From positions 62,001 through 126,000 of the IMG/VR virus record IMGVR_UViG_3300046744_000223: 64,000 nt of DNA; one strand, 5' to 3'. This DNA comes from a virus. The translations under genes were made by a program, and so were the position numbers. The notes below the pieces were generated by a model. It saw only the letters and a list, made by a program, of their open reading frames with translations. It did no database searches and had not been told where the DNA came from. This document shows positions 1 through 64,000 of the stretch, piece after piece; the stretch's first letter is position 1, and each line of letters starts with the position of its first letter.

Positions 1-248
1 AAACTCATAGCACTTCGTATGGGGTGTGTTCTATTAATATTTTGCTTATACCTAACACACTCTGCTGCCCAAAACCATGCCATACTAACACTGTCTTGTG
101 GTGGTATCATAAACTCTAAACCAATAGAACCACCATTTCCATTTGATATCGTAAAACGACCATCAGTGGTCATTTCAGTTTTAGCGGATGGGTACTTCTT
201 TAAGACCTTACGTTTTAAAGATTTAAATTTCTTAACATCAATTACCAT
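1..248 (-). CDS. Unknown protein, 3' part cut by the window edge
   Basis: The reading frame opens at an ATG that overlaps the stop of the preceding gene (ends at 238) and stays open to base 1, giving at least 82 residues. It begins MVIDVKKFKSLKRKVL, so the N-terminus is basic and probably helical. A later stretch contains Trp-Phe-Trp and ends, as far as visible, in a basic segment. I recognise no family. The overlap with its neighbour suggests co-translation in a run of small genes. Its true length is unknown because the stop lies outside the window. Confidence 0.6.
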   Translation of the reverse strand, partial: MVIDVKKFKSLKRKVLKKYPSAKTEMTTDGRFTISNGNGGSIGLEFMIPPQDSVSMAWFWAAECVRYKQNINRTHPIRSAMS

Positions 249-450
249 TATTAAATATCTTTGTAAGTGTACGACTTATGTGATACGTTGTCAACTCTTT
301 GTTAACCGAACATGATTCAAGCGTCTTTCCATTTTCCAAATGTACTGAATAGACCCACCCCTTTTTAAGCTTTTTAGCAATCGTGACGGCACCAACTCGG
401 TTAGTGCCGTTCACGTTTACTACTACATTATCACCTACTGAGTATATCAT
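238..450 (-). CDS. Small unknown protein, possible SH3/KOW-like beta fold
   Basis: A 70-residue protein starting MIYSVGDNVVVNVNG. The pattern of a glycine turn, alternating hydrophobic residues, then GWVYSVHLENGK resembles small SH3-like or KOW-like barrels that bind nucleic acid or protein, but no catalytic residue is visible and the similarity is only by shape. The ATG overlaps the TGA of the next gene upstream (ends at 447), which indicates translational coupling. Function unknown. Confidence 0.65.
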   Translation of the reverse strand: MIYSVGDNVVVNVNGTNRVGAVTIAKKLKKGWVYSVHLENGKTLESCSVNKELTTYHISRTLTKIFNNGN

Positions 451-647
451 TGTATAACACTGATAATTTTAGTGTCAACGACAGCAGTTACCTCGAACTC
501 TAAATTACTTCCTTCGAATTCAGCAACAACCTTAGTTTCAGCATCCGTTACAGATATGGCTTGAACTAAATATTGTTCAGTTACTTTTTTAACTCTTCCT
601 TTGTCATCTTCATGATGAACCTTTACTTTTGCAATGTAATAACTCAT
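447..647 (-). CDS. DUF4494-like small protein
   Basis: A 66-residue protein. Its core, with KKVTEQYLVQAISVTDAE near residues 19-36, closely resembles the DUF4494 family of Bacteroidetes and their phages. That family begins with a short beta strand, then a KKVTE.YLVdA.S.TdAE signature and a second strand region. The function of the family is not known. It lies between two other small genes in a tightly packed run, with the stop overlapping the next start. The signature supports a Bacteroidetes host. The identification is from memory of the motif, so moderate confidence. Confidence 0.7.
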   Translation of the reverse strand: MSYYIAKVKVHHEDDKGRVKKVTEQYLVQAISVTDAETKVVAEFEGSNLEFEVTAVVDTKIISVIQ

Positions 648-660
648 AATTTACTTTTAT

Positions 661-1290
661 TTAATATTGATTATAATTATTGTTTAACATATCGTAGAGC
701 TGAACCTCGTCTACTAACTCATACTGACCATTAGGGCCAGGATCATTATAATGAGTGAAAATTGTATGATAGAATTCAACGAACTCTTCACCATCGTGTT
801 GTCTTCCAGCGGGGATAACAATGAACTCAAAGTTATCTCCATGGTCAACAAATTTTAATGCATCATCAGCACCAGTTACTCTAAATATTTCAGGTGAATA
901 TTTTAAATCCATAATATAGTCTGTTTGACTATCTTCTCTATAATCCATATGACTTGCCATAGATTGAATATAGTCATTGAGTTCTACACCATCGTCAGTT
1001 GCTTCGTAAGCCAACTTACCATCCGCACGTAATACCATCCGTACCAACCCCTTGTCTGATAATTCAGATAATGCGTTATCAGTCTCCCACATTTCATATG
1101 TCCTAAAAGTTTTCATAAGAACATCGGACAATAAGTCATCGTCATTGGAATTGGACAAGTCATCTCTTAAATACTCAAGGAACTTCTCAATGTGTTCAAT
1201 ATTCATTAAATGAAAAAAATCGTCTTTATATAGTTGCTTTCTAACTTCGGAAAACAAATCTTCGAAGTCACCTTTATTGTCCCAATTCAT
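661..1290 (-). CDS. Unknown acidic protein
   Basis: A 209-residue, strongly acidic protein (many Asp and Glu, including an NSNDDDLLSD stretch near residue 48) that ends in an asparagine- and tyrosine-rich tail. Secondary structure looks mostly helical in the first half and mixed in the second. No signal peptide, membrane segment or known catalytic motif is visible. Its start overlaps the stop of the gene ending at 1274 by 17 nt, placing it in the same operon. I do not recognise the family. High acidity is typical of many cytoplasmic phage proteins, including DNA mimics, but there is no specific evidence for that here. Confidence 0.7.
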   Translation of the reverse strand: MNWDNKGDFEDLFSEVRKQLYKDDFFHLMNIEHIEKFLEYLRDDLSNSNDDDLLSDVLMKTFRTYEMWETDNALSELSDKGLVRMVLRADGKLAYEATDDGVELNDYIQSMASHMDYREDSQTDYIMDLKYSPEIFRVTGADDALKFVDHGDNFEFIVIPAGRQHDGEEFVEFYHTIFTHYNDPGPNGQYELVDEVQLYDMLNNNYNQY

Positions 1291-1447
1291 ACTCTCTTAT
1301 TATAGTTTGTAAATAAGCCATAGCTTCAGAATTACCCATTAACATATCTGCGTTTTTATATCTAAGTACAACCTCTTCAGTTCCATAGTCATAAACCATA
1401 CTCTGAAGTTTCTCCTTACTTGGTAATGTTTTTTTATTAAATCCCAT
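1274..1447 (-). CDS. Small unknown protein
   Basis: The open frame extends to 1456, but I choose the internal ATG at 1447 (MGFNKKTLPSKEK) because the upstream gene stops at 1449 and its end would otherwise be overlapped. The 57-residue product is basic at the N-terminus and helical after that. No recognised domain. It is one of a series of closely spaced genes transcribed together from a promoter at 1781-1812. Confidence 0.6.
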   Translation of the reverse strand: MGFNKKTLPSKEKLQSMVYDYGTEEVVLRYKNADMLMGNSEAMAYLQTIIREYELGQ

Positions 1448-1448
1448 A

Positions 1449-1775
1449 CTAATCAAACCACTCTGACCTATTAGTCTTTACGTTATCAACGTTGTTATAC
1501 TTAGGGTCACCACCCAATTTAGAAGCGGCCTCAGCAATCTTTTCGTTAACTTCATTGTCACCTAACTGACCAATTTCTTTTGCTCTCTTCAACTCCTTAG
1601 TTGTCAACTTATCACCTTTACTTAATGCTGCATACATCTTAGTATGATACTGACCCAATGGCCGTGTCTTTGTTTTAAGATACTCTGCTTTGGTATCTAA
1701 ATACTCGAAGAATGCATCTTCACTCAATTGAGTTATCTCTTCTTCGGTTAATTCATTATTAGGGTCGTAAATCAT
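1449..1775 (-). CDS. Unknown helical protein, near-leaderless mRNA
   Basis: A 108-residue hydrophilic protein starting MIYDPNNELTEEEITQ, mostly charged and helical, with a conserved-looking GQYHTKMYAALSKGDKLT segment. No family recognised. The sequence shows a Bacteroidetes-type promoter directly upstream: TTTGG inside the last codons of the preceding gene, a 20-nt spacer, then TATATTTG only five bases before the ATG. The transcript should therefore begin at or very near the start codon. It heads the small operon running down to the left edge. Confidence 0.65.
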   Translation of the reverse strand: MIYDPNNELTEEEITQLSEDAFFEYLDTKAEYLKTKTRPLGQYHTKMYAALSKGDKLTTKELKRAKEIGQLGDNEVNEKIAEAASKLGGDPKYNNVDNVKTNRSEWFD

Positions 1776-1780
1776 ATATA

Positions 1781-1812
1781 CAAATATACAAAAAAAATAT
1801 TAAACATCCAAA
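1781..1812 (-). promoter_or_regulatory. Promoter for the gene starting at 1775
   Basis: The -33 box TTTGG and -7 box TATATTTG are separated by 20 nt, matching the Bacteroidetes housekeeping promoter (TTG, about 19-20 nt, TAnnTTTG). The -33 box lies within the 3' end of the upstream gene. There is no TTAACA direct repeat here. Confidence 0.7.
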
Positions 1813-2213
1813 CCATTTCGTCTCATTTGTTCGTGACAATAGTAATTATACAACTCCTCAAGGTCCATTGCTTTTTTACTCATCATCTCATCCCACAAAC
1901 AAAATCCAAACTTCTCTCTTAATTCAATCTTCAAATCACGTAATAACTTTTGTTCATCCTTAAACGCTTCTTCGTCAAGCTTCAAAGCCTTTACGTTTTT
2001 CATCTTAGCAGCAGTTCTAGCCATAGCGTAGTCGCCGGTCTCATCCATTGTCTTTTGGAAGATGGAAGAGTACTCTTTACGAGCACTCTCCGCTTCCGTG
2101 TAATAGTGAGAATAATTGAAGTCCCCATTCTTAATCTTGTCAAACAAGTGAGCGTTAATGGGTAAACGCTTTTTCTTTCCTTTAGTATACCATCTGAACG
2201 GATTATATCCCAT
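1800..2213 (-). CDS. Unknown basic-to-helical protein
   Basis: A 137-residue protein with a basic N-terminus (GYNPFRWYTKGKKKRLP) followed by long amphipathic helices rich in Glu and Lys. A possible coiled coil covers roughly residues 35-110. It ends with YYCHEQMRRNGLDV. I recognise no domain. The ATG follows within two bases of the stop of the AAA ATPase gene (2216-3481), so it is probably expressed together with the ATPase and its VWA partner. An accessory role with that pair is only inferred from position. The promoter of the next gene is embedded in its last codons. Confidence 0.65.
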   Translation of the reverse strand: MGYNPFRWYTKGKKKRLPINAHLFDKIKNGDFNYSHYYTEAESARKEYSSIFQKTMDETGDYAMARTAAKMKNVKALKLDEEAFKDEQKLLRDLKIELREKFGFCLWDEMMSKKAMDLEELYNYYCHEQMRRNGLDV

Positions 2214-2215
2214 GA

Positions 2216-3481
2216 TTAAAACGGATTAGAAATATCTTCGGTTTCAACATTGAACAAGTTATCATCTTGAGGAATTTCACCTAAGAACTTCTGAACATAT
2301 TGTTTCATATAAACTCTTTCAGATTCAGCCCCACCACTTTGGTCGAACATTGGATAAACAGCCAACTCTGCAGCCTCACTTAGTGAGAACCCATCGTAGA
2401 GTAGAGACCCAATCTCAACTGCGGTCCGTGTAGATAGTGCGTTAGATAACTTTGGAGACTCAGACATCAACTCGTTACGAGTCATGGAAGTCACCTCAGC
2501 AACATTATTTAGAATCTCAATATCAACCGATGGGTACATCATTTGAAGTAGTTGAGTTTCCTCATCACGAGTCAAAGTATCCATTTCAATTGGAATGAAT
2601 CGGTCAAGAATTGCCCGGTCAAGAGAACGTGTAGCGGTGTACTCATTACCAATGTTAGCAGAGGCGATGAACGAAACACCATCGGCGACCTTAACAACAG
2701 GAGCGTCAGCAGCCTCATCGAGACGTAAGTAACGTTGACCTTGGTCAAGGACGGTCATTAGAATGTTGTGAGCCTCAGGATGGGCCCGAGTCAACTCATC
2801 AAGAACAACCACGGTATTTGGAGTGGATATCGCCTTGACAAATGGTGATGGGTTAAACACCGTACCTTTCTTGGTTTCAAACTGAGTGTTCCCAATCAAT
2901 GTGGTTCGTGGGTCTTGGGTAGCTCCCAAGTTAATTACAAAGGTGTTGTAACCTTCAATTGAATTGGCAGCAGCCTTAGCAGCCATAGTCTTACCACAAC
3001 CGGCTGGACCAGTCATCATAATATTCTTACCACGAATGATGTTACGAATAAGAAGTTTCCACTTCAAAGGATTCATGAACAACATCTGAGGTTTAAGACC
3101 TTCAGACTCCTCGTGAATAAACTTGAGGACATCATCTGACATCTCAACTGAAATTGGTGTTGATTGTGATTTTGGTTTATACTCCAATGATAACAACCCA
3201 CCATTTGGATTGTTGAAGTTACCAACAGGCTCAAGGTTATCTTCAACCTTTGATGATGGAACACGTGTATGTCCTAACTCACCATCGGACAATCGACCAA
3301 CGACACGAACCTTCCATCCCCACTTAGCAGGATTGTTGGCGGCCGCTCTGGCACGTTTGTAAAGAGAAGAACCCTTCTCGTTTAATTCCTCAATAAGGAA
3401 GTTAACTCCATTGGAGTCTTGAAACATTAGTTGATTGTCTACTTCTACAATCTTACCGAAAACTGATTTTTGTGACTTCAT
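2216..3481 (-). CDS. MoxR/CobS-like AAA+ ATPase
   Basis: A 421-residue AAA+ ATPase. Walker A GPAGCGKT is at residues 158-165, Walker B VVVLDE at 224-229, and a sensor/arginine region FIASAN...LDRAILDRF follows near 280-300. This layout matches the MoxR/CobS group, which remodels protein complexes together with a VWA-domain partner. The N-terminal 120 residues are family-specific and probably bind the partner. The frame is open up to 3532, but those codons lie over a clear promoter, so I start at MKSQKSVFGK (3481). The VWA/metallopeptidase gene at 3867-5972 is one small gene away, as in CobS/CobT pairs of other large myoviruses. The substrate is unknown. Confidence 0.9.
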   Translation of the reverse strand: MKSQKSVFGKIVEVDNQLMFQDSNGVNFLIEELNEKGSSLYKRARAAANNPAKWGWKVRVVGRLSDGELGHTRVPSSKVEDNLEPVGNFNNPNGGLLSLEYKPKSQSTPISVEMSDDVLKFIHEESEGLKPQMLFMNPLKWKLLIRNIIRGKNIMMTGPAGCGKTMAAKAAANSIEGYNTFVINLGATQDPRTTLIGNTQFETKKGTVFNPSPFVKAISTPNTVVVLDELTRAHPEAHNILMTVLDQGQRYLRLDEAADAPVVKVADGVSFIASANIGNEYTATRSLDRAILDRFIPIEMDTLTRDEETQLLQMMYPSVDIEILNNVAEVTSMTRNELMSESPKLSNALSTRTAVEIGSLLYDGFSLSEAAELAVYPMFDQSGGAESERVYMKQYVQKFLGEIPQDDNLFNVETEDISNPF

Positions 3482-3509
3482 ATTTTTATATTTCTCAATT
3501 ATTACTCTG

Positions 3510-3565
3510 TAAATATAGTGATTTAGGTTCACAACTCCAAACTTTTAATGTTAAGTTTATGTTAA
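3510..3565 (-). promoter_or_regulatory. Promoter with TTAACA direct repeat, before the AAA ATPase
   Basis: TTTGG, 20-nt spacer, TATATTTA. Upstream there are two TTAACA motifs 11 nt apart (3549-3554 and 3560-3565); the second overlaps the stop codon of the upstream gene. Same architecture as the promoters at 3800, 5996, 15166, 18030, 30858, 31584, 32210 and 32521. Confidence 0.85.
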
Positions 3566-3780
3566 CTTTTCATATGATAAAACCGATTGTAATAACCAAC
3601 CTCACCTACATTAACATCATTCAATGGGGTGTACCCATTATACTGATTGGTATCATACAACATTCGTTCAATCATTGTACACATACCTGCTTTGAACTTA
3701 TCATCGCAATACTCATCGGTACGTTGGAGTTGGTTGTTAACGTAATCTAAAACTTTTTTTACTTCAATTGTCTTTCTCAT
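3562..3780 (-). CDS. Small unknown protein
   Basis: A 72-residue protein starting MRKTIEVKKVLDYVNN and ending in a HMKS tail. It looks like a compact helical domain with two internal Cys (YCDDKFKAGMCTM). No family recognised. The frame is open to 3813, but that segment forms the -7 box and leader of a repeated promoter module, and the leader GAGAGATATG fixes the start at 3780. It has its own promoter and sits between the AAA ATPase and its VWA partner, so a role with that complex is possible but unproven. Confidence 0.65.
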   Translation of the reverse strand: MRKTIEVKKVLDYVNNQLQRTDEYCDDKFKAGMCTMIERMLYDTNQYNGYTPLNDVNVGEVGYYNRFYHMKS

Positions 3781-3799
3781 ATCTCTCAATCTTACAGTA

Positions 3800-3855
3800 C
3801 TAAAGTACGACATTTATTTTATAAATCCAAACTTTTAATGTTAAGTTTATGTTAA
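3800..3855 (-). promoter_or_regulatory. Promoter with TTAACA direct repeat, before the gene at 3780
   Basis: TTTGG, 20-nt spacer, TACTTTAG, then a leader ending GAGAGATATG. Two TTAACA motifs lie 11 nt apart (3839-3844, 3850-3855). The motif continues into a TTATCAACA sequence close to the stop codon of the next gene. Confidence 0.85.
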
Positions 3856-3866
3856 AGTTATCAACA

Positions 3867-5972
3867 TTAAATAGCAACTTCAAACTTCTTATTTAAGGTC
3901 TTAGCCAGTTGGGTCATATTATTGGTGTCAATAAATTCAGCATCGTTTCCATACATTTGTTTAAACCCATCAGTACCATGCCCCTCCCATTCGGATATGA
4001 AATATGACAACACCTTAACTCCAGCCTTTCTCATTTTAGACACTTGCTCTGCCGTATGTTTTCTGGCGGCTTGACCCCCATAAGAAATCTCTTGGTTATC
4101 AAAACCAGGGAAACCATCTGAGAAGTTTATTAGGTATGTGTCCACACCTGATTTGGTTTTAGTAATCTCATTCATCACAGCCTCATAACACAACCCCTCA
4201 GGAGTAGTACCATCGGATTGAATGTGTTTAAATAATTGTTGAATCTTTGAGAACTTATCTTTACGACTATCATATGCAATCAACATTAGTGGTTGACACT
4301 TACTCCAATTGCCTGGTGAGTAGTAGATACCTCGGTACGAAATAACAACATCAATGTTGTCAGTCATCGAAGCCGCCTTAGCAATAGCCACAGCAGCGGT
4401 TTGTGTACTATTCCATTTTGACCCATTCATTGATGAACTCGCGTCAATTGAAATATGTAATACAATCGGTGTAGTGTTACTTATTAAAGTTTGTTCAAAG
4501 ATATCGAAGTTACCAAACCCAATCTCATGAATCATACGACTACTCAACTTACCACTCTTCATTCGTGGGGTAGTGAGGACACGTTCCTCATTACGAGTCT
4601 TGAGTTTCTTACCAAGAATAGTACCCAACTGAATACCCTTCTTGATATACTTATCACTACTGCTGGTTCTGTATTCCGAATTAGTCAACATACCCACCAT
4701 ATCCGAATCAATTAACCCACGGGTTAAATTGTTAATAATGTAGGTTTGAACTCCATTGGAACCAACCGACCAATTACTTTTGGCGAATCCCTTACCAGTA
4801 ACCTCAGACTTGATATCAGCCTTATCTAATTGGTCAATCTTATTCTTGTCAGACTTGGAAATCTTCTTCTTCTTAACATCACCTTCTTGAAACTCTTTTT
4901 GTTTTTCAATAGCGTTATCCAACATTTTCTTTTGGCGGTCTGAGAGTGGTTCATATTGACCACCAGCTCCATTAGGATTACCTTCACCACTTGGAGACCC
5001 ACCTTGTGTAGACTCATCATCTGAATCTGAACCATCATCGGAGTCACTTGGTGATGTTTCACCATTTCCATTAGAACTCATACCATCATCAGAAGTGGGG
5101 TTATTCTCAGTGTCACCACTCATAGGTGACTCACCATTTTCACTATCACCACCTTGTGGTTCACCATCACCATTAGACGATGAGCCAGTATCACTACCGG
5201 CAACCTCAAGTTGTTTTTCAACAATCATAAGAATCTCACCAGCCACATCCATAGCTTCCCACGATGATTTTAGTCGTGATATGTTACGTAGATTAAGTAC
5301 ATTCCAAATCTCACGAAGACCTTTAAGAGCATCGAGGTCACGATTCTCGTTAGTCAAGTTGATGATACGGAACATATAAGAATCCCAATCCTCAGTACGA
5401 TACTCAGAAGACTCAAGACCTTTGTCAATTACCTTAGAGTGAAAGTACTTATCGTACATAGACTCGTAGTAACCACGATAGCCAGGCGCCGTAGTGTAAA
5501 CGTGATTATCAATACGTCTATCTTCAACGTAGTTAAGAAGTGATTTTAGATTGTTACTAACTATGTGACTAAGTTCATCAGTCTCACATTGGTAACGATT
5601 AGCCATCCACTCTTTATCAATAGTAGTGGGTAGGTAACCACGATTCATTTCCGTAAGTGTTGTAAAGTCAGTCAGTGCGATGTGAGAACCCTCGTGGAGA
5701 GCCAGACCAACAACAGGGTCGAACTCTTTATCATCTAACTTAGCCGATATAACAACCTCAGTACCATCAGTATAGGATTGGTCTCCACGACCATCAAAGG
5801 TCACAGGAATTGACTTGCCAGTTACGATGGAAACGAAGTTAGCGATACTACGTTTGTAAGACATTAACTTCATTAAGTCATTTGACTTCTTTTCTACTGA
5901 AGAAATCTCAGTATCATCGAAGATTGACTCATCAAGCCAGAACGATGAATAGGATAGATTATTTTTTGACAT
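3867..5972 (-). CDS. CobT-like protein: HExxH metallopeptidase-like region plus VWA domain
   Basis: A 701-residue protein with three parts. The N-terminal region carries HEGSH at residues 93-97, the zinc-binding HExxH pattern of metallopeptidases. The middle, about residues 270-350, is a low-complexity Ser/Gly/Asp/Asn linker with almost no hydrophobic residues. The C-terminal about 200 residues form a von Willebrand A domain with a MIDAS motif DASSS starting at residue 510 and conserved SDG near 618. VWA proteins of this kind work with a MoxR/CobS AAA ATPase, here encoded at 2216-3481. The start at 5972 follows the conserved leader; three extra codons are possible upstream. Whether the peptidase is active is unknown. 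Confidence 0.85.
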   Translation of the reverse strand: MSKNNLSYSSFWLDESIFDDTEISSVEKKSNDLMKLMSYKRSIANFVSIVTGKSIPVTFDGRGDQSYTDGTEVVISAKLDDKEFDPVVGLALHEGSHIALTDFTTLTEMNRGYLPTTIDKEWMANRYQCETDELSHIVSNNLKSLLNYVEDRRIDNHVYTTAPGYRGYYESMYDKYFHSKVIDKGLESSEYRTEDWDSYMFRIINLTNENRDLDALKGLREIWNVLNLRNISRLKSSWEAMDVAGEILMIVEKQLEVAGSDTGSSSNGDGEPQGGDSENGESPMSGDTENNPTSDDGMSSNGNGETSPSDSDDGSDSDDESTQGGSPSGEGNPNGAGGQYEPLSDRQKKMLDNAIEKQKEFQEGDVKKKKISKSDKNKIDQLDKADIKSEVTGKGFAKSNWSVGSNGVQTYIINNLTRGLIDSDMVGMLTNSEYRTSSSDKYIKKGIQLGTILGKKLKTRNEERVLTTPRMKSGKLSSRMIHEIGFGNFDIFEQTLISNTTPIVLHISIDASSSMNGSKWNSTQTAAVAIAKAASMTDNIDVVISYRGIYYSPGNWSKCQPLMLIAYDSRKDKFSKIQQLFKHIQSDGTTPEGLCYEAVMNEITKTKSGVDTYLINFSDGFPGFDNQEISYGGQAARKHTAEQVSKMRKAGVKVLSYFISEWEGHGTDGFKQMYGNDAEFIDTNNMTQLAKTLNKKFEVAI

Positions 5973-5995
5973 ACTTCTCATTTCTTATTACTATA

Positions 5996-6051
5996 CTAAA
6001 GTAGTGAATATATTCGATATAAACAAGTTCCTAATGTTAAGAAATTGTTAA
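5996..6051 (-). promoter_or_regulatory. Promoter with TTAACA direct repeat, before the VWA gene
   Basis: TTG, 20-nt spacer, TACTTTAG, with TTAACA at 6035-6040 and 6046-6051 (11-nt period). The leader contains GTAATAAG and GAGAAGTATG, variants of the leader shared with other promoters of this class. Confidence 0.85.
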
Positions 6052-6068
6052 AGTTTTCTGAAACCATT

Positions 6069-6254
6069 TTACTTGCGAGAGTAAGGACCATTGTATTCAT
6101 ACATTAGACCCATTGTAGGGTGGTTAATTGTATTACCTTTGACGATAGACTCTGAGAGTTTAGCTCCCAATCTCGACATTTTCAAACCGGTGATATATAA
6201 CTTACCACCTAACATTTTTGAATTCTCTTGACTTACGTTGATTGATTTTTTCAT
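6069..6254 (-). CDS. Small unknown protein
   Basis: A 61-residue, moderately basic protein starting MKKSINVSQENSKMLGG and rich in Gly and Ser. No motif or membrane segment recognised. It has its own strong promoter of the class lacking TTAACA repeats and a long A-rich leader (about 35 nt), unlike its neighbours. Such isolated, strongly promoted small genes are often expressed early in infection, which is inference only. Confidence 0.6.
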   Translation of the reverse strand: MKKSINVSQENSKMLGGKLYITGLKMSRLGAKLSESIVKGNTINHPTMGLMYEYNGPYSRK

Positions 6255-6289
6255 TTTTTATTCTTTATTAATTATCTCTCTTTACTATG

Positions 6290-6320
6290 TAAAGATACGA
6301 ATAAAAATCCGAAATGCCAA
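6290..6320 (-). promoter_or_regulatory. Promoter without TTAACA repeats, before the gene at 6254
   Basis: TTG, 20-nt spacer, TATCTTTAC, followed by ATAGTAAAGAGAGATA. No TTAACA pair upstream. Closely similar to the promoter at 17321-17352. Confidence 0.8.
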
Positions 6321-6367
6321 GAAGTATTTGAATTAATCTTAAATTTAGAACGAATCTAAATAAGAAA

Positions 6368-6391
6368 GTTAGTGACTTAGAAATCACTAAC
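6368..6391 (-). terminator. Hairpin terminator after the gene at 6405-6539
   Basis: A perfect 8-bp inverted repeat (GTTAGTGA / TCACTAAC) with an 8-nt loop. On the minus strand it is followed by TTTCTTATTT, the layout of a rho-independent terminator. It sits just after the small gene ending at 6405 and just before the promoter at 6290-6320. Confidence 0.65.
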
Positions 6392-6404
6392 GATGTAACG
6401 CAAA

Positions 6405-6539
6405 CTATAAGTTTTTCTTATGTTTAGCCTTACGCGTATATTGTTTTTTACTTTTATGTACATTACCACGCATAGCCTGCCATATCTCTTGAATGGTAAA
6501 CTCTTTTTTTTGTAATGTGTCTTTTGTTTTTTTCATCAT
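6405..6539 (-). CDS. Very small basic protein
   Basis: A 44-residue frame (MMKKTKDTLQKKEFTIQEIWQ...) with a helical, tryptophan-containing middle and a highly basic tail (about 13 Lys/Arg in the last 21 residues), as seen in small nucleic-acid-binding phage proteins. It lies between a terminator and the thioesterase gene. No family recognised; the clean frame, start and following terminator support it being real. Confidence 0.55.
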   Translation of the reverse strand: MMKKTKDTLQKKEFTIQEIWQAMRGNVHKSKKQYTRKAKHKKNL

Positions 6540-6553
6540 GTATAAATACTAAG

Positions 6554-6574
6554 TTATCCACAAAGTTATCAACA
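6554..6574 (+). other. Tandem DnaA-box-like sequences
   Basis: TTATCCACA (6554-6562) followed by TTATCAACA (6566-6574), a 12-nt period, in the short gap between two genes. TTATCCACA is the consensus bacterial DnaA box. The same 9-mer occurs twice in the large non-coding region near 18.5 kb. Function here is not established. Confidence 0.4.
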
Positions 6575-6575
6575 T

Positions 6576-6962
6576 CTATTTTTTAAATTTACCACGAACT
6601 CTATCCGATATAGGTATTGAATCACCATTTTCATCTACCCTTACGAATTTTATGTTTGTAGATAGTATAACTGATTGATTACCTGAGTATACGTTATGTG
6701 CTCTTGCTTCCATATACAATGTAACCGAAGTGGTCCCTATCTCAGCAACACTACCATATATCTTAATTAACTGACCCTCACGTGCTGGTCGTTTAAATAA
6801 ACACTCGTCTATCTTAATAGTAACGACTCGTGGAGTGTCACATACTTGAGATGCAAACGCAGCCCCAGCTGCATCTAACCAAGCAAGTAACTTACCACCA
6901 AATAGATTAGCATGAAATCCTAAATCAGATTTCTTAACTGGATGTGTTGATATTAATTCCAT
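6576..6962 (-). CDS. Hotdog-fold acyl-CoA thioesterase (YciA/BACH type)
   Basis: A 128-residue protein, the usual length for a single hotdog domain. The signature HANLFGGKLLAWLDAAGAAFA at about residues 17-37 matches acyl-CoA thioesterases of the YciA/BACH group, where the Asp of the WLD segment is the catalytic carboxylate. The enzyme would hydrolyse acyl-CoA to fatty acid and CoA in the cytoplasm. It overlaps the nucleotidyltransferase gene by one base and begins a small cluster of metabolic genes with that gene and the APS-kinase-like gene. A role in altering host lipids during infection is a reasonable guess. Confidence 0.85.
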   Translation of the reverse strand: MELISTHPVKKSDLGFHANLFGGKLLAWLDAAGAAFASQVCDTPRVVTIKIDECLFKRPAREGQLIKIYGSVAEIGTTSVTLYMEARAHNVYSGNQSVILSTNIKFVRVDENGDSIPISDRVRGKFKK

Positions 6963-7312
6963 TATAACTTACCATCTTTTTTCATTTGTTCTCGAATCTT
7001 AGTAGCTGATATGTCGGATACCTCTTGTGGTGGCACGTGTTCATTTATGTCATAACCCACACCTCTACCATAGTTAACCGATTGTATGTCAGGAATAATA
7101 ACAGTTTTAATTCTACCTTGAGTTATCAAGTCGTAGTGAATGTGACCCAATCTCATTTGTATACGTTTAGCGGTCCATGGGTTATTCTCATCAACCTCCA
7201 CATCTCGTATAGCAAGACAAACGTTATTACCTTTATTTAACTCTTGGTCAATTAACCATTGATGACCTTCGTGCCATGGTTGCCACCTACCTATGAATAG
7301 TGAATACTTCAT
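6962..7312 (-). CDS. Small nucleotidyltransferase (cytidylyltransferase/NMNAT superfamily)
   Basis: A 116-residue protein. FIGRWQPWHEGHQ at residues 6-18 is the HxGH-type nucleotide-binding motif of the cytidylyltransferase superfamily, and ISATKIRE near residue 101 is the second signature (ISxTxxR). Both resemble NMN adenylyltransferases, but at 116 residues it is shorter than most. It overlaps the downstream thioesterase gene by 1 nt and the upstream APS-kinase-like gene by 26 nt. The substrate cannot be told from sequence: NMN, a choline- or glycerol-phosphate, or a partner reaction for the kinase are all possible. Confidence 0.75.
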   Translation of the reverse strand: MKYSLFIGRWQPWHEGHQWLIDQELNKGNNVCLAIRDVEVDENNPWTAKRIQMRLGHIHYDLITQGRIKTVIIPDIQSVNYGRGVGYDINEHVPPQEVSDISATKIREQMKKDGKL

Positions 7313-7721
7313 TTAATGATTCAGTAACTGATTTGTTTGTTGTGTTAATTTTAATATCAGAGTCGTTGAATTCAAAATCAGACGCAAAGTAATCTTCACG
7401 ACCCCTCGTTTCAGTTGTATGTACGTAATAGTAATTAATATCTAAATCCCTTAGCTCATCACGTATATCATTGTAAGGAGCAACAACTGATACGAATACA
7501 TCGTACCCTTTGTATTCTAAGAATCTTGCTATATTATTAACATTACGTAAGTTATTCAACCTACCTTCTTTTGAGTAATCTTTATTATTAAAGATAGTTC
7601 TCATTTCATCACCATCAATATGTATGTGTTTCTTAAACTCCAATTGAGGTGAGTTACTTATCATAGCTTTAGCCAGTGTGGTCTTACCACTCCCTGGCTG
7701 TCCATAAAACCAATGTATCAT
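7287..7721 (-). CDS. APS-kinase-like P-loop kinase
   Basis: A 144-residue kinase. The P-loop GQPGSGKTT is at residues 7-15. IDGDEMR near 37 and YSKEGRLNNLRN near 50-61, followed by VSVVAPYNDIRDELR near 78-92, reproduce the order of signatures in adenylylsulfate kinases, which make PAPS, the donor for sulfotransferases. It is somewhat shorter than the roughly 180-200 residues of CysC, so activity on another phosphoryl acceptor is possible. A sulfotransferase-like gene lies at 32573-33220, which supports the PAPS reading. Confidence 0.75.
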   Translation of the reverse strand: MIHWFYGQPGSGKTTLAKAMISNSPQLEFKKHIHIDGDEMRTIFNNKDYSKEGRLNNLRNVNNIARFLEYKGYDVFVSVVAPYNDIRDELRDLDINYYYVHTTETRGREDYFASDFEFNDSDIKINTTNKSVTESLNEVFTIHR

Positions 7722-7728
7722 ATTCTTA

Positions 7729-8013
7729 TTAAAGTGGTGGTCCTAATAACCACTCTTTTATTTCTTCTCTTGCTGAGTTATCTATTTGGTCTTCCCAAGC
7801 ATCACTCCATTCTTTGTGTAAGTAATCTCTATGATGTGATAACAAGTCATCACCCCTATCAGTGTATGCAATTATACCCTTCAATACAGCGTATGACTTC
7901 TTCTTCTCAGTTACATCCCAATCAGTATTTTCTATAAGAGTATACATCATCAGAATTATATCAGATACGTCTTTCTTATTCCAAAGTTTAGATATGTGTT
8001 CTTGCTTGTTCAT
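7729..8013 (-). CDS. Unknown helical protein next to the tRNA cluster
   Basis: A 94-residue, mostly helical protein starting MNKQEHISKLWNKKDV. The frame is open upstream to 8067, but that part runs through tRNA-Gly(GCC), so the first ATG after the tRNA is the real start. The product has a Trp-rich C-terminal half (EWSDAWEDQ, EWLLGPPL). No family recognised. It is separated from the APS-kinase-like gene by seven bases. Confidence 0.6.
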   Translation of the reverse strand: MNKQEHISKLWNKKDVSDIILMMYTLIENTDWDVTEKKKSYAVLKGIIAYTDRGDDLLSHHRDYLHKEWSDAWEDQIDNSAREEIKEWLLGPPL

Positions 8014-8025
8014 TAAGAATCTTAG

Positions 8026-8098
8026 AGCGAAAGACGAGATTCGAACTCGCGACCCCCACCTTGGCAAGGTGATGCTCTACCAGCTGAGCTACTTTCGC
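8026..8098 (-). tRNA. tRNA-Gly(GCC)
   Basis: A complete 73-nt cloverleaf: acceptor GCGAAAG/CTTTCGC, TA at 8-9, D arm AGCTC, anticodon loop TTGCCAA giving GCC, T loop TTCGAAT, discriminator T. No encoded CCA. Normal in all conserved positions, which makes the neighbouring aberrant tRNA-like elements stand out. Confidence 0.95.
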
Positions 8099-8104
8099 TT
8101 ATTG

Positions 8105-8176
8105 AGCGGAAGGGTGGCTCCGCCCCACCATCTTTGAACTGGATGTTCAACGAGTTTCTCTTAACTCCTCTTCCGC
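8105..8176 (-). ncRNA. Glycine-tRNA-like cloverleaf RNA A (non-canonical loops)
   Basis: The 72 nt fold exactly into tRNA geometry: acceptor GCGGAAG/CTTCCGC (7 bp), 2 nt, D-type stem GAGT/ACTC with an 8-nt loop, 1 nt, anticodon-type stem TTGAA/TTCAA with loop CATCCAG, 4-nt variable loop, T-type stem GGTGG/CCACC with a 7-nt loop, discriminator T. Positions 34-36 read TCC (Gly), and G1-C72, C2-G71, C35, C36 and U73 are the usual glycine identity elements. But U33 is A, the D loop lacks GG, and the T loop is GGCGGAG instead of TTCGAAT. It is probably not a translating tRNA. Six bases separate it from tRNA-Gly(GCC). Confidence 0.7.
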
Positions 8177-8181
8177 ATTAT

Positions 8182-8241
8182 AGAGAATGATAACCCGTAG
8201 CTTAAATTGAGCGGCCTTATCCCAATCTTTAACCATTCTCT
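8182..8241 (-). ncRNA. Possible structured RNA between the two cloverleaf elements
   Basis: A 60-nt interval closed by a perfect 8-bp stem (AGAGAATG / CATTCTCT). Inside, GATAA/TTATC and CCG/CGG can pair around a TA-rich loop. It fills almost the whole gap between the two glycine-tRNA-like elements. It is not a tRNA: it is too short and has no T arm. It may be a processed spacer RNA or a third small RNA. Confidence 0.4.
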
Positions 8242-8244
8242 TTG

Positions 8245-8316
8245 AGCGGGAGGTTGGTACTGCCCCAACACCTTCTATCTGGATGATAGACGACTTTCTT
8301 TTAAGTCTTCTCCCGC
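8245..8316 (-). ncRNA. Glycine-tRNA-like cloverleaf RNA B (non-canonical loops)
   Basis: A second 72-nt cloverleaf with the same dimensions as RNA A: acceptor GCGGGAG/CTCCCGC, D-type stem GACT/AGTC, anticodon-type stem TCTAT/ATAGA with the identical loop CATCCAG, T-type stem GTTGG/CCAAC with loop GGCAGTA, discriminator T. All four stems differ from RNA A yet remain fully paired, which is covariation evidence for a maintained structure. The same key tRNA bases are missing (U33, D-loop GG, TTC in the T loop), while glycine identity elements are kept. Confidence 0.7.
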
Positions 8317-8389
8317 GTTATTGTTTATACAATATACAACAATTTTTTGAATAAAACAAATAAAATATAAAATACTTGACTGCGAATTG

Positions 8390-8474
8390 CGGAAGATATA
8401 GGATTCGAACCTATGGTACATTGCTGTACGCTGGTTTTCAAGACCAGTGCATTCGACCACTCTGCCAATCTTCC
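8390..8474 (-). tRNA. tRNA-Ser(UGA)
   Basis: An 85-nt class II tRNA: acceptor GGAAGAT/ATCTTCC, long variable arm GTACAGCAATGTAC, anticodon loop CTTGAAA giving TGA, T loop TTCGAAT, discriminator G. No encoded CCA. Confidence 0.95.
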
Positions 8475-8483
8475 TAACGGATA

Positions 8484-8741
8484 TTATCCCTTTAATACTT
8501 GTTTGTCGTTATCATCAAACTCACCATACTCTTGGCCAAAGTTATCACGTAGTGTAGATAGTTTATCAGTAGCATCAGTCAATTGTGATACTAACAAATC
8601 AATCTCTTCAGTATGTTGTGGGTGTTCTCCGATAGCTACCGGATTTTCAAAGTAGATAGAGATACGTGCTCTTGAATCCATAATCTCTGCCGTGTACTTT
8701 GATTCCAATGCTTGGAATAATCTTCTTGAAATTTTACTCAT
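8484..8741 (-). CDS. Conserved-looking phage protein of unknown function
   Basis: An 85-residue helical protein starting MSKISRRLFQALESKYTAEI, with GEHPQHTEEIDLLV in the middle and an acidic end. The pattern (SRRLFQALESKY, IGEHP) is reminiscent of small conserved proteins in marine T4-like phages, but I cannot name a function. It lies inside the tRNA cluster, with tRNA-Ser ten bases downstream and tRNA-Gln upstream. Confidence 0.7.
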   Translation of the reverse strand: MSKISRRLFQALESKYTAEIMDSRARISIYFENPVAIGEHPQHTEEIDLLVSQLTDATDKLSTLRDNFGQEYGEFDDNDKQVLKG

Positions 8742-8795
8742 AACGTTTCTTTTTTAATCTTATATAAATAGTCTACCCAATTTTAGTAAACTTAG

Positions 8796-8866
8796 TTATC
8801 CGACAAGGACTCGAACCTTGAATGTCTGTACCAAAAACAGAAGTGTTGCCATTACACCATCGGACA
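8796..8866 (-). tRNA. tRNA-Gln(UUG)
   Basis: 71 nt. Acceptor TGTCCGA/TCGGATA with the T1-A72 typical of glutamine tRNAs, anticodon loop TTTTGGT giving TTG, T loop TTCGAGT, discriminator A. No encoded CCA. Confidence 0.93.
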
Positions 8867-8870
8867 ATTG

Positions 8871-8942
8871 TACTCGGTAGGGGAATCGAACCCCTCTTTT
8901 ATGGATGAAAACCATAGGTCCTAACCGATAGACGAACCGAGC
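8871..8942 (-). tRNA. tRNA-Glu(UUC)
   Basis: 72 nt. Acceptor GCTCGGT/ACCGAGT, D region TCGTCTATCGGTTAGGA as in bacterial tRNA-Glu, anticodon loop TTTTCAT giving TTC, T loop TTCGATT, discriminator A. Four bases from tRNA-Gln. Confidence 0.93.
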
Positions 8943-8947
8943 AAATA

Positions 8948-9031
8948 AGAGTAGTCGTTAGGATACGGAGTCCTATTAATAGTAACTTACATTTACCCCT
9001 GCAGAGGTGTACTAAACTTTTTACCCACTCT
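8948..9031 (-). ncRNA. Possible structured RNA between tRNA-Glu and tRNA-Arg
   Basis: 84 nt closed by AGAGTGG/CTACTCT (7 bp including one G-U). Internal hairpins are ACCTC/GGGGT with loop TGCA and TAGGA/TCCTA with a 7-nt loop. It spans the gap from tRNA-Arg to tRNA-Glu almost exactly. It has no tRNA T loop, and the last hairpin is not stacked on the closing stem, so it is not a standard tRNA. Its closing stem and first bases resemble those of the 8182-8241 element. Confidence 0.4.
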
Positions 9032-9034
9032 ATG

Positions 9035-9108
9035 TGAACCCGACAGGATTCGAACCTGTGACCGTCTGCTTAGAAGGCAGATGCTCTATCCAACTGAGCT
9101 ACGAGTCC
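9035..9108 (-). tRNA. tRNA-Arg(UCU)
   Basis: 74 nt. Acceptor GGACTCG/CGGGTTC, D region with GTTGGATAGAGC, anticodon loop CTTCTAA giving TCT, T loop TTCGAAT, discriminator A. Decodes AGA, a frequent codon in AT-rich phage genes. Confidence 0.94.
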
Positions 9109-9115
9109 CCTTTAA

Positions 9116-9490
9116 TTAATATTCGTATTCTCCATGGGCCAATGCTTGAAATCCACCGGTCTTTGTCCACTCTTCATTTGGTACACCTACTTGTAGTGAT
9201 TCATCACACCCCTTAGTACGAGAATCGAAGAACTCATTCTCAACATAAGCCTCTTCCATACATAATTCATAGACCGCATCCTCACCATAGGCTTCAATGT
9301 TGGTTTTGTTATCATAGAATTCGTACTCATTCCACACTTCGTTTTGTAGATAGTTTACCAATTCTTGCTCTGAATCACCTTCATATGGTGGTTCACATTT
9401 TCTTAACGCTTCTACGTTAACTTCAATAGGTTCACTTGCAGATGAGATTGTCCAAGTCTCTACTTTACGGACATAAATCTTTTCAGACAT
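9116..9490 (-). CDS. Unknown acidic protein
   Basis: A 124-residue, very acidic protein with several aromatic residues (NEVWNEYEFYD, GEYEY end). No signal peptide, membrane segment or known motif. Three bases separate it from the next upstream gene. The composition resembles the many acidic unknown proteins in this genome, for example at 25145-25342. Confidence 0.65.
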   Translation of the reverse strand: MSEKIYVRKVETWTISSASEPIEVNVEALRKCEPPYEGDSEQELVNYLQNEVWNEYEFYDNKTNIEAYGEDAVYELCMEEAYVENEFFDSRTKGCDESLQVGVPNEEWTKTGGFQALAHGEYEY

Positions 9491-9493
9491 AAC

Positions 9494-9811
9494 TTAATAT
9501 TTAGATATTTGATTTTCTATTTCATGCACCAACCCACTATTACTAATATGTGGTATCACTTTTTCCAAAAGTTCTTTCATAAAATCTTTAGATTTCTTTT
9601 TTGAAATTTGTTGATTAGTATGTTCTACTTGATACAAGTGATATGCCATCTCATCAATTGACTTTAACTTGTTGTAGTACTTATCCAATCGTTGGTCTAA
9701 CTTACGACTACGACTCAAATCAGTTACAGTTGGTATTGCTTTATGTAGTTCATCAATACGACCTTTGAGGTATTGAATCTCTAATAGTTTGTGTAGTTCT
9801 TGTTCATTCAT
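9494..9811 (-). CDS. Unknown coiled-coil protein
   Basis: A 105-residue, highly helical protein rich in Lys, Glu and Leu. Residues about 1-60 look like a continuous coiled coil (MNEQELHKLLEIQYLKGRIDEL...), then a basic KKKSKD patch and a second helical part. No family recognised. It lies directly downstream of the GT25 gene with a three-base gap. Confidence 0.65.
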   Translation of the reverse strand: MNEQELHKLLEIQYLKGRIDELHKAIPTVTDLSRSRKLDQRLDKYYNKLKSIDEMAYHLYQVEHTNQQISKKKSKDFMKELLEKVIPHISNSGLVHEIENQISKY

Positions 9812-9814
9812 AAT

Positions 9815-10570
9815 TTAATAATCTATACCTTCAATTGGTTCGGTTAATGAGTTGCCGGCTGATTCAAATCGAGTTTGACCAACTAAACTCACCTTGTGTG
9901 CGATAGCGTTCATATTACGTTTAAACATAGTACGCATATCTTGTCTTGGGTGATAGGTGTATGTAGATGGTAAGAATTCATCTGATACTATTATATTATT
10001 TTTTAATGTATCTAAATTATATTCTATAATCTTACGTAGTCCTTCACGTGTAATTACATATGAATGTGTGTTATATGAATAACCAGGACTTACCCAATTG
10101 GCCAACCCCACATTACTATCACTAACCCCATCCATATTAGGTACTAACGTTCTTGATAAGAAAGCTAAATCCCAATCATAGTCTTGGAGTTCATCAAATG
10201 ATTCCCATGGAAACTCCGTAATGGGTTCGAAGTCATCTTCTAATATCAGTATAGTTTCATGTCCGTTCTTATATGCATCTTCCCATACTCTTATATGAGA
10301 ACACATACCACCAGCTTCACCAACAGTAACATTTCTATTGTAAAATAAATTACCATTTGATTCAGAATTAGCAACCCAATCTTTATAGAAACTCACACCA
10401 TGACTATCTCTAAGTTCATCGGTAGATAATTCTTCACGACCATTTACACCATCAATTATATGGTACGTTGTGTGATTAGGTAAGGATAACGCGTTCAATC
10501 TTTTTAAGATACTATTATAATTATCAGCGGATTGGTCAATTGTAATTATATAGACTTTATCTATCGTCAT
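9815..10570 (-). CDS. Glycosyltransferase family 25 (LPS-type)
   Basis: A 251-residue protein. It starts with VYIITIDQSADNYNSI (nucleotide-sugar binding strand), has EAGGMCSHIRVWEDAY near residue 95 and the catalytic-type LILEDDFEPI near residue 110. This order defines the GT25 family, which adds galactose or similar sugars to lipopolysaccharide. The open frame reaches 10606, but I start at 10570: this ATG comes one base after the stop of the small gene 10572-10733. It is far from the main glycan operon, so it may be expressed at a different time. Confidence 0.85.
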   Translation of the reverse strand: MTIDKVYIITIDQSADNYNSILKRLNALSLPNHTTYHIIDGVNGREELSTDELRDSHGVSFYKDWVANSESNGNLFYNRNVTVGEAGGMCSHIRVWEDAYKNGHETILILEDDFEPITEFPWESFDELQDYDWDLAFLSRTLVPNMDGVSDSNVGLANWVSPGYSYNTHSYVITREGLRKIIEYNLDTLKNNIIVSDEFLPSTYTYHPRQDMRTMFKRNMNAIAHKVSLVGQTRFESAGNSLTEPIEGIDY

Positions 10571-10571
10571 A

Positions 10572-10733
10572 CTATCCACACTTTTTAACTGAGTACAATT
10601 TATCAAAAACCTCTAATTCCAATAACTTACCTTTGGCAAATAAACTTCGTGCTTCTTCTAATGAGGATGCGTCACACGTATAAATTGATTCTTTAGTCGA
10701 ATCGTTAATTGAATAAAATGAATACTTACTCAT
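10572..10733 (-). CDS. Small unknown protein
   Basis: A 53-residue frame, MSKYSFYSINDSTKESIYT..., with a short beta-rich beginning and a helical middle (SLEEARSLFAKG). Its stop is one base from the GT25 start and its start is just after the stop of the next gene, so it fits neatly between two real genes. Unknown function. Confidence 0.6.
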   Translation of the reverse strand: MSKYSFYSINDSTKESIYTCDASSLEEARSLFAKGKLLELEVFDKLYSVKKCG

Positions 10734-10734
10734 A

Positions 10735-11064
10735 TTAGTTTTTCTTTTTAAGTTCAGTTATTAAATCAATGACAAAATCACCAGCATATGTTTTACCACC
10801 AACGTTCCAATCAGAGTTCATAGTAGTAGTGTATTCGGTATCATACGTCTTCCAATCGTAGATAGTAAATATTTCACCATCTGAGGTACGTTGGAATACC
10901 CATTCTTTTTGAATCTTACCATCACCACTTTCGTTTGAGAATGTTGGGTCACCAAAGGTGGCAACGAGTTGTTTGTAGTTCCAACCAATTAATCGGTCCT
11001 TTAGAGAAGTGTTACCAACTAATTTAAGTGCTGATTTTTCATTTGTGATTTTATTATATTTCAT
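10735..11064 (-). CDS. Unknown protein
   Basis: A 109-residue protein with a mixed alpha/beta pattern: WNYKQLVATFGDPTF, then KEWVFQRTSDGEIFTIYDWKT. The strand pattern with a WKT ending is seen in several small Bacteroidetes phage proteins, but I cannot assign a function. It has its own promoter with a degenerate TTAACA repeat and a leader GGAGAAATATG containing a possible ribosome-binding site. Confidence 0.65.
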   Translation of the reverse strand: MKYNKITNEKSALKLVGNTSLKDRLIGWNYKQLVATFGDPTFSNESGDGKIQKEWVFQRTSDGEIFTIYDWKTYDTEYTTTMNSDWNVGGKTYAGDFVIDLITELKKKN

Positions 11065-11086
11065 ATTTCTCCAATGTTTATCCCTA

Positions 11087-11141
11087 CCAATATACGAATA
11101 ATATTTTAAACTGCAAAATTAGATTGTTACTAAATTGTTAA
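11087..11141 (-). promoter_or_regulatory. Promoter with TTAACA/GTAACA repeat, before the gene at 11064
   Basis: TTTTG, 19-nt spacer, TATATTGG. Upstream GTAACA and TTAACA are 11 nt apart (11125-11130, 11136-11141). A slightly divergent member of the class. Confidence 0.7.
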
Positions 11142-11677
11142 AGTTTTATAGCGTACCAATTACGTTCATCAATCTCCACGTGATACCCATTGACTTTTAA
11201 TAACTCCATTATATCAGCTTCCCATCCATTTAAAACAAGATGTTCGGATTCAAACTTTATGTATTTAGGTTTACATCGGTGCCATGGGAACATACGTAGT
11301 ACTTCACCATCATAACCCTCAGTATCTATTTTTAGATAATCAATTTCATCAATATTGGTTAATTTAAACAATGTATCAAAGCACATGGTTCTAACCTCAA
11401 TCGGTATAGTAAGATTTACATTAGAGTTTTCGAGTAAGGTACTCATACCTTTGAAGTCTGAATCTTTTTCTATAACCTCATCGCTAGCCATATACATAGT
11501 AGCCAACCCATCAGTTGGGTATATTGCTGCATTTACATAGTGTATGTTTTCTTCGAACTTTATATTGTTAAAGTATTTTGGTATAGGTTCCATGACCACA
11601 CCATGCCAACCATGGAACGACATATATGATAGTGTATCAAAATCACATGAACCTATTTCTAAAAAAGTCTTAGTCAT
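11138..11677 (-). CDS. FkbM-family methyltransferase
   Basis: A 179-residue protein with FLEIGSCDFDT (SAM-binding motif I) near the N-terminus, MEPIPKYFNNI (acidic end of strand 2), and IDYLKIDTEGYDGEVLRMF near residue 115, the hallmark of the FkbM family. These enzymes O-methylate sugars or small molecules and are common in surface-polysaccharide loci. Its N-terminus overlaps the small membrane protein gene upstream by eight bases. The substrate is unknown. Confidence 0.85.
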   Translation of the reverse strand: MTKTFLEIGSCDFDTLSYMSFHGWHGVVMEPIPKYFNNIKFEENIHYVNAAIYPTDGLATMYMASDEVIEKDSDFKGMSTLLENSNVNLTIPIEVRTMCFDTLFKLTNIDEIDYLKIDTEGYDGEVLRMFPWHRCKPKYIKFESEHLVLNGWEADIMELLKVNGYHVEIDERNWYAIKL

Positions 11678-11876
11678 CTTTTTTCGTAAATGATTTTATA
11701 AAATTATACCAGAATATGGTAGAGTAAACTGGCCAACCACAAAGTATAACCACTCGTTCAAGATTGCTCAAACCAACTGTACCTCGTATCTCAGATACTT
11801 TATTGGTAAAGAAATCAATTATAGCTAAATTGATAACACCAACTATGACATACCATTTTAATAAACTAAGAAACAT
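11670..11876 (-). CDS. Small membrane protein
   Basis: From the ATG at 11876 (MFLSLLKWYVIVGVIN) it encodes 68 residues with a hydrophobic N-terminal segment (residues 2-20) and a second one near residues 40-58, ending in KKDD. An upstream ATG at 11915 lies inside the neighbouring gene, so the later start is preferred. Probably an inner-membrane protein; no family recognised. Confidence 0.55.
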   Translation of the reverse strand: MFLSLLKWYVIVGVINLAIIDFFTNKVSEIRGTVGLSNLERVVILCGWPVYSTIFWYNFIKSFTKKDD

Positions 11877-12180
11877 ATGTACTATTGTATATAGACTCCC
11901 AATTCTCTTTTTCAATTATATCAACCTGCTCCCATTCGGAATCCCAATCAATTCCAAATATGTTAGATTGTTGTTGGTGTTCAGTGAACTCATTTAAGTA
12001 ATTCGTATTATTGTACCATTCACGTAACACTTCCTCAAGACTACCATAATCATCTACTACCTCATCTACATTATTATATCCATAGTCCATATAATACGAC
12101 ATAAGTTGTGACTCGGTTGGTCTTATAAGTTCAGCTTTACGAACTTTAACAACAGCATAGTATTTCTTTTCGCTAGTCAT
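11866..12180 (-). CDS. Unknown acidic protein
   Basis: A 104-residue protein: a short basic beta strand (KKYYAVVKVRKAEL) followed by acidic helices containing several Trp and Tyr. No recognised domain. Overlaps genes at both ends by several bases, indicating an operon. Confidence 0.6.
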   Translation of the reverse strand: MTSEKKYYAVVKVRKAELIRPTESQLMSYYMDYGYNNVDEVVDDYGSLEEVLREWYNNTNYLNEFTEHQQQSNIFGIDWDSEWEQVDIIEKENWESIYNSTYVS

Positions 12181-12376
12181 GAGTTATTTCTTTATTCAGT
12201 ATCTCTTCTTGCCAAGGTTGTAGTTTAGGTAATTCAGCTGAGTTCGTTGGTGTATCAACCCATCCGTTTTCTTCCAACAACACTTCGGCTATAATTTCTT
12301 GATTTTCATCATCTACTATAAACAAGTCAATGTTATCTCTATCCAATAGAGACTTTCTATAACCAAATTCTTCCAT
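12173..12376 (-). CDS. Small unknown protein
   Basis: A 67-residue acidic protein (MEEFGYRKSLLDRDNIDLF...) with a proline-rich middle and a HD ending. The last codons overlap the next gene by eight bases. No family recognised. Confidence 0.6.
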   Translation of the reverse strand: MEEFGYRKSLLDRDNIDLFIVDDENQEIIAEVLLEENGWVDTPTNSAELPKLQPWQEEILNKEITHD

Positions 12377-12386
12377 TTGCTTTTCT

Positions 12387-12482
12387 TTAGTTATTACAAC
12401 TATCTTTATAATCTAAATACATTTGATATCCTCCTATCAAACCAATTGTAATCATCGGGATAAATATTGCGTATTCTAACAT
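12387..12482 (-). CDS. Membrane microprotein
   Basis: A 31-residue frame with one hydrophobic segment (YAIFIPMITIGLIGGY) and a short charged tail. Its ATG follows directly after the stop of the gene at 12484. Single-span microproteins like this recur in the window (29981-30082, 19774-19839). Short length keeps confidence moderate. Confidence 0.5.
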   Translation of the reverse strand: MLEYAIFIPMITIGLIGGYQMYLDYKDSCNN

Positions 12483-12483
12483 C

Positions 12484-12642
12484 TTATTTACAAAATTCTA
12501 AGTATCCTTGATGGTATGCATCAACTCTACTTAATTTATGATTCGCTTCCATTTCCTTTTTAGCCCATTCCATTACCTCATCCCTCATACCATGGGCGTG
12601 GGCCTCGATTAAGATTTCTTCAATTTCTTGTTCGTGTGTCAT
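12484..12642 (-). CDS. Small helical protein
   Basis: A 52-residue, highly charged helical protein: MTHEQEIEEILIEAHAHGMRDEV... The composition is typical of a folded helical hairpin. It sits 11 bases downstream of thyA and may be part of its transcript. No family recognised. Confidence 0.6.
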   Translation of the reverse strand: MTHEQEIEEILIEAHAHGMRDEVMEWAKKEMEANHKLSRVDAYHQGYLEFCK

Positions 12643-12653
12643 ATCTATTTTAC

Positions 12654-13532
12654 TTAATTACTTAATGGAGCTTTAATAGGTGGATGTGATTCATATCCGA
12701 TAACTTCATAATCGAACTCACCATTTAGAATATCTACATTACTCAACTTTAACTTTGGTATACTCATATCATCTCTTTGAATTAAAGTCTTAGCGGCATC
12801 TATATGATTTTTATATAAATGTACATCCCCAAGATTACCAATCAAATCACCTGGCTTGTATCCAGTCTCTTCACATAGTAGTAGGAGTAATGTGCCATAT
12901 GATGCAATGTTGAATGGTAGACCGAGGAATGTATCCACACTTCTCTGATTCCACATCAAGGATAGTTTACCTTCTGATACATAACATTGGAATCCATAAT
13001 GACAAGGTGGAAGAATCACATCATCCAACTCACCTACGTTCCAAGCAGAAACCATATGTCTACGAGAATTAGGATTTGTTTTTAGGTTGTGTATCAACTC
13101 TTTAATTTGGTCTTTACCATTCCAATCTCTCCATTGCTTTCCATAGATAGGACCTAACTCACCCCACTTCATAGCAAATTCATCATCGGTTTTGATTCGT
13201 TCAATAAACTCATCCATAGTATCAGGCCAATTACCTTTATACTCATTAGTTTTACTAATATAGTTTTTGAAAGCATCACCATTCCAAATGTTACATCCGT
13301 TGTCCACCAAGTACTTGATGTTGGTATCTCCTTTTAAGAACCACTTCAATTCAGTCATCATTGTTTTGACTGCCATCTTCTTTGTGGTTAGGAGTGGGAA
13401 TCCATTACACATACAATATCTAATTTGTTCACCAAATATAGATATGGTACCAGTGCCAGTTCTATCATCACGTTCAATACCATCATACATGATATCAACT
13501 AAAAGGTTTTTATAAGTAGTGTCTATACTCAT
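12654..13532 (-). CDS. thyA: Thymidylate synthase
   Basis: A 292-residue ThyA. It carries the folate-dependent catalytic centre PPCHYGFQ with nucleophile Cys177, the dUMP phosphate-binding RRH at 157-159, WNQRSVD in the region that closes over the substrate, and GDVHLYKNH near the C-terminus. Length is a little above the E. coli enzyme (264) because of a short insertion around residues 90-120. It converts dUMP to dTMP for phage DNA synthesis. Its start overlaps the stop of the small gene upstream. ThyA is common in large T4-like phages. Confidence 0.97.
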   Translation of the reverse strand: MSIDTTYKNLLVDIMYDGIERDDRTGTGTISIFGEQIRYCMCNGFPLLTTKKMAVKTMMTELKWFLKGDTNIKYLVDNGCNIWNGDAFKNYISKTNEYKGNWPDTMDEFIERIKTDDEFAMKWGELGPIYGKQWRDWNGKDQIKELIHNLKTNPNSRRHMVSAWNVGELDDVILPPCHYGFQCYVSEGKLSLMWNQRSVDTFLGLPFNIASYGTLLLLLCEETGYKPGDLIGNLGDVHLYKNHIDAAKTLIQRDDMSIPKLKLSNVDILNGEFDYEVIGYESHPPIKAPLSN

Positions 13533-13756
13533 CTCTCTTTGGTGTTAAAGAATTCAGATAAGTCATCATATAAAGATATAATTTTATTATCATTTAGTTC
13601 ACTAACTTTCTTCATTAATGAAGCTCTTAACATCTCTGTTTCTTCCTCTTTCTTAAGCATTGATTCAATCTTCTGCTCAATCATTTGTGGTGTGTCTAAA
13701 TCCATTGGTAGGGTTGCTCTAACCCATTCCAATAGTTCTTGCATTGGTGTTTTCAT
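13529..13756 (-). CDS. Small coiled-coil phage protein
   Basis: A 75-residue helical protein, MKTPMQELLEWVRATLPM..., with a central coiled coil (IEQKIESMLKKEEETEMLR). Short proteins that begin MKT.MQEL.E are frequent in Bacteroidetes phages, function unknown. Its end overlaps the thyA start by four bases. Confidence 0.65.
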   Translation of the reverse strand: MKTPMQELLEWVRATLPMDLDTPQMIEQKIESMLKKEEETEMLRASLMKKVSELNDNKIISLYDDLSEFFNTKER

Positions 13757-13762
13757 CTCTTG

Positions 13763-13984
13763 TTATTCGAAATTTAATCCGTTTTCAAACATAATCTCTC
13801 TGAGTTGGTCTCTTACCTCTTGTAATAGTTTAAGGTCCTCAAAGCTTCTATCATCACTATATTTGAGTTCATTACGAAGGTATTGGTCCATCTCCCAAAG
13901 AGCCGATTGTGCTTTAGTACCATTGACTGCTAAGTCAAAGTCGTGTTGGTCTTCTGGTAAGTTAAACTCTAATGTTGCTTTCAT
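13763..13984 (-). CDS. Conserved small phage protein
   Basis: A 73-residue protein whose start MKATLEFNLPEDQHDFDLA and following ALWEMDQYLRNELKY match a widespread small phage protein family of unknown function. The pattern is a beta strand, then two helices. Overlaps the next upstream gene by four bases. Confidence 0.75.
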   Translation of the reverse strand: MKATLEFNLPEDQHDFDLAVNGTKAQSALWEMDQYLRNELKYSDDRSFEDLKLLQEVRDQLREIMFENGLNFE

Positions 13985-14391
13985 TTCTCTACAACTATTT
14001 CGTACCCATCTTCATTGGGGATGAATCCATTTACTTTACCTTCCATGCCAAATAAAGACATATCTACTCCATTACCAATGTATGGACCACCACTTGGGTC
14101 TACCATTGTAATGGTATTCCAATCAGAGTATACCAACTCACCATATGATTGACCGATACGACTTGGAGAAACATAGTCACCATTCTCATCTCTAATTATG
14201 TCGTGTACTTCATTAATGAATTCCTTCATAGATAGTGTACCACCATCCCTCTTGTATTCATTGTATGCATCATTATACACATTAGCGACTCCAAAACGAC
14301 AATGTTTGAAGTTACCACTCCATTGGATGTTACCTTTCTCATTGTATTCAAATGTGAATACATCATTGTATCGGTTGATAAACTCTTTCAT
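13981..14391 (-). CDS. Unknown protein, near-leaderless mRNA
   Basis: The product from the ATG at 14391 is 136 residues, starting MKEFINRYNDVFTFEY. A promoter -7 box (TATATTGT) lies only six bases before this ATG, so the longer frame to 14466 cannot be the translated form from this promoter. The protein is rich in Asn, Tyr and Gly (NFKHCRFGVANVYNDAYNEY, then GNGVDMSLFGMEG). No family recognised. Confidence 0.65.
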   Translation of the reverse strand: MKEFINRYNDVFTFEYNEKGNIQWSGNFKHCRFGVANVYNDAYNEYKRDGGTLSMKEFINEVHDIIRDENGDYVSPSRIGQSYGELVYSDWNTITMVDPSGGPYIGNGVDMSLFGMEGKVNGFIPNEDGYEIVVEK

Positions 14392-14397
14392 AATATT

Positions 14398-14429
14398 ACA
14401 ATATACAAAATTATTTTGACATTTCCAAA
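14398..14429 (-). promoter_or_regulatory. Promoter for the gene starting at 14391
   Basis: TTTGG, 20-nt spacer, TATATTGT, six bases to the start codon. The -33 box lies in the last codons of the upstream small gene. No TTAACA pair. Confidence 0.7.
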
Positions 14430-14590
14430 TTATTTCTTCGGAATCCGATTGGTGGTTTCTCTTCACCTACCAATTCAACCTTACGATTTCTAATAAACAT
14501 AGTAGTAGCTTGTAGAGTCTCGACATCAGTCTCAGTCTTTACCCATTCCATAAACCACTTTGTTAACAATTTCTTCTTTAACTTGTTCAT
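14411..14590 (-). CDS. Small basic protein
   Basis: A 59-residue frame: MNKLKKKLLTKWFMEWVK..., a basic amphipathic helix, then an RNRKVEL strand and a VGEEKPPIGFRR segment. It starts AAGTTATG, as many genes here do, and ends inside the promoter of the next gene. No family recognised. Confidence 0.6.
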   Translation of the reverse strand: MNKLKKKLLTKWFMEWVKTETDVETLQATTMFIRNRKVELVGEEKPPIGFRRNNLEMSK

Positions 14591-14596
14591 AACTTT

Positions 14597-14929
14597 TTAT
14601 TTTAGATATAAAGGACCATAAGGACCATACATTGCACTTCCTTCAATTACATTACCACGAGAATGTTTTGCAGCAGCCGACCAACCGGCAGGTTTCATCA
14701 AGTCACCTTTCTTTAGTTGGACACCCTTGTGTACAAATGGGATACGAGCAATGAACCCCCATACCGAAGTTCCTACGATAACCTTGTAGAACTTAGACCC
14801 CTTATTGATTTTGATTTCGGGAGTCGAAACGTAATTATACTTTTTGTAATGCTCAGTCAATTGGTTAACTAACTGATTCTCAAACTCTTCAATCGAGTTT
14901 ACTGGTTTGGTGTTTTCAAATACTGACAT
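14597..14929 (-). CDS. Unknown protein
   Basis: A 110-residue protein with an N-terminal helix (NSIEEFENQLVNQLTEHYKKY) followed by a beta-rich part (KGSKFYKVIVGTSVWGFIA...) and a Gly/Ser-rich C-terminal region ending YGPYGPLYLK. The design, a helix then an SH3-like beta region, is common in small phage proteins. No family assigned. Confidence 0.65.
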   Translation of the reverse strand: MSVFENTKPVNSIEEFENQLVNQLTEHYKKYNYVSTPEIKINKGSKFYKVIVGTSVWGFIARIPFVHKGVQLKKGDLMKPAGWSAAAKHSRGNVIEGSAMYGPYGPLYLK

Positions 14930-14933
14930 AACT

Positions 14934-15146
14934 TTATTTATTCAATTTAGAACTCAACTCAACATTCAACCGAGTTTCATACTTCAAATCTTCTTGAAGT
15001 TCCATCATTTGTATGATAAGGGCTTGAATACTCTTCTCTTTATTGTTTAACATTGAAATCTTTTCTTCCAATGCCAGTTCCATCTTATAAACTTTGTTCA
15101 TAAGTTTGATTGATTGCTTTAGGGTAAGTTGTTTAATATTCTTCAT
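14934..15146 (-). CDS. Coiled-coil protein
   Basis: A 70-residue protein starting MKNIKQLTLKQSIKLMNK, predicted to be one long coiled coil (heptads through ELALEEKISMLNNKEKSIQALIIQMMELQEDL). The frame is open to 15155, but the shared leader GAGAGATATG places the start at 15146. It is driven by a textbook TTAACA-class promoter. Confidence 0.65.
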   Translation of the reverse strand: MKNIKQLTLKQSIKLMNKVYKMELALEEKISMLNNKEKSIQALIIQMMELQEDLKYETRLNVELSSKLNK

Positions 15147-15165
15147 ATCTCTCATTATTACATAG

Positions 15166-15221
15166 TAAATATAAGGAGAAATGTCGTGATTACCAAACGA
15201 TGTATGTTAAATAAATGTTAA
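15166..15221 (-). promoter_or_regulatory. Promoter with TTAACA direct repeat, before the gene at 15146
   Basis: TTTGG, 20-nt spacer, TATATTTAC, leader TAATAATGAGAGATATG. TTAACA at 15205-15210 and 15216-15221. Confidence 0.85.
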
Positions 15222-15225
15222 ATGT

Positions 15226-15753
15226 TTAGTCGAGGTGAATTCCCCAAGAGTATCCGATAAATAGAAACTTACGTTTCAATCCATATTGTAAGTGTACTCC
15301 GATATCAAGATGAGCAGGGGATGCGTCTATGGCTCTATAATAATTTGACATCTTAATCATAGAATCATCATCAGCGTATCCGTATTGTAAAATACCTCTA
15401 TAACGTTTGAATTGATGAGCGTATCCAACTGAATAGTAAAATTCTTTATATCGTGGTGTTCCTTTATATCCAATCGGTTCTTCCATATTGTTTACCAACC
15501 AAGCTAGTGTACCAGCTCGTTGTTGGACAGTTTGATTAAAACCAATATCAATCTTGGTAGGTAGGTCTAACATACCTAACTCAAAGTATAACCCACTACG
15601 TAGTGCCACACCCACTTGTGTGTATGGGTATGTGAAGTTATGGTCGGTGTAAACCCCGTGTTCGATTGATTTGATTTGGTTGACATAACTTTGAGATTTC
15701 ATAGAGAAGGGAATACACAACACAAGTAGAGTTATGTATAGTAATCGTTTCAC
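15226..15753 (-). CDS. Secreted, outer-membrane barrel-like protein
   Basis: A 175-residue protein with an N-terminal signal peptide (MKRLLYITLLVLCIPFSMKSQ, cleavage likely after the SQ). The mature part has alternating hydrophobic/aromatic strands (VGVALRSGLYFELGML, FYYSVGYAHQFKRYRGILQYGYA), as in small outer-membrane beta barrels, and ends with an aromatic/charged strand. It should reach the periplasm or outer membrane of the Gram-negative host. Role unknown; a change of the host surface during infection is plausible. Confidence 0.75.
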   Translation of the reverse strand: MKRLLYITLLVLCIPFSMKSQSYVNQIKSIEHGVYTDHNFTYPYTQVGVALRSGLYFELGMLDLPTKIDIGFNQTVQQRAGTLAWLVNNMEEPIGYKGTPRYKEFYYSVGYAHQFKRYRGILQYGYADDDSMIKMSNYYRAIDASPAHLDIGVHLQYGLKRKFLFIGYSWGIHLD

Positions 15754-15808
15754 TTATATAAATATAATGTGATTCGAAGATACCCTCAGTTTCTAACCAA
15801 AACTTTGT

Positions 15809-15898
15809 TCACTTATTTCGTTTACGTTTTATATACTTCCTTAGATTGGATATTAGATGAATAGCACTATAACCAAATAACGTAAGTTCCATTATCAT
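15809..15898 (-). CDS. Possible membrane microprotein
   Basis: A 29-residue frame in a 180-base gap: MIMELTLFGYSAIHLIS then a basic tail (RKYIKRKRNK). A short hydrophobic stretch followed by positive residues could insert in the membrane. Length makes this uncertain. Confidence 0.35.
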   Translation of the reverse strand: MIMELTLFGYSAIHLISNLRKYIKRKRNK

Positions 15899-15933
15899 AG
15901 TTAACCCACGAAGGGTGTTATCTAAAATGTATA

Positions 15934-16155
15934 TCAGAACGCCTCGTCCCACGATGCCGGTATTAGTGGTTTGATAACTCGGCCGGGATGGTCGTGGTGT
16001 TCGTCTTCAATAACTTTGGTTGTTTTCTTTTTACGAGGAGTCCGCTCACGTAACATCTCAGGACGATTCTCTTGAACCCACCTTATATACCATGGGGCAA
16101 TTCGTCTAACTTCGTCTACCGAGTAACCTTGGTATTTTCCACTCCTAAAAATCAT
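15934..16155 (-). CDS. Exonuclease-X C-terminal-like / DUF3820-like small protein
   Basis: A 73-residue protein. FRSGKYQGYSVDEV then APWYIRWVQEN near residues 3-30 matches the short FGKYKG...V....P.YI.WL motif found at the C-terminus of exodeoxyribonuclease X and in DUF3820-type proteins. Here it is followed by a basic RTPRKKK stretch and a H-rich segment. Probably a small nucleic-acid-associated protein; the exact role is unknown. Confidence 0.65.
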   Translation of the reverse strand: MIFRSGKYQGYSVDEVRRIAPWYIRWVQENRPEMLRERTPRKKKTTKVIEDEHHDHPGRVIKPLIPASWDEAF

Positions 16156-16193
16156 AACAACGTGTGTTTAAAATAAATTTTCATTTATTGCCC

Positions 16194-16268
16194 CTATCGC
16201 TTATTTGCCCTATACCCATCTAACAATAGATTCCAATACTCAACTAATAACTTTTTAATTCTTTTCAT
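16194..16268 (-). CDS. Possible micro-ORF
   Basis: A 24-residue basic amphipathic frame (MKRIKKLLVEYWNLLLDG...) between two genes. No other support beyond a clean start and stop. Confidence 0.3.
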   Translation of the reverse strand: MKRIKKLLVEYWNLLLDGYRANKR

Positions 16269-16272
16269 AACT

Positions 16273-16524
16273 TTAAAATGGTAAATTATCTATGGTGATT
16301 GCATGCCACTCATCATACAACGCTTTAAGGTATGAACGTGTTCGTGAATGTAATGGAGAAGGTTCATACAATGTAGCAGTACCATAGGGTAGGATTAACT
16401 CATACCACTCCATAGTACCATTTCGTATATACTCCAACGAAACCTTACCATCCTTGGTATGGATTATCATTGGGTCTTTACCCTTAACCATTCTCTCCAA
16501 TGCTTGCCATTCTTGTGAGGTCAT
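16273..16524 (-). CDS. Small protein, paralogue of the gene at 16556
   Basis: An 83-residue protein starting MTSQEWQALERMVKG and ending YLKALYDEWHAITIDNL. It matches the 83-residue product of 16556-16807 at both ends (QLNALKKM, YLRVLYNEW), so the two are a tandem duplication. Both show a helix, a three- or four-strand middle and a C-terminal helix. Function unknown. Confidence 0.65.
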   Translation of the reverse strand: MTSQEWQALERMVKGKDPMIIHTKDGKVSLEYIRNGTMEWYELILPYGTATLYEPSPLHSRTRSYLKALYDEWHAITIDNLPF

Positions 16525-16555
16525 AAAAAAAGTGATGTAAAATTAAATTAGTAAA

Positions 16556-16807
16556 CTATTCTCTATTCTCTATATAGGTATTCCATTCATTATATAGAAC
16601 ACGAAGATAATTTAAGTCATATCCAGTAACACGTTTACCCCTCCGTAAGGTTACATAGTGTGTAGGGTACTCTAACTCGTAAGAGTCATTCGATAACCTA
16701 TTGACTCGAACCCTTCCAATGTCCAAGTCACAAGCCCACCAAGTAGTTCTTCTGAACATAGAACTCGATGTCATCTTCTTTAAAGCGTTCAATTGTTTAT
16801 CAGTCAT
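16556..16807 (-). CDS. Small protein, paralogue of the gene at 16273
   Basis: From the ATG at 16807 (MTDKQLNALKKM) the product is 83 residues, the same length as its downstream paralogue. The start overlaps the TGA of the preceding small gene (ATGACTGA), showing translational coupling; this also excludes the longer frame to 16846. The middle is basic with several Arg and Trp (RRTTWWACDLDIGRVRVNR). Function unknown. Confidence 0.65.
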   Translation of the reverse strand: MTDKQLNALKKMTSSSMFRRTTWWACDLDIGRVRVNRLSNDSYELEYPTHYVTLRRGKRVTGYDLNYLRVLYNEWNTYIENRE

Positions 16808-16964
16808 AGATACCCATATATAACTCTCTATCATACGTAGACACACGATAGGTTTGTAGTAAAACGCCTGAGACCTTAGTAACCTTCCATCCTAATCGTT
16901 CCATTCTAACTCTGAACAACCACGAAAAAAACACAGGCACCTTATAATACTTCCAATACTTCAT
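16800..16964 (-). CDS. Small basic protein
   Basis: A 54-residue frame: MKYWKYYKVPVFFSWLFRVRMERLGW..., basic and aromatic. It is followed immediately by the coupled start of the next gene. No family recognised. Confidence 0.55.
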   Translation of the reverse strand: MKYWKYYKVPVFFSWLFRVRMERLGWKVTKVSGVLLQTYRVSTYDRELYMGIYD

Positions 16965-16991
16965 AATCCAAAATTATTTAACAACCTCTAA

Positions 16992-17273
16992 TTACCAATT
17001 TGTTTTACCTGTTTCACTATATGATTTCTTCATTAAGATTCCACTCGTTGCGTACAACATAGATAGTAATTCTTTTCTATCCATACCCTCTAACCTTTCG
17101 ATTACCTCAGTCCCAAATACAACCTTCTTTAGTTCTTCACAATATCTCATAGTTCTCAACTTCGCTCTTGGGGTTTTGGCCATTGCCACTCTGATAGATG
17201 AGTGAAGTAAAACTAACTCTTCCTTTGGAAGTTCAGCGGCCGAACTCTTAAAACTTTCTTTATTATAAATCAT
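16992..17273 (-). CDS. Unknown helical protein
   Basis: A 93-residue, mostly helical, basic protein (MIYNKESFKSSAAELPKEELVLL...). No domain recognised. It is the last gene before the non-coding stretch and has a promoter of the class without TTAACA repeats. Its leader can form a small hairpin GGTTA/TAACC. Confidence 0.6.
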   Translation of the reverse strand: MIYNKESFKSSAAELPKEELVLLHSSIRVAMAKTPRAKLRTMRYCEELKKVVFGTEVIERLEGMDRKELLSMLYATSGILMKKSYSETGKTNW

Positions 17274-17320
17274 ATCTTACTTTTTAATTGATGAGGTTAA
17301 CTCTAACCCCTTTTACTATG

Positions 17321-17352
17321 TAAAGATACGAAACTCGTTCCACTCTACCAAA
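17321..17352 (-). promoter_or_regulatory. Promoter without TTAACA repeats, before the gene at 17273
   Basis: TTTGG, 20-nt spacer, TATCTTTAC, then ATAGTAAAAGGGG. Strongly similar to the promoter at 6290-6320. Confidence 0.8.
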
Positions 17353-17639
17353 CAATACCTCTGAAAGTATCACCAAGTTATTAACAAGTATTACCCATAT
17401 ATTAACATTAGGTATTTTATTATCACCTCACTTTGGTGAATCCAAGCGTGGAGGGGACTTTATTTCCAGCCAAAAAAACCAGGCTCGATAGGAAAACCGA
17501 CCCCAGCCCCATAAAACAGCTCCATCTTTTTAGGGTTACGTTAAAATGCCCCCACCCCCCACACGAGTATCTTTCATCACCTATAATGGTTTACGGGGGT
17601 GGAACGGCTTAGATTAACTTAATTAGAGGTCTCTTCTCT
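17353..17639 (-). other. Non-coding, unusually G-rich stretch (minus strand)
   Basis: No convincing gene. On the minus strand it contains runs of five and six G (17545-17560), two runs of four G (17501-17511), and a short hairpin TCACC/GGTGA at 17422-17438. A 21-codon frame (17460-17525, MELFYGAGVGFPIEPG...) is present, but nothing else supports it. GC content is well above the rest of the window. It may be an untranslated RNA or regulatory region. Confidence 0.45.
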
Positions 17640-17843
17640 TTATATCTGAAAGGTGGGAGCACCATTCACGCCTGGGGTGAAGGGTTGTTGATTCTCTACT
17701 ACGTACTGACGAGAAACGAAGTGGTTCATCTTCTTCATACAATACTCTACCTCTACCCAATTGTTTTGACTAATGGCATATTGTAGTTTACCATTCCAAT
17801 ACTGAATCTTTGGGATATACCCATTAGGATACTCTCTTCTCAT
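17640..17843 (-). CDS. Small unknown protein
   Basis: A 67-residue protein: MRREYPNGYIPKIQYWNGKLQYA... It is rich in Tyr, Asn and Gln with an amphipathic middle (VEYCMKKMNHFV) and a proline/glycine-rich end. No family recognised. It lies between the G-rich stretch and the Cys-rich microprotein gene, possibly sharing the promoter at 18030-18085. Confidence 0.55.
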   Translation of the reverse strand: MRREYPNGYIPKIQYWNGKLQYAISQNNWVEVEYCMKKMNHFVSRQYVVENQQPFTPGVNGAPTFQI

Positions 17844-17885
17844 ATACTATGTATTTAGCTATTAATTATTTACTTCACTTTTATT

Positions 17886-17981
17886 TCACGAACACAGGCA
17901 AGTGCCCCACGGGGTTTCTTCTGATATAGTGGAGTAACACTCACATAGGTCACACCAATAAACTTGCTCTTGTATATCCAT
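17886..17981 (-). CDS. Cys-rich microprotein (possible zinc binder)
   Basis: A 31-residue frame with five Cys: WCDLCECYS in the first half and CLCS at the end. CxxC and CxC spacing suggests one bound zinc. The ATG is preceded by GTGAGAGATATG, the same leader found at several confirmed gene starts here, and a strong TTAACA-class promoter lies at 18030-18085. Both points argue that this tiny gene is real. Function unknown; small zinc-ribbon phage proteins often bind host RNA polymerase or nucleic acid, but this is only analogy. Confidence 0.6.
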   Translation of the reverse strand: MDIQEQVYWCDLCECYSTISEETPWGTCLCS

Positions 17982-18029
17982 ATCTCTCACTTTGAATTGG
18001 GAGAGGAATACCCCCTCACTCCTACCCTA

Positions 18030-18085
18030 CTAATATAACACAATAAGTTGGGATTGCCAAACTATATATGTTAATTAATTGTTAA
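18030..18085 (-). promoter_or_regulatory. Promoter with TTAACA direct repeat, before the microprotein at 17981
   Basis: TTTGG, 20-nt spacer, TATATTAG. TTAACA at 18069-18074 and 18080-18085. The leader is G-rich. Confidence 0.85.
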
Positions 18086-18096
18086 AGTTATTAACA

Positions 18097-18279
18097 TTAC
18101 ATCTTCAATATTAGCTCTTTACCATCATCAGAGAACTCACTATCCTCAGCTTCCTTACGAAACCTCCAATAGAGATACCCTATACACGTGTCTATCTCCT
18201 CATCAGTAATAGATGACTCCTTAGTAAATGAAACACTCTTTAATCTTGAATTGTATTTAACCTTTATATCTTTTAACAT
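18097..18279 (-). CDS. Small unknown protein, near-leaderless mRNA
   Basis: From the ATG at 18279 (MLKDIKVKYNSRLKSVSF) the product is 60 residues with a beta-rich basic start and an acidic helical second half. The -7 box TATCTTAG ends four bases before this ATG, so upstream ATGs of the frame (to 18297) lie inside the promoter. No family recognised. Confidence 0.6.
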   Translation of the reverse strand: MLKDIKVKYNSRLKSVSFTKESSITDEEIDTCIGYLYWRFRKEAEDSEFSDDGKELILKM

Positions 18280-18283
18280 ACTA

Positions 18284-18314
18284 CTAAGATACAACAATAT
18301 TCTTTAATATCCAA
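18284..18314 (-). promoter_or_regulatory. Promoter for the gene starting at 18279
   Basis: TTG, 20-nt spacer, TATCTTAG, four bases to the start codon. Confidence 0.75.
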
Positions 18315-18423
18315 GCCATTCACCTTATATGGAACGATTCTAAATCATTCCTTAACCCCTGTAAACACTAGGGTTGAGAGGAATTAACATTTGTTAACTA
18401 TTTTTTTTATATATACCCCCCCA

Positions 18424-18455
18424 CTAAGATACGAAAAATAACCCATATTGCCAAA
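18424..18455 (-). promoter_or_regulatory. Promoter in the non-coding region
   Basis: TTTGG, 20-nt spacer, TATCTTAG, followed by a G-run (GTGGGGGGG). No gene begins directly after it; the transcript would read towards the gene at 18279, or be a small RNA. Confidence 0.65.
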
Positions 18456-18466
18456 TATTTAGCCAT

Positions 18467-18498
18467 AAAGTTATCCACATCCCATTGTTAATAACTTT
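18467..18498. repeat. Hairpin repeat copy 1 with DnaA box
   Basis: AAAGTTAT, 16-nt loop, ATAACTTT. The consensus DnaA box TTATCCACA is at 18471-18479. Shares its layout with the copy at 18628-18659. Confidence 0.65.
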
Positions 18499-18627
18499 AA
18501 TAGTTACAATTGTAACACTTTGTTTCATTTGTAAGTCGCGGCTAACCATTGTAAGTCTATTAACAAATGTTAATATATGGTCAATATTCAGGCTTGGTGG
18601 CTCGGACTACCCACATTTTACCCTAAA

Positions 18628-18659
18628 AAAGTTATCCACAAAGGGCTGTTAATAACTTT
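18628..18659. repeat. Hairpin repeat copy 2 with DnaA box
   Basis: AAAGTTAT, 16-nt loop, ATAACTTT. TTATCCACA is at 18632-18640. The arms and loop ends are identical to copy 1 while the middle of the loop differs. Confidence 0.65.
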
Positions 18660-18967
18660 CCTGTCAGAAATTTTGCTTGCTCGCGCGAAAGACACATAAT
18701 ACCAGTCTAATTTGTGGTAGTTAAGTAATAGTACCCTTTTCTGAAAGTGTGTTTGTGTTAATTGTGGTAAAAATGAATGATTGAGGGCTGGAAGGGGTAT
18801 ATGTTACTATCCTTACATTTTGTTATAAATCTAACACATTGTTTAAAAACTACACATTTTGTTAAGTGACTGATAGAAAATGTGGTAAAGTGGGGGAAAG
18901 TGGGGGTAAATGTGTAGTTATTTTACCCTTGTACGGACCACAATAGTAATCATTACCCTTATGAGCA

Positions 18968-18991
18968 TAAAAAAACCCCTATAAAGGGGTC
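18968..18991 (-). terminator. Rho-independent terminator
   Basis: On the minus strand: stem ACCCC/GGGGT with a 6-nt loop, directly followed by seven T. It ends transcripts of the operon starting above 19072. Confidence 0.85.
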
Positions 18992-19071
18992 TCTGAATAT
19001 TTGGTGGAAATTACACTAGCACTCTCCAGCTCTGATGTCCTCTGATAAGGTACGATAACCCTACGATGACC

Positions 19072-19293
19072 TTAGTGAGCTAATATAATTCTACCATAGT
19101 TATCAGAGGTTCGATAGAACTTAAATAGGTTTAACCTTAGAAACTCCTCTACTATATCTATCATATAGGTTGAATTGCCTGTTATTATCTCCCAGCCTTC
19201 CGTATCGTGATACCCTAATAGAGACCTTTCTAAGACTTCTTCTACGTCTCCATGCCTTACTCCATGTAAGTCTATTATGTTCTTCTTATTCAT
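19072..19293 (-). CDS. Stand-alone Smr domain protein
   Basis: A 73-residue protein. IDLHGVRHGDVEEVLERSL at about residues 7-25 and ITGNSTYMIDIVEEFL near 37-52 match the Smr domain (DLHG and GxG/TGNS motifs), a nicking or nucleic-acid-binding domain found at the end of MutS2 and as a stand-alone protein. In Smr the loop is usually G-x-G; here it reads TGNS, so activity could be altered. It lies just upstream of the terminator and overlaps the next gene by eight bases. Confidence 0.8.
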   Translation of the reverse strand: MNKKNIIDLHGVRHGDVEEVLERSLLGYHDTEGWEIITGNSTYMIDIVEEFLRLNLFKFYRTSDNYGRIILAH

Positions 19294-19516
19294 TATGTGG
19301 AGAGAATCTTTTAACCTTATCCTTATAGTTGGTTATAGAGTTCCCTATACTTAAAAGGTTATCTACTATAACTTCATAATGGGGATGTTCTTTGTCTATA
19401 CTATATACATGGTTATCTTTAATAACTCTGATTCTATTATTACGTTCGTCTATTTGTATATCCATAAGATTTAGCTGATTTAGTTTTATATCACTTTTTT
19501 TAATACTCGAAGTCAT
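19286..19516 (-). CDS. Unknown protein
   Basis: I use the ATG at 19516 (MTSSIKKSDIKLNQ), giving 76 residues; the frame is open further up, but that part overlaps another gene. ATGs at 19519 and 19522 are equally possible. The product has a beta hairpin (ERNNRIRVIKDNHVYSID) and a C-terminal basic helix. No family recognised. Confidence 0.5.
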   Translation of the reverse strand: MTSSIKKSDIKLNQLNLMDIQIDERNNRIRVIKDNHVYSIDKEHPHYEVIVDNLLSIGNSITNYKDKVKRFSPHNE

Positions 19517-19781
19517 CATCATGATACTCTTCCGTTGGACTTGGTGGTAAGTCATCAAAACTTTGAGATGGGGGAATCTTGTCAAGAAGGTCATACTTTG
19601 AATTTAAGTATCTATATCCACTCAAATCTTGCAATTCCTTATATACGCTAAAATACTCCAATGACATAAACGAACCATCTCCACGTAGAGGACTATTATT
19701 CAAAAAGAATTGGATTGTCTTATTCGTGTGTATGACGTTTACCCATACCTTTGTTCTTTCTCTTGGCATTTCTTTACTCAT
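19500..19781 (-). CDS. Unknown protein with acidic C-terminal tail
   Basis: A 93-residue protein starting MSKEMPRERTKVWVNVIH. The first half is beta-rich and basic; the end is proline-rich and very acidic (EEYHDDDFEY). An acidic tail like this is used by single-stranded-DNA-binding proteins to recruit partners, but there is no visible OB-fold signature, so this is only a resemblance. Overlaps the downstream gene by 17 bases. Confidence 0.55.
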   Translation of the reverse strand: MSKEMPRERTKVWVNVIHTNKTIQFFLNNSPLRGDGSFMSLEYFSVYKELQDLSGYRYLNSKYDLLDKIPPSQSFDDLPPSPTEEYHDDDFEY

Positions 19782-19839
19782 CATGTGTTATTTTATATGT
19801 GTATATTATCAATAAACCTAATACTATTAGTGCAAACAT
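19774..19839 (-). CDS. Possible membrane microprotein
   Basis: A 21-residue frame that is one hydrophobic helix (FALIVLGLLIIYTY) with a short charged end. It overlaps the next start by a few bases. Weak on its own; similar microproteins occur elsewhere in the window. Confidence 0.35.
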   Translation of the reverse strand: MFALIVLGLLIIYTYKITHDE

Positions 19840-19848
19840 AATTAACCT

Positions 19849-20025
19849 TTATAACCTGTTATCCGGATACCATTCATCTAAGTCATCTAACCCGTGTCCA
19901 AGGGTTGTGTTGAAGTCCTGTAATTCATTTAATATAGAGGGATTTGGAAGTTTATCTTCCAAATTTTTCTTAGTCACACGAAATCGTTCGTGTCCATCTC
20001 GATGTGGGTCGGTCTGGCTTTTCAT
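19849..20025 (-). CDS. Small unknown protein
   Basis: A 58-residue, polar protein (MKSQTDPHRDGHERFRVTKK...) ending in an acidic DDLDEWYPDNRL. Its ATG overlaps the stop of the gene at 20022 (ATGA). No family recognised. Confidence 0.6.
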   Translation of the reverse strand: MKSQTDPHRDGHERFRVTKKNLEDKLPNPSILNELQDFNTTLGHGLDDLDEWYPDNRL

Positions 20026-20225
20026 TGGTTACTTTGGATGTCGTTATATATATCTTCTTGTGTAATATCGAATGATATATGTGGCTTCTCCGAATACTCT
20101 AATTGACGTGACCAAACCGTTGGTATATCTTCTTGGAATTCTGCGATGTGATTGATTGGGGTGTTGTTCTTGTTACCGAATGTCTTCTTTGTGAACTGAG
20201 AGATAAGTTCGTAGATGGGTTTCAT
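20022..20225 (-). CDS. Small unknown protein
   Basis: A 67-residue protein: a short basic helix, then an acidic end with repeated I/D (DITQEDIYNDIQ). No motif recognised. Followed by a coupled start. Confidence 0.6.
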   Translation of the reverse strand: MKPIYELISQFTKKTFGNKNNTPINHIAEFQEDIPTVWSRQLEYSEKPHISFDITQEDIYNDIQSNQ

Positions 20226-20232
20226 AATGGTG

Positions 20233-20634
20233 TTACTCCTGTGGTTTTAAAAATATGTTGTATGACCTCTTTATTATATGTAGTATTTCTTTACTTATTG
20301 GAGTCAATTTATAGTGTTTTATTTCTTTAAATTTCACGAATTTTACTGATTTGTGTTCATTTAGTGTTGGCTTCCCACTTTCATACTTCAACATATAAGG
20401 AATAACCTCTATATCATTGATAATTCTTGTAGGTAACTCATGCCATATAAAGACCTCTATATCTAATTCTTCTCTCCACTCTCGTTTGATTGACTCGTCC
20501 GTATTTAAATCAGAATCATCAACCTTCCCACCTGGCAATTCCCAATAGTCTGGATATGAGTTGTTATCTGACTTACGTTGTCCTATAAGGAATGTATCAT
20601 AATCAAATAAAAATCCAGCTACTACTTTTAACAT
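20233..20634 (-). CDS. Nudix hydrolase (MutT-like)
   Basis: A 133-residue protein with a Nudix box starting GGKVDDSDLNTDES and ending KREWREELDI at about residues 35-60; the spacing has two or three extra residues compared with the classical GX5EX7REUXEEXGU. Nudix enzymes hydrolyse nucleoside diphosphates linked to another group, such as oxidised dNTPs or activated sugars. In phages they can clean the nucleotide pool or act on RNA caps. The substrate cannot be told. It is seven bases after its downstream neighbour and just overlaps the next gene upstream. Confidence 0.85.
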   Translation of the reverse strand: MLKVVAGFLFDYDTFLIGQRKSDNNSYPDYWELPGGKVDDSDLNTDESIKREWREELDIEVFIWHELPTRIINDIEVIPYMLKYESGKPTLNEHKSVKFVKFKEIKHYKLTPISKEILHIIKRSYNIFLKPQE

Positions 20635-20810
20635 CTCTCTATCCCCAATGCATTATAGTCAATTGGTAATCCATATTCGGTATATGTACTACCCATTACT
20701 TTTAATATAGACATCATTTTCTCTGGCTCGGTATTCCATAATAGAGATGCCATAAAATGCTTTCCCATCATAGAACGGGTATTTGTTTGTTCACTATCGA
20801 AGTAATACAT
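20628..20810 (-). CDS. Small unknown protein
   Basis: A 60-residue frame (MYYFDSEQTNTRSMMGKHFM...), overlapping the Nudix gene start by seven bases and the secreted-protein gene by 17. No motif. The overlaps on both sides fit the operon, but the composition is unremarkable. Confidence 0.5.
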   Translation of the reverse strand: MYYFDSEQTNTRSMMGKHFMASLLWNTEPEKMMSILKVMGSTYTEYGLPIDYNALGIERC

Positions 20811-21711
20811 TTATCTTCTCCATTTTACCATTACTATATCTAACTACGTATAATCCACCATTATTTAGTGTTTTTATATCACTTCCCATATAGCGACCAC
20901 TCCAATCATACACTTTATATCGTGTATCTCGATATCCGATATTTTCTTCAATATCAAGTGTGGTTTGTGTCACTACAAATGTCCATTGAATCCGTTGGCT
21001 GGTGAGTAGGTATCCACTACGATATTTATCAATCTGAAATCCATAACCCACTCTTCCTAAAGTTGTACCTACAAATGTAATTGAATCATTATTAGCTGAT
21101 ATATTAGTTGATGTCTGTGTTTGAGGTACGAATACTCCATTTGAATAGGATGAATAGAGTTCGGTCATATATAAGTTGACTGAATCATTGTCATCATGTC
21201 CAAAATAACAATTAAAGATTCCCCACACCGGCTTCATAACATTCACACTATTACTCTGAACATTAATCCACATTGGGTTTTCCATATATGGTGTTGTGTT
21301 GTTTGGAACGTGCCAATAGTCCGTTGATATGACAAACTCTGAATTAGTAGAGTTAGTTGAGTTATTTAAGATTGACCAACAGCAATTGGTATATATAAAT
21401 CTATATTTGTTCGAATCTAAATTAATATAATCACTTCCGTAGTTTGCGGTGTTAAATCCTTGATGTGTGCCATTGTTGAATTTAGTAAGTGTAATATACC
21501 CATCCAAGTCATACGACCCTTGGGAATCCATCTCCCATATTTCTAAAGTTACATATTGTGGAAGTGTTGGGAATTGGTCACCTACAATATACATCCCAAT
21601 GGAAACGGAGTCTTGACTCTTTTGAGCAACTTGGATGATACCCCCCATAAAGTGAGATGCGTTAGCAGTTATACTTACTACTAATGTAATTAAAACTATT
21701 ATGTTTTTCAT
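20794..21711 (-). CDS. Secreted protein with T9SS-like C-terminal sorting domain
   Basis: A 305-residue protein. The signal peptide MKNIIVLITLVVSITANA is followed by SHFMGGIIQV, similar to the start of Bacteroidetes gliding/adhesin proteins. The middle is beta-rich with many Asn, Ser and Thr. The last about 45 residues (YKVYDWSGRYMG, then GGLYVVRYSNGK) resemble the type IX secretion sorting domain of Bacteroidetes. If so, the product crosses the outer membrane and is displayed or released by the host. Phage-coded T9SS cargo would be unusual. The next gene upstream overlaps its start. Confidence 0.7.
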   Translation of the reverse strand: MKNIIVLITLVVSITANASHFMGGIIQVAQKSQDSVSIGMYIVGDQFPTLPQYVTLEIWEMDSQGSYDLDGYITLTKFNNGTHQGFNTANYGSDYINLDSNKYRFIYTNCCWSILNNSTNSTNSEFVISTDYWHVPNNTTPYMENPMWINVQSNSVNVMKPVWGIFNCYFGHDDNDSVNLYMTELYSSYSNGVFVPQTQTSTNISANNDSITFVGTTLGRVGYGFQIDKYRSGYLLTSQRIQWTFVVTQTTLDIEENIGYRDTRYKVYDWSGRYMGSDIKTLNNGGLYVVRYSNGKMEKINVLLR

Positions 21712-21941
21712 AACTTTTGGTTACTGCTTTTAAATCTAATTGATGTTGTGGTCTTCTCGTGTTTGGTTTTACGACCTTTGACCCTCTTTCTCCACATCTT
21801 AAATGATGACTCTTTCATATGAGTTCTCATTATCTTACGAACCTCATTCTCTTTGATACCAAACTGAAATTCTATGGCTTCAAAGGGAGTTCTATCTTCC
21901 CATGCCATTTCAATGATTCTATCTATGTCGTCTGATTCCAA
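21708..21941 (-). CDS. DUF2805 / TIGR03643 family protein
   Basis: A 77-residue protein. DIDRIIEMAWEDRTPFEAIEFQFG then SSFKMWRKRVKGRKTKH reproduces the strongly conserved DUF2805 (TIGR03643) pattern known from bacterial chromosomes. The first part resembles a helix-turn-helix DNA-binding unit and the tail is very basic. The family function is not known. The phage copy is nearly complete and intact. Its stop overlaps the secreted-protein gene start. Confidence 0.85.
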   Translation of the reverse strand: MESDDIDRIIEMAWEDRTPFEAIEFQFGIKENEVRKIMRTHMKESSFKMWRKRVKGRKTKHEKTTTSIRFKSSNQKL

Positions 21942-22514
21942 TTATTTTAAATCCTTCCGAATATCTTTAATAACACGTTGTAAGTAGGACTTACGTTTTT
22001 TATCTGAAACGAATGGTACTGACCAAAATTGTTTTGTTTTTAACCACCTTGATGGTGACCATCCAAATACAAATGTGTATACACCCATAACTAACCGAAG
22101 TTTAACTGAGTTCAAGTAAAGTGTAAGTACTGGAAGTGCTGGTGCTCCGTGGGTGATGTAAGTTCTAACTATCTTATCTTTTAAGAATGGTTTAGGGTAT
22201 GCGTACTTACCAATGATAGGTACAAACTTGTATGCGAATCCTGGAGAAAATACTTCATCAAAGAATACTTCCAACCTCGGAGTCAATCTAAACCACCATA
22301 CTGGCGATACAAAATAGATTCTATCAGACCACGTAACATCTTCTTTATAACGATTAATTATATCAGTTCGTGGTCTCTCGAAGTTATCAGCGTATAAATC
22401 TGCTACTCTAATTTCTTCACTTTCTACATTCAATGTCTGTAAAATAGTTTTGTAGATACCATTATAACAAAATGAATTCTTATCAGGATGTGCTATTACT
22501 ATTAAGTTTTTCAT
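21942..22514 (-). CDS. NAD(P)H:quinone-reductase-like flavoprotein
   Basis: A 190-residue protein with a flavodoxin-like fold: LIVIAHPDKNSFCYNGI at the N-terminus, VADLYADNF near 40, SPVWWFRLTPRLEVFFDEVFSPGFAY at about 70-100 and THGAP near 125. These are the hallmarks of the NAD(P)H dehydrogenase (quinone) / KefF-like group that transfers two electrons to quinones using FMN or FAD. Its role in a phage is unclear: redox balance in the infected cell is one idea. Confidence 0.85.
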   Translation of the reverse strand: MKNLIVIAHPDKNSFCYNGIYKTILQTLNVESEEIRVADLYADNFERPRTDIINRYKEDVTWSDRIYFVSPVWWFRLTPRLEVFFDEVFSPGFAYKFVPIIGKYAYPKPFLKDKIVRTYITHGAPALPVLTLYLNSVKLRLVMGVYTFVFGWSPSRWLKTKQFWSVPFVSDKKRKSYLQRVIKDIRKDLK

Positions 22515-22517
22515 GTT

Positions 22518-22754
22518 TTAACTACACTTACCCTTAATTTCATTATATAGCTCGTCTGCATACCCCACGGGATCTTCGATGTGCTGAGCAGTAGATTCCA
22601 TTTTATGAATCAAGCAATTTTTAAAATGTTTACCACTTTTACCTTTTAGTAAAGTTTCTATTGCACATGCTTTCATCCATCCTCTTGGGTCGTTCCCTTG
22701 AACAGATGTTCTTACGTTATTAATTGCTTCAATACAAACTATTGGATTTGCCAT
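22518..22754 (-). CDS. Unknown small protein with conserved-looking Cys
   Basis: A 78-residue protein with four Cys (CIEAIN, KACAIE, NCLIHK, GKCS). It is helical and slightly basic. The spacing does not match a known zinc motif. No signal peptide. Unknown function. Confidence 0.6.
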   Translation of the reverse strand: MANPIVCIEAINNVRTSVQGNDPRGWMKACAIETLLKGKSGKHFKNCLIHKMESTAQHIEDPVGYADELYNEIKGKCS

Positions 22755-22757
22755 AAT

Positions 22758-22955
22758 TTATTTGTTTTTGTTTTTCATTCCAAAGTAAGTTCCTAATATT
22801 CCTATTATACCTGTGATTGATATTTGTATCAAATGTATAATTGATTCATCTACTGACCTGTTTTCTTTTAGAGAGATAATAAAATCCCCTATTATTAACA
22901 TTCCAAGTAAAAGGATTATACCTACTGATAAAAGAAATACTATCTTATCTTTCAT
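22758..22955 (-). CDS. Small membrane protein, two spans
   Basis: A 65-residue protein with two hydrophobic helices (IVFLLSVGIILLLGMLIIGD and ITGIIGILGTYFG) and a short basic tail (KNKNK). The size and topology resemble small holins, but nothing ties it to lysis: the endolysin is 21 kb away, next to another holin-like gene. Unknown function. Confidence 0.65.
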   Translation of the reverse strand: MKDKIVFLLSVGIILLLGMLIIGDFIISLKENRSVDESIIHLIQISITGIIGILGTYFGMKNKNK

Positions 22956-23239
22956 ATTATGTTCTCGTTATTCAAAACATAATTAATTACTGAGGTCGAT
23001 GCGCCTGATTTTATAAAAGGGTCTAATCTACTCATTGCATCAGTAATATCCTTAGCAATAATCTGAGTAGTCTTTAATTTACTATTATGTAAGTAAATAC
23101 ATTCGTAGATTAAATGTTCTTTGATTTTAGATGTCGTAAGAACATTTATCTCCAATACAGCAGTAGTTCGCCCATTGTCTAATAACGTTTCTATTAGCTC
23201 CGACTTATCTCGTTTGTATTTTGATTTTAAACTACCCAT
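22952..23239 (-). CDS. Unknown protein
   Basis: A 95-residue protein, basic at the start (GSLKSKYKRDKSELIETLL) with an alternating strand in the middle (TTAVLEINVLTTSKIKE). No motif. Overlaps the membrane-protein gene by four bases. Confidence 0.6.
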   Translation of the reverse strand: MGSLKSKYKRDKSELIETLLDNGRTTAVLEINVLTTSKIKEHLIYECIYLHNSKLKTTQIIAKDITDAMSRLDPFIKSGASTSVINYVLNNENII

Positions 23240-23241
23240 CT

Positions 23242-23976
23242 CTATAATTTATATCCCAATGTTATTGCCCAAGTTGGGAGTGTTATATAAGTACCATCTG
23301 CGCCTTGATATCCAAGTCCTACTTCACCTGATAATGTAATACCATCCCAATTGGCTTTGTAACCACCCATTAATGATAGATTACCACCATAATAGTTTCC
23401 ATTATCATAACTTCTTGCTCTAGCTCTTACACTTGCGTATCTACCAACCATACCTGTTTTAGAGTAAAACCTAAAACCAACCATACCTGATGTTGCTTGT
23501 AAATCAAATAAAGTACTTCTACCTGATGAGAAGTCAAATAAGAACGATGATTTACATGATGTACTTAATTCAAGTCCAGCGCCGTAGTAACCATTGAGTA
23601 ATGTAAATGGTCTTATGTTTAACTCAAACTCAGTAAAACATTGCTGACCCTTTCTATATCTCATTTCGTTTCTTGTAGGTGGAGTGTAATAACGACCTTC
23701 ATAAACGTTATCTACATTATTACCCCTATCGTAACGATAATAGTCTCTATTGTAATCATTCTCACGTTGTTCATCACGATAGTTTATATCCTCGACTTGA
23801 GTGTTGTTTTGAACTGGATTGCTTGGTGTAACAATCGGTGTACTATTTTGAGAATTTACAGGAGTTATTTCATTGCCTGTTGATTCAATCTTAGTATTTG
23901 GACTACTATTAGGTTTGTTCTGACCCACTACACTTAAACCCAGTCCAAGTGTTAGTAATAGTATTAAATTTCTCAT
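23242..23976 (-). CDS. Secreted outer-membrane barrel-like protein
   Basis: A 244-residue protein: signal peptide (MRNLILLLTLGLGLSVVGQ), a low-complexity Asn/Ser/Pro/Thr linker (residues about 20-60), an unusual Asp/Arg/Tyr-rich segment (YRDEQRENDYNRDYYRYDR), then about 130 residues of alternating strands ending in TLGYKL, typical of outer-membrane beta barrels with a C-terminal aromatic strand. It likely inserts in the host outer membrane. It overlaps the nuclease gene start by four bases. Confidence 0.75.
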   Translation of the reverse strand: MRNLILLLTLGLGLSVVGQNKPNSSPNTKIESTGNEITPVNSQNSTPIVTPSNPVQNNTQVEDINYRDEQRENDYNRDYYRYDRGNNVDNVYEGRYYTPPTRNEMRYRKGQQCFTEFELNIRPFTLLNGYYGAGLELSTSCKSSFLFDFSSGRSTLFDLQATSGMVGFRFYSKTGMVGRYASVRARARSYDNGNYYGGNLSLMGGYKANWDGITLSGEVGLGYQGADGTYITLPTWAITLGYKL

Positions 23977-24566
23977 TGTGCTATAATAAAGTTAAACCAA
24001 TCCTGCCCTGCTACATCCGTATTAGGAAAGTAAAATTGATATATTTTGTTATCAAATGATATGGTTTTTGTAAACCCAATAGGTATAGCAGCGCCAGCTG
24101 GTACTCTATATGGAGTCTCTCCAAAATCCACCTCAACACTAACCATTACTTCAAAGAATTTAGCAAGGTTACGTTCGAAACGTTCCAACTCTTTCCATGG
24201 ACCACGATTGAGTCCTTCATGTTGTAATGCACAATTTAGATATGAGAATGTTTTCTTTAATGTTTCTCTATCACAATTGAATGCGGCCGCGGGTGCTAAA
24301 TGACCCCTATCCCATTCATTATTTTTGTAGTCATTATTATCTGATGTATTTACTGAATCATTAGTATAGAAGTCTAACCCACCTCTACTAACACCACCTG
24401 ATGGGCATTGTACTATATACGTCAATTTAAGTGGTTGTTGATAATCTTCAGAATATACTACTGTATATATGTCACTTTTTATTGTTTTTCCAGTCTGCCC
24501 ATGTGAGGTAACCGAACCAAGCAATAGTAATAATAGTAACGATAATCGTGTCAATGATGTTTTCAT
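23973..24566 (-). CDS. Secreted DNA/RNA non-specific endonuclease
   Basis: A 197-residue protein. The start MKTSLTRLSLLLLLLLGSVTSHGQ is a signal peptide with cleavage near GQ; I choose it over two upstream ATGs that lie in the previous gene. DRGHLAPAAAF carries the catalytic His of the NUC family, and ALQHEGLNRGPWKELE supplies the metal-binding Asn/Trp region. The mature protein is close to the usual size of this family. It would act in the periplasm or outside the cell, on DNA or RNA. Possible roles: destroying competing phage DNA at entry, or feeding on released nucleic acid. Confidence 0.85.
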   Translation of the reverse strand: MKTSLTRLSLLLLLLLGSVTSHGQTGKTIKSDIYTVVYSEDYQQPLKLTYIVQCPSGGVSRGGLDFYTNDSVNTSDNNDYKNNEWDRGHLAPAAAFNCDRETLKKTFSYLNCALQHEGLNRGPWKELERFERNLAKFFEVMVSVEVDFGETPYRVPAGAAIPIGFTKTISFDNKIYQFYFPNTDVAGQDWFNFIIAQ

Positions 24567-24579
24567 AGGATTCCATTTT

Positions 24580-25143
24580 CTATTCATCTTCGTTTTCTTC
24601 AGTATATATGTAAGTTGCATCTTCAAGTGCTTCGTCACGACATGATATCATTGCATCCGATACTTGGTCGTAAAAAATGTCAAGTTCATCATCATCATCG
24701 GTTTCGGGATATTCAAGTGTAGTGTCTTGATAGTCGTATAGACCTTCTAATTTAGATATTGCTGCACCACCAACAAAGTTATATCCCTCGTCTTCATAGG
24801 TCGCAGTCAATACAACGTCTTCATCAATTTCTTTAAGAATGTCATATAAACGTTCAAATGCTCCTGATGACCAATTCCAAGCTGAAGTTGTAGACATCTC
24901 AAATTCGTCATCTTCTAAACAACTAACATCTTCAATGTAACACCATTTAGCACCCATTCTTTCGGTGAATATACCCCTATCGTAATCTTCATCCTCATGA
25001 CCAGGCCATAGTAAGTCGTGAAAGTTTATCTCTTCACTATAATTCCACTTACCTTCTGGTAGAGTGAACATTTCTTTGAGTTTTTTAAATACTTGGTCAT
25101 TTCCTTTATGAACTTGAATCCAAGTTTGAACGTGATTTGCCAT
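24580..25143 (-). CDS. YubB/DUF1281-like protein
   Basis: A 187-residue, very acidic protein. AKWCYIEDVSCLEDDE and AWNWSSGAFERLYDILKEIDEDV in the middle resemble the DUF1281/YubB type of ferredoxin-like domain, where a W...KW pattern precedes a helix. It ends with a nearly all-acidic tail. Function is not known. The next gene (nuclease) begins just after it. Confidence 0.6.
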   Translation of the reverse strand: MANHVQTWIQVHKGNDQVFKKLKEMFTLPEGKWNYSEEINFHDLLWPGHEDEDYDRGIFTERMGAKWCYIEDVSCLEDDEFEMSTTSAWNWSSGAFERLYDILKEIDEDVVLTATYEDEGYNFVGGAAISKLEGLYDYQDTTLEYPETDDDDELDIFYDQVSDAMISCRDEALEDATYIYTEENEDE

Positions 25144-25144
25144 A

Positions 25145-25342
25145 TTAGTCTTCTATTAGTTCTGGCCATTCTGAATCTTCCAAGGCCTTGTCATTTACTA
25201 ACTCAAACTCTACCTCTTCAAGAACTTCATCTTGTAGGTCTTCATCATCTGACTTCCATTTTTCTACTTGTTCGGGAGTTAATTCCTCAGTCTCTTCCCA
25301 TCTGTAATCAGTATAGGTAACCAATTTTCTTAATCTTGCCAT
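25145..25342 (-). CDS. Small acidic protein
   Basis: A 65-residue protein; a short basic start (MARLRKLVTYTDYRWEE) then almost entirely acidic (EEVEFELVNDKALEDSEW). No motif. Adjacent to the previous gene with a one-base gap. Confidence 0.6.
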   Translation of the reverse strand: MARLRKLVTYTDYRWEETEELTPEQVEKWKSDDEDLQDEVLEEVEFELVNDKALEDSEWPELIED

Positions 25343-25423
25343 TTATTCTTCGTTTTTAGTTGAACTTGTTTGCTCCGTTGTGATGTCTTCATCCCAATAG
25401 AGGAATATTTGATTGGTATTCAT
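25343..25423 (-). CDS. Microprotein, near-leaderless mRNA
   Basis: A 26-residue frame (MNTNQIFLYWDEDITTEQTS...). It would be ignored by length, but a perfect promoter (TTTGG, 20 nt, TATATTAG) places its -7 box three bases from the ATG, and its stop abuts the next start (TAAATGG). This supports a real short leader gene or a true microprotein; the operon then continues into 25145-25342. Confidence 0.5.
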   Translation of the reverse strand: MNTNQIFLYWDEDITTEQTSSTKNEE

Positions 25424-25426
25424 AGT

Positions 25427-25458
25427 CTAATATACAACATTATTTTTTATTATCCAAA
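25427..25458 (-). promoter_or_regulatory. Promoter for the microprotein at 25423
   Basis: TTTGG, 20-nt spacer, TATATTAG, three bases to the start codon. The -33 box lies in the end of the J-domain gene. Confidence 0.75.
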
Positions 25459-26156
25459 CTTTTCTTATCTTCTAATAAGATTTGTTCATCTTTTTTTGGT
25501 TTAAGGTCTGGTGGTAAATCCGATTCTTCAACATCCCAACCAGTTTGCTTTTTTATGGTACGTAATACGTCCAACCTATCATCACGTGTGCCCGTACCCC
25601 AATACCATGCTAATGTTGATTTTTTATGTGATATACTTTCTTCTAGCTTTTTTAGATTCTTCAAAAGAATATCTTCGTCATCATCATCAAAATCATATTC
25701 TACATCATATTTACCAGCAAAATTAAGTAAAGTAGCTAAATCTAACTCATTAAATGCGTTGGACACTCTTTGAAACTCGGATTCAGTACCACCCTTATCA
25801 GGATGTGTGGCTATTGCTACTTTTTTATATAACTTCTTAATCCTATCAGGTCTATTTTTAATCTCAACGAGTCGTTTCTTCTTTTTTTCAGATTTCTCTC
25901 GTTCTACTCGTTTATTATCCTCTGCCATATCTTCGAACGACATACTTGGGGCTTCGTGTCGAACCTCTCCAGTTTCTTCATTTACCCAAATATGTCGTTC
26001 TTTAGCAGTAGGTGTACCTTTTTTAGGTTTTTTGTAGTATTTTTCGAAATAAAATTCAAAATCTGATACATACTCATCGAAAGACTCAATGGTATCCTCT
26101 TCTTCAAGTTTTAAATACTCATACTTTAAGTTATATTTTTTAAGCTTCCGATTCAC
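25440..26156 (-). CDS. J-domain protein (DnaJ-like)
   Basis: A 238-residue protein. The J-domain core is at about residues 108-155: IKKLYKKVAIATHPDKGGTES with the essential HPD tripeptide followed by FQRVSNAFNEL. A J-domain stimulates the ATPase of host DnaK and targets substrates to it. The surrounding parts are basic and helical with no other known domain, and the C-terminus is Lys-rich. It overlaps the GroEL gene by 17 bases, so DnaJ-like and GroEL proteins are produced together. Confidence 0.85.
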   Translation of the reverse strand: MNRKLKKYNLKYEYLKLEEEDTIESFDEYVSDFEFYFEKYYKKPKKGTPTAKERHIWVNEETGEVRHEAPSMSFEDMAEDNKRVEREKSEKKKKRLVEIKNRPDRIKKLYKKVAIATHPDKGGTESEFQRVSNAFNELDLATLLNFAGKYDVEYDFDDDDEDILLKNLKKLEESISHKKSTLAWYWGTGTRDDRLDVLRTIKKQTGWDVEESDLPPDLKPKKDEQILLEDKKSLDNKK

Positions 26157-27723
26157 TATCCTCTACCTCATTGACAATCATACATTCCGTGGTTAGTAAT
26201 GTAGATGCTACTGAGACAGCTTTTTCAAGTGCGGTTCGTGTTACTTTGGTTGGGTCAATTACACCCACTTCTAACATATCACACCATTGTTCAGTCACTA
26301 CATTATAACCATAAGTAGTTTGAGTTTCACCTTCTGGTGTATAAGTTAAACCTGCATTTTCTAAAATAGAATTAAAAGGTGAGTAACAGGCAGAACATAC
26401 AATATTGAATCCAGTTTCTTGGTCGGCTGATAATCTATCAACACCCATATGTATTCTATCACTTGCATGGATTAGAGCCGAACCCCCACCTGGCACAATA
26501 CCTTCTTCAACTGCAGCTTTTGTAGCAAGTAGAGCATCATCAATTCTATCTTTCTTTTCCTTCATCTCGATTTCAGATTCAGCACCTACTCTGAGAACTG
26601 CAACACCACCACTTAATTTAGATAATCGTTTGTGTAGTTTTTCTTTCTCATAGTCTGAACTTGATTCTTCGATTTCATTCTTGATTTGGTCAATACGGAG
26701 TTTGATATCATCCGATTCACCAGCACCACCAATGATTACTGATTTAGATTTACTAACCACTACTTTGTCAGCTGACCCTAAGTCATCCATTGTGATATCT
26801 TCCAACTCTTTACCAACACCACCAAACAAAGTAGCGCCGGTTAGAGCAGACATATCTCTCAACATCTCACTACGTTCGTTACCGAAGCCAGGTGCTTTGA
26901 TAGCAACACATTTTAAGGTTTGACGTGCTGAATTAACTACCATTGTAGCTAGCGCTTGCCCATCGACTTCTTGAGCAATTACTACAATTGCCTGATTCTT
27001 ACTTGATACACCCTCAAGGATACCAACGATGTCATCCATTTCTGAAATACGACCATCGTACATAAGAATCATAGGGTCTTCTAATTCAGAAGTCAATTTG
27101 GTTTGATTGTTAATGAAATAATGTGATAGGTATCCTTGTTCAAATTCCAATCCCTCTACAATAGTCAGTTCGTCATCACTTGAATTGCCCTCTTCAACAG
27201 TAATTACCCCATCACGACCAACTTGGTCCATTGCATCGGCAATCATAGAACCAATCACCGAATCACCATTTGCTGAGATTGTTGCTACCTGTTTGATTTG
27301 GTCGTTAGTTTCTACTTTAGTTGAAATGGTTTCAACAAGATTATTAACAATACCTTTTACTGCAGTATCCATCCCACGTTTCAATTCAATTGGGTTAGCT
27401 CCCTTTTCAATTGCATCCATACCTTTTTTAAAGATATCACGTGCAAGTACAGTTGAGGTAGTTGTCCCATCACCTGCGTTGTCAGCAGTTTGTTGAGATG
27501 CTTCTTTGATTACCTTAGCACCCAAGTTTTTGGTTGGGTCTGTAAATTCAATAGACTTAGCTACTGTAACCCCATCCTTTGTAATATGTGGTGTTGTATC
27601 AGTTTCAATAATCACGTTACGACCACGTGGTCCTAATGTAACTACAACTGCATCTGCTAATGCATCTACACCTTCTAAGAGTTTCTCTCTCGATGTCTTT
27701 CCGTAAAATACTTCTTTACCCAT
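26140..27723 (-). CDS. groL: GroEL chaperonin
   Basis: A 527-residue chaperonin with all main features: GPRGRNV at residues 31-37, the ATP-binding DGTTT near 86, and GIVPGGGSAL near 395. The equatorial, intermediate and apical domains run in the normal order. The usual C-terminal GGM repeats are absent; it ends in acidic ESEA. With the phage GroES (29081-29365) it should fold phage proteins, as phage-encoded chaperonins do for head or tail proteins. It is a little shorter than the E. coli form (548) mainly at the C-terminus. Confidence 0.97.
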   Translation of the reverse strand: MGKEVFYGKTSREKLLEGVDALADAVVVTLGPRGRNVIIETDTTPHITKDGVTVAKSIEFTDPTKNLGAKVIKEASQQTADNAGDGTTTSTVLARDIFKKGMDAIEKGANPIELKRGMDTAVKGIVNNLVETISTKVETNDQIKQVATISANGDSVIGSMIADAMDQVGRDGVITVEEGNSSDDELTIVEGLEFEQGYLSHYFINNQTKLTSELEDPMILMYDGRISEMDDIVGILEGVSSKNQAIVVIAQEVDGQALATMVVNSARQTLKCVAIKAPGFGNERSEMLRDMSALTGATLFGGVGKELEDITMDDLGSADKVVVSKSKSVIIGGAGESDDIKLRIDQIKNEIEESSSDYEKEKLHKRLSKLSGGVAVLRVGAESEIEMKEKKDRIDDALLATKAAVEEGIVPGGGSALIHASDRIHMGVDRLSADQETGFNIVCSACYSPFNSILENAGLTYTPEGETQTTYGYNVVTEQWCDMLEVGVIDPTKVTRTALEKAVSVASTLLTTECMIVNEVEDSESEA

Positions 27724-27726
27724 AAC

Positions 27727-28335
27727 TTATTTGTCCTTCTTTTTTTGTTTTTTTCTTGCTTTTCTAATTTGTTCAGCTCTCCACTCAGGCTGTCTGCCTC
27801 TGATATTACCTCGGAGGTTGTGATAACAATTGTAACATAAAAATCTTATATTTTCAAGTTTATGATTTGTCCAATCATCATCCATGTGGTCTAATACTAA
27901 TGGAACGTTTCCATCCGTAATTCTACTTTCACTATACCCACAATTATGACATTCATGTGGGAACTCTGGCATATTATCTGCGTTATTGATTAATCTCTTC
28001 TTTAAGAAATGTACACCATAATCAGGATATTTACCATCCAAAATGTCTTGAAGCGCATATCTACCTTTTGAAACATTATATGGCTTCTTTACACCTTCAC
28101 CTTTTTGGTTCTTATGTAGTTCATACAAAGTTTTACCAGTATCATCGTCTTTGTATAATTTGGAATATTTCTGATAAGTAGTAAATGATACATTAAGGAA
28201 TCTTGCAGCAGATGAGTTAGATTTGGAGTTCTTCATCGCATAACGGATTTGAGCTTCAGTAAGGTTAAGTGGAGTTCTTCCTTTACCTAAAACATAACCA
28301 TTTGGAAGTTTTGTTCCTTTTTTGTAACTACTCAT
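27727..28335 (-). CDS. HNH-type zinc nuclease-like protein
   Basis: A 202-residue basic protein. CHNCGYSESRITD then VLDHMDDDWTNHKLENIRFLCYNCYH at about residues 133-176 is the zinc-bound HNH pattern (CxxC...H..N...CxxC). The N-terminal part has a helix-turn-helix-like segment (LTEAQIRYAMKN...SSAARFLNVSFTTYQKY). Such proteins are frequent in marine T4-like phages as free-standing endonucleases or DNA-binding proteins. It sits between groL and groS. It carries no splice sites, so it is not an intron-coded homing enzyme here. Confidence 0.8.
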   Translation of the reverse strand: MSSYKKGTKLPNGYVLGKGRTPLNLTEAQIRYAMKNSKSNSSAARFLNVSFTTYQKYSKLYKDDDTGKTLYELHKNQKGEGVKKPYNVSKGRYALQDILDGKYPDYGVHFLKKRLINNADNMPEFPHECHNCGYSESRITDGNVPLVLDHMDDDWTNHKLENIRFLCYNCYHNLRGNIRGRQPEWRAEQIRKARKKQKKKDK

Positions 28336-28358
28336 TTGTTTCCATTTTTATATAAGTA

Positions 28359-28577
28359 TCATTGAGAATACTTATTAATCAACCTTTGTAAAAATTGAAG
28401 GTCTCTTCTTCTTAGTAATTGGCGATTTTGTTGAACTCTATCTGTAAGAGTTAGTAACTTACGTTTCTCGTTATAGGCAGTTATACCTTTTATATGAATT
28501 GGATTCGAGTATACGATTTCAGTAACTTCATTTAGAATCAACGTGTGTCTAACGAGTTCACTTTTTACTATTTCCAT
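28359..28577 (-). CDS. Small unknown protein
   Basis: A 72-residue basic protein; a beta-rich first half and a Gln/Arg-rich helix at the end (QQNRQLLRRRDLQFLQRL). Overlaps the membrane protein gene by ten bases. No family recognised. Confidence 0.6.
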   Translation of the reverse strand: MEIVKSELVRHTLILNEVTEIVYSNPIHIKGITAYNEKRKLLTLTDRVQQNRQLLRRRDLQFLQRLINKYSQ

Positions 28578-28912
28578 AAGATTTGTATTGATACTATTGT
28601 AATTGCCAGAATTAATGATATAAGTGTTTTTAGAGTAATACCCTCATTCATAAAATACCAAGTTAGAAATGTGAATCCAAATATACCACTACCAAAAGCA
28701 ATAAACCTACCAGGCCACAATGCACCATCATAATACTCAGCTATCATACGAGTAGCCATAATAAATATGTAACTTATACCCGTACCAGCCACGATGGACA
28801 CTATCAGTGGGTTTTTTTTAAACCATGGCCATACGAATTGTCCGTTGGTTTGAAACCATATTAACGATTGTCCTATTATAAATAGAAGTGTTCCTATTAA
28901 TAGATTTCTCAT
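28568..28912 (-). CDS. Small membrane protein with about four spans
   Basis: A 114-residue protein with four hydrophobic segments (starting LIGTLLFIIGQSL, PLIVSIVAGTGISYIFI, FIAFGSGIFGFTFL, LISLILAITIVSIQI). It resembles small four-span proteins of the DMT-like type seen in T4-like marine phages. Substrate unknown. Coupled to the previous gene (ATGA). Confidence 0.65.
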   Translation of the reverse strand: MRNLLIGTLLFIIGQSLIWFQTNGQFVWPWFKKNPLIVSIVAGTGISYIFIMATRMIAEYYDGALWPGRFIAFGSGIFGFTFLTWYFMNEGITLKTLISLILAITIVSIQILWK

Positions 28913-29088
28913 CCCTCATCTAAACCTTCAGTATTATCGTATGCGTTTGGTGATGGCATTCCCGAGTAGTAACACCATTCCCCAAAACCCTCTTCTTGAT
29001 AATCATCATCAAATCCTTGATTGTCTGGATGTAATAGGTCAATACCCTTTGACATTTCGTCATCAATCCAACGTTTAATCTTACTCAT
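28909..29088 (-). CDS. Small acidic protein
   Basis: A 59-residue frame: MSKIKRWIDDEMSKGID..., then an acidic, Tyr-rich stretch (DDDYQEEGFGEWCYY). It is coupled to groS upstream and to the membrane-protein gene downstream by short overlaps, which argues for expression. No family recognised. Confidence 0.55.
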   Translation of the reverse strand: MSKIKRWIDDEMSKGIDLLHPDNQGFDDDYQEEGFGEWCYYSGMPSPNAYDNTEGLDEG

Positions 29089-29365
29089 TGATTACCATTA
29101 GAATTTCTTGTTCACGATACATATTGTACTTCTCACCATCCAACTTCATTTGGATACCAGTATTTGGTACAATTACTCTATCACCTACATTTAAAACCAT
29201 AGGTATCAATGTACCATTGGCTGTGTAGATACCATTTCCAACTGATATTACTTCACCATGCATTTGTTCTTTAGAGTCTGATGGTTTGTAGAGTCCACCT
29301 TTAGTTTTCTCTTCTTCTTTGATAGTTTTGACTAACACATAGTCATTCAAAGGTTGATACTTCAT
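29081..29365 (-). CDS. groS: GroES co-chaperonin
   Basis: A 94-residue protein from MKYQPLNDYVLVKTI, the usual length of GroES. Its N-terminal strand PLNDYVLVK, mobile-loop region (EEEKTKGGLYKPSD near residues 16-29), and C-terminal GEKYNMYREQEILMVI match the family. I use the ATG at 29365 because the longer frame runs through a promoter. The leader includes GGAAAA before the ATG. It should cap the phage or host GroEL. Confidence 0.95.
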   Translation of the reverse strand: MKYQPLNDYVLVKTIKEEEKTKGGLYKPSDSKEQMHGEVISVGNGIYTANGTLIPMVLNVGDRVIVPNTGIQMKLDGEKYNMYREQEILMVINE

Positions 29366-29388
29366 AACTTGTTTTCCTTTATTATTTA

Positions 29389-29420
29389 CTAATATACAAA
29401 ATAAATCTGAGATTACCAAA
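29389..29420 (-). promoter_or_regulatory. Promoter for groS
   Basis: TTTGG, 20-nt spacer, TATATTAG, with a 24-nt leader. The -33 box lies in the last codons of the upstream gene. No TTAACA pair. Confidence 0.75.
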
Positions 29421-29748
29421 ACTTTTCACCATTAACAAATGACTTTTGGTTAGATATAGCTTTCTTCAATTCAGATTTATTAACTTTTTTCTTAGTGGTA
29501 TGTTTATTCTTTAAACTCACCACCTTTTTAGATACTACCTTACGTTTAATACCAAAGTGTTTCTCATTATACATATCAATTAAACCTTGACCACCCATAC
29601 CCATTGCAATAATATTGGTATCATCTGGTAAGTATTTAGTTGAACGAACGTTATTAACTTTATCAATATGGTCATCGAATATATCCATTTTTGGCTTTCT
29701 ACACCGCTTTGGTATATGTACAACTATTGTTTTTAAGTTATCTCTCAT
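29413..29748 (-). CDS. Unknown basic protein
   Basis: A 111-residue protein whose C-terminal half is strongly basic (KRKVVSKKVVSLKNKHTTKKKVNKS). The N-terminal half has a GMGGQGLIDMYNEKH stretch. It could bind nucleic acid, but no domain is recognised. It is coupled to its upstream neighbour. Confidence 0.6.
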   Translation of the reverse strand: MRDNLKTIVVHIPKRCRKPKMDIFDDHIDKVNNVRSTKYLPDDTNIIAMGMGGQGLIDMYNEKHFGIKRKVVSKKVVSLKNKHTTKKKVNKSELKKAISNQKSFVNGEKFW

Positions 29749-29984
29749 TACTTCATATTATTACTAAGTATCTCCTTTAGTGCCCATAAATCGTTTAGTG
29801 ACCGGAATCTGACATCTGTATCAATTATCTCGACATACATTCCTTTAGAATTCCACTCATCTGATGGATTTGTAATTAATTCAATACCATTCCATGTTGA
29901 TTCATAGTAATACCAGTCCCCAACATCCGAATCATACTCATCAAATCTATCAAATCCAAGCTCTATTAAATCTTCTTTAGTCAT
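29748..29984 (-). CDS. Small unknown protein
   Basis: A 78-residue acidic protein (MTKEDLIELGFDRFDEYDSDVG...) with a tryptophan-rich beta-like middle (DWYYYESTWNGIELI). The start is preceded by AAGGAG, one of the few good Shine-Dalgarno sequences in the window. Function unknown. Confidence 0.6.
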   Translation of the reverse strand: MTKEDLIELGFDRFDEYDSDVGDWYYYESTWNGIELITNPSDEWNSKGMYVEIIDTDVRFRSLNDLWALKEILSNNMK

Positions 29985-30082
29985 CCATTCTCCTTATCGT
30001 GAAGATACGATAATACACGTATCATACCATAAGTAGTAGAACCACCAAGTATTCCGATAAGTAATAGTAATAACCAATCCAT
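29981..30082 (-). CDS. Membrane microprotein
   Basis: A 33-residue frame with a strong hydrophobic helix (DWLLLLLIGILGGS) and a short polar tail. Its stop overlaps the next start (ATGA), supporting expression. Function unknown. Confidence 0.5.
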   Translation of the reverse strand: MDWLLLLLIGILGGSTTYGMIRVLSYLHDKENG

Positions 30083-30085
30083 AGT

Positions 30086-30274
30086 TTAGTCCATTTCATC
30101 TTTAGGGAACCTACTATAATTGCCCATCCCATCATAATCAGATGGGTTAGGTTGATTATGTCTTTGGTAGTAATCTTCTTCTTGCTTTTTAGAACCATTA
30201 TTAATGTTCCAAATAGTAAAGTACATATACAATACAAAAATTACAAAACCTACAAAATACATTGAAAAGCTCAT
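30086..30274 (-). CDS. Small membrane protein
   Basis: A 62-residue protein: one hydrophobic segment (YFVGFVIFVLYMYFTIW), then a polar, acidic tail (KKQEEDYYQRHNQPNPSDYD). Topology suggests a membrane anchor with a cytoplasmic or periplasmic tail. No family recognised. Confidence 0.6.
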   Translation of the reverse strand: MSFSMYFVGFVIFVLYMYFTIWNINNGSKKQEEDYYQRHNQPNPSDYDGMGNYSRFPKDEMD

Positions 30275-30276
30275 AA

Positions 30277-30453
30277 CTATTGTATTTCCGTGTTCTTAAT
30301 TTTGTCTATTAGTAGATAGAATAGGATTAAGGTACTTGGCCAGTGTGAAGAGTATTGTGCTTCTTCAGTACGACCCATCGAACCTAACGCTACTGAATAG
30401 AGTAATGCGATTAATGCGATTAGGGCTGGTGCCCATTTGGCTAACTTTTTCAT
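30277..30453 (-). CDS. Small membrane protein
   Basis: A 58-residue protein with an N-terminal hydrophobic helix (ALIALIALLYSVALG) and a second one near the end (LILFYLLI). Function unknown. It precedes the gene at 30086 by two bases. Confidence 0.55.
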   Translation of the reverse strand: MKKLAKWAPALIALIALLYSVALGSMGRTEEAQYSSHWPSTLILFYLLIDKIKNTEIQ

Positions 30454-30474
30454 ATATTTATTTGTTTTTAAGTT

Positions 30475-30828
30475 TTATAGTCCGTAACCTTCAATACCAT
30501 TGTTTTTCTGAACCTCGATAGCCGTAGCACGTTTCTCGTTCGGGTTCTTAGTACTTGTATTGTTGATTAAAATACGCTCACTACGACCAATACCCATTAC
30601 CAATTGGTGAAATGGAATTCCTAACAAGTCCATCTCTTGGATGGTAGTGTCTCTTAGTTCTTCTGGACGTGCAGTAGTCAACACAATGTGGTGACCTTCT
30701 TTGAACATCTTAGTTAGAATCTCAACAGCGCCAGGTAGTGCTTTGGAAGTGAACGGGTCAATATTTTCGAATTGTACTTGGTGAACTAAAGTCCCATCAA
30801 TATCGCTGAAAATAGTTTTTTGTTTCAT
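30475..30828 (-). CDS. HAD-superfamily phosphatase
   Basis: A 117-residue protein. Motif I FSDIDGTLV at about residues 7-15 provides the nucleophile Asp; VLTTARPEE at about 49-57 is motif II; a Lys (NEKRA) is near 98. It is short for a HAD hydrolase, like polynucleotide- or nucleotide-phosphatase-type HADs of T4-like phages. Expressed from its own TTAACA-class promoter. Substrate unknown. Confidence 0.8.
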   Translation of the reverse strand: MKQKTIFSDIDGTLVHQVQFENIDPFTSKALPGAVEILTKMFKEGHHIVLTTARPEELRDTTIQEMDLLGIPFHQLVMGIGRSERILINNTSTKNPNEKRATAIEVQKNNGIEGYGL

Positions 30829-30857
30829 GTTTATTATCTCTCTCTCTTATTACAGGT

Positions 30858-30912
30858 GTAATATACGAAATATATTCGACATACACAAGTTTTTATGTTA
30901 ATTTATTGTTAA
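30858..30912 (-). promoter_or_regulatory. Promoter with TTAACA direct repeat, before the HAD gene
   Basis: TTG, 20-nt spacer, TATATTAC. TTAACA at 30896-30901 and 30907-30912. The gap between the inner repeat and the -33 box is seven bases rather than eight. Confidence 0.8.
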
Positions 30913-31089
30913 GTTTGACATCTTTTCTGATAGTCGTTTCATATGTTTACAAGGGGTGTATCTACGGAACTCACGTGCCGGACACTCACAATCTACAATC
31001 TTCCAGTTCTCAACTGATACATTGTAGTATTTTAATTTCTTGGTCTTCTTATCACGAGACCCCATTTCTCTATACTGCCACTTCTTCAC
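30898..31089 (-). CDS. SWIM-type zinc-finger microprotein
   Basis: A 63-residue protein. DCECPAREFRRYTPCKHMKRL at about residues 33-53 is the SWIM motif (CxC, spacer, CxH), which binds zinc and acts in DNA binding or protein contact. The N-terminus is basic with an alternating strand (KYYNVSVENWKIV). The stop lies inside the upstream element of the HAD-gene promoter. Probably a nucleic-acid-binding regulator; the target is unknown. Confidence 0.75.
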   Translation of the reverse strand: MKKWQYREMGSRDKKTKKLKYYNVSVENWKIVDCECPAREFRRYTPCKHMKRLSEKMSNLTIN

Positions 31090-31378
31090 CTTCTGTTCGA
31101 ATTAGTTCATACAAAGATTCCGTACTCAAAACTGATGGTTCACTCCATTTAAGTTCGTGGTCACGATACTCAAACTTCTCAGCAATAGTTGATTGAGCAT
31201 CAACCAACTTTGTTAGATGTTCTTCTAACTTATCAGAATACAACAACACATCCGAATCGACATCGATTTGGAAATCATGCCCACCTTTGGGTTTCCAATG
31301 TGGAACTTCGCCGAAGCCTTCCGGACCTACGTTATAGTTTTCGTAATACTGACAACCAATTATTATTTTACAATCCAT
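31070..31378 (-). CDS. Unknown protein
   Basis: A 102-residue protein starting MDCKIIIGCQYYENYNVGPEGFGEVPHWKPKGG, with several conserved-looking Gly and His, then acidic helices. No known family. It overlaps the SWIM protein gene by 20 bases. Confidence 0.6.
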   Translation of the reverse strand: MDCKIIIGCQYYENYNVGPEGFGEVPHWKPKGGHDFQIDVDSDVLLYSDKLEEHLTKLVDAQSTIAEKFEYRDHELKWSEPSVLSTESLYELIRTEGEEVAV

Positions 31379-31381
31379 ATT

Positions 31382-31564
31382 TTATTTTTTAATACCTAAT
31401 GCGAATAAAACACCACCGAAAAACCCTAAGAATGCAAATCCCATTTCGTTTAAGGGGTCTTGGAAGTGAACGTAGTTTTGAATGTTACCATTAAGTGTTA
31501 ATACACCCAAACTTAAAAACATTAAAGAAGCAACTAAAAACTTAAAATCAATTTTATTTATCAT
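31382..31564 (-). CDS. Small membrane protein
   Basis: A 60-residue protein with two hydrophobic segments (FLVASLMFLSLGVLTL and AFLGFFGGVLFALGI). The frame reaches 31573, but the conserved leader fixes the start at 31564. Strong TTAACA-class promoter. Function unknown; early or abundant expression seems likely. Confidence 0.6.
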   Translation of the reverse strand: MINKIDFKFLVASLMFLSLGVLTLNGNIQNYVHFQDPLNEMGFAFLGFFGGVLFALGIKK

Positions 31565-31583
31565 ATCTCTCATTATTACAATA

Positions 31584-31639
31584 CTAATATAGTGATTATT
31601 TAGTCAACCACCAAACTTTTAATGTTAAGAAATTGTTAA
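31584..31639 (-). promoter_or_regulatory. Promoter with TTAACA direct repeat, before the gene at 31564
   Basis: TTTGG, 20-nt spacer, TATATTAG, leader TAATAATGAGAGATATG. TTAACA at 31623-31628 and 31634-31639; the outer copy overlaps the stop of the upstream gene. A model example of the class. Confidence 0.88.
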
Positions 31640-32181
31640 AGTTGAGCCACTGCTCTTTCAACAATCTTTTTGTTAGAAACGTATTGTGTAGTATCCTCAA
31701 GAGTTCTACCAAGATTCGTTACCTCATTGACAATCCACTCAACTGTTCCGAATCGTGGTGTGTTACTAACGTGGGTGTATTTACATCCACCCTCAATGTG
31801 GTTTCCGTTGTCGGTTTCGTAACTTGCGTTTCGAGTTTCGTACATATCAATCATACCATTGAAACTACCATACTTGAACATCTCAACGAAGTCTTTGATT
31901 TTCTTAAAGTCTTCTTGTGGAATTGGTGACCCATCTTTCATAGTCACATAAACATTTAGTGAGTTACCCATACTAAAGTGTTCTGCTTTGACCTTACAAA
32001 GGTAGTTCTTGTTGATGGTCTTAACGTATTGTTTAGTCATCTGACCACCCTCAGTTGGCCCAATATTCAAATACTTACTACCTTCGTTCTCACCATAGGT
32101 GTAAGTTCTTAGAGCAGTCTTACGAACGTTGTAACGGACTCCTTGGAAGTCAACTTGGATGTTTGGATTTTCTTTCTTCAT
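31636..32181 (-). CDS. LPD29-like domain protein
   Basis: A 181-residue protein. GNSLNVYVTMKDGSPIPQEDFKKIKDFVEMF then SFNGMIDMYE in the middle resembles the LPD29 domain known from phage polyvalent proteins (GxSI.V.WtDGP, later F.GM.D). The C-terminal 50 residues are helical. The function of LPD29 is not known. It has a TTAACA-class promoter and is followed by another one. Confidence 0.6.
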   Translation of the reverse strand: MKKENPNIQVDFQGVRYNVRKTALRTYTYGENEGSKYLNIGPTEGGQMTKQYVKTINKNYLCKVKAEHFSMGNSLNVYVTMKDGSPIPQEDFKKIKDFVEMFKYGSFNGMIDMYETRNASYETDNGNHIEGGCKYTHVSNTPRFGTVEWIVNEVTNLGRTLEDTTQYVSNKKIVERAVAQL

Positions 32182-32209
32182 AACTTTTATATCTCTTATT
32201 ATTACAGTA

Positions 32210-32265
32210 CTAATATAGTGATAATTTTTGATATCACCAAATGTTTAATGTTAAGAAATTGTTAA
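32210..32265 (-). promoter_or_regulatory. Promoter with TTAACA direct repeat, before the gene at 32181
   Basis: TTTGG, 20-nt spacer, TATATTAG. TTAACA at 32249-32254 and 32260-32265, the latter overlapping the next stop codon. Confidence 0.87.
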
Positions 32266-32492
32266 GCTTTCAACCACATCTCGTAGATGGTGGTGTAACT
32301 TAATCGAAGTTGTTTTGCCAACTCTTGAAACACTCGTTCTCTGACAACAGTATCGGAGATTCCAAGAAAGTCGTAGACAGAACGTTTGGTTTGTAACATC
32401 CAAAGTAACCCAACGAAGGTTGAGTTCTCGTTAATCTCATTACCCAACTCATCACTTGGGTAGTTGTCTAAGTAAAATTCTTTAATTGTCAT
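32262..32492 (-). CDS. Conserved small phage protein
   Basis: A 76-residue protein starting MTIKEFYLDNYPSDELGNEIN and ending TTIYEMWLKA. This length and ending are typical of a small phage protein family found in many marine phages; function unknown. The ATG at 32492 is chosen by the promoter/leader position. Acidic first half, helical second half. Confidence 0.7.
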   Translation of the reverse strand: MTIKEFYLDNYPSDELGNEINENSTFVGLLWMLQTKRSVYDFLGISDTVVRERVFQELAKQLRLSYTTIYEMWLKA

Positions 32493-32520
32493 AAGCTTTA
32501 TCTCTCTCATTATTACATAG

Positions 32521-32576
32521 TAAATATAGTGAAAAAGTAGTAGTTACACAAGCTTTTAATGTTAAGAAATTGTTAA
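32521..32576 (-). promoter_or_regulatory. Promoter with TTAACA direct repeat, before the gene at 32492
   Basis: TTG, 20-nt spacer, TATATTTAC. TTAACA at 32560-32565 and 32571-32576. The outer repeat overlaps the stop of the sulfotransferase gene. Confidence 0.87.
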
Positions 32577-33220
32577 ATTTTTGTTGGGAAAGTTTTGACT
32601 GACCTGATGTTTGCGTCAGTCTTTGGACTACAATCCCAAATGTGGTCGTAGTTATCCCACTTACCATATCCTAAATTATCATAGTCTTGCCTGAATCTAT
32701 CATATACCAACTCTCTGAGTTCTTCCTCATCCCAAGTTGTACCCAATGGTATTTGTGTGGGTCTTCGATTACTACGAGTGAACTTAATCTCCATATCATC
32801 ATCCACGAATGGAAGTTTACGAAGGTCGTCTTCTACTGATTCCGCGTGAATGATATAGTCAATTGGGTAATCTGATATAATTCTCCACTCGGACCAAGCC
32901 ATGCACCTCTCATCAGTAACACCCTTGAGTGCTGTTAATGGGTCTGGTGTATTGGGTTTTAATTCGGTAGTGTCGTTTAGGTCATGCTTCCAATACGAAA
33001 TCCACCTATAATATGGATGTCTGACATTAGCGATGTATAGGTAGTCACTCGGACATTCATCGGGCCATCCTTGAGTATGAGTGAATATCATATCAGGATT
33101 GTCTTTATTTGGTAGGTGAGGATTTAGGTCTGAGTGTTCTCTAAAGAAATCTGCAGTTGCCCTACTTGCTACCTTGAATGGCGCAACCCATACAAACTTA
33201 TGTTTATGTGAGTAGTTCAC
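32573..33220 (-). CDS. Sulfotransferase-like protein
   Basis: A 215-residue protein. FKVASRATADFF near residue 16 matches the 5'-phosphosulfate-binding loop of sulfotransferases (KVgsT...), and VRHPYYRWISYW at about 66-77 matches the 3'-phosphate-binding VRdPy.R..S motif. These are the two defining PAPS-binding elements. The enzyme would transfer sulfate to a sugar or other acceptor. A PAPS-making APS-kinase-like gene is at 7287-7721. It overlaps the oxygenase gene by one base, so the two may modify one substrate. Confidence 0.8.
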   Translation of the reverse strand: MNYSHKHKFVWVAPFKVASRATADFFREHSDLNPHLPNKDNPDMIFTHTQGWPDECPSDYLYIANVRHPYYRWISYWKHDLNDTTELKPNTPDPLTALKGVTDERCMAWSEWRIISDYPIDYIIHAESVEDDLRKLPFVDDDMEIKFTRSNRRPTQIPLGTTWDEEELRELVYDRFRQDYDNLGYGKWDNYDHIWDCSPKTDANIRSVKTFPTKI

Positions 33221-33804
33221 TAATATTCAGTATTGAAAAAGAATGTCTGAAATAATCTACCATCTTCTTTGTTAGTACCAAAGTAGTCTAATGATATATG
33301 AAACAAATCACCTCTATATAACACTAATCTATTATATTTATTAGCAATTCTATCTGTCATTTCCCACTTTGTCATATCTTGGGAATCCTTGTAGACTACA
33401 TTAAGTAGTTCATCGTCAATTGTACCATCTGATAACTTAGGTGACATTTCCAATCCAGTCTCTTTGTGTCTAAACAATCCAGTTCCACCACTTAATGGTG
33501 CATTTGGTGTAAGATATACTAATGCAGCCCACGTTGTTGTTTGGTCAGCATGAACCCAAGAGCGGTCTCTTTGAGTAGTATATTGATACGCGCCATTATA
33601 TTCATCGGTTGCCCAATATGTAATTTCACCTACCGTGGGTCGTATTAGTGAATTTATGTATTCCTTGATAGTATCGTTAGCAAATGACTTTGTTCTGTTG
33701 CCCGGATAATTACCGGTGATACCAAATTCTTGAGATAATGCAAAGGCTCTTACATCATCTACATTCGTATAAAAATCATCTACGATTAATGAATTTACTC
33801 TCAT
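33220..33804 (-). CDS. 2-oxoglutarate/Fe(II)-dependent oxygenase-like protein
   Basis: A 194-residue protein with the double-stranded beta-helix pattern of these enzymes. WVHADQ near residue 92 gives the HxD iron ligands, GGTGLFRHKET follows, and RGDLFHISL near 172-180 provides the distal His. Such hydroxylases are frequent in T4-like marine phages and act on sugars, proteins or nucleotides. Coupled with the sulfotransferase gene by a one-base overlap. Confidence 0.8.
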   Translation of the reverse strand: MRVNSLIVDDFYTNVDDVRAFALSQEFGITGNYPGNRTKSFANDTIKEYINSLIRPTVGEITYWATDEYNGAYQYTTQRDRSWVHADQTTTWAALVYLTPNAPLSGGTGLFRHKETGLEMSPKLSDGTIDDELLNVVYKDSQDMTKWEMTDRIANKYNRLVLYRGDLFHISLDYFGTNKEDGRLFQTFFFNTEY

Positions 33805-33822
33805 AACTTATTTTTAGTTTTA

Positions 33823-34752
33823 TTACATATTTTTAGAAATGACTTCAGGAGCGTTATCTTTTATCCAATCAAATAGTTTGCTTTTCCAAACTTTTTCTGG
33901 TAAGATTGAACCACCTGCTTTTTTGACTGGAAGTGCAAGGAATCCTTTTACAGCACCCTTGATTGTTTTACCATCCCCATCCGTATAGAATACAGTATGT
34001 TTTGGGTTGTTTAGGATAACGTCAACTCTACCATTCATTCCTTTTGGTAGTGCTCGTGTAACTAATGACCAAACTGTATTTGAAGCACCTTCATGTGTTT
34101 TTAGAAGAATATCTTCAGGTACCATACGTTCTCTATTTTTATTGTTTTCCATTGCTGTTACATAATTTGTAAGAACCCAAGTCAAGTGAATGTTCTTAGA
34201 ATCATAACCTGCTTTTTTCAATAAAGGAAGTACATCAGTAATATCACTTAAATCTTTTGCCGTGATATCAAACATAATGTTAGGAAGTGTCTCTGGATTG
34301 TTTGTAGCAGCCAACATATTCTCTAAAGACTTATCTTTAATACCCATGGCCTTTACCAAATAATGTAGTGTTGCCACGTGGTCTGGATCTTTTAGATTAA
34401 GATTACGAAGAGTTTGCTTACCACCCCTTGGCAATTCGGTGTTAAATACCTTGTTAACAATCTCCATATCCTTTGGTTTTATCTTCTTACCATACTTTTT
34501 TAGGATATCTGAAACTGTGAGTTTACCCATTCTATTTAAGACTTGGAGTTGTTTTTTCATTTCATCGACATCACGAACTTTAAATCCAGCTGAGTCTAAG
34601 AAGTTGGAACTGGCAAATCCCTTACCACTTCCAGCACCACCTGCCAAGAATACTACTTGACCATATGGTTTTCTATTGTTATATGTAATGAGTTTCTCAT
34701 CGAGTTGTTCCTCGGTGATTACTTCCTTTATCAACTTATTAATCAAATTCAT
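33823..34752 (-). CDS. Zeta-toxin-like P-loop kinase
   Basis: A 309-residue protein with a P-loop GGAGSGKG near residues 37-44, preceded by YGQVVFLA, and a following VRDVDEMKKQ, as in the zeta-toxin / polynucleotide-kinase-like P-loop family. A second conserved stretch is IHLTWVLTNYVTAMENNKNRERMVPEDIL near residues 183-211. Such proteins are common in T4-like phages, often without an antitoxin, as here. Possibly a nucleotide or sugar kinase; the substrate is unknown. Two genes downstream lies ClpS. Confidence 0.75.
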   Translation of the reverse strand: MNLINKLIKEVITEEQLDEKLITYNNRKPYGQVVFLAGGAGSGKGFASSNFLDSAGFKVRDVDEMKKQLQVLNRMGKLTVSDILKKYGKKIKPKDMEIVNKVFNTELPRGGKQTLRNLNLKDPDHVATLHYLVKAMGIKDKSLENMLAATNNPETLPNIMFDITAKDLSDITDVLPLLKKAGYDSKNIHLTWVLTNYVTAMENNKNRERMVPEDILLKTHEGASNTVWSLVTRALPKGMNGRVDVILNNPKHTVFYTDGDGKTIKGAVKGFLALPVKKAGGSILPEKVWKSKLFDWIKDNAPEVISKNM

Positions 34753-34753
34753 A

Positions 34754-34954
34754 TTAGTCCTTTGTTGGAAAGTTTTTAGGGTCTCTACCAGTTTTGTATG
34801 GAAACATTCTATTTAGCTTGGATTGTCTCGATTTACACCCACAATCATCCGCACCAACTGCATCAGCAATTGATTCTGCTAACTTGTCTAATTTAGTAGC
34901 AGATGTTATTTTTGCAATTGTATCACCCAATCCTTGGGATTTAGTATCCTTCAT
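34754..34954 (-). CDS. Small protein with Cys motif
   Basis: A 66-residue protein starting MKDTKSQGLGDTIAKI; the ATG at 34954 is preceded by GGAAAA. The segment DDCGCKSRQSKLNRMFPY matches a small phage protein type found in several Bacteroidetes phages, function unknown. A CxC pair could bind metal but no other ligand is evident. Confidence 0.65.
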   Translation of the reverse strand: MKDTKSQGLGDTIAKITSATKLDKLAESIADAVGADDCGCKSRQSKLNRMFPYKTGRDPKNFPTKD

Positions 34955-35180
34955 AATCATTTTCCAATCTTACGTTATAACCTTCTTTTACTAAAGCTTC
35001 TTTGACAAGTTCTAATGTAGAGAACTCACCTATCTTTATTTCACACTTACCAGTTCTATGTACTAATTCAGCAATAGATGCTCCATGTAAGTCTGAATAA
35101 CCTAAGTAACGTTTTAAAACAAACACTACGTCTTCAAACGAGTGGATATCATCATTTAATAAATATAGTCGGGAATCCAT
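34941..35180 (-). CDS. clpS: ClpS-type Clp protease adaptor
   Basis: A 79-residue protein that matches the ClpS core along its length: LYLLNDDIHSFEDVVFVLKRYLGYS at the start (the NDD segment of the N-degron pocket), ELVHRTGKCEIKIGEFSTLE in the middle, and LVKEGYNVRLE at the end. ClpS hands proteins with destabilising N-termini to ClpAP. The phage form lacks the flexible N-terminal extension of the host protein, the part that in E. coli affects ClpA, so it may bind substrates but deliver them differently. It could steer degradation of host proteins or protect phage ones. Confidence 0.85.
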   Translation of the reverse strand: MDSRLYLLNDDIHSFEDVVFVLKRYLGYSDLHGASIAELVHRTGKCEIKIGEFSTLELVKEALVKEGYNVRLENDYEGY

Positions 35181-35368
35181 TAAAGGTCAAAATATATAAC
35201 TTGTTTTATATCGTATTCGGATTTTAGTATGTGTACGTAACTTGATACCTCTCCCTCGGAGCAAATTTCAGCCCTTACATTAGTACCATCTTCAGTTTGA
35301 ACATACATCAATGTATTACCATCTAAAGTTTCTACTTCACTACTAAGTCTTTTTATTATTAGATTCAT
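35180..35368 (-). CDS. Small unknown protein
   Basis: A 62-residue protein with alternating beta strands (SYVHILKSEYDIKQVIYFDL). It is coupled to clpS by a one-base overlap, so it might modulate the adaptor. No family recognised. Confidence 0.6.
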   Translation of the reverse strand: MNLIIKRLSSEVETLDGNTLMYVQTEDGTNVRAEICSEGEVSSYVHILKSEYDIKQVIYFDL

Positions 35369-35549
35369 TTTCTCTCTCCATAACTAACCGTAACTCTTGT
35401 AAGTTTTTACACTTTTCATATTCTTCGATATTAGTGTAATACTCAAGTAGGTTATCTACTATGTTTAACTTCATTTCACTATGAACGTCCGGATTGTATA
35501 GTATAATATCATATACTTCGTCTATTGCCGATTGTTCGTAGTTAATCAT
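35343..35549 (-). CDS. Small unknown protein
   Basis: A 68-residue helical protein (MINYEQSAIDEVYDIILYN...), with a leucine-rich pattern near residues 45-55. It overlaps the next gene by 26 bases. No motif. Confidence 0.6.
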   Translation of the reverse strand: MINYEQSAIDEVYDIILYNPDVHSEMKLNIVDNLLEYYTNIEEYEKCKNLQELRLVMERENESNNKKT

Positions 35550-35582
35550 ATAATCATAAATAGTTTTGAGAAAGTTAGTAAA

Positions 35583-35960
35583 TCACATAAAGTTGGATTT
35601 TATAATGTATCCGAGTACACCTATCATTGAACCAAATAAAATCCATAGAGCTTTGGTAACACCATCCTTCCAATCTTTCATTTTTTCAAATTCGGTTAGT
35701 ACGCCATCATAGTACTCTTGTTTGTCTTCACGGTCATATCTATATACCGTGTTTTTATTGACACGTACTATTACACCATCTTCAGGATTTAAGAGTGTAA
35801 ATTTTATATCAGATACATCAGTCTTTAAGTCTGAATAATCTTCTTTCATCTCGTTAATACTCACTTCCATGCGTTTAAGTTCACCATTTGGTAACTTACC
35901 CTTCATTTCAGCAATTTCTACAAGAATTTCTTTAAGTATATCTTTTTGCGTATTAGCCAT
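35583..35960 (-). CDS. Coiled-coil protein with C-terminal membrane anchor
   Basis: A 125-residue protein. The first half is a coiled coil (KDILKEILVEIAEMKGKL...), then a KVYRYDREDKQEYYDG segment and, at the end, a hydrophobic helix (ALWILFGSMIGVLGYII). This resembles holin-associated or membrane-anchored phage proteins with a tail-anchored helix. Function unproven. Confidence 0.65.
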   Translation of the reverse strand: MANTQKDILKEILVEIAEMKGKLPNGELKRMEVSINEMKEDYSDLKTDVSDIKFTLLNPEDGVIVRVNKNTVYRYDREDKQEYYDGVLTEFEKMKDWKDGVTKALWILFGSMIGVLGYIIKSNFM

Positions 35961-36005
35961 TTACGTAGTCCTAATTGAATTAAGTAACTTATGGTTATAA
36001 ATAGT

Positions 36006-36575
36006 CTATATGATATCTAAGAATGTGTTAGATAGGTAATTTTCTATTAGTTCAGTCTTTTCATTAGAACTGAGATGTTCTACTGCGAGTACTGACTTAA
36101 CTCTGACATTAGGATATTTCTTTTGTAGATTGCCCACTGCTCTTACATTCTTAATGGAGTCATCCATAAATGCGATGTCAGTATATCCTTTTTTGATATG
36201 TTTTTCAATCCAATCTGCTTTGTCCTTTGGATTGTTAGATGCGAGTGCTACTGGATATACATCCATCCCATACTCGTCTTTAAAGAACTTTCGTATAGGG
36301 AAACCTAACTTACGTGCAGTTAAGATTGTTACCTTCTTAGAAGGGTTCTTTAACATACGCTGGAGTAGTTTGAAGTTCTTCTTAATAACTTGTGGTTTGT
36401 TCAACATACGATTGAAGTCACTAAAGTCATACTCGTCACCAGATTTTTCGGTATACTTTGCATATTCCTCTGGCGATAGTGTGGTCTTAGTCCCATCTTT
36501 GTGTTTTACATAGATGTACGACACTGTTGTTGCAAGTGTGTCATCAAAGTCAAAAACTCTTAATACTTTAGCCAT
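36006..36575 (-). CDS. HAD-superfamily hydrolase-like protein
   Basis: A 189-residue protein with motif I FDFDDTLATT at residues 8-17, VTILTARK near 78 (motif II), and AFMDDSIKN near 128 (motif IV-like). It resembles HAD-like proteins of T4-like phages that carry an extra insertion after motif I. Substrate unknown: candidates are nucleotide, RNA end or sugar phosphates. It is one base from the metalloprotease-like gene. Confidence 0.8.
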   Translation of the reverse strand: MAKVLRVFDFDDTLATTVSYIYVKHKDGTKTTLSPEEYAKYTEKSGDEYDFSDFNRMLNKPQVIKKNFKLLQRMLKNPSKKVTILTARKLGFPIRKFFKDEYGMDVYPVALASNNPKDKADWIEKHIKKGYTDIAFMDDSIKNVRAVGNLQKKYPNVRVKSVLAVEHLSSNEKTELIENYLSNTFLDII

Positions 36576-36576
36576 A

Positions 36577-37341
36577 TTACTTCAATTTAGGGAGTCCACC
36601 AATCTTTGGGATTCGTTTCTTCCACTTCTTATAAATTTCTTTTCTCTTCTCAATTGTGATTACATCATCATCAACCAACGAGTCTAAGTAATCATCAACC
36701 ACTTTTTGGTAGGGTTGTTTCATTGTCTTTGCTTTAGAGTACAATCCGTGGATGTTTGCATCTACCTCTTTTGGTAGTAAGAAGTATTTGTAATACAATT
36801 TAGGATTAGACCGAATCTTTCGTCTCATCGCAGTATCACCTCTCATCCTCTTACCAGACTTCTCTGCGCCGGAACCCTTACCATGTGTTAGGTGTTCTAT
36901 CTCATGTCTTACTAAATCTCTGAGTACTGGCTGTATCTTTGAAAATACACTACCATTAACATCATCGGAATGAATACCAATATTTACTTCCAACGATGGG
37001 AAATCCTCATCTGCTTCAGCTGAACCATCTATAAAGAACTTACCTGGCTCTACACCATCCTCAGTTACTGCGAGCTTGAGTTCAACCTCAACACTAACAC
37101 CACTAACTTTATCAGTGTAGTCACCAACATATAATGTTCTATTTTCACCTTGAAATAGGTTTTGCATTGTACCTACCATTGGCATTGGGTCTTTACGAAC
37201 ATCATACCCTTTAAACTTCTTTGGCTTCTCTTGAGTACCACTACCCTTAATAGCATTCTTGATAGTTTTGAATACGTCTTTATTGATTTCACCCGTGAGT
37301 TTATCGTACATTCCTTCTAATATGAGTTGTTTTAATTTCAT
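36577..37341 (-). CDS. Zinc-metalloprotease-like protein, near-leaderless mRNA
   Basis: A 254-residue protein. LVRHEIEHLTHG near residue 139 contains HExxH and is followed by an acidic LLPKEVDANIHG about 45 residues later that could provide the third zinc ligand. The overall fold is otherwise unknown. The -7 box of its promoter (TATATTAG) is two bases from the ATG, so the transcript is nearly leaderless. Phage proteases act in capsid maturation or on host proteins; the sequence does not decide. Confidence 0.75.
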   Translation of the reverse strand: MKLKQLILEGMYDKLTGEINKDVFKTIKNAIKGSGTQEKPKKFKGYDVRKDPMPMVGTMQNLFQGENRTLYVGDYTDKVSGVSVEVELKLAVTEDGVEPGKFFIDGSAEADEDFPSLEVNIGIHSDDVNGSVFSKIQPVLRDLVRHEIEHLTHGKGSGAEKSGKRMRGDTAMRRKIRSNPKLYYKYFLLPKEVDANIHGLYSKAKTMKQPYQKVVDDYLDSLVDDDVITIEKRKEIYKKWKKRIPKIGGLPKLK

Positions 37342-37343
37342 TA

Positions 37344-37374
37344 CTAATATACGAATAATTTATTAAATATCCAA
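37344..37374 (-). promoter_or_regulatory. Promoter for the metalloprotease-like gene
   Basis: TTG, 20-nt spacer, TATATTAG, two bases to the ATG. No TTAACA pair. Confidence 0.75.
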
Positions 37375-38070
37375 CTTTTTGTCGGAAGATTTGAAATCTT
37401 TTTTACGCATCACTGTTTTTGCGATTGCCTTGTTTGCCTGCTTCATAAATGGAATGTTAAGATTTGTTCTATCATCCACAGCCACCAATGAGTTATACTG
37501 ATTTAAAAACTCAACAAACTCTTTCTTCTTCTTACTCAATCGCTTAAAGAACCCTATGAGTTCTGCTTGTGATATCTCTTTACCATTACGGGGGTCGTTC
37601 AATCTATCAAAGAAATGTTTGTCAGTTAGAACTACATCTACTGGATTAAGTTTCTTATCTGCGAATTGGTCAATCTTCTGAAGGTCTCCCATTGGGATTT
37701 CGTTGATAGTTGATTCACCTACATTGAGTCGTTTATAACTCTTATCTGCTTTGTCGTATTTCTGATTGTCGTGACCACACTTATGACAAATGTATAAGTC
37801 ATCACCACCATCTTTTTTCATCCAAGTCCAACCACAATTGTCACACTCAATCTTATCAGCTAATACAGCTTCTTCTACCTTATCTATAATACGATACTTT
37901 AGGAGTGGTCTACCATTGATTGTGATGTCACCCTTTTCATTCTTACCGATTGACTTAACTACAATACGTTTGTTTTTGAATTTACCACCCAAAACAGTAT
38001 CACCTACTTTAATTGGTATTTTGATATCTTCGGTAATTCGAATGCCCATATGTTGTTTGTATAGTGACAT
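37363..38070 (-). CDS. Zinc-ribbon protein of unknown function
   Basis: A 235-residue protein. A beta-rich N-terminal part (KVGDTVLGGKFKNKRI) is followed by a zinc ribbon at about residues 76-100 (CDNCGWTW ... CHKCGHDN). The C-terminal domain (HFFDRLNDPRNGKEISQAEL... FMKQANKAIAKTVMRKKDF) resembles a conserved phage domain I cannot name. It is coupled to the PAP2 gene by a one-base overlap. Confidence 0.7.
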   Translation of the reverse strand: MSLYKQHMGIRITEDIKIPIKVGDTVLGGKFKNKRIVVKSIGKNEKGDITINGRPLLKYRIIDKVEEAVLADKIECDNCGWTWMKKDGGDDLYICHKCGHDNQKYDKADKSYKRLNVGESTINEIPMGDLQKIDQFADKKLNPVDVVLTDKHFFDRLNDPRNGKEISQAELIGFFKRLSKKKKEFVEFLNQYNSLVAVDDRTNLNIPFMKQANKAIAKTVMRKKDFKSSDKKLDI

Positions 38071-38714
38071 TATAGTAGTTTTACTTTTTTTAAATACTTA
38101 AACATCTCGTTACCAAGTTTCTCACCAAACTTTGAGTCTGATGGGTAGTGAGCTCTTGCCACATTTCGTGAGTATGATATGTCTTTTGCCAAGTCCATCA
38201 AATTGTGCTGATGTTCCGGATACATATCACTCAAAACCGAACCAATTAACACACCTTGAGTTGAATGTCCACTTGGATATGAGGGAGTATTCATAGAATC
38301 TAACTCAGTATCCTTCATTGGTACATTTACCATTGAGTGTTTTGCCAATTGTTTGGGTCTTGGTCTATTATATAAGTATTTAAGTTTAGTTATGAAAATA
38401 CGAGAATCGTCAAGTAATATATCCACTAATCCTTTTGGATAATCGATTTCTACTGTATTACAATAGTCTTTGAATACGTTAGATATATCATCCATTTCTT
38501 TTACGAAGGAATTATCCATCGGAAGTTTAGCAAGTTGGTAAAGTTCCATCTTCGTTTTAGAATTATCATTACCATGTGGTGGTTGACCCGCGAATTGCTT
38601 CCATTCAAAGTCAGCCAACATAGATGGAGTTTCCCTCATCACCTTCAAGTGTTTAGGGTCAATCTCATCGGAGTACCCCATTGACTTGAGTTCTATTATA
38701 TCACTAAGTTTCAC
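38070..38714 (-). CDS. PAP2-type acid phosphatase
   Basis: A 214-residue protein with the three PAP2 motifs: KYLYNRPRP near residue 104 (KX6RP), PSYPSGHS near 145, and SRNVARAHYPSD near 186 (SRX5HX3D), in the right order. These enzymes dephosphorylate lipid phosphates or nucleotides, often at the membrane or in the periplasm. No signal peptide is visible here, so a cytoplasmic or membrane-associated location is open. Possible substrates include undecaprenyl-phosphate-type lipids used in glycan synthesis. Confidence 0.85.
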   Translation of the reverse strand: MKLSDIIELKSMGYSDEIDPKHLKVMRETPSMLADFEWKQFAGQPPHGNDNSKTKMELYQLAKLPMDNSFVKEMDDISNVFKDYCNTVEIDYPKGLVDILLDDSRIFITKLKYLYNRPRPKQLAKHSMVNVPMKDTELDSMNTPSYPSGHSTQGVLIGSVLSDMYPEHQHNLMDLAKDISYSRNVARAHYPSDSKFGEKLGNEMFKYLKKVKLL

Positions 38715-38720
38715 TTTTTA

Positions 38721-38942
38721 CTATTTTTTAGCAAACTTTTCTAAGCCTGCGATGCCAAAACAACCAAGTGTTATAAACACAAATGAGTTGTATATGAATT
38801 CTTGAACTACCAAATCTTTACCTAAGTAACCAGTAATTAAATCGGCAGCTGCGAATATTACCATTACTGCAAATGATAGAAATCCTATTACATTTTTCTC
38901 GTTTACATCATTGTCATCTTTAAAAATGTCTTTAAAAGCCAT
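38721..38942 (-). CDS. Holin-like membrane protein
   Basis: A 73-residue protein with two hydrophobic helices (VIGFLSFAVMVIFAAADLITGYL and FIYNSFVFITLGCFGIAGL). Start at MAFKDIF because GGAGAAA precedes it by seven bases. The arrangement, a short charged N-terminus and two spans, is that of small holins. Six kilobases away is the amidase endolysin. A role in lysis is plausible but not shown. Confidence 0.6.
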   Translation of the reverse strand: MAFKDIFKDDNDVNEKNVIGFLSFAVMVIFAAADLITGYLGKDLVVQEFIYNSFVFITLGCFGIAGLEKFAKK

Positions 38943-39005
38943 AATCTTTCTCCAAATTGTTTTCATGTAATGTAACTCCTTATTGATTATAAATATGTAT
39001 AGATA

Positions 39006-39335
39006 TTAAAACCCACTTAGTACAAGTTCATCTATTGCATCTTGTACTTCTTCTTTTGTAGCACTAAGTTTAAAACTCAAGTCAGCTTGATATCTTTTTT
39101 TAACTTCATCGTACTGAAGTATTACGATAGTAGGTACTACTACTACTTGATATTCTTTTTGTAGTTTGGGGTTTTTAGCGATATCAACGAGTTCTATATC
39201 ACAATCCTCTAAATCATTAATCCATTTAACTGAATTAGCTGAGTTCCAATCTGCATTAAAGTGTATTACAACTATCTGAGCATTTGATATAGTGGTCATG
39301 AATAGTAATGATAATATTAGTAGTATCTTTTTCAT
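39006..39335 (-). CDS. Secreted thioredoxin-like protein without CxxC
   Basis: A 109-residue protein: a signal peptide (MKKILLILSLLFMTTISNAQ), then IVVIHFNADWNSANSVKW and VVVPTIVIL, which correspond to the beta1, active-site and cis-Pro strands of a thioredoxin fold. The active-site Cys pair is replaced (NSAN), so it is not a redox enzyme. It is likely periplasmic and may act as a binding module. Confidence 0.75.
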   Translation of the reverse strand: MKKILLILSLLFMTTISNAQIVVIHFNADWNSANSVKWINDLEDCDIELVDIAKNPKLQKEYQVVVVPTIVILQYDEVKKRYQADLSFKLSATKEEVQDAIDELVLSGF

Positions 39336-39336
39336 G

Positions 39337-39621
39337 TTACCTCAATTGGTCTATTTTTTCTTCAATACGTTTGATGTCTTCTTTTATCTCAGTAACATCA
39401 CCTTGTGTATTTAGAATTGTGTTACGAATCATCTGGTCTTTCATATCAAATTCCATCCGTGTTACCTCTGGATCGGGTGGTATTGGTAATTCTTTTGCAT
39501 CTTCTATATCAGATTGTAATGTAAACCACATACCTACAACAGTTGCAACAAAGAATAGAATAATTCCTATTGTTTTTAAATCTAAAGTAATTTGAGTTCC
39601 CTCATCTAACTTCTTAGCCAT
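39337..39621 (-). CDS. Membrane-anchored coiled-coil protein (paralogue 1)
   Basis: A 94-residue protein with one N-terminal hydrophobic helix (IGIILFFVATVVGMWF), then a segment with RMEFDMKDQMIRNTIL and a coiled coil. The same MEFDMKDQMIRN core recurs in the next gene (39625-39858), so the two are tandem paralogues. Function unknown; probably anchors or spans the inner membrane. Confidence 0.65.
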   Translation of the reverse strand: MAKKLDEGTQITLDLKTIGIILFFVATVVGMWFTLQSDIEDAKELPIPPDPEVTRMEFDMKDQMIRNTILNTQGDVTEIKEDIKRIEEKIDQLR

Positions 39622-39624
39622 AAC

Positions 39625-39858
39625 TTACCTCGCCTCTTTTGTTTTTTCAATTTTTCTTTGAATTTCTATAATTTCACCATGGATGTTACGTATGTTATTT
39701 CTAATCATCTGGTCCTTTAAGTCATATTCAATCCGTGATATATAATTATCTGGAATCTTAGATTCTACATTTGATATCTTTAAATGTATAAATATTATAT
39801 GAAGTATTACTATGATACTCAATAATATTGTCCCTATATTTCTTTTTAGATTTTTCAT
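39625..39858 (-). CDS. Membrane-anchored coiled-coil protein (paralogue 2)
   Basis: A 77-residue paralogue of the product at 39337: N-terminal hydrophobic helix (GTILLSIIVILHIIFIHL), then RIEYDLKDQMIRNNIRN and a Glu/Lys coiled coil. It is shorter in the region between helix and motif. Function unknown. Confidence 0.65.
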   Translation of the reverse strand: MKNLKRNIGTILLSIIVILHIIFIHLKISNVESKIPDNYISRIEYDLKDQMIRNNIRNIHGEIIEIQRKIEKTKEAR

Positions 39859-39862
39859 AATG

Positions 39863-40942
39863 TTATAGTATAATAAAGTTTATGCCGGTTGAGAATTCAT
39901 ACCAACTACGATTCCAATATTGATGATATCTACCTTCAGTAAATATACCCAATGACTTGTTGAATCGGTATCCAAGAATTAGTCCACCTGAATAATCTAT
40001 CCATTGCCCATTGTGAAATTTATGGTAACTATAATCATCGTCTAAGTCAAGGTGATATGGTAACAAGTTTGCCCACGAGTGTAACCAAAAGTTTTTAGAG
40101 TATTTGTAATAATCAAATCCTAATACCAATGAGTGTTCCCATTTGTTAGGTAACTGATTTCTTTGGTTATTAGCATACTCTGAAAGTATTTGTGGTACAA
40201 CCACTTCTTCGAATACTGCGGTACTATTAGCTACTATTTCACCATTAGGATTTGTATAAACATCACCCAACCCCAATGTATTCCAATTGTACCCCATATC
40301 GGTAGCTATTTTCATCCATGGGATACTACCATCAGGTCTTATACAATCGGCAAATGGGTCGAATCCATATGGTTCTGAGATACGTTGCATTGCACCTATA
40401 TTAATTGAAAACTTTCTATTGAACTTATGTCTAAGTCTTTCTGAAGACTCGAAATAACCAATATCAGCAAACCCATCCTCTAAGTATTCTACTTTAAATA
40501 CATAGTTGTCTGCAATGTATCTTACAAAGTGGTCTTGATTTAAGAACTGCTTACCTTGTTGTCTTCTATAATCAAATTCGAACAAATACTCGAATCCACG
40601 TGATTTACTTCCTATGGTTGCTGCATCTGAGAATGAGTTTTCAGTACCATTCTTAAACCTATTCTGAATATTTGGTTCATATCCAAATCTCTGAATCTTT
40701 CTCAATCCGAATACTGCTGAGTAATCGTAAGGAGTTACAGTTGTTGTCGTACTTAACCCATCCGTAACTGAGTATGTGGTAATATCCGAAATCGAATTAT
40801 TACCATTATATGCACCATAGAATGTAGCAAACTTAGTAATTTTATTTAAATTCTTTTTGAAATCACTAAGTGTTGATTTATCATCTTTAGTTTGTGCTGA
40901 CATTGTAAGAGGTAATATCAGTAATAACAATAACTTTTTCAT
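39863..40942 (-). CDS. Secreted outer-membrane-like protein
   Basis: A 359-residue protein. Signal peptide MKKLLLLLILPLTMSAQ, then long stretches rich in aromatic residues and glycine with alternating strands, ending with a strand (STGINFIIL) typical of outer-membrane barrels. No known substrate-specific motif. It is encoded two bases from the large adhesin, and both are probably placed on the host surface. A receptor-masking role is possible. Confidence 0.7.
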   Translation of the reverse strand: MKKLLLLLILPLTMSAQTKDDKSTLSDFKKNLNKITKFATFYGAYNGNNSISDITTYSVTDGLSTTTTVTPYDYSAVFGLRKIQRFGYEPNIQNRFKNGTENSFSDAATIGSKSRGFEYLFEFDYRRQQGKQFLNQDHFVRYIADNYVFKVEYLEDGFADIGYFESSERLRHKFNRKFSINIGAMQRISEPYGFDPFADCIRPDGSIPWMKIATDMGYNWNTLGLGDVYTNPNGEIVANSTAVFEEVVVPQILSEYANNQRNQLPNKWEHSLVLGFDYYKYSKNFWLHSWANLLPYHLDLDDDYSYHKFHNGQWIDYSGGLILGYRFNKSLGIFTEGRYHQYWNRSWYEFSTGINFIIL

Positions 40943-40943
40943 A

Positions 40944-43901
40944 TTAATCTTCCTTTACAATTTTTTTATTAAATCGTGTACCATGGTGTTCAATTGATAG
41001 GAAATAAACACCATTTGCTAATGATGACATATCAATTGTTCGTTCTTTAGAATTTTCAACAATCAATTTACCCATAAAGTCGTATAAAGTATATGTAATA
41101 TCCAAGGTAGTTCTGATATTTAATGTATTTGTTGTTGGGTTAGGATACACAACAATATTTTTAAAGTCAATATCATCAATACTAAGAGTACCATTGACAG
41201 TAGCACAATAATCATACAGATATTGACAATCAGTGTCCCACGAATTAGTACAACAATACTCGTCTACATCAATTACCCAAGCGTAACATGGGTCATTTAA
41301 CCAATATGGGTTACCAGGCCCATCTATACACCCAGCATCATATAAACATGCCGTAGTGTCAGAAACATTAGCATTTGGGTTATAATTATGAGCATTTGGG
41401 TCAGTACAACCATATATTGGGGTAATACAACTACCATTATCAGTATTAGCTAATGGGTTGTAGTTAAGTGACGTTGAATCAGTACATCCATAGATAATTG
41501 GAATACATGGGTTTGAAAAATCAGTAGCCGATACTTGATTTGTATTAGCATCAGGATTATAGTTAAATGAGTTAACATCCATACACCCATAAATGTAAGG
41601 AACACAAGTTCCATTATCAGTATTAGCTAATGGGTCAAAGTTAAACGAAGTTGAATCAGTACAACCATACACTCTAGCGATACACGACCCGTCATCCGTG
41701 TTAGCTAATGAATCGTAATTATAAGATGTTGGGTCCGTACACCCATAAATTACAGGAACACATGAACCATCGTCCGTGTTAGCTAATGCATTATAATTAA
41801 ATGAGGATGGGTTTGTACAACCATAGATATAAGGAATACAAGTACCTGACGTATTTGCTAATGGGTCGTAATTCCACATTGTTGAATCCGTACAACCTAC
41901 TTTAATAGCTATACAAGTATCAGGCGTATTTGCATTAGGGTTGTAATTAAATGACAATGGATTCATACATCCTAAAATAACAGGAATACACCCACCATCA
42001 TCGGTATTAGCTAATGAATCGTAATTAATAGATGTTGAGTCGGTACATCCGAATACTTTTTCGATACAAACATCACCAAATGTTGGTTGTGAATCAACTC
42101 TTTGAATTATGGGGAATTGTAATGTAGTTGCTCCCCAAAACGGAACATCTACAATAGTATCACCTTCAGGACCATACAACGTATATGCTATCTGAGCGAT
42201 TGAGTTTTGAGATTGAGTCGTTGTAAATAGGTACAAATCAATTGGTTCATAGATGTTTAAAGGTACATCAAACGTTAATTCATAACCATCATTTGGTCCC
42301 ATTTTAAATTGAGGAGACAAGTTATCACCTTGTTTGATACCTAACCAAGTACCACCCCAACCATTTGAGGCGCCATCTTTTATTTTTAAGGTATAATCGC
42401 CAGTCATTATCTCACTGGTGTTAGCGGTATCTACATAGTTGAATGCTGACGTGTCAGTACATCCTACTATTCGGGCTGGCCCACACGTACCCGTGTCTAT
42501 TGTAGCACTTGGATTGTATGTGGTTGAGAATGGATTCATACACCCATAAACATCAGCTGCGCCGGAGGAACATATCCCTCCAGTACTAAATTGTGGGGTC
42601 GTAAATTGATAACCAAAGTTACCACTTGGAATTGTATCGGATAACGACCATAATAGATTACCTGAACAATCATATACTTTTAAATCACCATCTACTTGAC
42701 CACCAAATAAAGTACCATTTAAACCATCACCATAAGAATCGTTAATTACAATATCTACTAATACATTTGTATCAACACAAATGTAATGTGATATAGCTAT
42801 ACCTGGTGATGCGCCAGAATACGTCCCTTGAGATGCTGTATATACTGCTCCGTTATTGTCATAAAGAATCCAACTTGATTCACTACCATAGTTATCGGGA
42901 GTGAATTGTACGTCTAAGTAAGTTTCACTTGAAGAACAAGAAAGTGTATCTGCTGGATTCCCTATACACTTCCCATCACTTATTGTAGCCCATGGGTTGT
43001 ATTCGGCAGAAGTGGTATCAGTACATCCTATAATATCAGCACAATCTAAACACTTTTCCCAACAATTAGTATCTAATACTACTGATGTTCCATCTACAAT
43101 AAGATTTCTATTTGTAAACCCTGCGGCATCTAATAAGAAACAAGTAGCGTATGGGTTTTGATTGTTTTGCATATTTGGTGGTAACTCTTGGTCAACCCAG
43201 TTATCAACTGAGTACTTCCATAACCAACCTGGATTGTTTAGTATATCAATAGTACCTGTCCAAATACCATCACCATCTGAATCAGATAAAGAATCCGCTA
43301 TACCACTCCAACTATTAAACTGCCCACTTACATAAACTTGAGAGAACGTGTCATTATAAGAGTTCATATCTACTGCAAAAGTTACAGGATATTTACATTG
43401 ACCATTATTAATATTAGCATTAGAGTCGTAAGTTGAAGATAATGTATCCATACAACCTGCAAATGGTGGTGGTTGTGATAGGAGATTGACAGTTGTATCG
43501 TATGAGTAAACTGAGTTTGAACCACTAAATAACCCTAATGTCATTGGGTCTATATTTACAAATGTATCTTGAGTTGCGTTTCGTAACCATACAACCGGAG
43601 GTACACCTTGGTTATCCCACCATCTAGTTCTATTAGAGTTAAGTATTATCTTAACATCACCAGTATCACAATTTAAAATAGTGTAGTTGTAAGTACTTGG
43701 ATTAGTTAAGGAAACGTAGTCTTTGTAGTATAATGTATCGTTACCTTGCTTTATTAAAATTGACTGGTCGTTTGAATATACATTTCCACTGGTGAATATG
43801 TATCTACCAAATTCTACTCTTAACTCAAACCAACTTGTACCTTGTGCTAATGTTACAGTTGGTAATAACAATAGTAATAAATTAATTAAATACTTTTTCA
43901 T
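40944..43901 (-). CDS. Large secreted repeat protein with T9SS sorting domain
   Basis: A 985-residue protein: signal peptide (MKKYLINLLLLLLPTVTLAQ), a beta-rich N-terminal half with several domains, then about thirteen imperfect 24-27-residue repeats of the type GCTDstsxNYdplANtddGSC, each with two Cys, mostly at about residues 560-870. The last about 75 residues (VVYPNPTTNTLNI, then NGVYFLSIEHHGTR) match the type A sorting domain of the Bacteroidetes type IX system. It should be exported to the host surface. Likely an adhesin; the repeats may bind glycans or metal. Confidence 0.85.
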   Translation of the reverse strand: MKKYLINLLLLLLPTVTLAQGTSWFELRVEFGRYIFTSGNVYSNDQSILIKQGNDTLYYKDYVSLTNPSTYNYTILNCDTGDVKIILNSNRTRWWDNQGVPPVVWLRNATQDTFVNIDPMTLGLFSGSNSVYSYDTTVNLLSQPPPFAGCMDTLSSTYDSNANINNGQCKYPVTFAVDMNSYNDTFSQVYVSGQFNSWSGIADSLSDSDGDGIWTGTIDILNNPGWLWKYSVDNWVDQELPPNMQNNQNPYATCFLLDAAGFTNRNLIVDGTSVVLDTNCWEKCLDCADIIGCTDTTSAEYNPWATISDGKCIGNPADTLSCSSSETYLDVQFTPDNYGSESSWILYDNNGAVYTASQGTYSGASPGIAISHYICVDTNVLVDIVINDSYGDGLNGTLFGGQVDGDLKVYDCSGNLLWSLSDTIPSGNFGYQFTTPQFSTGGICSSGAADVYGCMNPFSTTYNPSATIDTGTCGPARIVGCTDTSAFNYVDTANTSEIMTGDYTLKIKDGASNGWGGTWLGIKQGDNLSPQFKMGPNDGYELTFDVPLNIYEPIDLYLFTTTQSQNSIAQIAYTLYGPEGDTIVDVPFWGATTLQFPIIQRVDSQPTFGDVCIEKVFGCTDSTSINYDSLANTDDGGCIPVILGCMNPLSFNYNPNANTPDTCIAIKVGCTDSTMWNYDPLANTSGTCIPYIYGCTNPSSFNYNALANTDDGSCVPVIYGCTDPTSYNYDSLANTDDGSCIARVYGCTDSTSFNFDPLANTDNGTCVPYIYGCMDVNSFNYNPDANTNQVSATDFSNPCIPIIYGCTDSTSLNYNPLANTDNGSCITPIYGCTDPNAHNYNPNANVSDTTACLYDAGCIDGPGNPYWLNDPCYAWVIDVDEYCCTNSWDTDCQYLYDYCATVNGTLSIDDIDFKNIVVYPNPTTNTLNIRTTLDITYTLYDFMGKLIVENSKERTIDMSSLANGVYFLSIEHHGTRFNKKIVKED
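41330..42070 (-). repeat. Repeats in the adhesin gene (about ten contiguous units)
   Basis: A continuous part of the gene made of repeat units of about 75-80 bp encoding GC.(D/N)....NY....ANt..g.C. Units differ in several positions, so the duplications are not recent. Confidence 0.7.
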
Positions 43902-43950
43902 AATAAATTCCGTGGATGATTTACGTTACTGTTATAACTATGTAATATTA

Positions 43951-44832
43951 CTATAAAGAGATTAACATATCTAATAGTTCTTGTTGTGGGAACATATCAA
44001 ACTTATCTTTACGTGTATTAGTATGAGTCCACATACCCTTTACTCTACCATAGTATGCATCTTCATTGAATTCAAATCCACCTGCACCTTTTTTCTTTAC
44101 TTCTTCTACTAATCCGTTTCTTACATCAATGTTATCTCTCTCACCAATCCATAGAATCCACTTTCTAAGTGCTTCGATTTGGTCATCGGAATATTTGTGC
44201 CAAGTTTTGAATCCTCTAAATGGGGTGTCTAACTCAACCAACTGAGATTCATGAACTCGTGTACCGGCATATGTTTTACCATCTTTAATCCAGCCAAAGT
44301 TACACACTTCAATTCCTACTGAATGTGTGTGCATATGTTGTGACCCATTTTTACCTAAGTGCCACCCATAACCACCTTGAGGAAATGCTTGTACCATTAC
44401 ACCATCATAGTCTTCATTGTTACCTTTTACTGATGGACCACCTAATACAAATTCAGTTGCTACTGCACCACGAGAATCTCTACCCCATTGGTCGATACAA
44501 TTGAATGGGTTGTGCCACCCTGCAGTATGATGTAAGAATATATACTCTTTATTGGTTGGGCCTGATTTATACTCACCATTAGGTAAGTAATGTCTATTAA
44601 CGATTAGACAATTTTCCGTTTCGAATGTCTTTTCTGAGTCATCAGTAGTAGCCAAACCCATACAATCCCAAGTGGAAGAACCAACAATACCATCAGCAAC
44701 CAAACCATTGATTTTTTGGAATTCTTTAACTGATTTCTCAGTTCCTTTACCGAATATACCATCTGCGCCAATTTCTAAAAACTCTTGTAATAATTTAACT
44801 TCGTTTCCTTTTGAACCTACTTTTAGTAACAT
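43951..44832 (-). CDS. Endolysin: peptidoglycan-binding domain plus amidase
   Basis: A 293-residue protein from MLLKVGSKG. Residues about 1-55 are a PG_binding_1 domain (GSKGNEVKLLQEFL...GIFGKGTEKSVKEFQ). The second part is an N-acetylmuramoyl-L-alanine amidase of the T7-lysozyme/Amidase_2 type: IFLHHTAG carries the first zinc His, and HMHTHSVGIEV a later one. It cuts the peptide from the glycan chain. The longer frame to 44859 is excluded because a small gene ends one base before 44832. It lacks a signal peptide and would need a holin. Confidence 0.9.
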   Translation of the reverse strand: MLLKVGSKGNEVKLLQEFLEIGADGIFGKGTEKSVKEFQKINGLVADGIVGSSTWDCMGLATTDDSEKTFETENCLIVNRHYLPNGEYKSGPTNKEYIFLHHTAGWHNPFNCIDQWGRDSRGAVATEFVLGGPSVKGNNEDYDGVMVQAFPQGGYGWHLGKNGSQHMHTHSVGIEVCNFGWIKDGKTYAGTRVHESQLVELDTPFRGFKTWHKYSDDQIEALRKWILWIGERDNIDVRNGLVEEVKKKGAGGFEFNEDAYYGRVKGMWTHTNTRKDKFDMFPQQELLDMLISL

Positions 44833-44833
44833 A

Positions 44834-44989
44834 CTATTTTCCTTTTTTACGGCCGGCACAATGTGCTTTTTGACTAAAGCCTTTTGGGTTATTACAATCT
44901 ATGGATTTTTTATATGAAGCTGACCACTTCTCATCAACCGATTTGATTAAACGTTCAAGTGCTTCTTCATATCTACTCAATCCACTCAT
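44834..44989 (-). CDS. Small basic phage protein
   Basis: A 51-residue protein. Its C-terminus, GFSQKAHCAGRKK near residues 38-50, is a pattern I recognise from many T4-like marine phages; function unknown. It has one Cys in CNNPKG and another in the motif, and is basic at the end. It stops one base before the endolysin start. Confidence 0.7.
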   Translation of the reverse strand: MSGLSRYEEALERLIKSVDEKWSASYKKSIDCNNPKGFSQKAHCAGRKKGK

Positions 44990-45000
44990 ATTACATATCC

Positions 45001-45195
45001 TTATATATAAGTATCTACAAATTCCAAAGGAATTATCCAGTCACTTCCGAATGGGTCTGATACTCTAAGTTCTTGCTTTTGTTCGTTGACCGATATAAGT
45101 GTCAGTCGTTCTCCCCCCAACAGACTTCCCTTGTGATTGGAGAAAGTTTTCTTCATTATTAGCTTTCTTCCTATTTGATTTTGTAAATTTTTCAT
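45001..45195 (-). CDS. Unknown small protein, overlapping gene
   Basis: From MKNLQNQIGRKLI (45195) the product is 64 residues with an SH3-like strand order (GERLTLISVNEQKQELRV then SDWIIPLEFVDTY). A longer start at 45204 is possible. The first two-thirds overlap 45065-45250 in another frame. The strand pattern suggests this one is real. Confidence 0.5.
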   Translation of the reverse strand: MKNLQNQIGRKLIMKKTFSNHKGSLLGGERLTLISVNEQKQELRVSDPFGSDWIIPLEFVDTYI

Positions 45196-45250
45196 ATCGC
45201 TCATGACTATCTACATAGTCTTCTAATTTATTAAGGTCTATTTTACCCAT
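45065..45250 (-). CDS. Unknown small protein, overlapping gene (uncertain)
   Basis: A 61-residue, very polar frame (MGKIDLNKLEDYVDSHERYEK...) that begins just at the stop of the gene ending at 45243, a normal operon position. It overlaps 45001-45195 for about 130 bases in another frame. A run of six G sits inside the overlap. It could be a genuine overlapping gene, or one of the two frames may be spurious. Confidence 0.4.
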   Translation of the reverse strand: MGKIDLNKLEDYVDSHERYEKFTKSNRKKANNEENFLQSQGKSVGGRTTDTYIGQRTKART

Positions 45251-45488
45251 TTTGGATTACCTTTAACTTTTTAATTTTGTCCAAGAATTCTTCTACGGAA
45301 TAAGATTTAGATTGTTCGTCTTTGATTGTCACTTCAGATAAAGTGTCCGGATACTTTTCTACCAATCTTACTAATATCTCAAACCCTTGGTCTGCCCAAA
45401 AGTTTTTGAATGAAATTTCACCTAAGACATTAGTTGAGAAATCAACTGATTCTTCGGTGTCTCCTGGTAGTAATATAAAGTATCTCAT
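45243..45488 (-). CDS. Conserved T4-like phage protein
   Basis: An 81-residue protein: MRYFILLPGDTEESVDF... GEISFKNFWADQGFEILVRLVEKYP and ending IKKLKV. The MRYF.LLPGDTE opening and length match a small protein conserved in T4-like marine phages; function unknown. It lies just downstream of the glycan operon. Confidence 0.75.
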   Translation of the reverse strand: MRYFILLPGDTEESVDFSTNVLGEISFKNFWADQGFEILVRLVEKYPDTLSEVTIKDEQSKSYSVEEFLDKIKKLKVIQNG

Positions 45489-46690
45489 AGATTAATTAAC
45501 TCAGAATCGTAATGTTTTACACGATTCACATTTATATTAAATATGTCTAATTCATACTCACCATTAGAAAAATCGTTAAAATCTAATATTTCTGATAATT
45601 GTTGGATGTAATTAAATGCGTTTTGTGTAAATTTATTTGCATCAAATCTAACAATTATATCTGAATCTACTTCTTGGTTGATTCTATCACTCAAGTTGAA
45701 TTGAGTATTTGGTTGTTCTAATTTGATGTATTCATCGATTTTTTCTTGTGGTATGTCCACATGGATGTTACTACACCAAGGTTCTAACATACTCAACAAT
45801 TGTTCGTTAGCATTGAAAACTCTGAACTCCACGTTGTATTTGTGAGGAACGATGGGTTTCATTAACTTATCGTGTTTACAAAAGTGTCCCCACTTTCTTA
45901 GAAAGTTACGAGTAGAACGTTCGTTTTGTGTTAACCACTCGCCAGTCTCTCTATTCTTCATAAAGACCTCACCATTTGGATTACGCTTTGCCCCATCTGC
46001 AAATCTACTGCCTCTACAAGTCATATGATATACAAACCCATCCCAAGTCTGAATAAACTTATATCCATTCAGATGGAATCGATTAAAGATATCAGTATCT
46101 TCTTTTGATTGGGGTGCAAATAACGGGTCGTGCCCACCAATAGAAGTAAAGTCTTCTTTAAATAAGAACCATGGGGCAAATATACCCTCAGTAGTTTTAC
46201 CTTGTTTTAACGATGGTAATTGTTCTAATAGATTATCTTCTAAATCAACAAACTCTTCCGGCTCAATACCAAAGTCCAAAAGAATCTTTTCAGGACCATC
46301 CGGATGTAATGGTGGTTCGATACGAGTAAGTGATACCACACTTAGAGGTTTAATGTGTTCTAATACTGATTCAAGAGCGCCAGGACATAAATACATATCA
46401 GCATGATATATACCTACAATTGGCGTGGTAGCTACTTCGTTGATTAATCTATCGTATAGAATAGTATGACCCAATCGCGTTGGTCCTTCGTTTCGTATTG
46501 CCTTGAAGTTTGGGTCCGTGTCCATCATTTCTTGACACCACTCCCAAGTTCCATCGTTACTGAAATCATCAGCAACACATATTGTTGGCTCTGACCCACC
46601 ATTCTTTCTGATTGAATCGTATGACCACTTTAGGTACTTTAAATTATTACGAGATGGTTGGATAAATGATATATCTGATTTATTTAACAT
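45485..46690 (-). CDS. Glycosyltransferase family 2
   Basis: A 401-residue protein. FIQPSRNNLKYLKWSYDSI and VADDFSNDGTWEWCQ near residues 9-52 form the GT-A fold nucleotide-sugar part; YHADMYLCPG near 117 provides the metal-binding acidic motif (HAD, DxD-like). The rest, a large C-terminal part without a domain I recognise, may bind the acceptor. Last enzyme gene of the glycan operon. Sugar unknown. Confidence 0.85.
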   Translation of the reverse strand: MLNKSDISFIQPSRNNLKYLKWSYDSIRKNGGSEPTICVADDFSNDGTWEWCQEMMDTDPNFKAIRNEGPTRLGHTILYDRLINEVATTPIVGIYHADMYLCPGALESVLEHIKPLSVVSLTRIEPPLHPDGPEKILLDFGIEPEEFVDLEDNLLEQLPSLKQGKTTEGIFAPWFLFKEDFTSIGGHDPLFAPQSKEDTDIFNRFHLNGYKFIQTWDGFVYHMTCRGSRFADGAKRNPNGEVFMKNRETGEWLTQNERSTRNFLRKWGHFCKHDKLMKPIVPHKYNVEFRVFNANEQLLSMLEPWCSNIHVDIPQEKIDEYIKLEQPNTQFNLSDRINQEVDSDIIVRFDANKFTQNAFNYIQQLSEILDFNDFSNGEYELDIFNINVNRVKHYDSELINL

Positions 46691-47631
46691 AATATTTTAT
46701 TCATTTTAGTTAAAAACACATTCTCATGGAAGTGTTTGTTGTAATTATTTAGAGCCGATTTGGAACATTCATTATAGAAGCCCTCATCATCTCTAAGTTG
46801 TTTTGCTAAACTTCGTGCACTTTCTAAATCAAATCTATCAACCGATAGCATGGGTTGAGATAATCGTTGTGTATCAGCATCAACATAACCTATACATGGT
46901 ATACCAAGAAAAGAACAATTCAATGAAAACGTACCTGCAGTGATGTTAGGCATTAGATGCACCGCGTACTTATAACTTGATAGGAGTTTCATCCACTCTG
47001 AAAATGTAACGTGTGGTAATACCTCTACCAATTGGCTTTCGTTTGCAACTGTTCTCATTTTAGGTACTGATATTGGTTTGTTAAACTCACTCGATACCAA
47101 GTAAGAATCAAACCCACCATACCAAGAAGTGAAATTACCACCCATCATAACCTTTTCTTCTTTTGTAGTATCTTTTAAATATACAAAATTATCTTCAATA
47201 ATCAAAGTGGGGATTGTGTGAATTTCTTTATCAGAAGAGGTTATACCTTTAAAATAGTTAAAATCCGTTACATTTTCAGTAAAGATACCATCTACTTCTT
47301 GTAATAAATTATAATGCCAAATCTGATGATGAAGTTCTTTTGTTTGATATATTTGCGCGGTTGCCTCTTGCATAAACCAAATCTTCTTACCAAACTCCCT
47401 CAAATCTGATACCAACTTTTCTTTTTGGTATACAAAATCTCTGAGTTTATCAGTCTTACTAATGAGTAGAATGATATGGTCGTATTCAGATTGTAATTGC
47501 TCCATCTGATAGAAACAATAATGGTCTGCGTTTAGAGCACAAAATTGAGCAAACTCAGTTCTCATATGTGGGTGGTCTCTACCCACCTTACCAGTAAATG
47601 GTAACTCCGATATAAATGCTATTCTCCCCAT
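46684..47631 (-). CDS. Glycosyltransferase-like protein (GT-B-like)
   Basis: A 315-residue protein starting MGRIAFISELPFTGKVG. Later segments (VMMGGNFTSWYGGFDSYL, VHLMPNITAGTFSLNCSFLGIPCIGY near residues 175-255) resemble the donor-binding domain of GT-B glycosyltransferases, with the usual G-rich and PCIGY stretch. No family number can be given. Overlaps both neighbours. Sugar unknown. Confidence 0.65.
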   Translation of the reverse strand: MGRIAFISELPFTGKVGRDHPHMRTEFAQFCALNADHYCFYQMEQLQSEYDHIILLISKTDKLRDFVYQKEKLVSDLREFGKKIWFMQEATAQIYQTKELHHQIWHYNLLQEVDGIFTENVTDFNYFKGITSSDKEIHTIPTLIIEDNFVYLKDTTKEEKVMMGGNFTSWYGGFDSYLVSSEFNKPISVPKMRTVANESQLVEVLPHVTFSEWMKLLSSYKYAVHLMPNITAGTFSLNCSFLGIPCIGYVDADTQRLSQPMLSVDRFDLESARSLAKQLRDDEGFYNECSKSALNNYNKHFHENVFLTKMNKILC

Positions 47632-48386
47632 AATTCCTCGTATGCTCTTTTTATAAAGTATGATGAGTTTCTATTCAATCCATTTTTAGGAATTGCATTA
47701 AAATGATATACCCATGCTTGTTCGTATAGATTATCCATACCATCACCCCACCATGATTGGCCAAAGTTAAGTAGGTTCTTACTCGACATATGGTGTAGAT
47801 TGAATGTGGCAGGTAACATCTTCAAATCAATTCCTTGAGTTTGTATCAGATAGTTTATAACAGTTTGGTCAGTACCCAATCCTGCTTTTTGCTTTTCTAC
47901 CAAAGTATCTTGATTTTTAAAATAAAAGTCTAATACGTAATCAAAGAATTCTCTATGGGATTCGTTTACAATTTGAAATCCACCATTGAAATACATACCC
48001 CTATCCAACTTGTAGTCATCAAACATATCTTTGTAGTGTCTTAATGACCTACCAGTCCATTCCCAACATCCCAAATCAAGAACGCCCGTGTATTTACGTT
48101 CGTTCATTTCAAAGAAATTAGGTGTATCCGGATGGACTATTGTATCAGAATCAACCATTAGAACTTGGTCAAACTCTATATCATTATGGTCAAGTATTTT
48201 AAATAAGTGATATCGTTGCCATGGGATAGTCATCTCTTCCCAAGTATATAACGCAGTATCCCAAATTACAACTTCAGCATTATTTTTCTCGGCCCACTTC
48301 TGCCAAGATTGAATACTGTAATTGTATGCGTGGTGCCTTCCACGACCTGCATCAATTGCCGGTATGAATATTATGTTCTTTTTCAT
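47619..48386 (-). CDS. Glycosyltransferase (GT8-like)
   Basis: A 255-residue protein. IIFIPAIDAGRGRHHAYNYSIQSWQKWAEKN at the start and FDQVLMVDSDTIVHPDTPNFFEMN with a DxD motif near residues 72-95, then MYFNGGFQIVNESHREFFDYVLDFY near 132-156, correspond to the GT8/LgtC layout (DxD, then NGG and GTD). It overlaps the epimerase gene by 35 bases. Sugar unknown. Confidence 0.75.
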   Translation of the reverse strand: MKKNIIFIPAIDAGRGRHHAYNYSIQSWQKWAEKNNAEVVIWDTALYTWEEMTIPWQRYHLFKILDHNDIEFDQVLMVDSDTIVHPDTPNFFEMNERKYTGVLDLGCWEWTGRSLRHYKDMFDDYKLDRGMYFNGGFQIVNESHREFFDYVLDFYFKNQDTLVEKQKAGLGTDQTVINYLIQTQGIDLKMLPATFNLHHMSSKNLLNFGQSWWGDGMDNLYEQAWVYHFNAIPKNGLNRNSSYFIKRAYEELWGE

Positions 48387-49218
48387 TTATATAACTTGTT
48401 ATGTAATTATCTATATCCTTAGTTGGCATCCAACCAAGTATTTCATTAGCAAGTGTATCTTCACAAAGAGTTACCAATGCTTCACCTGGCTTATCATCTT
48501 CATAAACAATATCATCATAGTTGAACATATCTGCTATGTCTTTAACAGAGTAGTTTTTACCTCTACCAAGTTCAAAGTCATACCCATATGCCCCTTGTTC
48601 CATAATCTTTACTAATGCGTCTACGATATCGTCAATATGAGTAAAGTCTCTACGTTTAGTTCCATCACCAAAAATAGTAAGCGACTTCCCATCTTCAATT
48701 GCCTTTTCCCATTTACCAATTAAAGTACAATACCCACCATCTTTTAGATGATGTGGTCCATATACATTGTAAAATCGTGTAATTGATGATTTCAACTCAT
48801 AATGTTTCTGATAAAGTGAAATGATGTCTTCACCCACATCTTTTGAGAATGTGTATGGATTCTTAAATCTACCACTATGTTTTGATGATGAACCAGCGTA
48901 TATGATTGGTACGTTATTATTAGCACACCAATCTACCAAGTTCAGAGTTCCATTTGCATTGGTAGTAAAATATTCTTTGGGTAATTTGAATGATGGTTGG
49001 ATACGGGCAATTGCTGCCAAGTGAAATACAACATCAACATCCATAAACTCAGTAATGTTTCTGAGGTCGTGGTTTAGATACTTACATCCTTTTTGATGAT
49101 TTTGTACATTACCAGTATAATAATTGTCGATAGATACTACATTGTGTCCATCTTTCAATAATCTTTTGATGAGGTTTGTTCCTACAAAACCTGCACCACC
49201 TGTAACTAATATTTTCAT
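48352..49218 (-). CDS. NAD-dependent epimerase/dehydratase (sugar-nucleotide SDR)
   Basis: A 288-residue protein starting [17 protein letters not shown] with the Rossmann GxxGxxG. YTFSKDV near residue 132 provides the catalytic YxxxK, and GSSSKHSG the upstream Ser. The C-terminal part (YGDGTKRRDFTHIDDIVDAL-like segment) binds the sugar nucleotide. It belongs to the UDP-glucose 4-epimerase / GDP-mannose dehydratase group. I choose 49218 as the start; the upstream ATG lies in the previous gene. Product sugar unknown. Confidence 0.85.
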   Translation of the reverse strand: MKILVTGGAGFVGTNLIKRLLKDGHNVVSIDNYYTGNVQNHQKGCKYLNHDLRNITEFMDVDVVFHLAAIARIQPSFKLPKEYFTTNANGTLNLVDWCANNNVPIIYAGSSSKHSGRFKNPYTFSKDVGEDIISLYQKHYELKSSITRFYNVYGPHHLKDGGYCTLIGKWEKAIEDGKSLTIFGDGTKRRDFTHIDDIVDALVKIMEQGAYGYDFELGRGKNYSVKDIADMFNYDDIVYEDDKPGEALVTLCEDTLANEILGWMPTKDIDNYITSYINEKEHNIHTGN

Positions 49219-49853
49219 TATCCTAATCCTTTCCAAGTTGCACCATTACCAGTATAGTAGTGATTTACTTCAACTTTTGGTGTATATAAATATGATTTAC
49301 CATCTTTTAAAATATCAATTGCCCAATATCTATCTTCTTTTGTAGATAATTCCTCATCAAACGGAGTTTCTATCAAATCAGACTTATTGTAGAAACAAAA
49401 CGCATTATGTAAAAATGGTCTATCTTCAATAGTAGAATGCATATTAACCACCTCACTATCTACAAAATGAGACCATATATATCTCTTGTTAATTTTCTTT
49501 CCACGATATATTGGAATTTGATTACCAAATACTGCTGAATGAAACTTTAGTAATGATTGGACCGATTTCAAATCCATCTTAGTAATTTGAGAGTGTGCTG
49601 ATAGTATCAATATAATATCATTACTACACATATTGACTGCCACATTCAACGATTTACCTGGTGTATAGTTTTCTATATTAGAGGTTATTATATTGAGTCG
49701 TGTATTGAATAGTGTAACTACATCCATAGAATCATCAGTAGAGTTGTTATCCATCACAATCACCTCTGCATTAGGAATGTGGTCACATATAGATTGTAGT
49801 GTAAACCCAATATATTCACCCTCATTTCTATTTCTAACTATGATACTTATCAT
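49218..49853 (-). CDS. Glycosyltransferase family 2
   Basis: A 211-residue protein of the GT2 type: [21 protein letters not shown], then [16 protein letters not shown] and [27 protein letters not shown] near residues 65-93, which corresponds to the donor-binding part with an acidic-poor DxD region (here LSAHS). It is compact and lacks a membrane segment. It is coupled to both neighbours by one- and four-base overlaps. Confidence 0.8.
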
Positions 49854-50656
49854 TTAAATATCCTCGATAATGTTGTATAATCAATAGCTTGTGCTGGGTC
49901 ACTTATAGACATATCTGGATTGGGGTGTGATTCTATAATCAACCCATCAGCACCAATGGCCATTGCAGCTTTAGATACCGGCTCTACAAAATTACGATAT
50001 CCAGTTGAATGACTTGGGTCATATATGATTGGGATGTTAGTAAACTCTTTCAAAGCAGGAATCATCATAAGGTCAGGTGCCCAACGTGTTGTTGGGTGTA
50101 TGTGTCTATAAGATGGCATTCCAACTACACCTCTAAGACATATAGCAACATTTCTATTACCACCTACTAAGATTCGTTCAACTGCGCCTAAGATTTCATC
50201 AAGAGTTCCCCAAGTACCTCGTTTGAGTAATACTGGAGTATCTTGCTTTCCAAGAGCGTCTAATAGTGTATAGTTCTGAAAATTACGAGTTCCTATTTGA
50301 AATACATCGGCAACCTCACCAACTTCATCAATCATACTCGCATCCATTACTTCAGTAACAATTGGGAGTCCAGATTCCTTCTTAGCAATCGCCAACAACT
50401 CAAGACCTTCTTTACGAAGACCCTCTTTCCACCCATTAGTTTCTTTTGTGATTGGGAATGTACATGGTTTGTAAGCACCTGCTCTTAGAGCATCCGCGCC
50501 ACATCTTTTCATATCTTTTGCAATCTCAATGATTGACTCACCCTCAACTGAACAAGGACCTGCAATCTTGAAGTAATCCCAATTGAAGGTTTCGTTTGGG
50601 TCGATTGAAATGTTTAACTTACCTTGGTCTTTTAGTGACTGAATGTATTCGTTCAT
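49850..50656 (-). CDS. DAHP-synthase-like 3-deoxy-ulosonate synthase
   Basis: A 268-residue TIM-barrel enzyme of the DAHP/KDO8P synthase family, class without regulatory domain. Seen: [11 protein letters not shown] at residues 31-41 (PEP site), [11 protein letters not shown] near 56 (Lys for sugar phosphate), [41 protein letters not shown] (metal His), IESHPNPD near the end. These match type I-beta DAHP synthase more than KdsA, which has KASFDKANR. Its product would be a 3-deoxy sugar acid phosphate. Encoded next to a CMP-sugar cytidylyltransferase, so the product could be activated rather than used for aromatic amino acids. Confidence 0.85.
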
Positions 50657-51195
50657 TTGTAATATTGTTTTACTTTTTCTAAATCATCTTCAGTATGGAT
50701 ATCAGTAGCAGTTTCCTTTACACATCCGATTCGGTAACTAACTTTACCTTGTTTGAGTAAGTCGTACTTGAATAATCTCATTGCACCACTCCTACGATAT
50801 GTGTCATCTACCGTAATGATATCATCATACTTATTGTCAATCATATAGTCAAGACACTCATCAAGAGTGTTGACTCGATTGGGGTTATCTGGTTGTAATC
50901 CAACTACAATATCATACTCTTCTTTGATTTCATTGATGATGTGTTCATACACATCTACGACCTCAACATCCCCACACAAATCAGCAGGCCTCTTGTGGAA
51001 TCTTACTTCGTATTTATTACAAATCTCCTCAACAACATCACTCTCAGATGATACGATAACCTCTACATGGTATTGACTTGCGTTTGCGTAATCAACTGAA
51101 TGTAGGAACATGGGTTTACCATCAATCTCTCTAATGTTCTTGTGTTTTAGTCTTTTAGAATCCAGCTTTGCTGGAATTATTGCTAGTACTCTCAT
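50653..51195 (-). CDS. CMP-sugar cytidylyltransferase (NeuA/KdsB-like)
   Basis: A 180-residue protein: [18 protein letters not shown] at the start (the AR-x-GSKR/PAxxxSxR CTP-binding pattern) and [26 protein letters not shown] near residues 97-107 as in NeuA-type cytidylyltransferases. It is shorter than KdsB or NeuA (around 230-250). It overlaps the DAHP-like gene by four bases; the pair is expected to make and CMP-activate one sugar acid. Confidence 0.8.
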
Positions 51196-52115
51196 AATTT
51201 ATCTATACTCCATTTATATGCTTTGGTCTGACCTTGTATGGTCATTCCTCCTGTATGTGGTGTAAATATACAATTTAATTTTGAATTTTCCAAATTAAAG
51301 AATGGTGATTTAGATGGGTCACCAAACTCATTTTCGATAACATCAGTACCATACCCCCACAACTTACACTCGTGTAGTGCCTTTATGATATCAGTTTCAT
51401 TTACAATCTCACCACGGGATGTATTTACCAAGAACTTAACACCACGTGAAAGTAAATCATAATCAATCATATGTCGTGTTTCGTTTGTGACGTGTACGTG
51501 AAGTGATACTGCGTCACATATGTCAAACAACTCTTCCAATGTGTCAATATTAGACTCATCTGAATATGGGTCGTGGATGTAAACCTCAGCATCAAACGCT
51601 CTACAAAACTTAGCCATCATCTTACCCAATCTACCATAACCAACGATGCCAACTTTGTAGTCTTTCATTTGCTGGCCTACAAATGGTAGGTAATCCCAAC
51701 TTTTATCTCGTTTGGTCACATTGTTTGACATTGTGATGTTTCTCATCAAGTCAAGGAGTATCCCAAACGCCAATTCTGAGGTAGATGGTAGTTGATTGAT
51801 TAGTTCGAAGTCGTTTTTATGACATTGGATTTCAATACCCACCGATTCACAATATTCTAAGTCAATGTGATTTAGTCCGGTAGATGCGGTATTGATAATA
51901 CGAACCATAGTATTCCGTAACAACCCCTCATCAATTTTGTAACTTTGTTGATTTGGATTGCAGAATATAGTATCAATTGGGTTGTTAAGTAATAATTCTC
52001 TAACTTGGTGCCGTGTCCCATATTCTAACATAAAAACATCACCTTTTGAATCTAACAACTCAACTACCCCATCCAAATGGGTTACGGGAGTAACAACTGC
52101 AATCTTATTTTTCAT
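51192..52115 (-). CDS. D-2-hydroxyacid dehydrogenase (PGDH-like)
   Basis: A 307-residue protein. The NAD-binding core VGIVGYGRLGKMMAKF near residue 151, IHDPYSDES, VNTSRGEIVNE near 230 and FTPHTGGMT near 284 (catalytic His) match the D-2-hydroxyacid dehydrogenase family; the Arg and Glu of the triad fit the NTSRG and ENEFGD stretches. Acts on a 2-keto acid or hydroxy acid; with its neighbours it could act on a 2-keto sugar acid. Coupled by four-base overlap. Confidence 0.85.
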   Translation of the reverse strand: MKNKIAVVTPVTHLDGVVELLDSKGDVFMLEYGTRHQVRELLLNNPIDTIFCNPNQQSYKIDEGLLRNTMVRIINTASTGLNHIDLEYCESVGIEIQCHKNDFELINQLPSTSELAFGILLDLMRNITMSNNVTKRDKSWDYLPFVGQQMKDYKVGIVGYGRLGKMMAKFCRAFDAEVYIHDPYSDESNIDTLEELFDICDAVSLHVHVTNETRHMIDYDLLSRGVKFLVNTSRGEIVNETDIIKALHECKLWGYGTDVIENEFGDPSKSPFFNLENSKLNCIFTPHTGGMTIQGQTKAYKWSIDKL

Positions 52116-52768
52116 TACATTGATTGTAAATCTTTCTCAAATAACTCAATACCCGTTGTAGTCAATGCGTGTTCGAACATTTGTTCAAGTACTTTCAATG
52201 GTACTGTGATTACATCAGCTCCTGCTTTTGCTGCTTTGACAACGTGCATTGGATGTCTTACACTTGAAACCATAATGTTAGTGTCAAACGAATATCTCTC
52301 GTTAAAGGTTTTTACCAACTCACCAATAAACAACATAGCATCATGACCCGTGTCATCAAGTCTACCAACTAACGGACAAATGTAAGTGGAATTAACATTA
52401 GCACATAGTATAGCCTGATTATGTGAGAATATCAGATGCATATTTGTTTTATCACCATTACGTGTTGCAGAATTACAGGCGTCAATACCTGCAGGTGAGA
52501 ATGGAATTTTAAAAACCAAATCAATGTCATTTGATTTTGCTTTTAATCGTTCGATATTAGATAAGATTTCATCCTTAGTAGTACCCCATGCTTCAACGTG
52601 AATTTCACCAACTGGCATAACTCCTCTGATTTTTTTAATCATATCGATGTCGTCATCCATACCATGTCGTTTCGCCAAAGTAGGGTTCGTAGTAACTCCG
52701 GCTAATATACCCATATCTGAGTATTTTTGAATTGAACTTAATTCTAAAGTGTCTAAAAATACTTTCAT
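52115..52768 (-). CDS. Transaldolase / fructose-6-phosphate aldolase-like
   Basis: A 217-residue TalC-type enzyme: MKVFLDTLELSSIQKY, GVTTNPTLAK near residue 24, and VFKIPFSPAGIDAC near 84 with the Schiff-base Lys. Length matches the short TalC/FSA group (about 215-220). It transfers or releases a dihydroxyacetone unit; the erythrose-4-phosphate it can supply is the substrate of DAHP synthase, encoded just downstream. This class of enzyme is known from cyanophages, where it alters carbon flow. Confidence 0.87.
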   Translation of the reverse strand: MKVFLDTLELSSIQKYSDMGILAGVTTNPTLAKRHGMDDDIDMIKKIRGVMPVGEIHVEAWGTTKDEILSNIERLKAKSNDIDLVFKIPFSPAGIDACNSATRNGDKTNMHLIFSHNQAILCANVNSTYICPLVGRLDDTGHDAMLFIGELVKTFNERYSFDTNIMVSSVRHPMHVVKAAKAGADVITVPLKVLEQMFEHALTTTGIELFEKDLQSM

Positions 52769-52779
52769 AATTTTACGTT

Positions 52780-53250
52780 TTATTTAATTGATTTTAATGT
52801 TACTTTTAACTGACCTTTACGTCTATCCGTAGTAAACTTTTGAGATACCATCTCGTAGTTACAGGTTATGCCATACGTATGTGCTATTCTATAATGATTT
52901 GATTTACCATTGATTCCACCATGCCACTTTGAACAAAAGTAACCAAACGACTCCTCATTAAAAACTCGCTTGTGTGTTGGGTCTGCTAATGCCATTGCAG
53001 ATGCTTCATGAGGTACTACGATATCTATCGTACCACCTGGTTTTAGGATTCGCCACAACTCATTCATAACAAAAATAATATTATCAATGTGTTCTAATAT
53101 CATAATTGCTTTGATTTCACTAACCGTATTATCATCGAGTGGAATTCCCTTTTCGATATCACAACAAATATCTGGATTTACTGATGGGTCAATATCAACA
53201 TTTAAGAATCCTGGAAACTTTTCTTTGTATGAACCTAAGTTTAATTTCAT
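52780..53250 (-). CDS. SAM-dependent methyltransferase
   Basis: A 156-residue protein of the class I methyltransferase type: LNLGSYKEKFPGFLNVDID at the start, and MILEHIDNIIFVMNELWRILKPGGTIDIVVPHEAS near residues 49-83, the short form found in O-antigen and glycan clusters. The usual first glycine motif is reduced (LNLGS). Substrate unknown. Overlaps the next methyltransferase gene. Confidence 0.75.
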   Translation of the reverse strand: MKLNLGSYKEKFPGFLNVDIDPSVNPDICCDIEKGIPLDDNTVSEIKAIMILEHIDNIIFVMNELWRILKPGGTIDIVVPHEASAMALADPTHKRVFNEESFGYFCSKWHGGINGKSNHYRIAHTYGITCNYEMVSQKFTTDRRKGQLKVTLKSIK

Positions 53251-53846
53251 AATTTTATTTTTTTTAGTGATAACAAATGATATGGATTACTATGTGCTTT
53301 TCTACCTGGCTGATACCACTCATCTACAACGTCAAATCCATTCTCGATTAGTTGACTACTGAGTAACTCTCCATCAATTTCCCAATGTTTATGATGTTCA
53401 CCTTTTAGACTTTTTGGTGTTTTTTGCATATGTGGGTGTGAAACTATCAAATGACCACCTAACTCTAATAACTCATAAAACTTCATACAAGTTTCAATTA
53501 GAGGATTCTCTAAGTGTTCTAATGTTTCTAAACTAACGATGACATCAAACTTACCATTCACATTATTCTGAAAATCAGATTCTAAATCAATTACATCGTA
53601 TGTTATATTTTCAGCACCCCAATACGTTCTACAATATTCTAATGCTTCTTCTGAGTTATCCAATGATAATACTGACTTGGCACTTTGTGCTAAAATATTA
53701 GAACCATACCCAATCCCACAAGCTGCATCTAATACGACATCACCATCACTAACAAACTTATTAGCAAACCGATACCTTTCTACGTGTTTTGGTTCAATTT
53801 CTTGAATATTTTTACCTATTTGGCGTTCGCCATTGAATCCATCCAT
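53247..53846 (-). CDS. SAM-dependent methyltransferase
   Basis: A 199-residue class I methyltransferase with VVLDAACGIGYGSNILAQ (motif I) near residues 36-53, ITYDVIDLES, and FDVIVSLETLEHLENP near 98-113. Length and motifs are complete. Two methyltransferases in tandem suggest two different O-methylations of the glycan. Confidence 0.83.
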   Translation of the reverse strand: MDGFNGERQIGKNIQEIEPKHVERYRFANKFVSDGDVVLDAACGIGYGSNILAQSAKSVLSLDNSEEALEYCRTYWGAENITYDVIDLESDFQNNVNGKFDVIVSLETLEHLENPLIETCMKFYELLELGGHLIVSHPHMQKTPKSLKGEHHKHWEIDGELLSSQLIENGFDVVDEWYQPGRKAHSNPYHLLSLKKIKL

Positions 53847-53855
53847 AATTTTATT

Positions 53856-54164
53856 TTATATTTCTTCTATTCTTTTTGTTTTGTCACAAATCAATAAGTC
53901 GTATGGTGGTTTCTCACCTACACTCAGGTGGTGATATTTACATCCCCAATCATCCAATTGCTTCTTAGTTACATCATACCAATCAATTCCCGTAGTACTT
54001 CCACGAGCGGTCCAATAGGTTATAGTATGACCTTCATCATACAATATACGAATTTTTTCTATATTTTCCAAATTTGGAATAGCTTCTGAGTAATCTGGAT
54101 TTATATAAGTTCTATTTTCATAAAAACATATGGTCTCATCTATATCAACGTATATATTCATCAT
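53856..54164 (-). CDS. HAD-like phosphatase of the capsule/LPS type
   Basis: A 102-residue protein. YVDIDETICFYENRTY near residue 5 is motif I; ITYWTARGSTTGIDWYDVTKKQL near 48-70 is motif II, and LLICDKTK is the end. This short HAD type appears in surface-polysaccharide loci and T4-like phages. Coupled by overlap to the kdsA gene, so it may remove the phosphate of the KDO-8-phosphate product (the job of KdsC), but KdsC is longer, so this is only a candidate. Confidence 0.75.
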   Translation of the reverse strand: MMNIYVDIDETICFYENRTYINPDYSEAIPNLENIEKIRILYDEGHTITYWTARGSTTGIDWYDVTKKQLDDWGCKYHHLSVGEKPPYDLLICDKTKRIEEI

Positions 54165-54973
54165 CTAATAACTTTACATATATTATTTAACATTGTTTCA
54201 AAATCACTTAATTTAATTGAGCTTGTTCCATCCGATAGTGCGTTATCTGGATCATCATGTACTTCTAAGAACATACCATCTACACCTACGGCTGCAGCAG
54301 CCTTTGCTAATGGTTCTATAAAATGTTTATTAGACCCACTGCTACCACCAGAACACCCTTTTTGAACTGCATGAGTTGCATCAAATATAACGGGAGCGTA
54401 TTCTCTCATAGTTACTAAGTTTCTCATGTCCACTACATAGTCACCATACCCAAAGGTATTTCCACGTTCGGTTAGAACAACTTTGTTATTATCAGATGAT
54501 ACTACTTTATCAACCACCCTCTCCATATCCAATCCATTTACAAATTGTGCTTTTTTAATATTTACTGGAAGGTTTGTTTTTGCAGAAGCCACCAATAAAT
54601 CAGTTTGTCTACATAAAAATGCTGGTATTTGTATTAGGTCAATTGAATCTTTTAATACATCAGCTTGCCATGGTTCGTGTATGTCAGTAGTTACTGGAAT
54701 ATCTAATTCAGTACGGATTTTATTAAATATACGAGATGCTTCTTCAATAGAAACTCCTCTGTAGTTTTGTAACCGAGTTCGATTTGCTTTATCAAAAGAT
54801 GCTTTAAAAATAAAAGGAATACCCAACTTAGAAGTAATACGTTTTAACTCACGTGCCATATGTAAGGTATGTTCTTCACTTTCTATGACACATGGGCCGG
54901 ATATCAATACAAATGGCAATGATTCGCCAAATGTTATACCATCTCTTATTGTAACTGATTTAATTTTTTTCAT
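54161..54973 (-). CDS. kdsA: KDO-8-phosphate synthase
   Basis: A 270-residue protein that matches KdsA along its length: VLISGPCVIESEEHTL near residue 22, FIFKASFDKANRTRLQN near 50-66 (the KdsA-specific sugar-phosphate site), TDIHEPWQ near 97, IQIPAFLCRQTDLL, VNIKKAQF near 137, LTERGNTFGYGDYV, DATHAVQKG near 199, and FLEVHDDPDNALSDG at the end. It condenses PEP with arabinose-5-phosphate. The phage copy appears fully intact. The next gene upstream is a CMP-sugar cytidylyltransferase. Confidence 0.95.
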   Translation of the reverse strand: MKKIKSVTIRDGITFGESLPFVLISGPCVIESEEHTLHMARELKRITSKLGIPFIFKASFDKANRTRLQNYRGVSIEEASRIFNKIRTELDIPVTTDIHEPWQADVLKDSIDLIQIPAFLCRQTDLLVASAKTNLPVNIKKAQFVNGLDMERVVDKVVSSDNNKVVLTERGNTFGYGDYVVDMRNLVTMREYAPVIFDATHAVQKGCSGGSSGSNKHFIEPLAKAAAAVGVDGMFLEVHDDPDNALSDGTSSIKLSDFETMLNNICKVIR

Positions 54974-55613
54974 TTGCTAAACATTCTGCTATTTTAAAAT
55001 CACTTGGTGTATCAATGTCCCATGCTTCCAACATATCAACTGTTTTAATATATGGGTTGAAGCCAATTCTTCTTTTGTGTTTCTTATACATATCCTTCGA
55101 GAATATATATAATCCGGAGTTTTCAACAATAATTGGCTTTAAGTCTTGAGTACGACTAATAGTTGAAGACATATTATAATTTAAGGGATTACCATCATAC
55201 CAACAAAAATTGTTTACTTCATATGCTAAAAATGCCGAATCGTATTCGTTTGACTTTATTTTGTCTATCATATCTACTATGGTAGATTGTTTTACGAATG
55301 GGGAAGTTACTGATAAAAATACAATATAGTCTGTATTTATATCATCTATAACCGAATCCAATATATCGTTAAATGTAACATAGTCCCCATCAAACTTGGT
55401 ATCTCTTTTTAAGAATGTATAGTCTAAACTTGGATTTATGTAATCCACAACAGTGTCATCACTACAATACAAAAGTGTATCACTAATATCAGAAATTCCT
55501 GCTGCCTTGTCCACGCATATATTAACTAACGGATTACTATTAAGTGTCTTTATACTTTTTTGTGGTAATCGCTTACTATTTAGTCTAACTGTTATGTATG
55601 CTGTAAACTTCAT
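54960..55613 (-). CDS. CMP-sugar cytidylyltransferase (KdsB/NeuA-like)
   Basis: A 217-residue protein: YITVRLNSKRLPQKSI at the start (the CTP-binding R-x-xSxRLPxK pattern), LLYCSDDTVVD, VFLSVTSPFVKQSTIVDMI near residue 96-114, and DIDTPSDFKIAE near the end, all as in acylneuraminate/KDO cytidylyltransferases. Coupled to kdsA by a 14-base overlap, so it should activate KDO or a related acid as the CMP form. Confidence 0.87.
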   Translation of the reverse strand: MKFTAYITVRLNSKRLPQKSIKTLNSNPLVNICVDKAAGISDISDTLLYCSDDTVVDYINPSLDYTFLKRDTKFDGDYVTFNDILDSVIDDINTDYIVFLSVTSPFVKQSTIVDMIDKIKSNEYDSAFLAYEVNNFCWYDGNPLNYNMSSTISRTQDLKPIIVENSGLYIFSKDMYKKHKRRIGFNPYIKTVDMLEAWDIDTPSDFKIAECLANEKN

Positions 55614-56326
55614 TTTTTTCTTGTTCTTAGGTTATCATATTCGAATGGATTTAGAAGCATTATTTTATTTTCAGAAATCCAGTTTTGTACAAAGTCCATT
55701 TGTCTAAATCTATGCTTATCACCTTTAAAGTAATCTTTTCGATTCTTTTTGTGTTCAGCATCTTCTTCTTTATTGTAAAAGTTTAAAGCCCTGTCATCCT
55801 CACCACCTTCTAGGTAAAAGGTATGTCCTATAATTGTTATTTTAGAAAAGTTAATAATTGCCCTATCTAATGTAATTAAACCAGTACCAACTCCTATGAA
55901 CTTTCCTAAAGCTTGATTTTTTTTATACTTATGTCTGAACTCCTTACCACCATAGTGTTTCGTTAAAAACCCCCAAGTATCACTATGTACATTTACATTA
56001 TCAAACTCATGGTATCTATGACTCATCTCGTGACCTACATCATCTTTTCTTGGCCAAATTGTAAGCGGTTCGGATTTGATTGGATGAAAATAATCCCATC
56101 TATAATTGCCAGTAGTAGACCAAATATCTATTTTCCTACCTGTGTGTTGATACATACCATCGAAAAAACATTTATTTACTCTAATTACAGTTTTAAACTT
56201 ATCAATATATTTACCAAAATTATAACAATTCAAAGATGGGCTTGTACCAACTACTATTACATCGGTTTGTGGTTCAAATGTCTCAAAGTAGTTGTCTAAC
56301 TTTTTAATATTGTCCAAAATCACCAC
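55610..56326 (-). CDS. Sialyltransferase-like glycosyltransferase (GT29-like), 1
   Basis: A 238-residue protein. VIVVGTSPSLNCYNFGKYIDKFKTVIRVNKCFFDG near residues 24-58 resembles the L-sialylmotif (VGNS.sL....g..ID....V.R.N), and GVGTGLITLDRAI, then IIGHTFYLEGG, matches the following S-type region. GT29 enzymes use CMP-sialic acid or CMP-KDO as donor. This fits the CMP-sugar genes just upstream. Remote similarity only, so a non-sialic donor is likely. Confidence 0.72.
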   Translation of the reverse strand: MVILDNIKKLDNYFETFEPQTDVIVVGTSPSLNCYNFGKYIDKFKTVIRVNKCFFDGMYQHTGRKIDIWSTTGNYRWDYFHPIKSEPLTIWPRKDDVGHEMSHRYHEFDNVNVHSDTWGFLTKHYGGKEFRHKYKKNQALGKFIGVGTGLITLDRAIINFSKITIIGHTFYLEGGEDDRALNFYNKEEDAEHKKNRKDYFKGDKHRFRQMDFVQNWISENKIMLLNPFEYDNLRTRKK

Positions 56327-56862
56327 ACCATTACTTTGTTATTCTCAATAAGGGTATTTACATAATCTATTTCAAGATTCCAACTATGATTGCCAGGTAT
56401 ATCTGATGACCCCTCTACTCCCCAATAATGATTAGTCTTTCCAAAATCAAATCCAACCAAGTTTAACACCTCATATGTATCTAACAAATAGTTAATTGTT
56501 AGAATGCCAGTAGACATTTTTTTAGAACCTAATTTGAAATCGGATATGTGGTAATCAAATCCATCATAGTTACTCTTTATATCCTCCAATCTACCAACTC
56601 GCTTATCAGTATTAGTAATCGTGGTAGTTTTAATTAAGTTTGGGTGTTGGTTTTTTATACTCTCTATGTTATTTACATAGTAGTTTCTACTATCGGTAGT
56701 AAGTGCATTGTTAAGTATCCAATGAGTACATTTGTTACCTATATAATCTTCAAATCCACGTACTCTGAATCTATTGAATCTATAAACGTGGTCGTATGAA
56801 TCAATCAGACTACCATGCTTTTGGGTTGTGTCGGCATTACCTACTAAGATACATTTATTCAT
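56320..56862 (-). CDS. Sialyltransferase-like glycosyltransferase (GT29-like), 2
   Basis: A 180-residue protein: CILVGNADTTQKHGSLIDSYDHVYRFNRFRV at the start and MSTGILTINYLLDTYEVLNLVGFDFG, then HYWG and NHSWNLEIDYV in the second half. Both blocks match the GT29 layout (VGN...ID.yD.V.RfN; TG.....l......lvGfdf...HY.......H...E). Smaller than full sialyltransferases. Coupled to the first GT29-like gene by a seven-base overlap. Confidence 0.77.
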   Translation of the reverse strand: MNKCILVGNADTTQKHGSLIDSYDHVYRFNRFRVRGFEDYIGNKCTHWILNNALTTDSRNYYVNNIESIKNQHPNLIKTTTITNTDKRVGRLEDIKSNYDGFDYHISDFKLGSKKMSTGILTINYLLDTYEVLNLVGFDFGKTNHYWGVEGSSDIPGNHSWNLEIDYVNTLIENNKVMVW

Positions 56863-57539
56863 TTCTTACCTGTGTGCTTTCCGGTTTGTAAAAAATATTC
56901 ATTGTCTCTACTATCACCTTTCAAAAAGTGATACTCAAATCCAAGTTTCCACATAACATAGTCAAAACTTAATTGGTCTCTACGTGAGTTATACTTTATT
57001 TCATCCCACCATGCTTCCATAGATTCAATGACGTGTTCATCATTATGATTTCTTAATATAATTGGATTTGTAGCTAACCCATTATTTTGTGGATATCCCT
57101 CATCTAAGTATCTCTGAACTTGGGTATACATGGTTTGTGGATTGTCCTTGTAATTACCACCATTAGACTTACCCAAACTCATTATTGCCTCATACTCTTT
57201 GTAAATACAATCTCGTGGGTCCAGTCTTGTTTGATTATGGTCAAATACCTGATACGGGTGTTTGTTTACCAATGGTGTAAAATCTTTTCTAACCAATATA
57301 TTACCATCAATCCATAACGAACAATCGTATTCTGATAAATATCTATGTGGTAATATTTTGTATTTTTTAGCGTTACGATTTGGGTCTGAATATATTGGTG
57401 TAGATTTAATAATCTTCCAAGTATCCGATTTTATATCCATATCAGTAAAGCATATATAATCAACACCATCTATTATTTGTTGATTTTCATGTAGATTATC
57501 ATACCCACCAAAGATTGAAGTATAAACGGCTATTTTCAT
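56859..57539 (-). CDS. DUF616-like glycosyltransferase
   Basis: A 226-residue protein: VYTSIFGGYDNLHENQQIIDGVDYICFTD at the start, ILPHRYLSEYDCSLWIDGNILV near residues 62-83, as in the DUF616 (TOD1/MUCI70) glycosyltransferase-like family. The short acidic IDGN takes the place of DxD. Substrate unknown. Coupled at both ends. Confidence 0.8.
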   Translation of the reverse strand: MKIAVYTSIFGGYDNLHENQQIIDGVDYICFTDMDIKSDTWKIIKSTPIYSDPNRNAKKYKILPHRYLSEYDCSLWIDGNILVRKDFTPLVNKHPYQVFDHNQTRLDPRDCIYKEYEAIMSLGKSNGGNYKDNPQTMYTQVQRYLDEGYPQNNGLATNPIILRNHNDEHVIESMEAWWDEIKYNSRRDQLSFDYVMWKLGFEYHFLKGDSRDNEYFLQTGKHTGKK

Positions 57540-58384
57540 ATGTAATGCTCACTTCTTACTAAGTTAGAGCCAAGATTGGGTCTAGCTACTGTGTATGTTG
57601 GTGTATAATTTGCAATCGTATCATTAACACCGGTCTGATTACCAACGTTAAATTTAGCCTTGCTTTTGATATATAATTGAATACGTGTGTCAACGTGTCT
57701 GAGGTCTAAACACTTTTTATATTTCAATCCAAATTGATTTTTTGTAGTCCAATAAAACATTGGTAATTTATATTCATTGATTTTTGATTGGATTTTCTCA
57801 ACTCCAGTGCCATCAAATCTATTTGATATCAATAGAGTACCAAAATCACCATTAACGTGTTCTCTAATAATAGAATTACCCAACTCTCTTTCAGAATCAG
57901 ACCAATAAACTTCCGGCTCAATATCGTCAAAAGAATCAAATTGCCAAAACTTTAATATTTCTTCCATAAGTGGGATTTTATAAACACCTAAGTCATCATA
58001 TATTCTATAATGGTCATTGAATACCTCCCCTTCAAATGAATCTACAAATCCATCTATATATGGGTTGTTGTCAAAAATAGTATGAACCACTTGAAACGGG
58101 TCTGACCATGATGACCAATTTTGCTCTAAGTGACCAAATAACTCTCTTAACAATTTTGGTGATGGTATCCAAACCTTACAATCAGGATATTTTTCTTTTA
58201 ATTTACGTGGAAACGCAGAGATAATTCCCCAATCCCCAACACCAAAACAAGTTCTTAGGATTACAAAGTTTTTACCTTCCAAGTATTCATCAGGAATATA
58301 GGAAGGGTCACTTAAAGGAAACCCTAACTTATCAACCTCTTGTATAGGAAGTACTTTATTATCGAATGTTCTCCAAAATACCAT
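57536..58384 (-). CDS. Heptosyltransferase-like glycosyltransferase (GT9-like)
   Basis: A 282-residue protein. FVILRTCFGVGDWGIISAFPRKLKEKYP near residue 36 resembles the GT9 N-terminal motif (R..giGDvl...p....lk..yP), and FNVGNQTGVNDTIANY near 245 the donor-site end (G.dtG..h.a). It lacks some of the classical C-terminal blocks, so the fit is partial. I use the ATG at 58384 that overlaps the previous stop (TAATG). Sugar unknown. Confidence 0.68.
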   Translation of the reverse strand: MVFWRTFDNKVLPIQEVDKLGFPLSDPSYIPDEYLEGKNFVILRTCFGVGDWGIISAFPRKLKEKYPDCKVWIPSPKLLRELFGHLEQNWSSWSDPFQVVHTIFDNNPYIDGFVDSFEGEVFNDHYRIYDDLGVYKIPLMEEILKFWQFDSFDDIEPEVYWSDSERELGNSIIREHVNGDFGTLLISNRFDGTGVEKIQSKINEYKLPMFYWTTKNQFGLKYKKCLDLRHVDTRIQLYIKSKAKFNVGNQTGVNDTIANYTPTYTVARPNLGSNLVRSEHYI

Positions 58385-59220
58385 TATGAAACTGCCCTTC
58401 CTTCCATACCTTCCCAATCCTTATCAGTTCTAACCTCTTGATTAGTTTTCTCAGTAGCCGATAGGACATTGTTTGTTGTGTTTAATAATTCCGTAAGTTT
58501 CAACATAGCTGATAAATCTTTAGGGAAACAATGTCCACCAAATCCTAAATCACCATCAGGACCAGGAACAGCCCAATGTGATTTACCTAACCTATCATCA
58601 TATGTCGCATATTCTACAACCTTATCATAGTCCAATGATAGTTTATCACATACTTGATAAATCTCATTTGCAAAAGAAACTTTTGTAGCTAAGAACGTAT
58701 TAGTTACATACTTTACCATTTCTGCGTGTGTAGAGCCAGTCTTTATGATTGGTGTGGTAGGAAAAACTAAACGATAGATTTGTTTAAGTGGAGTGGTTCC
58801 TTTACGTGGGCCCCCTAAGATAATCTTTGATTGGTTCTCAAAGTCTTGTACTGCGTTTGCTTCGGTTAAGAATTCCGGATTGAACACAATTGTGATACTC
58901 TTAAAGTTATTGTTAAACATCTCGGTTGTAGTTGGTGGAATTGTAGATTTGATAACCACAACAACATCCTTACCTACGTTATTGATTTGAGACAATACCG
59001 ATTCCACAATTGAAATGTCACACGACCCATCAACTCTCTTCATTGGAGTGGGTACACATACAAATACAACATCCGAAGCTTCGACTACCTCTTTTAGGGT
59101 ATCCGTAGTTCTTTTAGACCCATCAAGGTCATAGGTTAAAACGCTAAAATAGTTTTTAAACTTTTGGTAAATGGCATTTCCTACAAAGCCTTGACCCACT
59201 ATTCCAATATTATATTTCAT
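58384..59220 (-). CDS. UDP-glucose/GDP-mannose dehydrogenase-like, short form
   Basis: A 278-residue protein. IGIVGQGFVGNAI (NAD site), FVCVPTPMKRVDGSCDISI near 54-72, NPEFLTEANAVQDF near 132, and the catalytic Cys in GFGGHCFPKD near 226-235 are all present. UDP-glucose 6-dehydrogenases are usually 380-450 residues; here the C-terminal domain is missing. That short form is also known from T4-like phages. It could still oxidise a sugar nucleotide, but specificity is doubtful. Confidence 0.85.
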   Translation of the reverse strand: MKYNIGIVGQGFVGNAIYQKFKNYFSVLTYDLDGSKRTTDTLKEVVEASDVVFVCVPTPMKRVDGSCDISIVESVLSQINNVGKDVVVVIKSTIPPTTTEMFNNNFKSITIVFNPEFLTEANAVQDFENQSKIILGGPRKGTTPLKQIYRLVFPTTPIIKTGSTHAEMVKYVTNTFLATKVSFANEIYQVCDKLSLDYDKVVEYATYDDRLGKSHWAVPGPDGDLGFGGHCFPKDLSAMLKLTELLNTTNNVLSATEKTNQEVRTDKDWEGMEGRAVS

Positions 59221-59271
59221 AGATAAATTGTAAAATTTTCTTGTGACACACGATTCGTTTCCAAAATGGAA
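59221..59271. other. Short intergenic spacer in the glycan operon
   Basis: A 51-base gap between two operon genes. I see no promoter of the TTTGG/TATATTAG kind and no terminator hairpin. Confidence 0.4.
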
Positions 59272-59898
59272 TTACACGAGGGTGTCGTAATATTCGTTTT
59301 GCTTTTCTTGTCGTTCGATTTGCTTTGGGTGATATAGGGAAAGTTCTTCCATCCAAGGTAAGTTTGATATAGTATCATACCCAACGAGTTTCTCGTGTAC
59401 CTTATTTTCCCAACGAATGTTATCTGAGTTTTTGTAGATTCTCCATTGAGGGTCTGGAAAGTTTACCCAACCCTTATCATCCACTCTCCAACCCCACTTC
59501 TGAATGTGTTCTGATGTAAGTCCTTCTACCGTGTTTACACGTGGTACGAGAATCACATCTACATCATTTGCTTCTAAGATTGCGTGGATATTGTCCATGA
59601 GGGTCTCATTAGGATACTCATCTGCGTCAATCTGAAAAATGTAATCACCATCACAATGTTTGGTAAGTTCATTCTTTAGATTTGCGAAGTGTCCATCGAA
59701 CTCATATGGATGCCATAGGAATAGAGTCTTCTCTGCATTCATCTTACGGAGATATGTTTCTACCATTGGGTCACCATTCTTAGAGTCCCATAGAACCACA
59801 ATCTCATCATGAGGTTGTTTTAGTGTGATTAACTTTTGTAGTAAGGTTTGAATCTCTAAGAACTCATTACATACTGTGACTGCGTAACTGATTTTCAT
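59272..59898 (-). CDS. Glycosyltransferase family 2
   Basis: A 208-residue GT2: ISYAVTVCNEFLEIQTLLQKLI at the start, IVVLWDSKNGD, and YIFQIDADEYPNETL near residues 90-104 with the DxD metal motif. The length is that of the catalytic domain alone (LpcC/KdtX type GT2). Acceptor unknown. Confidence 0.85.
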   Translation of the reverse strand: MKISYAVTVCNEFLEIQTLLQKLITLKQPHDEIVVLWDSKNGDPMVETYLRKMNAEKTLFLWHPYEFDGHFANLKNELTKHCDGDYIFQIDADEYPNETLMDNIHAILEANDVDVILVPRVNTVEGLTSEHIQKWGWRVDDKGWVNFPDPQWRIYKNSDNIRWENKVHEKLVGYDTISNLPWMEELSLYHPKQIERQEKQNEYYDTLV

Positions 59899-59901
59899 AT
59901 C

Positions 59902-60399
59902 TTATATTCCTTTTAAGAAGTCCGGAGTGTCATCCTTTTCAAGACTATCTTCTTGTCTACGTTTTGCTTTAGTATCTATCTTATCGAAGATACCATAATC
60001 ATAGTTATATACCATAACAGTTGATATATTCTTTTCAACTAATGTACGATAACCACCCTTTAACTTCTTATTTCTAATCTCATTAAGGTAAAATTGTTTA
60101 GAGTTTACATCAAGATTTAATTTAGTCAAATCCAACTTTTTTACTTTCGAGGTTGAACTGATTACTTCATTTAATGAAGATGCCATTTTTAGCATTTGTG
60201 GTGGTGCGATGTGTTTTAAGTCTAAACAATGAAAGTATGTTTTAAACTTTGGCTGTAACACGAATACATAATAATCTCGAGCCTCACCAGATACTTTCTT
60301 GTATCTGATTTTAGCTACCATACCTTTCTCTAATTTTGACTTAGGTATACGAGTAGCGTCAGCAATTCGATTTCTATGCATTGTCGTGTAATCAGGCAT
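59902..60399 (-). CDS. Unknown phage protein
   Basis: A 165-residue basic protein: MPDYTTMHRNRIADATRIPKSKLEKGMVAKIRYKKVSG..., with a beta-rich first half (YYVFVLQPKFKTYFHCLDL) and GGYRTLVEKNISTVMVYNYDY near residues 115-135. The overall design looks like a small phage protein I cannot name. It lies among glycosyltransferase genes but has no GT motif. Confidence 0.65.
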   Translation of the reverse strand: MPDYTTMHRNRIADATRIPKSKLEKGMVAKIRYKKVSGEARDYYVFVLQPKFKTYFHCLDLKHIAPPQMLKMASSLNEVISSTSKVKKLDLTKLNLDVNSKQFYLNEIRNKKLKGGYRTLVEKNISTVMVYNYDYGIFDKIDTKAKRRQEDSLEKDDTPDFLKGI

Positions 60400-61718
60400 T
60401 ACTCACCTACTTTCTTTAGTTTTGGTAATTTTAATTCAGTTGGCGTGTCTTTCTTTTTCAAAGTTGGTAACGTTAATCCAACTTGTTGTGGACCATCACC
60501 TACTTTGTAAATGTCAAGTATTTCGGACAATTTACTTGACATATTATCAAGTGTAAAGTTGTCTTTTACATACTTACGATTCTTACGAGACTTCTCAACT
60601 GCTTTCTTATAATTATCGTAGATTGTTTTTAAAGTATGAGCTGCGTCATTATAATTAATTGTAAACCACTTGGACTCTTTCCTAATCCAATTGTTTGATG
60701 CTGATTTGTCTACATTTTGAAGTTCACCACCAACTAAGAAATTAAAATCTGAATTCAAGAAATCTATATGACCACTCCAATTTGATGCAATTATTGGTTT
60801 ACCACTAACACAAGCTTCTAATAATGGTCTACCAAATCCCTCACCACGTGTAAATGATACGTGTGCCTTTACCTTTGGGTGATTATACAATGAATTCATC
60901 TCCTCATCTGAAAGGTCACCATCGAGAATATAGATGTTTGGTAGTATCTTTGAATCAATCATACCTTTAATCATTTCGATTCTCTTTCTCAACTCATGTA
61001 CATTTGTGATGCCAGGCGCCGTGAGAGATGTCTTTAGAATAAGTGCTGGTGTATTCTTTTTGTTTTTAAACGTATTTAGGAATGTGTGAATCAAACCACT
61101 TACGTTTTTTCTATCATGACCTATGTTACCTTGTAACCAATGACCAACAAATAGATATGTAAAAGATTCTTTCACATTACTTAGTACATCATTAACAGAT
61201 TGATGAACTTCAGATTTATTATCGTAAATCTTAGGGTCAAATCCTTCGAATAAAACTTCAACCGGCTTTGTTAGAGATGTTTGACCTACCTTTTCTTTGG
61301 TTTTTTCATTTATTTTATCATAAACCACTTCGAGTGTTTTCTTAGAGTGTTCTGATGAAACCAATGTAAGGTCCATACGATTACACCCATCAATAAATTC
61401 AGCAGATGCATCGGTAGTTTCAATAACAGCCGATACCCCAATGTTAAAGTGACCAACGGGTTGGAACTCACTTGGAATTGTAATCTGCATCCACACGTCT
61501 GGCTTCTGATTTATATTACCACTAATGAGCCTTGATGTTAAGTCTACATCTTCCGTTGTGAGTGCATTTTGAGGTGTATTACCCCATCGTTGTGGTAAGA
61601 TTTTTATATCCCACTCTTCACCTTTGGTTTGAATTAACGAACGGACTAAATCTCTCGAACGGGCACCATACCCACTTCTCGTTGCAATAGGGCAACTAAC
61701 TACACATAACTTTTTCAT
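60399..61718 (-). CDS. Glycosyltransferase family 4 (GT-B)
   Basis: A 439-residue protein. FTRGEGFGRPLLEACVSGKPIIASNWSGHIDFL near residue 290-322 is the GT4 donor-binding signature (EX7E, GE..G.p..Ea...G.pvi). The N-terminal SGYGARSRDL is the acceptor side. The last about 40 residues form a tail with the sequence motif LPTLKKKD and LPKLKKVG. Almost the same motif begins the neighbouring GT4 (61715-63124). Sugar unknown. Confidence 0.87.
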   Translation of the reverse strand: MKKLCVVSCPIATRSGYGARSRDLVRSLIQTKGEEWDIKILPQRWGNTPQNALTTEDVDLTSRLISGNINQKPDVWMQITIPSEFQPVGHFNIGVSAVIETTDASAEFIDGCNRMDLTLVSSEHSKKTLEVVYDKINEKTKEKVGQTSLTKPVEVLFEGFDPKIYDNKSEVHQSVNDVLSNVKESFTYLFVGHWLQGNIGHDRKNVSGLIHTFLNTFKNKKNTPALILKTSLTAPGITNVHELRKRIEMIKGMIDSKILPNIYILDGDLSDEEMNSLYNHPKVKAHVSFTRGEGFGRPLLEACVSGKPIIASNWSGHIDFLNSDFNFLVGGELQNVDKSASNNWIRKESKWFTINYNDAAHTLKTIYDNYKKAVEKSRKNRKYVKDNFTLDNMSSKLSEILDIYKVGDGPQQVGLTLPTLKKKDTPTELKLPKLKKVGE

Positions 61719-63124
61719 ACTGAATAAATCTCAAATCTTTTACGAGGTGTCCAATTTTCAAGACAACCATCAATTGCGTCAATAAACTTACCACCCATAT
61801 TTTCGGATGCCATCCCACTCTCACCTTGAACCCACTCATGTCCAATATGTCCCACGTATTCTAAGTGGTCTCTACCATCTTCAAGAGCGTTTCCTAACTT
61901 CTCAGCTACATCCATAAAGTCACATCTATCATCGAATATGTATGGTGTTTGTGGTGAACCTTGTAGTGACCTATTAGATGGCCATACAGGATAAACCCAA
62001 CTACCACGTCCTAATAATTCATACTTAGACCATTTTCTTCTATCATGTAGTGACCCAATCTCAACATAATCTTCAGCAGTTAGAATTTCACCTTCCAAAT
62101 CAAAACCACATTGGTCTTGAAGACCACCTGTTACGTTGACTATAATTGGTGTACCAGCTCTCAATGCTTCACAAGAGGCGAGTCCGAAACCTTCATTAGA
62201 AGCTATGTTTAGAATGATATCACCTGAATTGTAATATAGGTTTAAATCTTCGGTAGTGAATTTAGCATCAGTAAATTTATAATCACCATAGTGACCATTG
62301 TGTTTGATTACCTCATTCAAGTCAGTTCCATTGTCATCACTTCGTTGAGTATGGAAGAATAAACATACCTTCTTATCCTCATGTTGTTTTGCAAACTCAT
62401 TGAATGCAAGAACTACATCACCTGGTACTTTTCTACGAATATTTCTATTGTTCCATAGAACTACAAAGTCGTATTCGTTTAATCCAAATCTGTTTTTGAA
62501 TTCCACTAACTTTGCGTCATCCGATGGTAATGGTTTGAAGTGTTTGGATACTCCATGTGGGATATATTTGTATGCCCAATCGTCCTTCGCCATACCATAC
62601 TTCTCAAGAGTTCTCTTGTTTATACCATAGGTTTGTTTTGAGATTGACAATAACATATCACACGATGCATAAAATGGTGCATTCCACATTGGGTCTGGTA
62701 ATGAGTCCCAAATATTGTAATACATAATAGGAACGAACTCTCTTACTTCATGCTCCATATCGTACAACCACTTCCAAAAACGTGGGTCAGTGAAGTGTAA
62801 GATTGCATCAGGTTTCTCAATGTTAATAAGTTGCCTTAATATTTCAGGATTCCCATATCCGCTACTTGCGTATATTTTGAGTGATGCATCTTCTACACCA
62901 GTTTCCTTTTGTGTATCAGCTGAAACATCAAACATCTTACCCTCTTCGGGATGTTTTAGTGCTGCCCCAAGTTGAACCCAATCATACTTATGAATTGTTG
63001 AAAAAACAATCTCTTTTGATTGTGTTGCTATACCACTATGTAATCTGAGGTCATCCGAAAGAAGTAGAATCTTTTTCTTCTTCGGTTTAGTTGGGTCTAC
63101 TTTTCGTAGTTTTGGTAATTCCAT
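61715..63124 (-). CDS. Glycosyltransferase family 4 (GT-B)
   Basis: A 469-residue protein. It begins MELPKLRKVDPTKPKKKKI, carries SDDLRLHSGIATQSKEIV (N-domain, GT4), and ASNEGFGLASCEALRAGTPIIVNVTGG near residue 308-334, the GT4 E-x7-E signature. The C-domain is complete, with a long insertion near residues 345-385 (RGSWVYPVWPSNRSLQG...). It shares the LPKLRKV peptide with its neighbour. It is the first complete gene of the operon inside the window. Confidence 0.87.
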   Translation of the reverse strand: MELPKLRKVDPTKPKKKKILLLSDDLRLHSGIATQSKEIVFSTIHKYDWVQLGAALKHPEEGKMFDVSADTQKETGVEDASLKIYASSGYGNPEILRQLINIEKPDAILHFTDPRFWKWLYDMEHEVREFVPIMYYNIWDSLPDPMWNAPFYASCDMLLSISKQTYGINKRTLEKYGMAKDDWAYKYIPHGVSKHFKPLPSDDAKLVEFKNRFGLNEYDFVVLWNNRNIRRKVPGDVVLAFNEFAKQHEDKKVCLFFHTQRSDDNGTDLNEVIKHNGHYGDYKFTDAKFTTEDLNLYYNSGDIILNIASNEGFGLASCEALRAGTPIIVNVTGGLQDQCGFDLEGEILTAEDYVEIGSLHDRRKWSKYELLGRGSWVYPVWPSNRSLQGSPQTPYIFDDRCDFMDVAEKLGNALEDGRDHLEYVGHIGHEWVQGESGMASENMGGKFIDAIDGCLENWTPRKRFEIYSV

Positions 63125-63152
63125 TCGTAACTATTTCCTTTTTATTTAGTTA

Positions 63153-63183
63153 TAAATATACAAAATATATTTATTAAATCCTA
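63153..63183 (-). promoter_or_regulatory. Possible promoter before the GT4 gene at 63124
   Basis: TATATTTA follows the expected spacing, but the -33 box would read TAG instead of TTG. The leader contains GGAAA shortly before the ATG. A weaker candidate than the others. Confidence 0.4.
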
Positions 63184-64000
63184 ATTTTTAAAATACATCA
63201 TATCGTTGATTACTAATATATCAACATCAGACTCATCAAATAATTTCATTGCATCTTCGGGCGTTTCCACAATAGGTTCACCTTTTACATTCAGTGAAGT
63301 ATTTAGTACAACTGGCACACCAGTTATGTCCTTAAATTTAGAAATCAAATCGTAAAATATAGGGTTATGGTCTCTTGTTAAAGTCTGAACACGTGATGTA
63401 TTGTCTATATGAACTGCTGATGGTATTTCTTGTGGCTTTCTACATGGTACAGTATGTAACATAAATGGTGACTCAAAATCCATATTGAACCACTCCTCCT
63501 TATCTTCGGTTAACACTACTGGCGCAAATGGTCTAAACCATTCTCTGAATTTAACTCTTGAGTTTAGAATATCCTTCATCTCTTTATTACGAGGGTCACT
63601 TATAAAAGAACGATTACCCAATGCACGTGGACCTACTTCAGAGTGACCTTGATACCAACACACAATTTTACCATCAGCAATATTTTGAGCAACTACATCC
63701 AAATCTAATGGAACTGCATTTGTGTCAGTTTCAGGTTGGTGGTCATATGTAACACCTAAATAAGCAAGTTCATTTGTAGTGTAGTTAACACGTTTACCAC
63801 CTAAATTAAAGTGATAGTAAAACAATGCCGAACCAGCTGGTATCCCATCATCACCACACGCTGGGAAAAAGTGTATATTCTTAAATTTTGTTTCTTTTAA
63901 TATCTTATAATTTGCGTTACAATTTAAAAATGTACCACCGGCTAAACACAAATTACCATCGTTGAAATTTTTAGTATCTTCATATAATTCATTGATATAC
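63181..64000 (-). CDS. Carbamoyltransferase (NodU/CmcH family), N-terminus cut by the window
   Basis: At least 273 residues; the frame runs to the edge of the window, so the true start is outside. LAGGTFLNCNANYKI near residue 18 of the visible part, FFPACGDDGIPAGSAL, HSEVGPRALGNRSFISDPRN near 130 and VPVVLNTSLNVKGEP near 235 match the C-terminal half of NodU-type carbamoyltransferases (YrdC-like and Kae1-like parts). It should carbamoylate a sugar hydroxyl. Next to the glycan operon with a 56-base gap. Confidence 0.85.
   Translation of the reverse strand, partial: YINELYEDTKNFNDGNLCLAGGTFLNCNANYKILKETKFKNIHFFPACGDDGIPAGSALFYYHFNLGGKRVNYTTNELAYLGVTYDHQPETDTNAVPLDLDVVAQNIADGKIVCWYQGHSEVGPRALGNRSFISDPRNKEMKDILNSRVKFREWFRPFAPVVLTEDKEEWFNMDFESPFMLHTVPCRKPQEIPSAVHIDNTSRVQTLTRDHNPIFYDLISKFKDITGVPVVLNTSLNVKGEPIVETPEDAMKLFDESDVDILVINDMMYFKN

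Follow-up and report, generated by a model that had tools for sequence, protein, structure and literature searches.

Paired glycine-tRNA-like RNAs with a coordinated alternative set of elbow bases in a phage tRNA array

The window, that is, the whole 64,000-nucleotide stretch of DNA analysed here, belongs to a virus record of 172,940 bases. Nearly all of its long open frames and all five of its ordinary tRNAs lie on the minus strand, along which the array runs tRNA-Arg, tRNA-Glu, tRNA-Gln, a small gene, tRNA-Ser, copy B, copy A, and tRNA-Gly(GCC) (Table 1). Copies A and B are separated by a 68-nt spacer. The original prediction described them as 72-nt cloverleaves with the exact spacing of real tRNAs and fully paired in all four stems, with a normal tRNA-Gly(GCC) immediately beyond copy A; both elements, their pairing, and the neighbouring tRNA were found as described.

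Table 1. Features at and around the two copies, in window coordinates
Feature	Position	Strand	Basis
Ordinary tRNA-Gly(GCC), six bases 3' of copy A	8025..8098	-	ARAGORN; Rfam tRNA 68.3 bits
Copy A (downstream copy), same family as copy B	8105..8176	-	R1 94.4 bits; cloverleaf
RNA3, third conserved structured RNA, between the copies	8182..8241	-	15 relatives; absent from Rfam
Copy B (upstream copy), putative alternative-elbow tRNA-Gly-like RNA	8245..8316	-	R1 covariance model 95.0 bits; cloverleaf; no Rfam match at E<=10
Bacteroidota-type promoter-like sequence TTTG-N19-TATATTGT, just upstream of copy B	8329..8360	-	Read from sequence
Ordinary tRNA-Ser(UGA), upstream neighbour in array	8389..8474	-	ARAGORN; Rfam

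Each copy has cloverleaf stems of 7, 4, 5, and 5 bp and an unpaired N73, as in a canonical tRNA gene. Copy B reads GCGGGAG AA GACT TAAAAGAA AGTC G TCTAT CATCCAG ATAGA AGGT GTTGG GGCAGTA CCAAC CTCCCGC T (D-loop TAAAAGAA, anticodon loop CATCCAG, T-loop GGCAGTA), and copy A reads GCGGAAG AG GAGT TAAGAGAA ACTC G TTGAA CATCCAG TTCAA AGAT GGTGG GGCGGAG CCACC CTTCCGC T (D-loop TAAGAGAA, anticodon loop CATCCAG, T-loop GGCGGAG). Both carry A33 in place of the canonical U33. Neither is called by ARAGORN, and neither was matched in an Rfam search of the local region at E<=10, the RF00005 gathering score not being reached. When folding energies were checked against dinucleotide shuffles, both copies beat the shuffles, copy A modestly (z=-2.0; 8 of 200 shuffles as good) and copy B well (z=-3.5; 0 of 200).

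Elsewhere in the window, positions 40944-43901 (minus strand) encode a 985-aa virus protein with a type IX secretion C-terminal sorting domain (PF18962, E=3.5e-15), which is unexpected in a phage protein. The promoter-like sequence upstream of copy B is close to the Bacteroidota promoter form. This domain and this promoter-like sequence make a member of the Bacteroidota the very likely host. Upstream of copy 1 in the relatives, 15 of 49 distinct sequences fit a relaxed promoter form and 6 of 49 fit the strict form TTTG-N17-22-TAnnTTTG.

RNA3 combines a 10-bp terminal stem, a second stem with the loop ATAARRCCG, and a 3' ACCGG-type motif (ACGGG in the window copy). It occurs at the window locus and at L002, L004, L006, L010, L012, L015, L018, L020, L026, L050, L055, L057, L060, and L061; over these 15 relatives, pairing in the terminal stem is complete (100%), and 6 of its 10 pairs have changed on both sides. 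The ATAARRCCG loop and the ACCGG motif, both constant, could form a pseudoknot, and RNA3 has no match in Rfam. At seven loci (L006, L012, L017, L022, L023, L055, and L060) copy 1 is followed by a small lipoprotein-like open frame and then, before a tRNA-Thr, by a conserved motif, GTCTAGCC...GGGTTTT, perhaps a further structured RNA. The 91-nt spacer between tRNA-Arg and tRNA-Glu in the window (8943-9033, minus strand) has a 7-bp terminal stem enclosing a 5-bp hairpin whose loop is 7 bases long; it folds no better than shuffles (z=0.23) and is not common to L004.

Pattern scans of IMG/VR and a covariance model placed the family of copies A and B in 43 virus records, all of which carry one to three copies, usually two. 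A first pattern, made up of the D-loop and anticodon loop without the T-loop, matched 26 stretches in IMG/VR, all but one of which are true cloverleaves. A second, in which the D-loop was left free, returned this set again together with two close relatives and chance matches. Because the D-loop-free pattern recovered the same set, conservation of the D-loop TAARAGAA is real and not just a product of the search. The full collection of 64 elements (47 distinct) came from a third, looser pattern, and across this collection the loops TAARAGAA and GGCRGNN are nearly frozen (43 records). The look-alike pattern matches L014 and most of L031-L048 were set aside as chance.

The covariation first seen between the two copies extends across this family. 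The alignment of the 47 distinct sequences has 99.8% of its pair cells paired. Two-sided changes occur at 13 of the 21 pairs, and in 203 cells both partners are changed, where 64 would be expected. On four of five measures, no shuffle out of 500 was as good as the alignment, and sliding the pairing abolishes the signal. Homologues with compensatory stem changes, whose absence would have refuted the original prediction, therefore exist. That the copies are pseudogenes or chance cloverleaves, a reading that the only moderate lead of copy A over its shuffles in single-sequence folding might favour, is extremely improbable and is ruled out by covariation, with compensatory changes in all four stems among the 47 distinct homologues, and on this point the earlier judgement that these are not pseudogenes holds. 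Copies A and B are real, selected, glycine-tRNA-like RNAs.

Outside these virus records, blastn with window-family consensus queries gave no real match to named phages or plasmids. Among 84,980 bacterial and archaeal species, the loose pattern produced nine matches, one of which sits at the edge of its stretch, and none of the eight fully readable ones forms a cloverleaf. An R1 search of 11 genomes around G051, run without a positive control, was empty.

The consensus and tested identity elements of glycine tRNAs are G1-C72, C2-G71, U73, C35, and C36, together with the G10-Y25:G45 triple (PMC9976931). Among the 47 sequences there is no variation at G1, G3, G10, C25, C35, C36, A37, A44, G45, or U73, and a single exception at C2; C25, C35-A37, and A44-G45 are among the positions of the retrieval patterns, and G1, C2, G3, G10, and U73 lie outside them. 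The retention of glycine identity noted for the two copies (G1-C72, C2-G71, U73, C35, C36) is thus borne out in nearly all members of the family, which also keep the G10-C25:G45 triple. Position 34 is U in 37 sequences and A in 10, and position 33 is A in 26, U in 19, C in one, and G in one. RNAalifold shows an extra pair between positions 32 and 38 of the 47 sequences, C-G in 46 and U-A in one, and the relatives L110 and L125 have A32-U38 as well as C14-G21 in place of U14-A21. With 32-38 and 14-21 pairs visible in the alignment and these relatives, the window branch probably has an anticodon loop narrowed to five bases and a D stem lengthened to five pairs. A swapped U8-A14 pair, in the form A8-U14, was also considered; C14-G21 in L110 and L125 points rather to 14-21 pairing.

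Glycine codons in the window are GGT (566), GGA (201), GGG (113), and GGC (58). An ordinary tRNA-Gly(UCC) is also present in some relatives (L054, L059, L065, and L066), and the reading of GGA therefore does not simply fall to the copies alone.

Three contacts define the tRNA elbow: 18-55, 19-56, and 54-58 (PMC7912444). In both copies, G18-U55 is replaced by A18-G55 and U54-A58 by G54-G58, and G19-C56 is retained. A18, G19, G54, G55, C56, and G58 are present in all 47 sequences, G19 and C56 being the only canonical elbow bases kept; part of the T-loop was included in the retrieval patterns, though not in the first. The absence of U33, the D-loop GG, and the T-loop TTC was correctly noted for both copies, with the qualification that G19 and C56 themselves are present.

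Whether bases at these contacts change together was also assessed independently of the patterns, in every distinct tRNA that ARAGORN called at the fetched loci (482 parsed). At 18/55, 463 of these phage tRNAs have G18 with U or C55, 15 have A18 with G55, two have A18 with U or C55, and none has G18 with G55. G55 is accordingly accompanied by A18 in 15 of 15 cases, against 0 of 463 with G18 (Fisher 1e-26, a value that overstates independence because the sequences are related, and counts that are not frequencies because the loci come from tRNA-like queries). Contact 19-56 is G-C in 470, A-U in five, and U-A in one, and contact 54-58 is U-A in 463, A-U in 13, A-A in four, and G-G in two. The five A19-U56 cases have the T-loop TTTGA; the A54-U58 forms are ATCGT with G18 and AGCRT with A18.

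The same swap was found well beyond the window family. A pattern for what are here called class II tRNAs (D-loop AAAAGTA, U33, and GGGCRGTAC) gave at least 120 matches in IMG/VR. Among the matches listed, 73 of 80 loci (62 distinct) are full cloverleaves, and the other seven are mostly near-misses of the same kind. The swap occurs, among these matches, in at least 38 distinct glycine tRNAs, with anticodons UCC (27) and ACC (11), and in at least 24 distinct tRNAs with other anticodons: UGG (8), UUG (4), GUG (3), GAU, UGU, and UAC (2 each), and UUU, GCA, and GGU (one each). The identical D-loop/T-loop set AAAAGTA/GGCRGTA is therefore combined with eleven different anticodons among the matches listed. 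Loci L155-L232 include alternative-elbow RNAs with at least Pro, Gln, His, Ile, Thr, Val, Lys, and Cys anticodons, mostly unseen by ARAGORN. A T-arm pattern blind to the D and anticodon arms returned glycine tRNAs that have U8, A14, U33, and the ordinary anticodon loop CTTCCAA together with the D-loop AAAAGTA and the T-loop GGCRGTA. The class II pattern had no match in 798 Pseudomonadota and Bacillota genomes; Bacteroidota genomes were covered by the loose window-family pattern only.

BLAST links class II to the tRNA-His of Streptomyces phages, annotated in Jay2Jay and Warpy and unannotated in Coruscant, and to an alternative-elbow tRNA-Gly(ACC) with an encoded CCA in Pelagibacter phage Mosig (L272 1501-1574; MT647606.1 7852-7779), which is annotated as a 31-residue protein, Mosig_000011. 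Rfam scores the class II RNAs of L113 and L121 as tRNA, at 41-43 bits. At L170, L106, and L126, an alternative-elbow tRNA-Gly(UCC) belongs to a large tRNA set in which ARAGORN finds no ordinary tRNA-Gly(UCC), which fits replacement. ARAGORN also reports a tmRNA at L185 2717-3050 (+) and, in a second phage contig, tRNAs with a CUA (amber) anticodon at L173 435-508 and 12366-12441 (+).

The original prediction held that the copies lack what the elbow requires, and this was also the starting view of the present analysis. It was dropped given the coupled swaps in class II and ARAGORN-called tRNAs: G19 and C56 are invariant, the A18-G55 and G54-G58 changes are coupled and recur in phage tRNAs of other isotypes, and, since the elbow contacts covary in phage tRNAs, the idea that the elbow cannot form is most likely wrong. 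The L shape of the copies is most likely kept. A non-exhaustive search of the open-licence literature found no description of the alternative elbow set.

Intermediates connect the family with ordinary tRNAs. For instance, L050 5035-4964 (-), with D-loop TAGTAGTA and T-loop TGCGATT, has A18 and G55 and still U54 and A58, and L061 5445-5519 (+) has the canonical elbow loops TAGGGTA and TTCAAAT (Rfam tRNA, 46.7 bits) together with an eight-base anticodon loop, CATTCCAG, and is called tRNA-??? by ARAGORN. R1 scores fall from 82-99 bits in the window family through 63-82 in near relatives, 49-59 in class II glycine tRNAs, and 35-43 in other isotypes to 28-31 in canonical tRNA-Gly. These graded intermediates and the score gradient indicate that the copies descend from a tRNA-Gly. 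In comparison to bacterial tRNA-Gly(UCC), to which the intermediates lead, the window family shares the cloverleaf lengths, the GCG...CGC acceptor with U73, C35 C36 A37, and G10-C25 with G45. It differs in having A18-G55 and G54-G58 for G18-U55 and U54-A58, U14-A21 or C14-G21 pairing with A8, and a Watson-Crick 32-38 pair with position 33 free, and the window copies have no Rfam tRNA match. Class II phage tRNAs (the Jay2Jay and Warpy tRNA-His and the Mosig RNA) likewise have the A18 G19 D-loop and the T-loop GGCRGTA but, unlike the window family, retain U8, A14, U33, and an ordinary anticodon loop. By these comparisons, the window RNAs are a derived Bacteroidota-phage branch of a largely unrecognised group of alternative-elbow phage tRNAs.

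The reading favoured here, whose probability we put at about even, is that the copies are glycine-tRNA surrogates that can be charged by GlyRS and whose elbow has been rebuilt to evade host factors that read the elbow or the anticodon loop. Covariation supports an exchange, in a descendant of tRNA-Gly, of G18-U55 for A18-G55 and of U54-A58 for G54-G58, with G19-C56 kept; the window branch is altered further, its alignments showing position 14 paired with 21, position 32 with 38, and position 33 free. The RNAs would be transcribed from their own promoter, trimmed as tRNAs are, and given a CCA end. Charging with glycine by the host GlyRS is predicted from the conservation of all known bacterial glycine identity elements. 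G18, U54, and U55 are the sites modified by TrmH, TrmA, and TruB, and the swap removes all three and alters the surface touched by tRNA-reading enzymes. More tentatively, tRNA-cutting defence nucleases, toxins, and modification enzymes might then neither recognise nor destroy the surrogate. Evasion of host tRNA nucleases has been proposed for phage tRNAs with altered anticodon loops (van den Berg et al. 2023, PMC10264068). The changes there are in the anticodon loop, and the window family also rebuilds the elbow and D stem; a changed elbow surface together with an altered anticodon loop fits an enzyme-insensitive surrogate, in line with that proposal. Against the surrogate reading, the elbow change may reflect neutral compensatory drift among phage tRNAs under relaxed selection, which would need no escape benefit, and an ordinary tRNA-Gly(GCC) or (UCC) often coexists.

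The missing U33 and the closed loop argue that the window branch may decode poorly or not at all. The loss of U33 and the Watson-Crick 32-38 pair, through which decoding may be lost, would favour decoys: non-decoding mimics of glycine tRNA, charged or uncharged, that tie up GlyRS or a toxin or nuclease aimed at tRNA-Gly. Glycine identity is conserved and decoding features are not (position 33 is variable and 32-38 is closed by C-G, U-A, or A-U), the copies occur two to a genome with their own putative promoter beside an ordinary tRNA-Gly, and TacT-type GNAT toxins read U73 and G71 (PMC9976931). Against this, U33 and a normal anticodon loop are retained in the related class II RNAs, which have the look of decoders, and the target is putative. 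For the window branch, decoys are a serious rival explanation, though a rather unlikely one.

Under neutral compensatory drift, equivalent sets of elbow pairs would replace one another under relaxed selection, and the copies would be odd glycine tRNAs that still decode. The elbow pairs of the ARAGORN-called phage tRNAs are indeed partly independent of each other (54-58 as U-A, A-U, A-A, or G-G; 18-55 as G-U, G-C, or A-G). Drift would not readily account for the recurrence of one exact set with eleven anticodons among the matches listed, for the near-frozen TAARAGAA and GGCRGNN loops over the 43 records of the window family, or for the loss of U33 and of the open 7-nt loop in many copies, and is unlikely.

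The position of some relatives suggests leader or processing elements, in which tRNA-shaped punctuation would be cut by RNase P and RNase Z, freeing downstream RNAs or messages. The Mosig relative begins right past a terminator-like hairpin and ends about 25 nt upstream of the sliding-clamp start codon, and the L113 relative follows a manA RNA just before an open frame. At that locus (L113 3263-3005, minus strand), the manA RNA (RF01745, 181 bits) ends exactly at the start of the alternative-elbow tRNA-Gly(UCC). Such a role is very unlikely and leaves the conservation of C35, C36, A37, and glycine identity unexplained.

Staphylococcal cell-wall tRNA-Gly departs from the standard D-loop and is used outside translation, and the copies, with charging identity and no decoding identity, might likewise donate glycine to a non-ribosomal reaction. 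The likeness is one of general features, no FemAB-type glycine transferase was seen here, and the swap is not glycine-specific. The FemAB-like domain PF13480 is absent from nine of the longer virus records, which may be incomplete and whose enzyme could be supplied by the host, and is present in 10 of 14 control genomes. The copies are most improbably glycine donors.

A bolder combination of these ideas, offered as a conjecture and thought rather improbable, is that phages possess a second self-consistent elbow used for many amino acids, and that the Bacteroidota-phage glycine branch serves as a non-decoding, charged glycyl-RNA decoy against tRNA-directed defence.

The G18-U55 and G19-C56 elbow contacts are treated as near-universal, and gene finders rely on them. 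A coordinated alternative elbow that occurs with many anticodons would mean that phage tRNA repertoires are under-counted, because ARAGORN misses such RNAs, Rfam misses those of the window type, and the Mosig one is annotated as a protein. The alternative-elbow RNAs may also serve as natural compensatory tertiary mutants for probing elbow recognition by ribosomes, RNase P, modification enzymes, and tRNA-cutting defences. Why phages carry tRNAs, an old question, would become testable with the ordinary and the remodelled glycine tRNA of a single genome.
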